Shown here: positions 1 to 32,108 of the stretch, one piece after another | Position numbering within the stretch: the stretch's first letter is position 1 | Layout of the letters: the number at the start of each line of letters is the position of its first letter | Program-made: the position numbers and the translations under genes | IMG/VR virus record: IMGVR_UViG_3300025141_000450 | Location: 1-32,108 of that record | DNA from: a virus | Length of the DNA stretch: 32,108 bases | Direction: 5' to 3' (one strand) | Notes under the pieces: model-generated | What the model was told of the DNA's origin: nothing | The model's database searches: none | Seen by the model: the letters and a program-made list of their open reading frames with translations, nothing else

Positions 1-1
1 A

Positions 2-3000
2 GCCTCTCGTGTTGTTATTGGTGGTGATTGGGGTGAAGGTCCGATTCGCATTCAGGTAGAGAACTATTCATCTAGGCCCACACAGTTATTGATACAGTCT
101 GCGGACATGACCACAGAGGCTCTAAACTCTATTGTAAAACACATGAACGTGGATGGTGTTGGCGGTAGAGCACAAGTAGCGCACGCTCTTAGAGAGCTTA
201 CCAGAGAGCTTGGGCAGCTTTCTCTTCAAGGTGACCTTGCCGGTAAGATTCTTTACGAGTTCACCTACCACCCGAAGGCTGCAAAGCCGAGGTTCAAAAT
301 AAGAGAGTCTGTTGCTGATGAAGGGCTGACCTACATTGTAGAGGACCTGTCTACAAAAGAGGTGGTTGGTGAGTACGCAACACCATCTCAAGCAAGAGCA
401 AGTATGGAAGAGGGGAGCTTTGTAGACTCAACCAACACTTCCGTAAGCGCTATTGATGATGCGGCTCCGTATGGAATACCTGACGGCATTGAGCTTGAAA
501 TGCTTCCAGGTGAAGAGGTGAAGGGGTGGCAGCTAGTAGACAAAGCGACAGGTGAAAGGGTTCTTGCTTCTAAAAGCATGGAAGAAATACAGAAGTTTAG
601 AAAGGATAAAGGAGAGACCCTTCTTCCAAATAAAGAGCAAAAGTATCAGGTGGTTGAGGCTGTTTTCCTTGATGACCCATCCGATTCTGCACACCGTATT
701 GTGGACAGACACGGCAGGCTCATGGAGACATTCCCGAATAGAGAAGCTGCCTACGCCAGACTTAGAGAGTTAGGGGTTAGTTCTCCACAAAAGTTTAAGA
801 TTACAGGTGAAGAGCTTGCCAGAGCCTTGAACTCTCCTGAAGCTTTAGAGCTTGTGTCTCAAGCTCTTATCTCTGCCGCTAAGCGTGAAAACCTCAACCT
901 TCTTCGTAACCCAGATTTTCCAGACAGGGGTGTGCTGGGCATTACAGTCCCTGTGAAGGATATTGACGGTAACGTACATCAGCTTGACGCTGTGAAGCTG
1001 GGCCTATTGAGGCCAAGAGGTAAAACATACGAGCTAAGCCCTATGGCTCGAATGATAATCAATGACTCAAATGTTGGTGCTGCTGGGTACGAAAGCAGAA
1101 TGAGGTCCTCGATTGGCGGGTTTGAGGAAATCAGGTTCGTGTCAGAGTTTGCCGAAGAAGGTCCGATTATTGCTGTGGACCATATTTCTTTAGCAAAGGT
1201 TAACCGTCCATTAGTCATAGAGAGCAGCCCATCACCCAAACCATATCTTGAGGTTCAGGCTCCGGTTCCTCCAAGGACTGAGGCCGTTCGTAAAACCAAG
1301 ATTGATTTGCCTGAAACCGAAACGTCTTGGGGTGTTGAGAAGGAAGTAGAGGTTGACCTTCCTGCAACAGAGCGTTCATGGGAAATAGAAAAAACAGTTA
1401 CAGATGTAGCAGATGCTGGTTACTGGAAGTACATTAGGGACAAGGCTGATATCCAGAGAAAGCTTAAGCCAATGTCTTCAGAGAAGACTGTTGCTGAAGT
1501 GGCCTCCATTGACTTTGACGAGGGGGTAAAGCTTCTTGGGACTAAGCTGGATGTTGATGAAGCTTATACAAGCATTCTGGAGCCACAGGCATCAGCGTTG
1601 GTTCGTAGGCTTGGGACCAGGGATTTACAGAAAATAGCTGACCATTATTCTGAGCAGCTTGGTGTTCCTATTGAGATTAAGAAAAGCCTTCCTACAGGTG
1701 CAGATAAGCTACAGGTCGAGATTCGGCCTCCGCTTAGAAAGCAAGTTCCACCGGGAAGACAGCCGAGCAGCTTAGATGCTTGGCAGATTGTTGTGCCTTT
1801 TGAGCCCCGTTTAAAGGTTGTTGGTCGAGTCAAAGGGAAAGACAGGTTGGTGCAGTATGCTCCAGGCAGGACAGAAATCCTACCAGCAGATAAGCGACCG
1901 ACTAAAACTGGACCCAAGGTCGAGCTTACTCCAGCTCTCAGAAAGAAAACAAAAGAGTTTCAGGAGAAGATTAGGGCGAAGCTCCTGGTAAAAAGGAATA
2001 AGCTTTCGGAAGAGCTTGCCGTGGTTGAAGCAAGGCCAATACGACCGAGAAAGAAGGTAAAAGGCAAGTGGGTTGATAAGACAAAGAAGCAGGTTGATGC
2101 TGCGTTCAATCGTAAACTCAAGAAAGAGAACGCTCTCAGAGAGCAAATAGCTGAAGTCGAGTCTGGAATAAAAGAGACTCAGCGTATTATTGACCTGGCT
2201 AAACCGGGCTTTCTTGAAGCTGCCGTTCAAATGAAAGGCCGGAGAAAGTTTTACATGCCTGAGGGCAACTTTGATGTTTCAGTAGTCAGGCAGTCTATCG
2301 AACAAATCGCAGAGCACCTGAGAGGTGGTGGTTCTAGAGCTACTCTACGCATACCGTTTGCTGTCAAAGATGACGTTCTTTATTTGGCCAATCAACCCAA
2401 GACACAGCAGCGCTCTCTTGTCCGTGATTCGGCTATTGCTGACACGATTAAAGGGACACCAGAAAACAAGACAAAGATTCTGAGAGAGGCTGATATTGGT
2501 GGAAGGGCTCCTTTTCTTCCGGCTAAGTTCTCTAGGCGAACATACGTCTATAAGCCACAGCCATGGGAAACTGGCGACTTTATAGACTTTAGAGAAAAGC
2601 CTACAACAGCCACTGTTGTAACTCAGCCTAAGCAACCCAAGAAAAAGCGCCAAACACAGGCAGAGCTTCCTCTCACAGAGGAGTCTTGGTCTCTAGAGTA
2701 CGCTCCACCCAAGATTGTTCGCCCTAAGCCTCCTGAGTATCTTCAGCTTTTTGAGGAATGGGTAGACAGAAAGGTTGCTGATGCTCCCAAGAAATCAAAG
2801 AAGCGAACACCGCAGCAATGGCTCGATGCGTATAAGGCTGTTGTAAGCAAAGCCTTAAAGGATGGCTCTTACGAGAAAGCTTTGAAGCCAAACAAGATGG
2901 GTGTTGCTCTGGCAGACAGAGACCTTGTTGGGCAGATTATTCTTTCTGCTGATTTGAAAATACCAGACAACATGAAGTCGTTTTATGTTGGGGCCAACCC

Positions 3001-6000
3001 TTCTGGAGGTCCGAAGCTTTACAACCTAAACAAGATGCAAGTGAAGCAGGTTGTTGGAAGGACGCAGACTTTTGAAAAGCCGATCTTGAAACCTGAAGGT
3101 CTAGAAACCGGCTTTGAGGGAAGAGCTGCTTACGGTGGGAAGTTTCCAAGGGAAGCTGTCACACTAGATTGGATTGCGAACGAGCTTGGTTACAATGTCA
3201 AGACAGGTGTAGCAGTCTTCGACTTTGTTACGGCCAACGATGGAACCCTGATTAGACGGCCTGCGGCAGTAGATAAGCTGGTAGCTAACGTGATGGGGAG
3301 AAGGGTCAGGTTTGAGACAAAGAGCGTAAAGACAGAGGCCATGTCAGCTAATGGCCACGATGTCATTCCAAACCAACTGGAAAGAGATAGCGGGTTTGGT
3401 CGCGGCGTTTCTATGCTTATGGACGAAAACGGAATGCCCATCACTAACGATGAGTGGAAGGCAAAGTACACTGAGTATAGCAATAAGAACGTAACCAGAA
3501 CTGACTCTCAGCTTGTTGCACAATACCTAAACAGGATTGATTACTTTGATGTCAGGGACACGTCTTTAGGGAAGATGTTTTTCGAGTACGGAGCCGAAGC
3601 GCTTGAGCCTATGGCTGAGCTGGCAGGAAAGACACTGCTTACAGATTCTATCGCTAATCGACTCCCAAGCTTGAATCCCAGAAACTGGGTTAATGGTCAG
3701 TGGAAAGCAATGCACCGAAACCCCATCGCTCAAGTAAAGGCTGCGTTCAACAGCCTTAGCGGTGAAAGTCTTGCTGCTTGGGATGTTTGGCGTAGGGGAA
3801 CGGGAGAGGTTCCGCAGCTTGCTCAGGTGTATAGTTGGGGCAATGATTGGGTTGAAGCTGGGTTAGTGAAGCCAGTCACAGACGCAAGCGGTGCTGTAGT
3901 TTCATATCAGCCTACAAGCCTCGGCATTCTTGCAGCCGTGTATGGCATTGGAAGAAGGTCTGACTTTTACAGAAACATGCCCTTCAGACAGTTGACGGGT
4001 ACGGGCGCTCAAGGTCTTGCCCCTAATCTACGAATAGATTTTAGGCGTGTCATTGACGAAATCACACCTGTTACGGCTGAAGATTTACAAGTAAAGCATA
4101 TCCTTCACTCGCTCAACGACCTTGAAAGGTCTAGGAAGTGGATTTCTGACCCCATAATAGCTTACCAGAACGCTGTCCTTCGTTATGCTGCTGATGCGGG
4201 GATGTTTCCCACAGCTAATGCAACACTAAATGCTATTGGATATTTCAGGAATATTTGGGAGGGAGCGTTTGATGAATACTCCCGCGTTTCTTCTGGCTCT
4301 AAACCGTTTAGTGAGAGCGCTGATAAGGCACGAACAACAAAGGGTTATACTGAAGCAGAAGTAAGCTCTATGGAGTTACTTGCGGGGAAAAGCATGGTGC
4401 ATATGGACCCGCATATGTTCCTGGGGTTTGTCCAAGCAGAGCTTGAAACAAGAGTTAACTTTATCAACATCATCGAAAGGCTTATCGACGAAGGAATAGT
4501 GCGACCAGAGTCTGAGCACGTAGCTTTGCTCAAAGTAAAAGATGGGAAGTTGAAAACTGCGGGAGAGGAAAAGACCGGACCTGGTCTTGGCTTTAAGCCT
4601 ATCGACATGGACGACCTTCTCGGGAAAATGAAAAATAGAACTGTAGAGGTGGATGTTCCAGAAGGGTCCGAGCGCATTTTGTTTGAAGGGCTAAAAAACA
4701 AGTATGGGCAACTATATGCTACCCCTCAAGCTGTAGAGCTTTTGAATCTACAGCTAAGCACCAAAGCACATCTCGATAAGGTTTCAAAAAAATACGCTCA
4801 TGAATCAAATGTTGTAAAAGACTTGTTCTTTGACGTGGATGAGAATCTTCGCAGCAAAGAAGATGTTCTACGTAAAGCACATGAGCTGATGGGGCCAGAG
4901 ATTGAGCCGATTATTCGTGATGCTTACACAGAAATGGCTGTTAAGGCTGGTAAAGCTGTGAACCCCAACATATCTGTCAGAAAGATGCTCAGCCTAATAG
5001 CTGGGACTGACAGAGAGTCATCTGTGCTTGCTTCTGTTATTGATAAAATGGCTGGGGCAAGCCATGTAGTTCAAGGATTAGCTCTTCAAAGATGGTACAA
5101 GACAGGAGCTTTGTTCAGGTCTTCTGCTCGCGGTTTTATGAGAAACACGTTTGGCAACTTTGCGCTGGCTTTAGCGCATCATCCAGAAGCTTTCTTAGAC
5201 CCTGTATATTGGGAGGGGATGCGATATTTCTGGGGTGGCAAGCTTCCAGCTAAAGAAGGCATAAGGGTCATACCAGAAGGTGTAGGTGGTATTGGGCCTA
5301 GAAGAGTTACAGAGAAAATCACACTAAAGAATGGTGATGTTGTAGAAGCGGAAGTTTTCCGAGACAGCCCGCTTCCCCCAGATGTCAAAGAGTTCCAGTA
5401 CGAGCTTATTGCAAGGAACATTATTGGAAACGGATTCAGCCAGGAACTAAAAGCAGACGTTCCATCGCTTATGAGAAATATGCTTGGGAATAATAAGACT
5501 CGAGCCTACCGTGAGATTATGGCGGAAACATCTTTGGCTATAGAAAAGAAAATTGCCAAACAAAAACTCGGTGAAGCAGAGGGTGCTGGTGAGGCCGCGA
5601 AGTTCCTTGGAGATTTACTAGAAAACTACACCATGAGCGCAGAGTTCAGAAAGATAGTTGATGACGCTGTAAAAGCTGAAGGAGCTGAAGCGGTATCTAA
5701 ATACCTTAACTCAAACTGGGCTAAGAAAGCAGCGGAAGCTGGCAAGTATACCGTTGACTTCCCGTTCCGCACGGGTCCAGGGAAAACGCTTGAGAGGCAC
5801 ATAAAGTCTTTGTTTGTAGTGACTGACGATATGTATCGGTGGAGTCACGCTTATTGGCTGTGGAAGAGAAAAAAGATGAGCTTCGATGACATTACTGTTA
5901 TGTCTGGAGAGTTCATGCCTGACTTTGTTAGAAACAGTCCTATCATGCACGCAACCAGGCTATTAAATCCTTGGGCATTTTGGCCTGTAAAGACCGCAAG

Positions 6001-7165
6001 AAACCTCATGCTTCTTGCATCGAAAAGGCCAGTATACACGGGCCTTATGCGGCAACTTTCATTGTGGCTTGATGCTGTAGAGATGTCAGAAATGACACCT
6101 GAGGACCGATGGGCTCATATGCTAAGGCCAAAACGAGAAAAGAGTTGGATGCTCAGGACTCCATTTGGAGATTATTCGTTTGGGTACTCTTTCTACACAG
6201 GAGACCTTGACACCCTGTTCGACCCAATGGCCGCTTTGGATGTTGGTGTTTCAGGTATGGTGTGGGATGGGTTGAAGTTTGCAAAGGGGGCGCTTGGGCC
6301 TGAGTTTGAAAGAATAGCTTACCCAGAAAAGTTTGAGCGCAGGTTTGGGAAAGACGTTGTGATGGCAGGTTTTTTGGACAACCTTGCTTTTATGTATAAC
6401 CACTACCACAACACCTATATGGGTCGGTTTACAGCTAATCCCGTGAATGTGGCGGCAAACGTAGCCAAAGAGTTCACTTCCGATGGGCTGTATCATGAAC
6501 TGAAAGAGCACATTTGGGACCCAGAAATATCAATGGTTGACCAGCTTAAGCGTATGGCTAAGTTTACGACCAGTGTTGGTCTTCGCGCTTCTGGCTCTGG
6601 TCTTCAGCGTCTACGAAGAGTCCTTGGGGATCCTGTCAACCCTGATAATATAAGAATAAAAAGTAAGCTAGAGGATGGCTTCTTCTTGAAAAAGGCGATG
6701 GGAAGCAAAGACCCCGAGACCTGGGCTGACCTAATCATGGCTGAAATGTTGGGCTTTGACCCTGCAAGTAGAAACCAGGCTAAGCAGATACTTGCTGATA
6801 TTATCAGGAAGAAAAAGAATGTATCTGCTGCTCTGCGTTATGTGAGAGAGGGCAAAGGTCCCGAGTTTGAAGTCGATGACGGTATGCCAGAAGGCGCAAG
6901 GCTCAGGTACTTGAAAGAAGCAATGGACAGCCCATTTGGTCTTAGTGGAAAACCAATACAGGAAACAAACGTGAGAGATGAAGAGGTAATGAAGCGTATA
7001 ATGCCTGCTCTCATCTCTACGATTCAGACTGAGCCATCGACTAAAGAGCCGATATTGAGGAGTCTTAGTGAGTTGAGGAAAAAGAGCCCTTCACCATTCC
7101 TTGACAACATGATAACTATTATAACGGGTATGGATATACAGGGCATACCCACTCGAAAGGAGTAA
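2..7165 (+). CDS. Giant virion (internal/ejection-type) protein, 5' truncated by window edge
   Basis: The frame is open from base 2, so the true start lies outside the window; 2387 residues are visible. No enzyme motif is clear. The middle (window residues about 430-900) is rich in Lys, Pro and Glu and looks like disordered linker. It carries three copies of a DLPxTExSW motif at residues 435-443, 452-460 and 888-896. The C-terminal third (about 1700-2250) is rich in Trp, Phe and Tyr, with a stretch beginning NPWAFWPVKTARN that resembles the ends of large polyvalent phage proteins. Its size, and its place before tail and lysis genes, suggest an internal virion protein ejected with the DNA. I looked for T7/N4-type RNA polymerase motifs and found none. 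The role is inferred from size and position. Confidence 0.8.
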   Translation, partial: ASRVVIGGDWGEGPIRIQVENYSSRPTQLLIQSADMTTEALNSIVKHMNVDGVGGRAQVAHALRELTRELGQLSLQGDLAGKILYEFTYHPKAAKPRFKIRESVADEGLTYIVEDLSTKEVVGEYATPSQARASMEEGSFVDSTNTSVSAIDDAAPYGIPDGIELEMLPGEEVKGWQLVDKATGERVLASKSMEEIQKFRKDKGETLLPNKEQKYQVVEAVFLDDPSDSAHRIVDRHGRLMETFPNREAAYARLRELGVSSPQKFKITGEELARALNSPEALELVSQALISAAKRENLNLLRNPDFPDRGVLGITVPVKDIDGNVHQLDAVKLGLLRPRGKTYELSPMARMIINDSNVGAAGYESRMRSSIGGFEEIRFVSEFAEEGPIIAVDHISLAKVNRPLVIESSPSPKPYLEVQAPVPPRTEAVRKTKIDLPETETSWGVEKEVEVDLPATERSWEIEKTVTDVADAGYWKYIRDKADIQRKLKPMSSEKTVAEVASIDFDEGVKLLGTKLDVDEAYTSILEPQASALVRRLGTRDLQKIADHYSEQLGVPIEIKKSLPTGADKLQVEIRPPLRKQVPPGRQPSSLDAWQIVVPFEPRLKVVGRVKGKDRLVQYAPGRTEILPADKRPTKTGPKVELTPALRKKTKEFQEKIRAKLLVKRNKLSEELAVVEARPIRPRKKVKGKWVDKTKKQVDAAFNRKLKKENALREQIAEVESGIKETQRIIDLAKPGFLEAAVQMKGRRKFYMPEGNFDVSVVRQSIEQIAEHLRGGGSRATLRIPFAVKDDVLYLANQPKTQQRSLVRDSAIADTIKGTPENKTKILREADIGGRAPFLPAKFSRRTYVYKPQPWETGDFIDFREKPTTATVVTQPKQPKKKRQTQAELPLTEESWSLEYAPPKIVRPKPPEYLQLFEEWVDRKVADAPKKSKKRTPQQWLDAYKAVVSKALKDGSYEKALKPNKMGVALADRDLVGQIILSADLKIPDNMKSFYVGANPSGGPKLYNLNKMQVKQVVGRTQTFEKPILKPEGLETGFEGRAAYGGKFPREAVTLDWIANELGYNVKTGVAVFDFVTANDGTLIRRPAAVDKLVANVMGRRVRFETKSVKTEAMSANGHDVIPNQLERDSGFGRGVSMLMDENGMPITNDEWKAKYTEYSNKNVTRTDSQLVAQYLNRIDYFDVRDTSLGKMFFEYGAEALEPMAELAGKTLLTDSIANRLPSLNPRNWVNGQWKAMHRNPIAQVKAAFNSLSGESLAAWDVWRRGTGEVPQLAQVYSWGNDWVEAGLVKPVTDASGAVVSYQPTSLGILAAVYGIGRRSDFYRNMPFRQLTGTGAQGLAPNLRIDFRRVIDEITPVTAEDLQVKHILHSLNDLERSRKWISDPIIAYQNAVLRYAADAGMFPTANATLNAIGYFRNIWEGAFDEYSRVSSGSKPFSESADKARTTKGYTEAEVSSMELLAGKSMVHMDPHMFLGFVQAELETRVNFINIIERLIDEGIVRPESEHVALLKVKDGKLKTAGEEKTGPGLGFKPIDMDDLLGKMKNRTVEVDVPEGSERILFEGLKNKYGQLYATPQAVELLNLQLSTKAHLDKVSKKYAHESNVVKDLFFDVDENLRSKEDVLRKAHELMGPEIEPIIRDAYTEMAVKAGKAVNPNISVRKMLSLIAGTDRESSVLASVIDKMAGASHVVQGLALQRWYKTGALFRSSARGFMRNTFGNFALALAHHPEAFLDPVYWEGMRYFWGGKLPAKEGIRVIPEGVGGIGPRRVTEKITLKNGDVVEAEVFRDSPLPPDVKEFQYELIARNIIGNGFSQELKADVPSLMRNMLGNNKTRAYREIMAETSLAIEKKIAKQKLGEAEGAGEAAKFLGDLLENYTMSAEFRKIVDDAVKAEGAEAVSKYLNSNWAKKAAEAGKYTVDFPFRTGPGKTLERHIKSLFVVTDDMYRWSHAYWLWKRKKMSFDDITVMSGEFMPDFVRNSPIMHATRLLNPWAFWPVKTARNLMLLASKRPVYTGLMRQLSLWLDAVEMSEMTPEDRWAHMLRPKREKSWMLRTPFGDYSFGYSFYTGDLDTLFDPMAALDVGVSGMVWDGLKFAKGALGPEFERIAYPEKFERRFGKDVVMAGFLDNLAFMYNHYHNTYMGRFTANPVNVAANVAKEFTSDGLYHELKEHIWDPEISMVDQLKRMAKFTTSVGLRASGSGLQRLRRVLGDPVNPDNIRIKSKLEDGFFLKKAMGSKDPETWADLIMAEMLGFDPASRNQAKQILADIIRKKKNVSAALRYVREGKGPEFEVDDGMPEGARLRYLKEAMDSPFGLSGKPIQETNVRDEEVMKRIMPALISTIQTEPSTKEPILRSLSELRKKSPSPFLDNMITIITGMDIQGIPTRKE

Positions 7166-7169
7166 TGAG

Positions 7170-7385
7170 ATGGATTCTGAGCAAGCAAAGAACCTGAACA
7201 CTACCGGCGCTCGTCGTTACCTCAAGGCCAAGTTCGGTCGTATTGGTGGAAGCGAAGTGCCGTTGGCCTATTGTATAGCTAAGCTTGCAGAGCTTGAGAG
7301 GCAGATTGTTGAGCTTGAGTTGAGGCTTGCTGCTTCGACTAAGCCTGCCTCTAAACCTGCTGCCAAAACAGCTAAAAAGAAATAG
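7170..7385 (+). CDS. Small coiled-coil protein with Lys/Ala tail
   Basis: A 71-residue protein starting 4 nt after the giant gene, with AAAGGAG upstream. Residues 35-55 are Leu/Glu-rich (KLAELERQIVELELRLA) and likely form a coiled coil. The last 17 residues are Lys/Ala/Pro-rich and basic. It is co-transcribed with virion genes and may be a small virion component or assembly factor. I do not recognise the family. Confidence 0.7.
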   Translation: MDSEQAKNLNTTGARRYLKAKFGRIGGSEVPLAYCIAKLAELERQIVELELRLAASTKPASKPAAKTAKKK

Positions 7386-7394
7386 AGGTGAGTC

Positions 7395-7811
7395 ATGGCT
7401 GTTACAGCAGGAACATCGGTATCTTCTACTGACGTAAGAAAACCAACACAAGTAGATACAGTTCGTATTGGCAGTAGCTCTGCTTGTACGGGTATTGTAA
7501 TACCAGCGGGTGAGTTTATTATTTTAGACTCTGCTGTGGACGTGAGTGCAACAGGCCCGTCATCAGCTTTCCCCTACCCTGGGGCTGACCATCATCACAT
7601 TATCTACCTGAGGACAGTAGATGATTCTTGTGAGATTAGGGTTGGTGCGACAAACGTAACAGCAAACTATGTCTTGCTATCTACTGCTACAGCGGCTGGC
7701 GTTGTGCAGACAGGGGCTATTACTGACCTGCCATTTAGGTATGTAAAGGTGACAGCTATTACCAGCGCAGTGACCCTTGATGTCCAATCATTCCCAGCAT
7801 TGGTGCGATAA
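7395..7811 (+). CDS. Small structural protein, beta-rich
   Basis: A 138-residue protein rich in Thr, Ser, Val and Ala with alternating hydrophobic residues and no signal peptide, typical of small beta-sandwich virion or tail-accessory proteins. It contains a GADHHHIIYLRT segment at about residues 63-74. It sits between the giant virion gene and a tail-type protein, and its stop codon overlaps the next start as TAATG, which implies coupled translation. The family is not recognised; the structural role is inferred from context and composition. Confidence 0.7.
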   Translation: MAVTAGTSVSSTDVRKPTQVDTVRIGSSSACTGIVIPAGEFIILDSAVDVSATGPSSAFPYPGADHHHIIYLRTVDDSCEIRVGATNVTANYVLLSTATAAGVVQTGAITDLPFRYVKVTAITSAVTLDVQSFPALVR

Positions 7812-9010
7812 TGATTAATCTACGGCAAGCGACAGACCTAAGAGCAATACGTCCAGATGTGTCCTTTGCTGTTCCCAAGGTCGGTATTGGGCTTCAGTTC
7901 TACACAAACACAGAAACAACGATAAAGCTTTATAGCAACAATATTTCTGGTAAATGCTTTGTTCCTGTGACCAATGGCTCTGGAGACAACCTGACACTGG
8001 AGTTCACCCCTGATGCTGAGACAGGGATGACTCTGGACATCGGCGAAACTGGAGCTGGCAGGCTGGATGCGGGTACCCTGGCTGTGAACACGTTTTATGA
8101 TGTGAGGGTTATCAGTAAGAGGGGTACGGATGCTGCTCTGCTGGCCCATTTGTCTGGTAGGCAGGAGCCAAATAGCTGGTACATGATGTCAAGTGTTTCG
8201 ACGACTGGAAACCCCACCACAATCAATGTCGCTGGGGCGCATTCTATCCAGAGCGGAGAGTCAGTCACCATTTATGATTCTGATATTAGTGCTCTTAATG
8301 GAACACATACAGCCACAAGAACGGGTGACACGACATTTACAATCCCAGTGGAAAACACTGGGTCTAGCGATCCAGGCGAAGACGCTGTGTTTAGTGGTGG
8401 TGGGTTTACATTGCCATCAGGCTATACCCACTACTCAGATGTAGTGTTTGGTATTAGCTGCACTGCTGATTGGGCAGGCGGAACCACCTATGACGATATC
8501 CAGCCATTTATTAATCCCTCCCCTGGTGTGTGTAAATATCAAACTGGTGGTGATGGTTATATTGGGAGTGGTATTCAGGTTCTTTCTTCTGGAACTGTTG
8601 CGACTGTAACCACTCCCATTGATCTGGCCAAGGCTGCTCCAAGACTATTAGCAAACACGTCTTACGAGTCTCGCGGAAGCGTTTTATTGAGAGCCAAAGC
8701 CCAAAACACATCTACTAGCGCCATCATTGACGCGACGTTATATTACTCGTCGGACGGACGAGCTGATGATGATGGTGGGCCTAACGATGCACTTGAAACG
8801 CTTTACACTTTCTTTGGTGTAAGCAAGCTAGATGGTGGTGGCCGTTATTCCGTAGCGGACAACATCATTTTACCCAACATGGTCAGCAGGACCACTGATG
8901 GGTCTGGAGCTACAGGAACCATTTCTAACGTTTTGCAATATCGTTGGAGTTCAACAGGAAGCACTCGGGCGTTTGACGTTTGGGTAACAGGGTTTGACTT
9001 AAATGGGTGA
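7811..9010 (+). CDS. Tail fibre/appendage-like structural protein with an inserted beta domain
   Basis: A 399-residue beta-rich, Gly/Thr/Ser-rich protein. Residues 1-117 (including FYDVRVISKRGTDAALLAHLSG) and the later FTLPSGYTHYSDVVFGI segment match the usual pattern of a phage appendage protein in which a liquid-handling-like 'ALLAS..TLPSGYT' run is continuous. Here that run is interrupted at about residues 118-197 by a module with Thr-Thr-Ile-Asn-Val, SGESVTIYDS and NGTHTATRTGDTTFTIP, which resembles small Ig-like beta modules of phage surface proteins. It starts on the TAATG of the preceding gene and its end overlaps the endolysin start. It is probably exposed on the virion. The exact role (fibre, tip or decoration) is not shown by sequence. 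Confidence 0.7.
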   Translation: MINLRQATDLRAIRPDVSFAVPKVGIGLQFYTNTETTIKLYSNNISGKCFVPVTNGSGDNLTLEFTPDAETGMTLDIGETGAGRLDAGTLAVNTFYDVRVISKRGTDAALLAHLSGRQEPNSWYMMSSVSTTGNPTTINVAGAHSIQSGESVTIYDSDISALNGTHTATRTGDTTFTIPVENTGSSDPGEDAVFSGGGFTLPSGYTHYSDVVFGISCTADWAGGTTYDDIQPFINPSPGVCKYQTGGDGYIGSGIQVLSSGTVATVTTPIDLAKAAPRLLANTSYESRGSVLLRAKAQNTSTSAIIDATLYYSSDGRADDDGGPNDALETLYTFFGVSKLDGGGRYSVADNIILPNMVSRTTDGSGATGTISNVLQYRWSSTGSTRAFDVWVTGFDLNG

Positions 9011-9389
9011 CCTCACCGAGAACTTCTCTTTGCGTGAGTTTCGCTGTAAGGATGGTACAGGTGTTCCTCCAGAGCTGGTAGACAATGTTACGCTTCTTGC
9101 TAAAAATCTTCAGGTTCTTAGGCAGAGAATCGGTAAACCATTACGTGTCGTCAGCGGATACCGCTCACCTGCTTATAACAAAAAATGCGGTGGAACGAAG
9201 AAGTCACAGCATATGCAGGCAAAGGCTGCGGATTTACGAGTCTCAGGAATGTCCTCCGATGAACTCCATGCAATCATTAATGAGCTTATTGATGATGCAA
9301 AAATGATGCAGGGAGGGTTGGGCAAGTACCCTTCCTTCGTTCACTATGACGTAAGGGGCCGCAAGGCCAGGTGGAAGGGGAGTAAGTAA
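9003..9389 (+). CDS. Endolysin: M15 family (Peptidase_M15_3) D-Ala-D-Ala/L,D peptidase
   Basis: A 128-residue single-domain zinc peptidase that cuts the peptide stems of peptidoglycan at lysis. The family signature is clear: RVVSGYRSPAYN at residues 48-59, SQHMQAKAAD with zinc ligands His70 and Asp77, and FVHYDVRG with His114 and Asp116. The length is normal for a stand-alone M15 endolysin. There is no signal peptide, so release depends on the holin-like proteins that follow. The ATG lies 8 nt inside the end of the preceding tail gene, and the stop overlaps the next start as TAATG. Confidence 0.93.
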   Translation: MGDLTENFSLREFRCKDGTGVPPELVDNVTLLAKNLQVLRQRIGKPLRVVSGYRSPAYNKKCGGTKKSQHMQAKAADLRVSGMSSDELHAIINELIDDAKMMQGGLGKYPSFVHYDVRGRKARWKGSK

Positions 9390-9691
9390 TGGAATCAGGC
9401 ATCGACATTCTGGACATCGCGAAGCTTGCATTGTCGGTGCTCGCCATTGTTATTCCTGCTCTTTGGCAGCTCAGTAGTAAGATTACGAAGCTTGAAAGCT
9501 CTATACAGGAACTCAACACAAAGCTAGAGTCTGTAGAGAAGGACTTTGAAAGCGTGCATAAGGAGCTATTAGAGCTTCACGCATACTATGAAAAACTAGA
9601 CGGTATCGACCGCACAGGACGCAAAGAGCTTTGGCAAGAAGTCAATGGTGTTCGAGAGCGTTTGACTGTCGTTGAAACGAGAATGAAATAA
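9389..9691 (+). CDS. XhlA-like membrane-anchored coiled-coil protein of the lysis cassette
   Basis: A 100-residue protein with one transmembrane helix at about residues 11-29 (LALSVLAIVIPALW), then a long coiled coil to the C-terminus (KITKLESSIQELNTKLESVEKDFESVHKEL). This resembles the hemolysin XhlA type that accompanies holins, although there the membrane helix is usually C-terminal. It sits between endolysin and holin candidate with TAATG junctions on both sides. A role in membrane permeabilisation or spanin function is inferred. Confidence 0.65.
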   Translation: MESGIDILDIAKLALSVLAIVIPALWQLSSKITKLESSIQELNTKLESVEKDFESVHKELLELHAYYEKLDGIDRTGRKELWQEVNGVRERLTVVETRMK

Positions 9692-9918
9692 TGAGCGATG
9701 AAGAAACTAAAAAACCTATTGAAAAGCGTGACAACAAAGGCATCGCAGATAAGCTTGTTTCTCGGGTTACTTCTCGCAAGCTGCTTGTTTGGGCCACTGG
9801 CACTGGCCTTTGTCTTGCTGGGAACCTTGCAGGCAGCGACTGGGTTGCTATATCGCTTGCTTATATTGGCTCACAGGCGCTTGTAGACATAGCTGCTACC
9901 TGGCGTCATGGAAAATGA
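9691..9918 (+). CDS. Holin candidate
   Basis: A 75-residue protein with a charged N-terminus (first 28 residues, many Lys/Glu) and a hydrophobic remainder: KLLVWATGTGLCLAGNLA and WVAISLAYIGSQALVDIAA form one or two transmembrane helices. Small size, membrane segments and position between a coiled-coil membrane protein and a spanin-like gene fit a holin. The start overlaps the upstream stop (TAATG) and the end overlaps the next start (ATGA). Confidence 0.62.
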   Translation: MSDEETKKPIEKRDNKGIADKLVSRVTSRKLLVWATGTGLCLAGNLAGSDWVAISLAYIGSQALVDIAATWRHGK

Positions 9919-10253
9919 CTCCCTGGCTACTGAAGCTGCGGAAGATACCGCTAGTTGGGTGGTTAGTTGGGCTTATAGCTGTACTCCTGACAGCACTAGC
10001 TTGGAGTATCAGAAGTGCGTCTTTCCGAGAAAAGCAACTCCGGGTAAGTATGCAGATATCATCTGCAAAGAAGGACCACGAGAAAGCACTCAGCAAGATT
10101 GACGTTGAGAACAAGCTTGCCAGGAGTCGCCTTATGGCGCTTGAAGAGGTAGAGGTTAGTAAGCTTCAGGAGAGGCGTGTGGAGATACGCAAAGCTGCCA
10201 AAGAGAGTAATGAAAAGCTGGCTAATATGGTCAATGAGATGTTCAAGAAATGA
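9915..10253 (+). CDS. Rz-like inner-membrane spanin candidate
   Basis: A 112-residue protein. One N-terminal transmembrane helix at about residues 12-32 (PLVGWLVGLIAVLLTALAW) is followed by a highly charged helical region to the end (EKALSKIDVENKLARSRLMALEEVEVSKLQERRVEIRKA). This is the Rz (i-spanin) architecture, a subunit that spans the periplasm in Gram-negative hosts. The ATG at 9915 overlaps the upstream TGA (ATGA). An overlapping ATG at 9908 in another frame is not preferred. The function is inferred from topology and position. Confidence 0.65.
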   Translation: MTPWLLKLRKIPLVGWLVGLIAVLLTALAWSIRSASFREKQLRVSMQISSAKKDHEKALSKIDVENKLARSRLMALEEVEVSKLQERRVEIRKAAKESNEKLANMVNEMFKK

Positions 10254-10636
10254 CTACGCTACTTTTCTTACTGTTCTTTGCTCAGGTAGACGACTGCACT
10301 GAGGCTATGCCTGTTACAGCATTTGAGCCTACTCCCTGTACTGGTGTATTGTGGCCTGCTGAGCATACGGCTAAGGCACTAGAGGTAATGAGAGTGGACC
10401 TGCCTGAGTGCAACGTAAAGCTAAGGGTGACCAAGGAACAGCTCAAGGTCTGTGATGCAACTATCATCAGAACGCGAGAGCAATGTGATGAGACCCTGGA
10501 CAGGTTTGCCAAGCTCACCAAAGAAGCAGCTTACATTGAGCGTCCATGGTGGGACAACAACTCCCTATGGGGAGGGGCTGGGTTTGTTTCAGGGGTTGTG
10601 GTGTCGGTGCTTCTTGTTCACGCACTATCGCCCTGA
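10250..10636 (+). CDS. Small Cys-containing membrane protein, last gene of lysis cassette
   Basis: A 128-residue protein. The first 12 residues are hydrophobic (TTLLFLLFFAQV) and could be a signal sequence. Five cysteines follow (CTEAM, CTGV, CNVK, CDAT, CDET). The C-terminus has a transmembrane segment at about residues 107-125 (AGFVSGVVVSVLLVHAL). It starts at ATGA with the Rz-like gene, which suggests an outer-membrane or periplasmic partner. No clear lipobox is present, so an Rz1 call is not firm. Its last 122 nt overlap the end of the lytic transglycosylase gene on the other strand. Confidence 0.6.
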   Translation: MTTLLFLLFFAQVDDCTEAMPVTAFEPTPCTGVLWPAEHTAKALEVMRVDLPECNVKLRVTKEQLKVCDATIIRTREQCDETLDRFAKLTKEAAYIERPWWDNNSLWGGAGFVSGVVVSVLLVHALSP

Positions 10637-11030
10637 CTTTACCCGCTAGAGCCGCAACACTCTCCGCGAACTCCCATGCCTTAGGTATGCATGTTCCGGC
10701 GTTGTAACGGCATATTGCGCGCTTCTCAGTGGGCTCTTTGCCCAGGTAGTGCTTCAGAGCCCTTAGCCCTGCTCTAACGTAGTCGCACGGGTCTGACTTG
10801 CACCAGAACCTGGGGATGACCTGTAAAGGCCCCTTTGCCCCCTTGCTGGACGTAAGGTTAGCCCGTAACCGAGTCTCATGCCACGCTAGTGCTGTGGTGA
10901 TGGAAGGTGCAACACCAGCGGACTGAGACTCGGTTACTAGACTAAGGCAAATACCCATCTGTTCCATCGCGGTCGAATGATGGAGCGGGATATGTATCGA
11001 AAGCAAAGCGGTACAGATAAGAACTGCCAT
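10515..11030 (-). CDS. Lytic transglycosylase (SLT/GEWL-fold) with signal peptide
   Basis: A 171-residue exported murein-cleaving enzyme. A hydrophobic N-terminus (MAVLICTALLSIHIPL) acts as a signal or anchor. The SLT core runs from TTALAWHETRLRANL (catalytic Glu52 in the HETRL motif) through SKGAKGPLQVIPRFW to AICRYNAGT, the usual order of the family. ATG at 11030 is preferred to a TTG at 11036 because AAGGAGG lies about 10 nt upstream. The Pro/Gln/Cys tail after about residue 140 is encoded in the region that overlaps the opposing gene. It could act at DNA entry or in lysis. It is the only lysis-related gene on the minus strand, and a terminator-like hairpin separates it from the early genes. 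Confidence 0.87.
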   Translation of the reverse strand: MAVLICTALLSIHIPLHHSTAMEQMGICLSLVTESQSAGVAPSITTALAWHETRLRANLTSSKGAKGPLQVIPRFWCKSDPCDYVRAGLRALKHYLGKEPTEKRAICRYNAGTCIPKAWEFAESVAALAGKVRAIVREQEAPTPQPLKQTQPLPIGSCCPTMDAQCKLLLW

Positions 11031-11074
11031 TGACAATGTTCCTCCTTATTAGTCTATTTGACAAGTGGATTAAA

Positions 11075-11099
11075 AAGCGCCGAGTCCCACGATGCGCTT
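11075..11099 (-). terminator. Intrinsic terminator candidate after the early minus-strand operon
   Basis: On the minus strand AAGCGC, a 13-nt loop and GCGCTTTTTAA form a 6-bp stem followed by a T-tract. It lies between the stop of the 11131 gene and the start of the lytic transglycosylase gene, so it could separate early transcription from the lysis gene. The long loop makes it moderate in strength. Confidence 0.5.
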
Positions 11100-11130
11100 C
11101 CGGGTCAGCTATTGCTGCGGTTGACCTGGT

Positions 11131-11334
11131 TTATTCTTTGTCATCGTCTAGCATTCCTGCTTCAGAGAACACTTGCATAAGGGTCTTTCCCTTAGGCTTA
11201 ATCTCTGGGCAGCCAAAGGTGGTCACGGCTATGTTCTCTAGCTGGTCTGGAGTCATGTCGTTTCCAACACCACCTATGTCTTCCCAGTCAGCTTGCAGCT
11301 GAGCGTCTAGCTCTTTCTCTTCTTCTTCAGTCAC
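11131..11334 (-). CDS. Small acidic protein, unknown
   Basis: A 67-residue very acidic protein (EEEEKEL at the N-terminus, LDDDKE at the C-terminus). It starts with GTG at 11334, supported by AGGAG 6-8 nt upstream, and lies 9 nt after the DUF669-like gene. Small acidic proteins in recombination modules can mimic DNA or bind SSB partners, but nothing here proves this. The family is not recognised. Confidence 0.65.
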   Translation of the reverse strand: MTEEEEKELDAQLQADWEDIGGVGNDMTPDQLENIAVTTFGCPEIKPKGKTLMQVFSEAGMLDDDKE

Positions 11335-11343
11335 TTCTCTCTC

Positions 11344-11844
11344 CTAGAATGGAATATCGTCGTCGATATCAGCGGGTGAGTTATCAAAGACATCATCAGT
11401 AGGCGCTGGAGGCTCAGATTGCTCCTCCTCTTCCTTCTCGATGTATTTGGCAACCTGGGTCTTTAGCTTCTTATTGTTCATCTCTTCAACTCTGGTCTCT
11501 ACCCATCCAACGCGGTCGGTTGCTTTCACTATGATGATGTCTGCCTGGTCAGGCAGGTCGATATCACCAATGACATCAGCGAAGCCAAAGGCTTTACAGA
11601 AGCTACCAAGCTTCCAGAACGAACGAGGGCCTGTAGAGATTACATCCCAAATGGTAGAACCATTGAACTGTCCCTGGCTTACGCGCATTCGGACATTGAA
11701 ATACTCAGGCTTGGACTGGTCTCTTGGTTGGCGTAGCTCTACTGCCTCAACCTTCACCTTGTAGGTGCCTGGTGGGATGTGGAAGTCTTTCTTCTCACGG
11801 GGTTTATTAGAACCATAGTCTGCTGCTGGGTTGAACTTAGGCAT
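11344..11844 (-). CDS. DUF669-like single-stranded DNA-binding protein
   Basis: A 166-residue protein. Residues 1-130 show the DUF669/OB-fold pattern: PPGTYKVKVEAVELR, YFNVRMRVSQGQFNGSTIWD and a Phe-rich FWKLGSFCKAFGF segment. The C-terminus is acidic and ends in DDDIPF, closely matching the DDIPF tip with which bacterial SSB recruits partners. ATG at 11844 follows GGAGG by 6 nt; an in-frame GTG at 11856 overlaps that SD and is not favoured. The start lies 8 nt inside the RAD52 gene. It likely coats ssDNA for the adjacent annealing protein and exonuclease. Confidence 0.83.
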   Translation of the reverse strand: MPKFNPAADYGSNKPREKKDFHIPPGTYKVKVEAVELRQPRDQSKPEYFNVRMRVSQGQFNGSTIWDVISTGPRSFWKLGSFCKAFGFADVIGDIDLPDQADIIIVKATDRVGWVETRVEEMNNKKLKTQVAKYIEKEEEEQSEPPAPTDDVFDNSPADIDDDIPF

Positions 11845-12541
11845 TGTTTCCTCCACGGATACGCTCAGTCATTTTATCGTACTGAGTATTTTTAGGTTTA
11901 GTGTTGCCGTTAGTTTCTCTCTTAGGGTCAAGGACCTTACGGCTGTCCTTTAGGGCTTCTTTGAATGCATCCCAAGAGGCTCTTGGAATCATAGAGTTGG
12001 TGAGCCCTGACACGCGCTCTGAGCGTTTCCAGATAGCCTCTGCCATTCCTGGGTGCTGCTCTTGTAACCATCTATAGGTGTCCTTGATGGTATCTTCTAA
12101 GACGTAGTATTCCAGCTTCCACTTCTCGTCCTTGTCATACAAGTCGAGCCCAAAGCGGGAGCCCATAGTACGGGCAGCACGCTTGATGGCTGTAGTTTCA
12201 GAGTCGGTGTAGGCTACGTGGGTAGCGCGGTCCAAGCCTCCGAAGTCCCGAGCAGTGTGTGTCGAAGCAGCAGAGCCGCTTCTTGAGATGACCCGGTCCT
12301 CGAAGTGAAGGGTGAGCCTCACATCGCAGCGAGCAGTGCATACGATAACACCGTTTTCGCTGTGGTGAATCTCAAGCTCATGTTTCCTGATGGCGTAGTC
12401 CCATCCATCGTGGCCGAAAACATTATTCAGTTCTTGAATAACAGACTCACCTGAGAGGTAGGCAAACTCTCTGCCTGCCCCTTTGTTTACCCACTTCACT
12501 TCAAGCTGTAGTGGTTTTTTCAGTTCTTCATTTGCGCTCAT
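11837..12541 (-). CDS. RAD52-family single-strand annealing protein
   Basis: A 234-residue recombinase that anneals complementary single strands. The RAD52/22 signature is visible: VKWVNKGAGREFAYLSGESVIQ at residues 15-36, NVFGHDGWDYAI (39-50), a basic aromatic beta region, then TETTAIKRAARTMGSRFGLDLYD at about 113-135, the usual end of the core. The C-terminal 70 residues are polar, as in other phage annealing proteins. ATGGAGGAAAAAC stands before the ATG. The gene lies between an exonuclease and an SSB, the classic phage recombination trio. Confidence 0.9.
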   Translation of the reverse strand: MSANEELKKPLQLEVKWVNKGAGREFAYLSGESVIQELNNVFGHDGWDYAIRKHELEIHHSENGVIVCTARCDVRLTLHFEDRVISRSGSAASTHTARDFGGLDRATHVAYTDSETTAIKRAARTMGSRFGLDLYDKDEKWKLEYYVLEDTIKDTYRWLQEQHPGMAEAIWKRSERVSGLTNSMIPRASWDAFKEALKDSRKVLDPKRETNGNTKPKNTQYDKMTERIRGGNNA

Positions 12542-12710
12542 GTTTTTCCTCCATGATTTTCTTTGCGAGTTCTAGTTGATTGCAGTGTACGTGCCGTCCA
12601 AGCTTTATGTAGTAGTTCGCTTGTCCAGCTAATGAGCGGAAGTTTGCCTTAGCATCCTTCTCTAGCTGCTCCTTGATTTCCGTGTCTATTTTTATGGTTG
12701 CTGATGCCAT
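12528..12710 (-). CDS. Small ribbon-helix-helix-like protein
   Basis: A 60-residue protein starting MASATIKIDTEIKEQLEKDAK, i.e. a short beta strand then two helices, the Arc/MetJ (RHH) pattern, with FRSLAGQANYYIKLG as second helix. GGAGGAATA precedes the ATG; the start overlaps the exonuclease stop as TAATG and the end overlaps the RAD52 start. It is probably a DNA-binding regulator of the recombination operon. The fold assignment is by eye. Confidence 0.65.
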   Translation of the reverse strand: MASATIKIDTEIKEQLEKDAKANFRSLAGQANYYIKLGRHVHCNQLELAKKIMEEKHERK

Positions 12711-13843
12711 TATTCCTCCTCGTATTTCCAGTTTTTACGGAGCACCCTGGTATGGGTTGTTTTGGTATGACGGTTATAGATTTCACTACCAGGGCCAGCA
12801 CCTAGCTCCTTTAGGATATTGCCCTTGTTGGTGGACACCTTGCGCTCTAGCTTCCAGGTGAGCTTGAACTCATGCTTGCCTGTTGGCTTGCCTTTGCCGT
12901 CTACTAGCTCTTTCCCTACAACGCCTTCGTTGTTGCCAATGTACTCCCTGAGCTTGTTTTCAATACGCTCGAGCTTGTTCTCCAGCTTATCTTTGGTGCT
13001 CGCAAGCTCCTTCTTGGTTTCGTAGTAGTCTCTGGCAATCTTCTCGATGTCACCAGAGGCTGGGGCAAGCACCTGGTTTGTAGGTGCAGGGTATCGGTCT
13101 TTGAGTATAAGGCCGTATGCCTTTGTGTGAGATGGGTCTGGAGGCAGCTTTGCCAGCACGTTCTGTTCCCAGAACTCTATGCCCTTCTCTAGAAGGTGCT
13201 CCTCGTAATCTCGGTCTCTCTCGATGGTATAGACACGGTCGTCTTGACCGCCAACGAGAAGAGCTACCCTGGTGTAGTCTTCCAGCTCTACGCCCCAGCT
13301 ACTAAGCACCATGTTGTACCAGGCTATCTGACACAGTACGTGGCACGGTATAGTCGAGCTACCCTCTTCACCCCACCTGGCACCGTCCTTATTCGACGGG
13401 AACCTTGTGGTCTTGGCTTCAAAGACGTGTATATTGCCTTCTTCGTCGAAGCAGATACCGTCAGGGGTGGCGTAAATGAATGGGTATTCAGCGTGACGTA
13501 TAGTCTGGCCGCGCTTCAGGGTAAACATTGTGATGTCAGGGTTTGCGTTGAGGTACTCTCTGATGAGAAGCTCCTCTATTAGCGTGCCCCACTTTGTTGC
13601 CTTGTTTCCTTGGAACTGAGGACGAGCGCCAATCTTCTCAAGGTACACAGTTGTTCCATCTCTCTTGTGGAAAGAGGGAATTTCCCCGACAATGGGAGCT
13701 ATGTCGCTTCCACCTATACCTTTGAGTCGGTCAGTTTTTTGCAGTCCATTGATAAACGGCATATCAAGCGTAGTTTTACCTTTTCCAACGTATCCGTCTT
13801 CTTTAGATAGCCAGGGAATTTCATATTCATTGGGGTGTGTCAT
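12710..13843 (-). CDS. YqaJ-like viral exonuclease (PD-(D/E)XK)
   Basis: A 377-residue alkaline-exonuclease-type enzyme that resects double-stranded ends to give ssDNA for RAD52. Motifs: GIGGSDIAPIVG (42-53), WGTLIEELLIREYL (85-98) with Glu90, YATPDGI with Asp128, and HVFEAKTT with Glu142 and Lys144, followed by a QIAWYNM helix. Residues 255-310 contain a Lys/Glu-rich coiled coil (ETKKELASTKDKLENKLERIENKL). ATG at 13843 has GGAGA 7 nt upstream. An upstream extension of 39 residues in frame is hydrophobic, lies across the promoter region and is not accepted. Confidence 0.88.
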   Translation of the reverse strand: MTHPNEYEIPWLSKEDGYVGKGKTTLDMPFINGLQKTDRLKGIGGSDIAPIVGEIPSFHKRDGTTVYLEKIGARPQFQGNKATKWGTLIEELLIREYLNANPDITMFTLKRGQTIRHAEYPFIYATPDGICFDEEGNIHVFEAKTTRFPSNKDGARWGEEGSSTIPCHVLCQIAWYNMVLSSWGVELEDYTRVALLVGGQDDRVYTIERDRDYEEHLLEKGIEFWEQNVLAKLPPDPSHTKAYGLILKDRYPAPTNQVLAPASGDIEKIARDYYETKKELASTKDKLENKLERIENKLREYIGNNEGVVGKELVDGKGKPTGKHEFKLTWKLERKVSTNKGNILKELGAGPGSEIYNRHTKTTHTRVLRKNWKYEEE

Positions 13844-13863
13844 TGGGTTTCTCCATGTGACGG

Positions 13864-13891
13864 TTGACAATATAGGGTGACTGATTAGAAT
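13864..13891 (+). promoter_or_regulatory. Sigma70-like promoter, plus strand (primase-helicase operon)
   Basis: TTGACA at 13864-13869, a 16-nt spacer and TAGAAT at 13886-13891. The -35 is perfect and the -10 has five of six consensus bases. It is interleaved with a mirror promoter on the other strand, sharing a base at each end. The predicted start of transcription, near 13898, leaves almost no leader for the first ORF. Confidence 0.75.
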
Positions 13892-13896
13892 GTCAA
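13869..13896 (-). promoter_or_regulatory. Sigma70-like promoter, minus strand (exonuclease/RAD52/SSB operon)
   Basis: On the minus strand TTGACA (13896-13891), 16 nt, then TATATT (13874-13869). The predicted start near 13862 gives a short leader to the ATG at 13843. Its -10 touches the -35 of the plus promoter and the reverse, so one polymerase should exclude the other. Confidence 0.75.
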
Positions 13897-13898
13897 GT

Positions 13899-14177
13899 AT
13901 GCAGATTAGCACCGAGCAGAAGATGAAAGCCGCCAAGAGTTTGGCAGCCGAGATGAACATCCCAGTTCGGAGAGCCCTGAAGTATGTGTATCAGTTTCAC
14001 TACGTTTCACTGATACACGTACTCAGGGTTATAGATACCGACCCAGAGGCATTCGAGAAATGGTTCAAGCAGCAAAGAAAACTGATGAAACTGCAATGGG
14101 ACGTGCGCCCTCCGATGCAGAGCAGGATAGCAGCGCGCCAGAACAAGGCGAAGGTTGTATCGGCATTGTCGGAGTAG
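13899..14177 (+). CDS. Small basic helical protein, unknown, first gene of primase operon
   Basis: About 92 residues, mostly helical and basic (KMKAAKSLAAEMNIPVRRAL, AFEKWFKQQRKLMK). I do not recognise it. Start choice is uncertain: ATG at 13890 lies inside the predicted -10 box, ATG at 13899 would be leaderless, and ATG at 13923 has no good Shine-Dalgarno. The coding sequence contains a 54-nt hairpin (13975-14028). The 3' end overlaps the primase-helicase by about 118 nt. It could be a transcription or replication regulator, or not a gene at all. Confidence 0.55.
   Translation: MQISTEQKMKAAKSLAAEMNIPVRRALKYVYQFHYVSLIHVLRVIDTDPEAFEKWFKQQRKLMKLQWDVRPPMQSRIAARQNKAKVVSALSE
13975..14028. repeat. 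Long hairpin inside ORF with the conserved TCACTACGTTT core (copy G)
   Basis: Arms CCCTG-a-AGTATGTGTATCAGT and ACTGATACACGTACT-CAGGG pair over 20 bp with one mismatch and one bulged A. The loop region (13996-14008) contains TCACTACGTTT, identical to the core of the hairpin at 19409. It is the strongest palindrome of the set and lies about 80 bp from the divergent promoters. Confidence 0.85.
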
Positions 14178-15868
14178 ATTACTCTGTCGAGCAGTATCTT
14201 ACTCAGCGCAAGGTTCCCTTCTCTGAAGCAGGCACGCATAGGAAGGTGGTTTGCCCTTCGTGTAAGGGGCTAAAGGGTAAGAAGAAGACCAAGTCTCTGC
14301 TCATACACAATGAGATTGGCACATGGTCTTGTGGTACATGCAGCCGTAACGGTGGGTTCAAAGACCTTCGCAGGCTACTTGGGGAGACTGACCCAGTGTC
14401 AGTTGCTGGCGACCGTAGCTTCGAGACCTGGGTTCCAAAGTTCCGGCCTATCATAAACTATGTTGACTGGGTTGCTAACACGCGGAGCCCAGAGGCACAG
14501 CCATCCATGCAGTATCTGGAATCCATTGGGATTTTCGCGAGAGCTGCCAGGGACAAGCTGATGATTGGCTACGACACAAAGCTAGATGCTTTAGTGTTCA
14601 GCTATCAGTACGAGCGAAGTCCAAAGACAGCTTCCTACCTTCGGTTTATGCGAAGACCAGATGACTGGTGGAAGGTAACAGGCAACGCCAAGACGGCTTC
14701 CTGGTTTGGTCAGCATCTATTTAAGCCTGGTGCTGATGAGGCTTATATATGCCAGACACCGTTGGACGCTTCTGTCTTGATTGCGATGGGCGAGACTAAT
14801 GTCTTAGCTTCGCATTCGGATGTTCCTGACGTAAGGTATAGGACACACCACCTTGCGATGCTTCAAAGATGCAGCGTGGTCTACGTGGTTCCCAACCCTA
14901 CAGATGATGGGATGAAGTGGGCTGCTGCCACGCAGTCACAGATAGGCAAGTGGCGTTGCAAGATTGTCCAGATGGACATGTACCCAAGGGACATCATCAA
15001 GAACGACGCCAAGTCTTCTTGGGAGACAGCTAAAGCTAAGTCTGATTCTTCTTTTGGTATATCGACTCACCAGGCATCGTCTTGGATATCAGAGGTCGAT
15101 TACGAGTGGGACCATCCAGACGAGACTAAAGGCGGAAAGATAAACCTTGAACCCATGGACAAGCTGTTAGCTGGCTGGAGACCAGGGGAAGTGACTGTGC
15201 TTAGCGGAGCCAGCGGAGTAGGGAAGTCTACCTTCGCTTCGTTTCTCTCCTTGCTTCAAGCAAGTGAGAAGGTCCCTACCCTCTACATGACCTTTGAGGT
15301 CCTTCCTAAAAATATTCTGAGAAAATGGATAAGCATGTTATCTGGCGAGGGATTCTACCATTTAGCCAGGACAGCTTATGTGCAAGCTAGGAAGAGGTTA
15401 GCTCGTAGACCGATATGGATAGCAGACAACTACGGCATGGTAGCCCTAGAAGATGTGCGTAAATCTATCTACGACGCAGCCAGTAGGCATAACGTCAGGT
15501 TTGTGGTCATCGACCACCTGGGGCACCTTGCTTCGCTGGGTAAAGAAGACCAGACAAAGGAAACAGGAAACATAATAAGAGAGTGCAAGCGTTGGTCTTT
15601 AGACCTTGCTGTTCATATTCTCCTCGTAGCCCACCTTCGGAAGCCAAGCCCATCGGCTCATGGCAAGCCTCAGATGGAAGACCTTAGGGGCAGCAGCGAA
15701 GTGTACCAGGTTGCTGATAACGTCTTGCTCTTGGGTCGCAGTAGGGGGCAGACTAAGTGCCAGTGCCGCATTGTAAAGTGCCGAGATGATGCAGGATACG
15801 AGGGGATAGCTAATCTGGATTTTGACGAGAGGTCTCTTAGATATACACCAGGAGAGCAGCATGTATAG
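14060..15868 (+). CDS. T7 gp4-like primase-helicase
   Basis: A 602-residue replicative protein. The N-terminal zinc ribbon has Cys65/Cys68 (CPSC) and Cys91/Cys94 (CGTC). A primase/TOPRIM-like region spans about 130-315. The DnaB-type helicase spans 355-600 with Walker A GASGVGKST (383-391), TFEVLP after strand 2, Walker B FVVIDHLGH (481-489), LLVAHLRKP (521-529) and DLRGSSEVYQVADNVLLL with the arginine-finger region. The helicase looks intact. The TOPRIM catalytic residues do not: CQTPLD stands where the family has E-x-x-D, and VPNPTDDG where it has DxD. ATG at 14060 or 14096 are both possible; neither has a strong SD, and translation may be coupled to the overlapping upstream ORF. Confidence 0.92.
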   Translation: MVQAAKKTDETAMGRAPSDAEQDSSAPEQGEGCIGIVGVDYSVEQYLTQRKVPFSEAGTHRKVVCPSCKGLKGKKKTKSLLIHNEIGTWSCGTCSRNGGFKDLRRLLGETDPVSVAGDRSFETWVPKFRPIINYVDWVANTRSPEAQPSMQYLESIGIFARAARDKLMIGYDTKLDALVFSYQYERSPKTASYLRFMRRPDDWWKVTGNAKTASWFGQHLFKPGADEAYICQTPLDASVLIAMGETNVLASHSDVPDVRYRTHHLAMLQRCSVVYVVPNPTDDGMKWAAATQSQIGKWRCKIVQMDMYPRDIIKNDAKSSWETAKAKSDSSFGISTHQASSWISEVDYEWDHPDETKGGKINLEPMDKLLAGWRPGEVTVLSGASGVGKSTFASFLSLLQASEKVPTLYMTFEVLPKNILRKWISMLSGEGFYHLARTAYVQARKRLARRPIWIADNYGMVALEDVRKSIYDAASRHNVRFVVIDHLGHLASLGKEDQTKETGNIIRECKRWSLDLAVHILLVAHLRKPSPSAHGKPQMEDLRGSSEVYQVADNVLLLGRSRGQTKCQCRIVKCRDDAGYEGIANLDFDERSLRYTPGEQHV

Positions 15869-16142
15869 GATATGGTCTATAAACACTCGAAACAATAAAA
15901 TACTATGGCTTATGAGCGAAGAGCAAAGCCTGAGCGAAGCTATGCGTAAAGCAGAGAGGGTTGTTCTGGATTCAAACCCAAAGGTAGAGACAGTGAACTT
16001 TGAGCGTTCAAGTGTCTATAGCAAGCCTGACAAGACCACAAACACAAGTATCATGTGCTACTCCCATGATGAGGTAGTGGGGTCTGTCATCACAGGACCT
16101 GACTTAGACATAGACAGTGTCGCTGGGCTTTTAGGGCCATAA
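15861..16142 (+). CDS. Small protein, unknown
   Basis: A 93-residue protein (MYRIWSINTRNNKILWLMSEEQ). AGGAG lies 7 nt before the ATG, and the start overlaps the last codons of the primase-helicase by 8 nt. There are two halves: a beta-like N-terminus and an acidic C-terminus (ITGPDLDIDSVAGLLGP). I do not recognise it. The tight overlap suggests it is made together with the helicase. Confidence 0.68.
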   Translation: MYRIWSINTRNNKILWLMSEEQSLSEAMRKAERVVLDSNPKVETVNFERSSVYSKPDKTTNTSIMCYSHDEVVGSVITGPDLDIDSVAGLLGP

Positions 16143-16149
16143 TAAACAA

Positions 16150-16177
16150 GGGGGAAGGAGATACCCTCCCCCCCCCC
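16150..16177. terminator. GC-rich hairpin between convergent operons
   Basis: GGGGGAAGG, loop AGATA and CCCTCCCCC form a 9-bp stem with one mismatch, and the C-run continues to 10 C. It lies 8 nt after the stop of the plus operon, where it meets the minus-strand early operon. No T-tract follows, so termination efficiency is uncertain. Confidence 0.45.
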
Positions 16178-16238
16178 TGTAAACCCGTTAGGCATGGAGG
16201 AACACGCTAACGTCGGGTATTTTACTTCGCGTTGCCTG

Positions 16239-16295
16239 TTATTGCAACGACTCAATAAGAAGCAGCTCTATTTCCTCCTTGCTGGCATACTTCAT
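16239..16295 (-). CDS. 18-residue micro-ORF at the end of the minus operon
   Basis: ATG at 16295 overlaps the TGA of the preceding gene (ATGA) and encodes MKYASKEEIELLLIESLQ. The junction type matches the rest of this operon. Evidence is only the overlap and the helical composition; it may be spurious. Confidence 0.3.
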   Translation of the reverse strand: MKYASKEEIELLLIESLQ

Positions 16296-16546
16296 ACGCG
16301 GTCATTGCCAAGCTCGAGTTGCTCGCTTATCCTTTGGGCTTCTTCAGACTTGCCAAGCATGAAGCCCTTTAGGCTGGCTGTCAGGTATAGCCTTGTTATT
16401 AACCGCTCAAAGTCTTCGAGCTTTGTGACACCATGGTGCCAAGAAGTCCCACAGCACAGCTCATTTATGCTGTCAGCAAAGTCTGGCTCAAGCTCTTTGA
16501 GCTTCTTAAGGTCCATGCTCATTGCGTCTATGGTTGATTTATCCAT
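16292..16546 (-). CDS. Small helical protein, unknown
   Basis: An 84-residue protein starting MDKSTIDAMSMDLKKLKELEP. GGAGG stands 6 nt before ATG at 16546; a longer in-frame extension to 16648 overlaps the upstream gene and lacks an SD. It is mostly helical with a CC pair and HH (NELCCGTSWHHGVTKLEDFERLI) at about residues 29-49. The family is not recognised. Confidence 0.68.
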   Translation of the reverse strand: MDKSTIDAMSMDLKKLKELEPDFADSINELCCGTSWHHGVTKLEDFERLITRLYLTASLKGFMLGKSEEAQRISEQLELGNDRV

Positions 16547-16547
16547 T

Positions 16548-16802
16548 CTACACCTCCAGGTTTGTTGGTAAGCCTGTCCAGACTTCCAGGTTTGTTTCAA
16601 TCCAACAGTGAGCGCCGCAGCTAAGTGGCTTATGTGGTCTATAGACAACTCTTGCTACCTCGTTGCCATCTGCATCCACGATTATTGCGCTGTTGGTTAA
16701 GTTGTTTGACTTGTAAGTCTTGACAGTGAGGCAGGGCTCCTCGGTGTTGTTCTTCCTGTTTCGTTTTATGATGTGTTGGTTTACGTGAACTATAGTTTTC
16801 AT
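16548..16802 (-). CDS. Small protein, unknown
   Basis: An 84-residue protein with a beta-rich N-terminus (MKTIVHVNQHIIKRN, CLTVKTYKS, SAIIVDADGNEVARVVYRP) and a C-terminal CGAHCWIET segment. The start overlaps the upstream stop as ATGA, with GAGGA 8 nt before. The IIVDADGNEVARV strand-turn-strand is common in small phage proteins of no known function. Confidence 0.68.
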   Translation of the reverse strand: MKTIVHVNQHIIKRNRKNNTEEPCLTVKTYKSNNLTNSAIIVDADGNEVARVVYRPHKPLSCGAHCWIETNLEVWTGLPTNLEV

Positions 16803-17077
16803 ATCGTTAGGTCCTCATCCCAGTAGTCATCATCGTGGTAAGCACCGAAGCTTCCCAATTCGTCAAGCTGTACTGACACCCCCACCCTAAGTAGGTGGTT
16901 GTAGTCGCCAGCCATCATCTCGTCGATTACTTTGTTCTTGGCCTCAAGAGGCCAGCCTTGCTCTGCCAAAGCACGGCCCACTCGGGCCATGATTGAGTAG
17001 GCATTCCCATCTTCTCCAACAAGTTGGAAGTCTGCTTTGCCGTATTTATCTACCAGTGTTTGTATTTGTTTAGTCAT
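16799..17077 (-). CDS. Small conserved-looking phage protein, unknown
   Basis: A 92-residue protein, MTKQIQTLVDKYGKADFQLVGEDGNAYSIMARV and onward, with an EMMAGDYNHLLRV motif. This 'GNAYSIM...A...G......EM..GDYDHLL' layout recurs in small proteins of many phages, with no assigned function. ATG at 17077 follows ATGGAGGAATCG; the upstream ATG in that box is in frame but overlaps the SD. The start overlaps the preceding stop by 8 nt. Confidence 0.75.
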   Translation of the reverse strand: MTKQIQTLVDKYGKADFQLVGEDGNAYSIMARVGRALAEQGWPLEAKNKVIDEMMAGDYNHLLRVGVSVQLDELGSFGAYHDDDYWDEDLTI

Positions 17078-17282
17078 CGATTCCTCCATCAAACTCAGTT
17101 AAGGGTATTGCTTTTCCTGTTGTTATTCGTGGCTCTCTAAGCTCACACCCTTTAGGGCAAGGTGTCTCAGAGAGTCCTTGGACTATCGGGGTCGTGCCCC
17201 ATCCGGCACAGAGTTCGCACTCGCTGTCCTTCCAGAAGGGTCTTGGGTACGGTATGTTGGTTCGCCATTTCAGCTCAGTCAT
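17070..17282 (-). CDS. Small zinc-ribbon-like protein, unknown
   Basis: A 70-residue protein with CELC (about residues 22-25) and CPKGC (about 42-46), a possible four-cysteine zinc site. The start at 17282 follows the leader AACCCAAATGGAGGAACC. That leader contains an in-frame upstream ATG (17294) that overlaps the SD and is not favoured. A conserved hairpin stands just before the leader. Confidence 0.68.
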   Translation of the reverse strand: MTELKWRTNIPYPRPFWKDSECELCAGWGTTPIVQGLSETPCPKGCELREPRITTGKAIPLTEFDGGIDD

Positions 17283-17310
17283 TGGTTCCTCCATTTGGGT
17301 TTATCCTCAG

Positions 17311-17342
17311 GACTATAACCTTCACTCTGTTCAGGTTTAGTC
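17311..17342 (-). promoter_or_regulatory. Conserved intergenic hairpin (copy A)
   Basis: Arms ACTATAACCT (17312-17321) and AGGTTTAGT (17333-17341) pair with one bulge around the core TCACTCTGTTC. The right arm contains the stop codon of the upstream gene. On the minus strand it reads AACCT-GA-AC-AGA-GT-GA-AGGTT. No T-tract follows. Confidence 0.75.
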
Positions 17343-17780
17343 TTGAGGTAAAACCATAGGGTGAAAGTTAGGAAAGTCTTCCTCTGGCACATCTTCAAGC
17401 GGATACCCAGTAGGGTTGCCGCCAACTCCGCAAACGTTACCAGTGTAAACTCTTTTACCCAGGTCTTCCTCTGCTAGTTTGATACGGTTTCTAAGCTGAT
17501 ATAGCTTTTCTTGGCATCGGTCGCATGATGGATTACCCAGACGCTCTTTGTGGTCAAGGTCCACTCCGCAACAACCGCGACCGTTCGAGACAGTTTTAGC
17601 TTCCTCCAGGGCATCTCTGATTCTTTGCCTCTGCTTTGGAGACAGCAGCACCCAGTCAAACTGGCTGGTCTGGCACCAAGGTTTACCTTGGACAGGTGCC
17701 CGATTCTTGTCGGATACCACCTTTGCGTGTATTTCTTGGAGCATTCGCCCCCACTCTACAAGTTCTTCTAAGAATCCCAT
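17337..17780 (-). CDS. Cys-containing protein, unknown
   Basis: A 147-residue protein: helical N-terminus (MGFLEELVEWGRMLQEIHAKV), then LLSPKQRQRIRDALEEAK, then a cysteine cluster GRGCCGVDLDHKERLGNPSCDRCQEKLYQLRNRI (about 70-103) that could bind zinc. The start has the AACCCAAATGGAGGAACATC leader. The family is not recognised. Its stop lies inside conserved hairpin A. Confidence 0.7.
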   Translation of the reverse strand: MGFLEELVEWGRMLQEIHAKVVSDKNRAPVQGKPWCQTSQFDWVLLSPKQRQRIRDALEEAKTVSNGRGCCGVDLDHKERLGNPSCDRCQEKLYQLRNRIKLAEEDLGKRVYTGNVCGVGGNPTGYPLEDVPEEDFPNFHPMVLPQD

Positions 17781-17959
17781 GATGTTCCTCCATTTGGGTT
17801 AGTGGGCAGTTTTACGGCGTGCCCAGGCCCTCCTATATTCGCGGTCTTATTAGCTCTGGCAAGCTCGCCGCCAAGTGTTTGCGGTAGATAAGAACCTTCA
17901 AGCAGGTTCTTTGACGATGCTACCGCACACCGCCCTGTGTACTGAATGCCAGCCGAAAC
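17768..17959 (-). other. Open reading frame without a start codon, possible +1-frameshift extension
   Basis: From 17959 to a stop at 17768 one frame stays open for 63 codons and reads like protein (AGIQYTGRCAVASSKNLLEG, ARANKTANIGGPGHAVKLP), but has no ATG, GTG or TTG. It overlaps the end of the zinc-knuckle ORF 17898-18077 in a different frame. It could be the second half of that gene reached by a frameshift, a gene with a non-standard start, or chance. Confidence 0.35.
17889..17910 (-). repeat. Short hairpin at the end of the zinc-knuckle ORF
   Basis: Plus-strand arms AAGAACCT and AGGTTCTT flank TCAAGC, a perfect 8-bp stem with a 6-nt loop that contains the stop codon of the 17898 ORF. It lacks the conserved core of the other hairpins but shares the CCT/AGG closing pairs. 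Confidence 0.5.
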
Positions 17960-18077
17960 TCAACTTCACGTAGCAGAACTGGCAAGCGGTTTTGGTGTCG
18001 AATACAGGGGGCCTGGGGAGTTTTTCTGCTACGCTTTCGGGAATGGCAGCTTTAGCCTCTCGGCTAAGGGGTGCCAC
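17898..18077 (-). CDS. Zinc-knuckle-like small protein, uncertain
   Basis: A frame with GTG at 18077, 59 residues, with CQFCYVKLSFGWHSVHRAVCG near the C-terminus (C-x2-C, two His, Cys). It overlaps the end of the 18029-18208 gene by 49 nt. The start is weak. An alternative is that only the C-terminal half is real, or that it continues by a frameshift into the open frame ending at 17768. Confidence 0.4.
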   Translation of the reverse strand: MAPLSREAKAAIPESVAEKLPRPPVFDTKTACQFCYVKLSFGWHSVHRAVCGSIVKEPA

Positions 18078-18208
18078 AGCACAAGATGCTCGTCGAGTAT
18101 CTTTGAACAAGGTTCACAGCATACAATCTCTGTTTCCTTTATTCGCTGTGGCTCCCCTTCCTTGAACAGGAAGCTGCTGCAAAGGTCGCATTCTAAATCA
18201 CTGCTCAA
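18029..18208 (-). CDS. Small four/five-cysteine zinc protein with TTG start
   Basis: A 59-residue protein from TTG at 18208, which overlaps the TGA of the DUF932-like gene (TTGA). CDLC at residues 7-10 and CCEPC at 30-34 form a likely zinc ribbon, with HLVLWHPLAERL after it. The pattern is typical of a real treble-clef or ribbon protein. It is short and would be missed by length cut-offs. Confidence 0.6.
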   Translation of the reverse strand: MSSDLECDLCSSFLFKEGEPQRIKETEIVCCEPCSKILDEHLVLWHPLAERLKLPFPKA

Positions 18209-18924
18209 GCAGCCATTAGGAACTGATGCGCTTTAGCTTGCTTTTCCATACGATTACCACCGCACCCTTTCTTTAGAGCCTCTGTAAAGGCGTTATACAG
18301 GCACCAGGTGTTACGGTCCAGAAACTCTTCGTGTGAGGGGTTCTTCCACTCACGCATAGCAACCGTAGCTTGCTGTGGTTTCAAGACTTCGTAGCCTAAA
18401 GCCCGTCCGATAAGGTCATACCCGTTATCGTTGGTCATTGACTGACCTTTCATGATGGCAAAGTCTTCGTTGATTTGGTCGTAGTAGAACTGAGACCACT
18501 CGATAGACTCATGGATGAGTCGGACAGCATCACGCCATACATACCTGGTGTGTTTTCTGATTACCCTGGTGGCGTCACCAGAGAAGCAAAGGTTAGAGCA
18601 AACAAAGACACTAGCACCAGAGGTGATGCCGAGTGAAAGGGTTTTGTTGTAAGAGTTGCGGAGCCCTATAGCTAGGCCGTTATCTTCTTGACCAGTGTCG
18701 AAGGTAATAACACCAAAAAGCTGTTGGTCTTTAGACGCTAAGCCATACTGTTCACTGTAGATTGGAAGTCCGAGCATAGAAGATTGGTCCCTGACCTCTT
18801 CTACGAACTGTTTATTTGACACAGGTTGCCAGCTACGGGTAGCCGGTGGAACGGGTACGGCATAGGCTTCATCCAAGCCTTCTACATGTCGTCCGTCGAT
18901 TGAATCCATCATTAGTCCTCGCAT
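18205..18924 (-). CDS. DUF932-like phage/plasmid protein
   Basis: A 239-residue protein. The core matches the DUF932 (TIGR03299-like) pattern: FGVITFDTGQEDNGLAIGLRNSYNKTLSLGITSGASVFVCSNLCFSGD at about residues 69-116, then RKHTRYVWRDAV, and a late MREWKNPSHEEFLDRNTWCLYNAFTEALK helix pair. Family members are common in phages and plasmids and have no proven biochemical role. ATG at 18924 follows AACCCAAAAGCATGGAGGATAAC; the in-frame ATG within this leader is not favoured. Confidence 0.8.
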   Translation of the reverse strand: MRGLMMDSIDGRHVEGLDEAYAVPVPPATRSWQPVSNKQFVEEVRDQSSMLGLPIYSEQYGLASKDQQLFGVITFDTGQEDNGLAIGLRNSYNKTLSLGITSGASVFVCSNLCFSGDATRVIRKHTRYVWRDAVRLIHESIEWSQFYYDQINEDFAIMKGQSMTNDNGYDLIGRALGYEVLKPQQATVAMREWKNPSHEEFLDRNTWCLYNAFTEALKKGCGGNRMEKQAKAHQFLMAA

Positions 18925-18950
18925 GTTATCCTCCATGCTTTTGGGTTTCT

Positions 18951-19184
18951 TTAGAAAGGGATGTTCTCGAATTTCTCGCTTTGTAATACCTTATTGAAAA
19001 ACTCAGCGGTCAAGCAAAGCTCATTGCACAGGTCTTTTGTCTCGTCCTCGGCATCCGTAGCGTGGACCAATCGGGTAAGGTTTGTGACCAGTAGCACGAT
19101 AGCCGCTGATTGGTTTTTAGCGGTGCTTTGTTTTGTACTATGAAGTGGAAGCAACTGGTGTCCGAAGCCTGTTGTTCGTTGCAT
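18951..19184 (-). CDS. Small helical protein, unknown
   Basis: A 77-residue protein (MQRTTGFGHQLLPLHSTKQSTAKNQ, then helical). ATG at 19184 has the leader AACCAAATGGAGGAACAA. A second in-frame start at 19238 also has a good SD (GAGGAG, 8 nt) and lies 1 nt after the preceding stop, giving a 95-residue form beginning MNDGDEDEPR. Both forms may be made. The family is not recognised. Confidence 0.62.
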   Translation of the reverse strand: MQRTTGFGHQLLPLHSTKQSTAKNQSAAIVLLVTNLTRLVHATDAEDETKDLCNELCLTAEFFNKVLQSEKFENIPF

Positions 19185-19239
19185 TTGTTCCTCCATTTGG
19201 TTCATGATTCTAGGTTCATCTTCGTCGCCGTCATTCATC

Positions 19240-19395
19240 TTATTTCTCCTCGATTACTTGCCTGGTTTCTGCCAGGTTTTGGTTTATATTTTCCAGTTGT
19301 GCTCGGATGTGGTGCAAGCTAATAGCAATATCTCTAATGCTTGTGAGCGTCATCTCAGCAAACGCAATAAATTTTCCAACAGATTTGGGGTCCAT
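19240..19395 (-). CDS. Small helical/coiled-coil protein (51 residues)
   Basis: ATG at 19395 with AGGAGG 5 nt upstream, encoding MDPKSVGKFIAFAEMTLTSI and then ISLHHIRAQLENINQNLAETRQVIEEK, a clear amphipathic coiled coil. The stop is followed 1 nt later by the next possible ATG. Conserved hairpin B ends 3 nt before its SD. Confidence 0.68.
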   Translation of the reverse strand: MDPKSVGKFIAFAEMTLTSIRDIAISLHHIRAQLENINQNLAETRQVIEEK

Positions 19396-19408
19396 TTTTT
19401 CCTCCTAT

Positions 19409-19447
19409 CTCAGGAATGACCTTCACTACGTTTAGGTCATTCTTGAG
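19409..19447 (-). promoter_or_regulatory. Conserved intergenic hairpin (copy B)
   Basis: Arms CTCAGGAATGACCT (19409-19422) and AGGTCATTCTTGAG (19434-19447) pair over 14 positions with one G.T, around the core TCACTACGTTT. The hairpin fills the gap between the 19451 stop and the SD of the 51-residue gene. Confidence 0.8.
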
Positions 19448-19450
19448 TAG

Positions 19451-19792
19451 TTAAAGCATTTCCTTGGCTGCGTCATACAACTCATCTTCGTCAATCCACT
19501 GTTCACGTATGTACTTGAGTGTAGCGCCAGTTAAGTCATAGAAGTTTTTCTCATTGTACTCCGATTCATTCCCGTCTACGGAGTAGAACGTGGGGAGTAC
19601 CTCGACAATCTCAATCTCTCTAGATGAGGGGTAACACTCCTCGGGTGGTCCCTCTGTGTGGGCGCTTTCGTGCTCTATGTTTACGGTAATATCCATGCAG
19701 AGAATTATAGTTCTGGGGAACACCCTGGTGTGCTCTTGTGGGTCGTCAATGGTGATTGAGTGTTGTATTTCTACTTGTCCTTTGCGTAGCAT
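19451..19792 (-). CDS. Hypothetical protein, acidic
   Basis: A 113-residue acidic protein. The N-terminal half is beta-like (VEIQHSITIDD, RTIILCMDITVNIEH) and the C-terminus is helical (LTGATLKYIREQWIDEDELYDAAKEML). GGAGGAAACA stands before ATG. The gene starts 9 nt after the preceding stop. The family is not recognised. Confidence 0.7.
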   Translation of the reverse strand: MLRKGQVEIQHSITIDDPQEHTRVFPRTIILCMDITVNIEHESAHTEGPPEECYPSSREIEIVEVLPTFYSVDGNESEYNEKNFYDLTGATLKYIREQWIDEDELYDAAKEML

Positions 19793-19801
19793 TGTTTCCT
19801 C

Positions 19802-20590
19802 CTAATGCTGTAAGAATCCGATTACATCAGCCGCTTCTTTAGAAGCATCGCAAAGACCGCAGTCGTTGCATGTAATCTTGTCATGAGTTTGAGCGGGGCA
19901 GACAACTACCTTGCGACCTGCCTTGGTGGTGATGGGCCGTCCATCGTACTCGGGGATATCTTTGAACTTAGATTTCTTGGTGGCGCTGAGCTTTGGTGCC
20001 TTGAAAGGCAAGATAGCAGCGGTTCTCCATCCAAGCTCGACGAGTTCATCAGCCTCATCCAGGTTACAGCTTGCCATAGCAAGCCCTTTGAGGTGAGCGC
20101 CTTTAGTCTTGGCGAAGTGAGTGTAGAGCAGCAACCCCTTGAATCCGGCATCCTTTAGGGATTTGAACCATCCTTTGACTGTCTCAACAGAGAAGACGTG
20201 AGGGTCGCCACCGACAGCTCCACGAGCATACTTTGCAGACCTTGCAGACCTGGGCAGCACAGCCTCTAGGCTGTATGCCTCTGGACGGCGCTTAGCATAG
20301 CCTTTAGTCATCGAAATATGACCGAGCTGGCTTGACCCCTTCCAGTGGTAGCAATCGTCGTCTAAGAGGGGGCATCCTTCGCAGCTTGCTTTAGCTTTGT
20401 CGATTGTCTGTCCGACATACCCTTGGGGTATATCACCTGTCTTTATGTTCTTGGACCTTGCAGTCCACATCATTTCGGTCTCGGTGCCTTTCGTGGCACG
20501 CAGAATGCTCTGTAATTTGGGCCTGGACAGCGTTGGGCTGTTCCAAGACAGCCACTCGGGGTCTCTTACGAGATTGTGATTCGTTCCCAT
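19802..20590 (-). CDS. Two-cysteine-cluster phage protein (DUF7227-like)
   Basis: A 262-residue protein. MWTARSKNIKTGDIPQGYVG (about 41-60) is followed by CEGCPLLDDDCYHW (about 70-83). The C-terminus has CPAQTHDKITCNDCGLCDASKEA (about 232-254). These two clusters with a central PFKAPKLS segment match a phage-protein family I associate with DUF7227; its function is unknown and the clusters may hold zinc or an Fe-S centre. The ATG has the leader AACCCAACGATGGAGGAACACG and lies downstream of conserved hairpin C. Confidence 0.75.
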   Translation of the reverse strand: MGTNHNLVRDPEWLSWNSPTLSRPKLQSILRATKGTETEMMWTARSKNIKTGDIPQGYVGQTIDKAKASCEGCPLLDDDCYHWKGSSQLGHISMTKGYAKRRPEAYSLEAVLPRSARSAKYARGAVGGDPHVFSVETVKGWFKSLKDAGFKGLLLYTHFAKTKGAHLKGLAMASCNLDEADELVELGWRTAAILPFKAPKLSATKKSKFKDIPEYDGRPITTKAGRKVVVCPAQTHDKITCNDCGLCDASKEAADVIGFLQH

Positions 20591-20616
20591 CGTGTTCCTC
20601 CATCGTTGGGTTCTGG

Positions 20617-20660
20617 CAGGCTAGTTAGTACCTTCATTACATTCAGGTACTAACTGCCTG
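20617..20660 (-). promoter_or_regulatory. Conserved intergenic hairpin (copy C)
   Basis: Arms GTTAGTACCT (20624-20633) and AGGTACTAAC (20645-20654) pair perfectly around the core TCATTACATTC. An outer CAGGC/GCCTG stem (20617-20621 with 20656-20660) adds 5 bp across a small internal loop. Within the core C-G has changed to T-A, keeping the pair. Confidence 0.82.
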
Positions 20661-20667
20661 AATCTTG

Positions 20668-20802
20668 TTATTTATCTGCGTCGTATACGTGATACTTTCC
20701 GTCGAGTTCTCGATTTACAAACAGAGAATCTCTGTTGTCAGACTCACAAAATTCAATCGCTTCCCATATGGTCAGGAATGTCTTGATTGATATCATCGTC
20801 AT
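20668..20802 (-). CDS. Small protein (44 residues), unknown
   Basis: ATG at 20802 overlaps the upstream stop as ATGA and GGGAGGG precedes it. It encodes MTMISIKTFLTIWEAIEFCE and then DSLFVNRELDGKYHVYDADK, a plausible helix plus beta hairpin. It ends 8 nt before conserved hairpin C. It is short but well supported by the junction. Confidence 0.62.
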   Translation of the reverse strand: MTMISIKTFLTIWEAIEFCESDNRDSLFVNRELDGKYHVYDADK

Positions 20803-21029
20803 ACCCTCCCACCTTGCTCGCACATATAGCAGCCATGGCATCGACAACCGACCTTAGGGTCGGTGGTTACGCTGTATCCAATGACGCCAGGACCAGGCTC
20901 GACCAGGTAAGCCCCAGTCTCAATAGTGATTTGACCGTCTTCTTCGTTCTGGCTAAAGATTATGTCATCCATCCCAAGCTCTGCTAAAGCCCGTTTCGCT
21001 TCCATTACAAAGCTATTATAAAGTTTCAT
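20799..21029 (-). CDS. Small Cys-rich-tail protein, unknown
   Basis: A 76-residue protein: helical N-terminus (MKLYNSFVMEAKRALAELGMDDI), beta middle (GQITIETGAYLVEPGPG) and a C-terminal CRCHGCYMCEQGG cluster with four Cys and one His, a likely metal site. The start overlaps the upstream stop (ATGA) with GAGGAA 6 nt before. Confidence 0.68.
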   Translation of the reverse strand: MKLYNSFVMEAKRALAELGMDDIIFSQNEEDGQITIETGAYLVEPGPGVIGYSVTTDPKVGCRCHGCYMCEQGGRV

Positions 21030-21382
21030 GCTGTTTCCTCGTTTACGTAAGTATAAATAAGCCCGTTATCGGCAAGGTAGAATCGGTCAATGTTGAGGGG
21101 TTCGCTCGATTCTTTGAAGCTATCTGTGCGTTCGGCTTCCAAGGCAGAGTCAAGCTCATCCCTATAGGCTCCCCAGTCTTCAAGCAGCTCTGCATATTCA
21201 AAGGCTTTAGGGCTTTTGCAACCCATCGAACTGCCATCTACGAACGTTTCGGTTTCAAGAATATGCACAAGCACCTTCTTGTACCCGTGCTCCGTCTTTT
21301 TGGTTTCTTTATTGAGCGAATACAGAGCGAATCGTTTTCCGCACAAGGGGCACTTTAGTGTATTTTCTTTCTTGATACCCAT
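21026..21382 (-). CDS. Zinc-finger-containing protein, unknown
   Basis: A 118-residue protein starting MGIKKENTLKCPLCGKRFALYS; CPLC near the N-terminus is one zinc knuckle, and a later Cys (GCKSPKAFEYAELLEDWG) may complete it. ATG at 21382 shares a base with the stop of the TTG-start gene (TAATG) and GGAGG lies 8 nt upstream, so this start is preferred to ATG at 21388. Confidence 0.7.
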   Translation of the reverse strand: MGIKKENTLKCPLCGKRFALYSLNKETKKTEHGYKKVLVHILETETFVDGSSMGCKSPKAFEYAELLEDWGAYRDELDSALEAERTDSFKESSEPLNIDRFYLADNGLIYTYVNEETA

Positions 21383-21525
21383 TACCATCTCCTCCAGTTG
21401 ATACCGAATAGGTATCCAACAAAGTGAATATCTATGTAGCCTATGTACTCTGACGGGTACGCCAGGTTATGAAATATTCCGCAGCGGGTTTGCCCTTTCA
21501 CAAGTCTGTTGATTCTATAGTTCAA
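21382..21525 (-). CDS. Small protein (47 residues) with TTG start
   Basis: TTG at 21525 with AGGAGG 5-6 nt upstream encodes LNYRINRLVKGQTRCGIFHN then AYPSEYIGYIDIHFVGYLFG, aromatic-rich. It overlaps the preceding gene by 11 nt and its stop forms TAATG with the next start. Overlaps on both sides and the strong SD support a real gene missed by ATG-based calling. Confidence 0.65.
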   Translation of the reverse strand: MNYRINRLVKGQTRCGIFHNLAYPSEYIGYIDIHFVGYLFGINWRRW

Positions 21526-21886
21526 CGGTTCCTCCTAGCTTCTCGATTTGTGCTAAAGCACGGTGGTAGTTTTTGAGGTGGTAGGCAGCCATCTCGTTTA
21601 GGTAGGCAATCCATTCGGCTTCCTCTGCATCTGCCACGCCTTGGACTGTGTTGGGAATACCCCACCTACGGTCACTCTCTCGCCCTTCGATAGCTTCAGA
21701 GATGGGGTCTGTTACGATTTCCGGCTCGGGGCAATAGCTTTCAAGATTCGCTTTAGCGATACGGCGCTCAGCACGGTTATAAGCACGGCTGGCACGGCGT
21801 GATTTACGCTGGTCTACGAGGTAGCTTTTCTCATGGCGAGCATATTTGGCTTCACTATAGTGTTTTGCAAGTTGGATTTCAGTCAT
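21515..21886 (-). CDS. Basic helical protein, unknown
   Basis: A 123-residue protein: Lys/Arg-rich N-terminal half (KYARHEKSYLVDQRKSRRAS, RAERRIAKANLES), then an acidic loop, and a C-terminal helix (EWIAYLNEMAAYHLKNYHRALAQIEKL). ATG at 21886 follows AACCCAAATCCGATGGAGAAACCG; an in-frame ATG overlaps the SD. Conserved hairpin D stands just upstream. The family is not recognised. Confidence 0.68.
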   Translation of the reverse strand: MTEIQLAKHYSEAKYARHEKSYLVDQRKSRRASRAYNRAERRIAKANLESYCPEPEIVTDPISEAIEGRESDRRWGIPNTVQGVADAEEAEWIAYLNEMAAYHLKNYHRALAQIEKLGGTVEL

Positions 21887-21914
21887 CGGTTTCTCCATCG
21901 GATTTGGGTTAGTT

Positions 21915-21953
21915 GGTATCCCCTACCTTCACTTCGTTCAGGTAGGGAATACC
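21915..21953 (-). promoter_or_regulatory. Conserved intergenic hairpin (copy D)
   Basis: Arms GGTATCCCCTACCT (21915-21928) and AGGTAGGGAATACC (21940-21953) form a 14-bp stem with one wobble, around TCACTTCGTTC. It fills the space between the 21959 stop and the leader of the 21886 gene. The 43 nt from 21915 to 21957 recur exactly at 22227-22269. Confidence 0.82.
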
Positions 21954-21958
21954 TATGG

Positions 21959-22207
21959 TTAGTGGTCGTGGCAGTCCCAACAGACAGCGCCGCCAAAGGT
22001 TTCACAGTATCCAAGCTCGCCCGGTAGGGTTTCGCGGATGTCTAGGCCGTGTGTGTTGCCACCAAGGTGGACGTTGATTGAGTTTGGGCCTTGAGCCTCG
22101 ACTCCACAGCTTTCACAGTTGTCAGGCGTCCACATGACATACCATCCTGGTCTCATGAAACTGTTGGGTGTATAGGCGGCATTTTCTTCGATTTCGATTG
22201 TCAGCAT
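21959..22207 (-). CDS. Small zinc-site protein, unknown
   Basis: An 82-residue protein with CESCG (about residues 31-35) and GAVCWDCHDH at the C-terminus, a likely Cys4 (or Cys/His) zinc site, and a SMALL beta core (GWYVMWTPDN, SINVHLGGNTHGLDI). GAGGAACACA precedes ATG. It lies between two identical hairpins (D and E). The family is not recognised. Confidence 0.68.
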   Translation of the reverse strand: MLTIEIEENAAYTPNSFMRPGWYVMWTPDNCESCGVEAQGPNSINVHLGGNTHGLDIRETLPGELGYCETFGGAVCWDCHDH

Positions 22208-22226
22208 TGTGTTCCTCGGTGGTTAC

Positions 22227-22265
22227 GGTATCCCCTACCTTCACTTCGTTCAGGTAGGGAATACC
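22227..22265 (-). promoter_or_regulatory. Conserved intergenic hairpin (copy E)
   Basis: Same 14-bp arms and TCACTTCGTTC core as copy D; 43 identical bases. It stands between the 22284 stop and the SD of the 22207 gene. The identity of D and E suggests recent duplication or gene conversion. Confidence 0.82.
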
Positions 22266-22283
22266 TATGTAGAGCGGTTCGGG

Positions 22284-22991
22284 TTAGTTTTCTGACAGGA
22301 ACCCAGCGGTCTGGGCTAAAGTGATGTTCGTGAACTCATTCCACAGACGGGCATTACTGCGATTCTTCGCAGCCCTGCGTTGAGCCTTTCGCATACGGGC
22401 TTTAGCCTTGGCGAGTTGAGCCTTTAGGCTCTCGATTTGAGAGTCTTTCATCTCGATGGTTGGGCCATAGGCTATGCCACCGTGTAGTTGCTCCCAGATG
22501 AAGGTTTCAGACTCGTCAAGAGCAGCCTCTAGGCTTTCATTCTTAGCCTTTAGGCTTGCAAGCTCAGTCACGCGGAGGTGAAGAGCCTCGACCAGGTTTC
22601 CATTTTCGGCCTCGAGTTTCGCGACCGCCTTGACTAAAGTCAGCCGCGACTCACGGTCTTTTTGAAGGTCGTCGATTACAGAGGCAGCAAACTCTGCGTC
22701 AGCCTTTAGGCTCTCGATTTCAGCCTTTAGGCGTAGATTTTCTATGTACCGGCGCTGTTTAGTTGCGCTCCTGCGGTTCCGTGATTTCGCGTACTCCTCG
22801 AGGGATTCGATGTAAGCCTTTAGGCTCTCGATTTCAGCCTTTAGGGCACGGTTTCGCTCCTGCACGTTCCAGCGCACCTGCCAGTTAGCCTCGGTGCGTT
22901 CCTCGAGCACCTCTTTAGCGGTATCGGCTTGAGCCTTTAGGCTCTTGACGTATGGGAACAGGGACAGGATGGATTCGATAATGCGTTTCAT
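22284..22991 (-). CDS. Long coiled-coil protein with ESLKA repeats
   Basis: A 235-residue protein, nearly all alpha-helical coiled coil. ESLKA or a close variant recurs at least seven times (for example LKAEIESLKAYIESLEEY, RLKAEIESLKADAEF, DSQIESLKAQLAKAK), encoded with the repeated unit AGCCTAAAGGCT. The start is MKRIIESILSLFPYVKSL, after GGAG. The C-terminus is basic (KARMRKAQRRAAKNRSN). It could be a scaffold, tether or SMC-like accessory protein. I do not recognise it. Confidence 0.72.
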   Translation of the reverse strand: MKRIIESILSLFPYVKSLKAQADTAKEVLEERTEANWQVRWNVQERNRALKAEIESLKAYIESLEEYAKSRNRRSATKQRRYIENLRLKAEIESLKADAEFAASVIDDLQKDRESRLTLVKAVAKLEAENGNLVEALHLRVTELASLKAKNESLEAALDESETFIWEQLHGGIAYGPTIEMKDSQIESLKAQLAKAKARMRKAQRRAAKNRSNARLWNEFTNITLAQTAGFLSEN

Positions 22992-23040
22992 GGGAAACTC
23001 CAAAGAAAGGGGGGGTTATAGGGGGTTAGTTAGTTTATGT

Positions 23041-23060
23041 GGGGGGGCTTGCGCCCCCCC
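23041..23060 (-). terminator. Perfect GC hairpin with GCAA loop after the 23069 gene
   Basis: GGGGGGGC and GCCCCCCC pair over 8 bp; the minus-strand loop is GCAA, a GNRA tetraloop. It lies 8 nt after the stop of the 23069-23761 gene. No T-tract follows, so it may stabilise the mRNA end or only partly terminate. Confidence 0.5.
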
Positions 23061-23068
23061 TGTGTGTG

Positions 23069-23761
23069 TTATTTGGCGCGGGGGATAACCCGGTCAGCCT
23101 CGGCGGCTACGGTCTCACGGTTGATGTTGAGAGCCTTCGCGAGTTTACCCATGCGCTCCTCTACGGTTACCGCGCCGGCTGCTAAAGCAGCCCGGAAGTT
23201 ATCATCGCCGGGTTTTGGCATCACGCCCCATGCCTGAGCGTTAGCAAACTCGCGCCGTAGGCTGGCACCGTCGGTTTTCTCGCAGACCATCATGGCGCAG
23301 GCTAACCGTGCGCGGTTCCAGACTTTGCTGCTGTATGGTTCAGCCAGGAAGGAGCCAAACCCTTTAGGGTCAACAATCGCACCCTCTTCGCGCTTGAACC
23401 CCGCATCAGCCTCGAGAGCCTTGACCAGCCAATCGGCGGAGTAGGTTGTCTTGCGCTTGCGGTTGGTACGCTTGCGGTTGGTGCGCTTAGGCTTGGCAGC
23501 CATCTCCTTGACAGGAATCTCTACGGTGGCAGCCTTCGCCTTGGGTGCGGACTTCTTCGCGGGTGAATCGGCGGTTTTCTTGGGAGCCTTCTTGCGTGTG
23601 GTTTTCGCGGGTGCCGCTTTAGCGGGTTTGATTCCGGCAGCCTCGGCAATAGCAGCGGAACCAGTCAAACCGTCGGCAATAGCGCGCATGATTTTCGCGG
23701 CACGTGCAGCGTTGTCGGCTTCGTGAATGTCGGTCGAGTCGAGGTTGAATGAGATATTCAT
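23069..23761 (-). CDS. Protein with basic histone-H1-like linker, unknown
   Basis: A 230-residue protein in three parts: N-terminal helices (residues 1-45), a Lys/Ala/Pro-rich basic linker (about 46-108, with PAKKSAPKAKAA and KRTNRKRTNRKRK), and a C-terminal helical domain (SADWLVKALEADAGFKREEG, WNRARLACAMMVCEKTDGASLRR). The linker probably binds DNA. GGAG precedes the ATG by 7 nt. Hairpin F stands upstream. GC content is visibly higher than in the operon downstream of it. Confidence 0.72.
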   Translation of the reverse strand: MNISFNLDSTDIHEADNAARAAKIMRAIADGLTGSAAIAEAAGIKPAKAAPAKTTRKKAPKKTADSPAKKSAPKAKAATVEIPVKEMAAKPKRTNRKRTNRKRKTTYSADWLVKALEADAGFKREEGAIVDPKGFGSFLAEPYSSKVWNRARLACAMMVCEKTDGASLRREFANAQAWGVMPKPGDDNFRAALAAGAVTVEERMGKLAKALNINRETVAAEADRVIPRAK

Positions 23762-23782
23762 TGGGAAACTCCTATCGTGGGT

Positions 23783-23818
23783 GTGTTTGTACTTTCACTA
23801 CGTTCAAGTACTAAACAC
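23783..23818 (-). promoter_or_regulatory. Conserved intergenic hairpin (copy F)
   Basis: GTGTTT-GTACTT and AAGTAC-t-AAACAC pair over 12 bp with one bulge, around TCACTACGTTC. Compared with the other copies the inner C-G pair of the CCT/AGG box is T-A here, a compensatory change. Confidence 0.8.
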
Positions 23819-23910
23819 TCCCATGTTGGTTGGTTGGGGTCGGTCATTCGCCCCCCCCACACACCCACGGAAACCGTGAGCGGGTGAGAGAGTGAACCAC
23901 TCGAGGGCTG

Positions 23911-24906
23911 TTAGACGTTGCTGGTGATGGTCACAAACGCTGGGTCGAGACCCTTCGCGCGGAGTTCCGCGAGTTCGTCTGTGCTAGGCGCTGGGTCATA
24001 CTCATCCCAGTCGTCGGTGGTCTCGAGGTAGCTCTCGGCAGCCGCGAGCTGTGCGTCATTGCGTGCCTGGTCTTCCGGGTGTGAGTGTGTGGCGTTGGCC
24101 AGGGTCATTGCTGCCAGGAACATCGCTGGATCTTCAGGCTGCCAGTCGGCCTCGGGGGTGTCGAACATGGGCGAGATATCGCGCACCTTCGGCGTGACCG
24201 TGGGTAGCGGCTGCGCCATGGCCCTCTCGACAGCGGCGTCGTAAGCAGCCTCCCTCGCCTCGAATGATTCGGCTCCATCGTGTGCGGGTTTCGCGGGGGA
24301 TGGCGCGGGCTCGGGCTCGGTGTCGGGCTCGGCGTCTGCCAGGAGAGACTCGAAAGCAGCGCTGAGGTTCAGCAGGTCAGACACAGCGTTCTCGAGGACT
24401 CCATCACGTGTGGGTTTCGCGGGGGATGGCGCGGGCTCGGCGTCAACCCAGACAGCGTTCTCGGGGAGAAGCGCATCCCAGTCAACAGGCGGAACCTCGA
24501 CAGGAGCCTCGAGGAGCATCTCGCAGATGCCCTCGTGGTCGCGGTTCGCTTGCACGGTCACCGCGTCAGGTGCATACTCGAGCGCATCCTCGGGGAATGC
24601 CCTCAAGTACTCCTCGAGTAGGTCAGCCTTTTCGAACTTCTGTCGAGTGGTCTGGGGGGCCTGTAGTTCCTCGAGGGACCAGGTGGTTGGAGGCTCGGGG
24701 TTCTCGAGGGAAGCCTCGAGGGAACGAATCGCTGCCTCGTCGCATGCCTCGTGGAGCACATGCGGGTCTTCCGCGCTCTCCAGGTGGGCACATGTGCAAC
24801 CGTCGACCTCCCAGAACAGGAAACCGGAGGGCATACCAGTCTGGTTACAGGCTTCGCAGCGGGCGGTGGTGTCGGTGTTACGTGTGGTTTTGTTATTCGC
24901 GGTCAT
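23911..24906 (-). CDS. Acidic repeat-containing protein with Cys cluster, unknown
   Basis: A 331-residue acidic protein. N-terminal CEACNQTG (about 17-24) and CTCAHLE (about 37-43) form a possible zinc site. The middle is disordered and carries two PAPSPAKPxxDG repeats, matching a 29-bp DNA repeat. Many SLE/LE pairs are encoded as CTCGAG. ATG at 24906 has GGAG 7 nt upstream and is preferred to the longer in-frame start at 24966, which would cross the promoter. First gene of the minus operon, so probably expressed early. Confidence 0.72.
   Translation of the reverse strand: MTANNKTTRNTDTTARCEACNQTGMPSGFLFWEVDGCTCAHLESAEDPHVLHEACDEAAIRSLEASLENPEPPTTWSLEELQAPQTTRQKFEKADLLEEYLRAFPEDALEYAPDAVTVQANRDHEGICEMLLEAPVEVPPVDWDALLPENAVWVDAEPAPSPAKPTRDGVLENAVSDLLNLSAAFESLLADAEPDTEPEPAPSPAKPAHDGAESFEAREAAYDAAVERAMAQPLPTVTPKVRDISPMFDTPEADWQPEDPAMFLAAMTLANATHSHPEDQARNDAQLAAAESYLETTDDWDEYDPAPSTDELAELRAKGLDPAFVTITSNV
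24286..24314. repeat. 29-bp direct repeat, copy 1
   Basis: The 29 bases beginning GGGTTTCGCGGGGGATGGCG recur exactly at 24412-24440. Both copies encode the PAPSPAKP linker of the acidic protein, so the repeat is an in-frame internal duplication. Confidence 0.85.
24412..24440. repeat. 29-bp direct repeat, copy 2
   Basis: Exact copy of 24286-24314, 126 bp away (42 codons, in frame). Slippage or recombination between copies would shorten the linker without breaking the gene. Confidence 0.85.
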
Positions 24907-24955
24907 AGGAAACTCCGTTGTTGTGGCTGTCGGTGTGACTGCCGAATGTGGAACC

Positions 24956-24986
24956 ATTATGCCCACACTTGGTCACCATCTGTCAA
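24956..24986 (-). promoter_or_regulatory. Promoter candidate for the long minus-strand early operon
   Basis: TTGACA (24986-24981) and CATAAT (24961-24956) are separated by 19 nt, longer than ideal. The spacer begins GATGGTGAC, and a second GGTGAC lies just upstream of the -35, giving two GGTGAC copies 20 bp apart. This may be an activator or repressor site. The 50-nt leader fits the ATG at 24906. Confidence 0.5.
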
Positions 24987-25084
24987 GTTATGTCACCCTC
25001 TCCTGTCGAGTGGAGAGCTGTGAAAAGTCCAGCCCACCTTGTGCGTGTGGGATTGCGGGTATTCCTTTCCGTGGGCGTGCTGCC

Positions 25085-25121
25085 ATGTGCGCATAATGCA
25101 TGTGCGTCGCATATATGTGCG
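25085..25121. repeat. Three ATGTGCG iterons at exact 15-bp spacing
   Basis: ATGTGCG starts at 25085, 25100 and 25115. The even spacing in the longest non-coding stretch of the window suggests binding sites for a replication or control protein. They lie about 330 bp upstream of the replication initiator gene. Confidence 0.6.
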
Positions 25122-25249
25122 TGGGTAGCATGGGCGGGGGGGCCTCTAGTGTGCCCGTAGCGCTCGTGGCATACATACATGGTTAGAATCTTTGCACCCC
25201 TTCATAATAATCCTCGAAACTAGGAAAAGAGTGGGGGGAGGTTTTGGGC

Positions 25250-25344
25250 ACTAGTAGCTACTAGTTCTTTTTTCTTAAGTATCGGCTACTCCGTAGCCTT
25301 GTATTACTAGTTAAGTATACTAGTTAATAAGAGAGATACTTAAG
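25250..25344. repeat. AT-rich palindrome/iteron cluster (origin or operator candidate)
   Basis: This holds the perfect 16-bp palindrome ACTAGTAGCTACTAGT (25250-25265), the inverted pair CTTAAGTATC (25274) and GATACTTAAG (25335), the small hairpin GGCTAC-TCC-GTAGCC (25284-25298), and direct repeats ACTAGTTAA at 25306 and 25319 (13-bp period). Density of symmetric elements and low GC fit an origin or a complex operator upstream of the initiator gene. The rest of 24987-25451 holds no gene I can support. Confidence 0.6.
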
Positions 25345-25390
25345 ATACACATTTTCTAAGGAGGGGTAGTGTGAAGGGGAACCATCCGTT

Positions 25391-25419
25391 TTGACAGGTA
25401 CTTAGTGTCGTGATACTTT
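25391..25419 (+). promoter_or_regulatory. Sigma70-like promoter of the replication initiator operon
   Basis: TTGACA (25391-25396), 17-nt spacer, TACTTT (25414-25419). The predicted start near 25426 gives a short leader with AGAGGA before the ATG at 25452. A 7-codon GTG ORF with AAGGAGG (25371) ends on this -35 box. Confidence 0.65.
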
Positions 25420-25451
25420 ACACTAACCCGTTAGAGAAATAGAGGAACAAG

Positions 25452-26252
25452 ATGGAGATAACGCAGAGTTTACTTGCGGTTAGGGACCTTTCCCCTGGCT
25501 CGAAGCTTATGTTTGTGCTGTTAGACAACCTGACCAATGGGGGCGGGGGTGTTTCAGGGTACACGCAGCTTCAACTGGCTGAGATGCTTGGTATATCCAG
25601 GCAGAGTGTGAACCATGAGGTGCAGTCACTTGTGGCCGCTGGGTTTATCCGCGTGGAAGAAGGTCGCCCCGCCTGTTATTTCATACAGTGTCAAGAATCT
25701 TGTCACTCAGTGTCAAGAAAGTTGACACAAGCTCCTTTCAAGGAAATAGTTGAACAATATAACGTAGTTGCAAAGGCCACGGGACTCAAAAAATGCCGAG
25801 AAGTGAACGACAAGCGCAGAGTGGCTATGCGGAGACTGTGGACCAAGTTCAAAACCTTAGAGGACATCAAAGCCTACTTTGAACGACTTGCAGCCAACCC
25901 ACATAACGTTGGTCAAAATAACCGGAAGTGGAAAGCCGACCTCGAATACGCCGGTCGCGCCGAAGTAATCGCGAAGGTTCTGGAACACGAGGGCGAATAC
26001 GCTGACCCCAACGCCGATTCATTCTATGAACGCGAACGTATAGCGAGACTCCGAGATGAGGGTAGACAAAAGGTCCGTCGCTTTCTTGATAACTGCCTCG
26101 TTGACCAAACCACTCCAAAGTCTCGCTCCAAAGCTTTCGGCTCCAAACTAAAACAATGGGCCGACATCGAACAATGCCAAGACATCATACCCCAACTAAA
26201 CGATTTTGCTAAAACCTACTGGAAGTCCATCAAGGAGGAACAATGTTTGTAA
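25452..26252 (+). CDS. Replication initiator/O-like protein with winged helix
   Basis: A 266-residue protein. Residues 1-80 form a winged helix-turn-helix (GYTQLQLAEMLGISRQSVNHEVQSLVAAGFIRVEEGRPACYF). After a linker, KEIVEQYNVVAKATGLKKCREVNDKRRVAMRRLW followed by FERLAANPHNVGQNNRKWKADLEYAGRAEVIAKVLEHEGEY matches the replisome-recruiting domain common in phage replication proteins. It would bind an origin and recruit helicase. It follows the repeat-rich control region and its own gene contains further TGTCAAGAA repeats (about 25687 and 25712). AGAGGA precedes the ATG. Confidence 0.8.
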   Translation: MEITQSLLAVRDLSPGSKLMFVLLDNLTNGGGGVSGYTQLQLAEMLGISRQSVNHEVQSLVAAGFIRVEEGRPACYFIQCQESCHSVSRKLTQAPFKEIVEQYNVVAKATGLKKCREVNDKRRVAMRRLWTKFKTLEDIKAYFERLAANPHNVGQNNRKWKADLEYAGRAEVIAKVLEHEGEYADPNADSFYERERIARLRDEGRQKVRRFLDNCLVDQTTPKSRSKAFGSKLKQWADIEQCQDIIPQLNDFAKTYWKSIKEEQCL

Positions 26253-26929
26253 ACCCAAAGACCAAAGCCGCACTCGGTAAACTCTTCAGAGCCTTCAACC
26301 GAAAGGTCACCGAAGACTCCATGGAGAACTACCTCGAGTTCGTAGAAGGATTCCCGTTCATGGTCGTCAAAGCCGCCATCGAACAAGAGATTGCCGCTGC
26401 TGACAAAATGCCAACACCAGCCAAAATACAATCCAACTGCAAAGCCCATAACCCAGCATCTTCCTTCACATGCGAAGACTGCGACGGTAATGGCTTCCTC
26501 TTCTCAGAACCAAGACACGATGACTACGGCTTCGTTTACATCAAACCCGGCCACGCCACGAAATGCCCGTGCGTCACCGCACTATCCCCTAACCATCCGC
26601 CCATACTACCAGGCCCAGAACGGAAGCTCTACGCCACAGCAAGGCTTCTCGCTAGGTCCATAGCCATCCGAGCACAGACAGACCTCAATGCCTGGCGCTC
26701 AAAATTCTGGAGCCCTGATACTAGAAACAGATGGGTCAAGGCGGCAGAGCTTATTCCAAGCATGAATATCCTCGTGGACATATCCGTACACATCGAAGAA
26801 GCAAGCCCAGAACAATGTGCTACTAACCCGTTCAAGACAGCAGCTAAAATCATGGAGAAAGTAAATGGCAAAATTATCAGTAGACAAAGGAAAAAGATGG
26901 GAACGCGCCGTAGCATCTTCGATATCTGA
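26243..26929 (+). CDS. Zinc-containing replication accessory protein candidate
   Basis: A 228-residue protein. Residues 1-65 are helical with a FVEGFPFMVVKAAIEQEIAAADKMPTPAKI segment, the pattern seen in phage helicase-loader-like and replisome organiser proteins. CEDCDGNGF (about 77-85) and CPC (about 109-111) could bind zinc. The C-terminus is basic. GGAGGAACA precedes the ATG, which overlaps the initiator's last codons. The function as loader or helper is inferred from position. Confidence 0.65.
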   Translation: MFVNPKTKAALGKLFRAFNRKVTEDSMENYLEFVEGFPFMVVKAAIEQEIAAADKMPTPAKIQSNCKAHNPASSFTCEDCDGNGFLFSEPRHDDYGFVYIKPGHATKCPCVTALSPNHPPILPGPERKLYATARLLARSIAIRAQTDLNAWRSKFWSPDTRNRWVKAAELIPSMNILVDISVHIEEASPEQCATNPFKTAAKIMEKVNGKIISRQRKKMGTRRSIFDI

Positions 26930-27218
26930 AGTTATGCCAGGAGCACACGTAAGACGCGGGAATCAAAACCGCGACGGCGCTGATGCACCTGATGTCATAT
27001 GCCCATGGCTTTGGGTAGAGTGTAAATCAGGGAAACGACCAAACCCCAGAGCTGCACTCGCCCAAGCCATCGAGGCAAGAGATAAACGCAAGCTCAAATG
27101 CATCCCTACCGTGTTCCTCAAAGATGACCGCAAAGACCCAATCGTGATATTGCAAATGGACGATTTTCTTCGCATGATTAAAAAGCTATGGCATACTAAG
27201 CAAAACCAGGAGGAGTAG
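26865..27218 (+). CDS. Holliday-junction-resolvase-like PD-(D/E)XK nuclease
   Basis: A 117-residue nuclease. KGKRWERAVASSI with Glu14, GADAPDVICPWLWVECKSGKRPN with Asp43, Glu52 and Lys54, and a following helix AALAQAIEARDKRKLKCIPTVFLKDD are the Hjc-like/VRR-type core. It would cut junctions in replicating or concatemeric DNA before packaging. The ATG follows GGAGAAAGTAA and lies 65 nt inside the upstream gene. Length is normal for a stand-alone enzyme. Confidence 0.83.
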   Translation: MAKLSVDKGKRWERAVASSISEVMPGAHVRRGNQNRDGADAPDVICPWLWVECKSGKRPNPRAALAQAIEARDKRKLKCIPTVFLKDDRKDPIVILQMDDFLRMIKKLWHTKQNQEE

Positions 27219-27572
27219 ATGGCTGCACCAAAGAAGAAGAAAGCTGCAAAGAAGAACGGGAAAACAAAGCCGATTTTAGTTGTAGCTAGTACAAAATATG
27301 GAAAGAAAAGCTGGGTTGCGCTCCAGCACACAACGAACCCAAGACAACGCCTGTATTCATCTCCGTTTGACACGGGGTGGGATAAAGCTGTAGCCCAAGA
27401 CCGCAAAGCCAAACGGAAGTCTACGGTTTCTGTCTTAAAGGGAACAGGGAAGAAGGCTTGGGGAGACAGCAAGGCCAAGAGAGATGCCAGGGGTTGGGCC
27501 AAAGCCAAACAGAGAAGCAGGGCTCAATCAAGTAGCTCTTCTACTAAAGTAACCTGGGACGGAGATAACTAA
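27219..27572 (+). CDS. Highly basic small protein, unknown
   Basis: A 117-residue protein with N-terminal MAAPKKKKAAKKNGKTK and many Lys/Arg throughout (QDRKAKRKSTVS, SKAKRDARGWAKAKQRSRA), ending in a Ser-rich acidic tail. It has a short beta core (PILVVASTKYGKKSWVAL). It probably binds nucleic acid. GGAGGAG precedes the ATG. Its first 23 bases are repeated exactly at the next gene junction (27572). Confidence 0.7.
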   Translation: MAAPKKKKAAKKNGKTKPILVVASTKYGKKSWVALQHTTNPRQRLYSSPFDTGWDKAVAQDRKAKRKSTVSVLKGTGKKAWGDSKAKRDARGWAKAKQRSRAQSSSSSTKVTWDGDN

Positions 27573-27613
27573 TGGCTGCACCAAAGAAGAAGAAGAGTGC
27601 CAAGAGAAGCTGA
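27572..27613 (+). CDS. 13-codon ORF copying the start of the basic gene
   Basis: ATGGCTGCACCAAAGAAGAA is repeated here and encodes MAAPKKKKSAKRS then a stop. The start forms TAATG with the upstream stop. It is either a truncated duplicate of the 27219 gene or a coupling peptide for the GTG-start gene inside it. Both readings are inference. Confidence 0.35.
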   Translation: MAAPKKKKSAKRS

Positions 27614-27902
27614 CGAAGAACTCATTTCTCTTAAAAGAGAAATACTGGTTGCTCTCCGAGAGGGGGATGTCTCCGGTGCATCTGATGCACTCCTAGAGAT
27701 ATGGGCGCACCACGGTATCGTTGGCGGGAACATGGCTGCTCTCGATAGATTCGCTGTAGGCTCAGGTCTCGTACAAGGACTGGCAGAACGCAAGAAAGTT
27801 GCCAAAGTCATGTCCACCCAGGTAGCTAAGATTCTTAGCGCGGAGAAAGAAGAGCAAGGCTCCGCTGAACCCGACTATGCAGCACGCCTAAATGACGGCT
27901 AA
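27597..27902 (+). CDS. Possible small terminase subunit, unknown family
   Basis: A 101-residue, mostly helical protein (MPREADEELISLKREILVAL, SDALLEIWAHHGIVGG, RFAVGSGLVQGLAERKKVAKVMSTQVAKIL). GTG at 27597 lies within the 13-codon ORF; the Lys-coding AAGAAGAAGA run before it may serve as SD. It stands immediately upstream of TerL, overlapping it by 11 nt, where TerS usually lies. No helix-turn-helix is obvious, so the call rests on position and size. Confidence 0.55.
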   Translation: MPREADEELISLKREILVALREGDVSGASDALLEIWAHHGIVGGNMAALDRFAVGSGLVQGLAERKKVAKVMSTQVAKILSAEKEEQGSAEPDYAARLNDG

Positions 27903-29799
27903 AGACGAATACCTAAACAGGTGTGAAAACGACTTTCGATTCTTTGCCAGAAACGAAGTGTTCATCCGGCCTAAACGGAAAGGCACAGACCCGCTCATAC
28001 CCCTCATCGTAAATCCAGGGCAAGACCTGGTTGTCCAAAAGGTAGATGAGCTGGAAGCCAAAGGCGAACCAGTAAGACTGCTCATACTCAAAGCGAGACA
28101 ATGGGGATGCACAACACTCGTGCAATCCATGGTTATGCACCGTAGCCGCTTTACGCCATACCATGACGCCATCATTATTGCCGACCGCGAGAAGACCACC
28201 CGGTCAATCATGGGTATGAACCGCAGAATGTTCGATGGGTTCTCTCCAGCTATACAAGACGGATGGATGCGTAAAAGCTCTGTCACCGATAGATTCTACG
28301 AGTGGAGCAATGGCTCCATCTTAGACATCGACACAGCCGGTGCATCACAAGCAGCGCGCTCAACAACGCGAGATATGGTCCACGGCTCAGAGTGTGCGTT
28401 CTGGCCCAATGGCGATAAAATCATCACAGCCCTCATGCCCACTGTTCCAGATACACCCGAGAGCTGTATCATCTTCGAGACCACATCCAATGGACCCCAC
28501 GGTATCTTCTGGGAACTATGGGAGTCAGCAGAATCACAATGGTCCGAATGGCACCGCATCTTCGTACCCTGGCACATCCACCCAGAATACGAATCTGAAC
28601 TTCCACCAGAACTCGTAGAGCTGGGAGCAAGAGCTGCCGCTGGAGATGAATCCGCCCTCAGTGAACTGAAATGGATAGATGAGCGTGACCAGAAACTGCT
28701 TCTAACAGGTGAGATGACACCAGAGAAAGCATACTGGAAACGCAAAACAATCCAGACTAGGTTTCGTGGGAAAGAAGAGGATTTCCAGCGAGAGTTCCCA
28801 ACTACACCAGAAGACGCATGGGCCGCTGCAAGATACGGCTACATGTCATCAGCAGGTCAGGCACTGCAAGAAGAAGCAGAGGAAGAATACAAAGAATATG
28901 ATGTATTTCTGAATCAAGAACAAGGTATGTACCTCGGGCCACGGCCACTTGTAATGGTAGAATCAGACGACAGACCATGGCCTGTAGAAGATGAAGGTGG
29001 ATGCGTACACGTAATAGACGAACCATACGAAGACCAGACATATGTCATCGGCGTTGACCCAGCAGAAGGAACAGAGAACGATTACAGCGCGTTTGTCGTA
29101 AGAAGCGAAGGCGAAATAGTCTGCACATTCCACAGAAACGATATCCCCACAGATGTGTTCGCTGAATACCTCTACTGCGTAGGCAACTGGTACAACGACG
29201 CCATGATGGTCATCGAAAGAAAAGGTGGTGGGCTCGCTGTTATCAATACCATGCTTCGATTGGGCTACCCATCGCTCATGTCTAAAGAGACCTTCGACGA
29301 GTTTGGAGAAGCCAAAGGTAAAGCCATCGGGTTCAATCCAGACCAGGAAAACCTGAGGTCCTTGCTCGCTATGTTCCGGCACACCGTAAACACCGGAGCA
29401 CTAATGCTCAGGCACCCACGCCTCATCCAAGAATCAAAGTGGGTTATCAGAAAAACGAAAGTGGGCAATGATGGACAAGCCCAAGAGAAGTGGATTTGCC
29501 CATCTAAAGGCGTTGTTACACCTCACGGAGTGAGGGTGTCTGATGACATGTTCAGAGCTGCCGCTATCACAGAACTCATCGCAAGAGATGTTGAATGGTC
29601 TGATAGCCCAGAAGAAACACCCAAAGAGTCGAACGAGTGGAGAAAAGTTCCGCTTGCAAAAACAGAATATAAAACTGATGCTGCTAATCAGTTCTTCGAC
29701 TATAATGACGACCCAAGGCCATTCCCCGTTATGCGCGGTAGTGATGACTGGGAGCTAACCGAAGAGTTTATAGAGGAAGATGATGGACAATATGCCTGA
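27892..29799 (+). CDS. terL: Terminase large subunit
   Basis: A 635-residue packaging motor. N-terminal ATPase: LILKARQWGCTTLVQ Walker A-like motif (about 65-79), then IIIADREK, and a Walker B-type region around MVHGSECAFWP. C-terminal nuclease: VIGVDPAEGTENDYSAFVV (about 385) with the first Asp, and MVIERKGGGLAVINTML (about 438) with the second acidic residue. Insert and C-terminal acidic tail (EEFIEEDDGQYA) complete a normal TerL length. It overlaps both neighbours. Confidence 0.95.
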   Translation: MTAKDEYLNRCENDFRFFARNEVFIRPKRKGTDPLIPLIVNPGQDLVVQKVDELEAKGEPVRLLILKARQWGCTTLVQSMVMHRSRFTPYHDAIIIADREKTTRSIMGMNRRMFDGFSPAIQDGWMRKSSVTDRFYEWSNGSILDIDTAGASQAARSTTRDMVHGSECAFWPNGDKIITALMPTVPDTPESCIIFETTSNGPHGIFWELWESAESQWSEWHRIFVPWHIHPEYESELPPELVELGARAAAGDESALSELKWIDERDQKLLLTGEMTPEKAYWKRKTIQTRFRGKEEDFQREFPTTPEDAWAAARYGYMSSAGQALQEEAEEEYKEYDVFLNQEQGMYLGPRPLVMVESDDRPWPVEDEGGCVHVIDEPYEDQTYVIGVDPAEGTENDYSAFVVRSEGEIVCTFHRNDIPTDVFAEYLYCVGNWYNDAMMVIERKGGGLAVINTMLRLGYPSLMSKETFDEFGEAKGKAIGFNPDQENLRSLLAMFRHTVNTGALMLRHPRLIQESKWVIRKTKVGNDGQAQEKWICPSKGVVTPHGVRVSDDMFRAAAITELIARDVEWSDSPEETPKESNEWRKVPLAKTEYKTDAANQFFDYNDDPRPFPVMRGSDDWELTEEFIEEDDGQYA

Positions 29800-29986
29800 G
29801 CTACTTGTGCTTCTTTGTTTTGCTCTAATCGTAGGAAACGTCTGTACTGTTTTGGCGTTTCGTTTTACGATAAGCAATATTGTCGAAGAAATGAGAGCTA
29901 TAGTTCTTGAGCGAGAAGCCACTCTAAGGGAAAAAGTAAAGGACGACTTTGACCCACTTAGTGATGACCCCGTCTATAGGATGTAA
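29780..29986 (+). CDS. Single-pass membrane protein, unknown
   Basis: A 68-residue protein. One transmembrane helix at about residues 7-28 (ELLVLLCFALIVGNVCTVLAF) is followed by a charged helix (NIVEEMRAIVLEREATLREKVKDD). ATG at 29780 or 29783 are equally possible. It lies between TerL and head genes, where small membrane proteins of unknown role are often found. It overlaps TerL by 20 nt. Confidence 0.65.
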   Translation: MMDNMPELLVLLCFALIVGNVCTVLAFRFTISNIVEEMRAIVLEREATLREKVKDDFDPLSDDPVYRM

Positions 29987-29988
29987 CC

Positions 29989-30483
29989 ATGGCTGTTCCA
30001 GCGCAAATGCAGCAGTATCAATATCAGCACGAACAGGCGACTCGCAGACCTGAGACTGATAAAATGAATCAGGTGCAAACGATTATGAGCCGCTATGGGA
30101 CACCACAAAACCCACTAAGCCCTGGCGGGAAGCAATCAGCTATTCCTACCTATGCACAAAACACAGGGGCAGTAGCTCCAATGGGTGGCGGGTACGCCCC
30201 AGCTTCAGCAGGCTCTGCTTGGTCTGATGTGGCTCGTTTACAGCAATATGATAAGCAGTCGGCATTGAGGGGCCAGGAGTGGATGGGCGGCAACACCCCA
30301 GTAACCCCAGAAGGGTTTGGCTCTACATGGTCTCCATACGACCCCATGAAACAAAGGTCATATAGAATACAACAAGCTGTAGGCGCTGGGCCGGTTGGTG
30401 GACCTAGAAAGACATGGCATCCAGACTGGGAAAGAATGTCCTGGCTAGACAGGCTCAAATACTACCAAAACCTTGGCTATTAG
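29989..30483 (+). CDS. Gln/Gly/Pro-rich virion-type protein, unknown
   Basis: A 164-residue protein of low complexity: QMQQYQYQHEQ at the start, Gly/Ala/Pro-rich middle (GGGYAPASAGSAW), and a final basic aromatic stretch (RKTWHPDWERMSWLDRLKYYQN). It looks disordered. Position between TerL and portal suggests a minor head or internal virion protein. Confidence 0.65.
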   Translation: MAVPAQMQQYQYQHEQATRRPETDKMNQVQTIMSRYGTPQNPLSPGGKQSAIPTYAQNTGAVAPMGGGYAPASAGSAWSDVARLQQYDKQSALRGQEWMGGNTPVTPEGFGSTWSPYDPMKQRSYRIQQAVGAGPVGGPRKTWHPDWERMSWLDRLKYYQNLGY

Positions 30484-30496
30484 TGAGGCTTAAGTA

Positions 30497-30895
30497 ATGG
30501 CAACTACAGAGTTTTATTCTCCTATTCGATATAGAGAAGAGGAAGCTTCACACACCACAGAAAACCTGCTTACATCAGGCTTTGGTAGCATTGGTGGCGC
30601 TATCGCAACAACGGCTACATTGGCTCTTGGTCCTGCCGGTTGGGCGGGTGTAACTGGTGGCGCGGTCTTGGCTGGAGCTATTGGTGGCGCGATACCTGGG
30701 CTTATGAAAGAAGCTTACCATCAAGTAGAGCCACCTATGTATCAACAACAATACCAAAGCCAGATTGGTAGAGTGGACCGACGCGATATGGGTCCTTCAT
30801 CTCCTATGCAGGGTATAGCCCAGTATGCTGAACCAGCACCCTCAGGAGACTCTTGGACACCTGGATTTATGACTCAGATGGGACGTTATGTCTAA
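30497..30895 (+). CDS. Glycine-zipper hydrophobic protein, possible virion component
   Basis: A 132-residue protein. Residues 27-72 form two hydrophobic Gly/Ala-rich helices (GFGSIGGAIATTATLALGP, GVTGGAVLAGAIGGAIPGLM) of the glycine-zipper kind, flanked by polar Gln/Pro-rich ends. Such proteins can insert into membranes during DNA entry. It ends inside the portal start (8-nt overlap). Role inferred. Confidence 0.65.
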   Translation: MATTEFYSPIRYREEEASHTTENLLTSGFGSIGGAIATTATLALGPAGWAGVTGGAVLAGAIGGAIPGLMKEAYHQVEPPMYQQQYQSQIGRVDRRDMGPSSPMQGIAQYAEPAPSGDSWTPGFMTQMGRYV

Positions 30896-32108
30896 ACCAG
30901 ATAAAGATGATATAGCTTCGGTATCTATTATCAAAGCTATAGAAGAGAAGCTCGAGCGGGTCTACAACGAAAAGACTGAGCGCATTGAAGAGGCTCAAAC
31001 CATCTTGCTTGCCCAAGAAGGACTCTACGTTAGAGCAGCATTAGATATTGTTCGTGGAACCGGGCCTGGGCGCGAAGAGGGTATGCCCAAATGGTACAAA
31101 GACCGCGCAGTTGTAAATGTATTGGGCGTTCTTGCCCAGACTGCTGCATCGGTAATGACATCTAACTCACCTACATGGATTGTAGACCCAGTAGGAGATG
31201 ATGCACATAAATACCAAGCAGCACGCGGTGTCGATAAACTGCTTCAGTATTTCTACAAAGCTAACCGAATGGAGACCCTTTTAGACGATGTTGCTCTAAG
31301 GTGCGTACTCTTTGGTAAAGCAGGCGTGTACGTTGACTGGGACTCCATGGTGAAGTCAGGTCAACTAGATGACTCTACCATCGGAAGAGAAGGGTGGTTC
31401 GTTCTAAAGCCGGTAGACCTGTTCAGCGTACACTGGGAGCCCGGTGTCGGGGGTATCGAGAATGCACATTGGTGTATTTACGAAACCACCATGAATATCA
31501 ACGAAGCTAGGCTGTATTGGGATGACCCAAACATTTCCGAAGAAAGCACAAGTGAGGAGCTGGTTAAGGGTACAACTAAAAGACACCTTAACCTGGTACA
31601 AAGCACAGACAAGCAGTCTACAGATGAGCAGGAAACAGATAGAATCCGTGTGGTCAGGTACTTTGAGAAGCCTGGTTACGAGTATCCCAACGGTTTAGAG
31701 GTTGTTGTCGCTGGAGACACCGTTGTTGAGGTCAACAATGAGCTGCTTTTGGGCGAGTTCCCCATCTATATGATGAGCTGGCGTCCAAAGCCATACAGAG
31801 ACTACGGCCAGGGGTTGGGCGGTGACCTACTCAGGCTGCAAGAAGACTTGGCACGCACAGTTGATGCTCTTCGAGCTAGACGCGACCAGGAAATCCGCCC
31901 ACCCTGGCTTGTTCCCAAGGGTACGCTTACCCGAAATGGCCTTTCCACTAAGCCTGGTGCGATAAACGAGTTCAATCCACGGCTTGGTACTCCTCAACCC
32001 ATGCAAATGACACCTCTTGGTTCTGCTACTGGTCGAATGATGGACCAGGAAATGATGCTTATGGAGTATGTTGCGGGTCTTAATGAGGCTTCAATGGGAC
32101 AGGCTCCA
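30888..32108 (+). CDS. Portal protein, 3' truncated by window edge
   Basis: 407 codons from ATG at 30888 remain open to the end of the window. Portal-like features: N-terminal helix (EKLERVYNEKTERIEEA), DRAVVNVLGVLAQTAASVMTSNSPTWIV clip/wing segment, LRCVLFGKAGVYVDWDS, FVLKPVDLFSVHWEPG, and FPIYMMSWRPKPYRDYGQGLGGDLLRLQEDLARTVDALR, the typical helix before the crown. Place directly after TerL genes fits. The gene would form the dodecameric vertex through which DNA is packed. Confidence 0.85.
   Translation, partial: MSKPDKDDIASVSIIKAIEEKLERVYNEKTERIEEAQTILLAQEGLYVRAALDIVRGTGPGREEGMPKWYKDRAVVNVLGVLAQTAASVMTSNSPTWIVDPVGDDAHKYQAARGVDKLLQYFYKANRMETLLDDVALRCVLFGKAGVYVDWDSMVKSGQLDDSTIGREGWFVLKPVDLFSVHWEPGVGGIENAHWCIYETTMNINEARLYWDDPNISEESTSEELVKGTTKRHLNLVQSTDKQSTDEQETDRIRVVRYFEKPGYEYPNGLEVVVAGDTVVEVNNELLLGEFPIYMMSWRPKPYRDYGQGLGGDLLRLQEDLARTVDALRARRDQEIRPPWLVPKGTLTRNGLSTKPGAINEFNPRLGTPQPMQMTPLGSATGRMMDQEMMLMEYVAGLNEASMGQAP

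Follow-up and report, generated by a model that had tools for sequence, protein, structure and literature searches.

An apparently undescribed intergenic hairpin with a tandem-GA tip that precedes genes in several groups of phages

RNase III processing hairpins of the T7 type lie between early genes, just before the next ribosome-binding site, and have no T-tract. The hairpins that we describe here are similarly intercistronic in early operons, ahead of the next ribosome-binding site and free of a T-tract, but they differ widely in stem length, can also stand at operon starts and have a constant tip, in which two pairs separate the tandem GA from a tiny loop, and any cleavage of them is putative. 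The promoters used by the virion RNA polymerase of phage N4 are GNA-loop hairpins on the template strand (PMC4496689). These early promoters share with our element a small hairpin, a 3-base loop, a sheared G:A pair and a position before early genes, and their stem bases likewise need only pair; in contrast, our tips lie on the coding strand, with an extra tandem GA, a longer stem, varied loops and no recognised virion RNA polymerase. REP palindromes of the GTAG/CGTC classes (PMC3733652) are also short and intergenic, with several copies per genome, whereas here we noticed no GTAG/CGTC foot, orientation to the downstream gene is strict, and window stems are unshared except between copies D and E. 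Finally, bacterial GTCATCCTGAACGNAGTGAAGGATCT repeats, found in viral contigs and MAGs (L100, L108, L110, L170, L176 and others), have a tandem-GA tip and a small loop, but their stems are short and uniform and they have no consistent place before genes.

Our starting point was a viral sequence of 32,108 nucleotides (IMG/VR record IMGVR_UViG_3300025141_000450, hereafter the window), which encodes P22-type portal, RecE-like and Rad52-like proteins. An earlier note on this DNA had placed six hairpins in gaps between minus-strand genes, and all six cores are present where it put them (Table 1). A scan of the window with ACCTGAACNNAGTGAAGGT, allowing up to three mismatches, gave six minus-strand matches, at 17318, 19419, 20630, 21925, 22237 and 23791; 0.03 matches would be expected, and none of 100 shuffles reached six. 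Each of hairpins A to F sits inside a gap between co-directional minus-strand genes, which are probably early, between one stop codon and the next start codon, and ends a few bases short of the SD-like sequence and start codon. A T-tract after the stem is absent at every window copy. The note had claimed both this absence and the placement directly before genes, and both are true in the window and in other phages. Some of its details need amending: copy B has AA where the first GA is expected, and copy A contains internal bulges. The stem sequence changes that it listed between window copies, such as the one in copy F, are real. The hairpin region of the window has no DNA match in INPHARED.

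Table 1. Tandem-GA hairpins of the window and a divergent palindrome (all coordinates refer to the window).
Feature	Coordinates	Strand	Core or form	Context
Hairpin A	17300..17352	-	GAACAGAGTGA	precedes gene 17070-17294
Hairpin B	19409..19447	-	AAACGTAGTGA	precedes gene 19240-19395
Hairpin C	20617..20660	-	GAATGTAATGA	precedes DUF7227/phrog_2554 gene 19802-20590
Hairpin D	21915..21953	-	GAACGAAGTGA	precedes gene 21515-21886 (or 21898)
Hairpin E	22227..22265	-	identical to D over 39 bp	precedes gene 21959-22207
Hairpin F	23778..23823	-	GAACGTAGTGA, stem TACTT/AAGTA	precedes gene 23069-23761
Divergent seventh palindrome	13975..14028	-	AAACGTAGTGAA, GAA/GAA 3x3 internal loop	exonuclease/helicase divergent gap

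The earlier note spoke of seven copies and listed six positions; the divergent palindrome in Table 1 is probably the seventh. It is common to the window and its nearest relative, contig L177, with several two-sided (compensatory) stem changes. Its membership of the family is uncertain, because it lies in a divergent gap and adjoins overlapping divergent sigma-70-like promoters (13864-13896), each with 11 of 12 consensus matches on its strand. Two further features of the window were observed. CTTTAG is its commonest plus-strand 6-mer, occurring 37 times where shorter words predict 23, and 28 of these occurrences fall within minus-strand genes. A 71-bp stretch at 17879-17949 (minus strand) is 96% identical to L177:3018-3088 within an otherwise poorly aligned gap, and forms a hairpin in which GCGGTAG/CTACCGC encloses the arms AAGAACCT/AGGTTCTT.

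Pattern scans of IMG/VR recovered at least 119 stretches with CCTGAACNNAGTGAAGG, 68 with CCCTGAACNNAGTGAAGGG and 119 with CTCTGAACNNAGTGAAGAG. When the GA/GA tip of CTCTGAACNNAGTGAAGAG was replaced by AG/AG of the same composition (CTCTAGACNNAGTAGAGAG), no stretch matched, which indicates that the enrichment is specific to the tip. Some raw matches are not hairpins: about half of the matches in the first scan had no extended stem, and a fourth pattern, CCTCGAACNNAGTGAGAGG, gave just 7 strong hairpins from 61 stretches, so that exact core matches alone are not evidence. We therefore counted as strong only those matches that were kept after a long-stem requirement, and found at least 146 strong copies in about 90 viral contigs of several groups; the IMG/VR records are mostly fragments, shared ancestry in these counts was handled by simple redundancy removal only, and selection by exact core biases toward canonical tips. 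Contigs often hold two to six copies on one strand, and records with multiple copies nearly always have all of them on a single strand (5/0, 5/0, 4/0, 4/0 and so on). Copies also cluster within one part of a genome. One contig, L024, looks like an inverted repeat of itself with mirrored hairpin positions and is probably an assembly artefact. Another, L193 (G015), carries a different family of intergenic hairpins, with a TTAG loop and TGGAG..CTCCA feet, in three copies (876-920, 2792-2836 and 3225-3267).

As for hosts, one phage group is linked by its terminase to phages of Flavobacterium, Cellulophaga, Tenacibaculum and Maribacter. The cyanophage isolate Microcystis phage Mvi-JY20 has one tandem-GA hairpin, near 44.1 kb, and the first 50 kb of the isolates MW202828, Panino and elemoA, related to the Bacteroidota-phage-like group, contain no canonical hairpin. 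Rfam gave no match in the window and only matches below the gathering score in L179 and L186, and the core strings returned nothing relevant in the literature library searched; the earlier note, too, knew of no named element with this form. The intergenic tandem-GA hairpin is a real signal, apparently undescribed and of unproven function.

The stems bear the mark of selection on structure that the earlier note had read from the window. In a comparison of 15 copies, drawn from the window and from five further records, six of seven pairs change on both sides, one-sided changes do not occur, and every combination seen still pairs. Outer pairs, which played no part in the selection, agree: among matches picked by the tip alone, the flanking bases pair far more often than in shuffles, and the first outer pair is Watson-Crick in 82% and 94% of cases (z 11.6 and 9.0). 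The whole element thus consists of a loop of 3-4 nt, two base pairs, a tandem-GA internal loop and a covarying stem of about 8-24 bp.

The loop itself is not fixed. Among non-redundant copies with AC/GT inner pairs it is GTA in 28, GAA in 27, AAA in 11, ATA in 10, GGA in 4 and AGA in 3, an excess of final A that is partly due to the search pattern; with GT/AC inner pairs it is CTT in 4 and TCT in 2. Four-base loops (TTAA, TAAA, TTTA, GATA, TACG, TCTT, GTAT) also keep the tandem GA, which in most copies is flanked on both sides as Py-GA-Pu. Since loops such as CTT, TCTT, TAAA and TACG occur, the constant part is the tandem GA, usually as Py-GA-Pu, and not a GNA loop. The proposal that makes a C-G-closed d(GNA) loop the essential part is weakened accordingly, and we reject it as a general feature.

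Placement was scored for 94 non-redundant viral copies, with our own simple gene caller outside GenBank records. The downstream gene is on the strand of the tandem GA in 80 of 82 decidable gaps and on the other strand in 2. The gap separates co-directional genes for 59 of the 94 copies, and the hairpin follows the upstream stop by a median of 12 nt and precedes the start codon by a median of 32 nt, which is the intercistronic placement of T7-type sites. The hairpin-to-start distance varies between copies, and the leader 3´ of the hairpin is rich in A and C (42% A, 16% T). In certain copies an SD-like sequence lies within the outer stem, and others stand at the start of an operon, where the divergent neighbour gene is hundreds of bases away; both kinds indicate that the element accompanies the downstream gene and is not tied just to the point where the upstream gene ends. 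In G001 and G005, every copy is on the strand opposite the block of large genes, a block that as a whole is presumably structural.

The element is gained and lost quickly and belongs to certain genomes rather than to a gene family. Copies A, B and C are missing from the nearest relative, L177, in which a neighbouring protein is 79% identical, and the accessory genes that flank A and B in the window were likewise not found in it. A hairpin precedes a DUF7227 family gene in the window, in G005 (L186) and in G002 (L181), but no canonical copy occurs in the 440 kb of 79 further loci that the DUF7227 protein retrieved. With L177 also lacking the hairpin, we rejected general conservation before DUF7227 genes, and it is these absences that make the element a feature of particular genomes. 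The expectation of copies before homologous genes in relatives has a mixed outcome: against the absences just given, a homologous gene of about 600 aa is preceded by a hairpin in four other phages, G004 (two gene copies), G008, G025 and G014, with stems that differ yet still pair.

Our best reading, to which we give about an even chance, is that the tandem-GA element works as RNA, as a hairpin within the polycistronic early mRNA of the phage. The transcribed strand would fold into a hairpin after the stop of one cistron and ahead of the ribosome-binding region of the next; the fixed tip could be a stabilising cap, or a contact for an RNA-binding or processing protein of host or phage; and the hairpin may separate adjacent cistrons by cleavage, end protection or translational uncoupling, as T7 intercistronic sites do. 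RNA is favoured by the sense orientation and position. Copy D/E folds as RNA at -24.4 kcal/mol (z -6.1), and its complement more weakly, at -18.3. One copy has a C(UACG)G loop, a type that is stable in RNA. Folding energies on their own do not explain the tip, as GA/GA and AG/AG tips are predicted to be nearly equal in both RNA and DNA. Two observations count against an RNA hairpin: copies A to C are missing from L177, and G.T is scarce, although G.U pairs should be tolerated if the RNA is functional. The stems of GA hairpins have 8 G.T and 9 A.C single mismatches, compared with 61 and 28 in terminator-like hairpins at the same loci; the difference in G.T:A.C ratio is not significant (p 0.10), whereas the G.T rate differs (p 3e-7).

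The same mismatches bear on a reading as DNA, in which a cruciform or single-stranded hairpin extruded on the non-template strand would serve early genes as a kind of promoter or as a site for protein binding, much like the N4 promoters but with the stable tip on the other strand. Imperfections in GA-hairpin stems are strand-symmetric, with 43 of the pyrimidine/GT type against 44 of the mirror type, compared with 107:48 in terminator-like hairpins (p 0.004), and these stems show neither wobble excess nor one-sided changes. The Py-GA-Pu context that flanks most copies favours sheared GA pairs in both DNA and RNA. On account of the low G.T rate and the symmetric mismatch spectrum we retain the DNA reading, although we judge it unlikely: the varying distance to the start codon and the loops other than GNA speak against it, and the downstream gene has the tip on its coding strand, opposite to the strand that bears the N4 loop. 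The giant proteins of the window (2-7165, at least 2387 aa) and of G002 have no polymerase match in these fragmentary records, and two giant proteins have no meaningful match among solved structures; the one in L180 (634-8589, 2651 aa) contains an ART-PolyVal ADP-ribosyltransferase domain and the window protein matches no family. With the tip on the opposite strand and no polymerase recognised in the giant proteins of these fragments, we rejected an N4-like promoter. 

Two further accounts fit less of the evidence. The hairpins could be dispersed REP-like palindromes that spread between gaps and do little for the phage, which would suit the identity of copies D and E, the outer arms TTACGTGTACCCC..GGGGTACAC shared by copies of one genome (L179), the bacterial MAG repeats with a similar tip, and the gain and loss of copies among close relatives. 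Inert copies, however, would not be expected to differ in their stems and stay paired, as those of the window do. The strict 80:2 orientation and the retained position ahead of homologous ~600-aa genes in four phages also count against this account. No tetranucleotide foot such as GTAG is shared among the copies listed, inspection of stem feet found no GTAG/CGTC terminal tetranucleotide common across genomes, and none of 20 window proteins compared with PHROGs, 12 of them also with Pfam, matched a Y1 transposase. We regard a REP-like origin as quite improbable. Even less probable, in our estimate, is a role in terminating or attenuating transcription between early genes. Such a role would agree with the position behind a stop codon, and in L056, L072, L077 and L089 the tandem-GA tip is followed by a CT-rich tail, in most of them with overlap of a stop codon, and looks terminator-like; against this stand the T-poor leader, the copies at operon starts far from the divergent neighbour, and the window copies, for which the missing T-tract directly after the stem led us to reject an intrinsic terminator.

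Beyond the RNA hairpin that we prefer, we raise tentatively, as something that may well prove wrong, a broader proposal: that the element represents a class of gene-control hairpin, so far without a name, that is present in several phage groups and is recognised by a dedicated factor, either as RNA or as a DNA hairpin that is extruded on the non-template strand and marks early genes for transcription. A fixed tip on freely re-pairing stems across diverse phages suggests that their gene expression has a reader, or some physical requirement, in common. The element poses a clean question of RNA versus DNA, and its tandem-GA tip offers a sequence handle for locating early operons in uncultivated phages.
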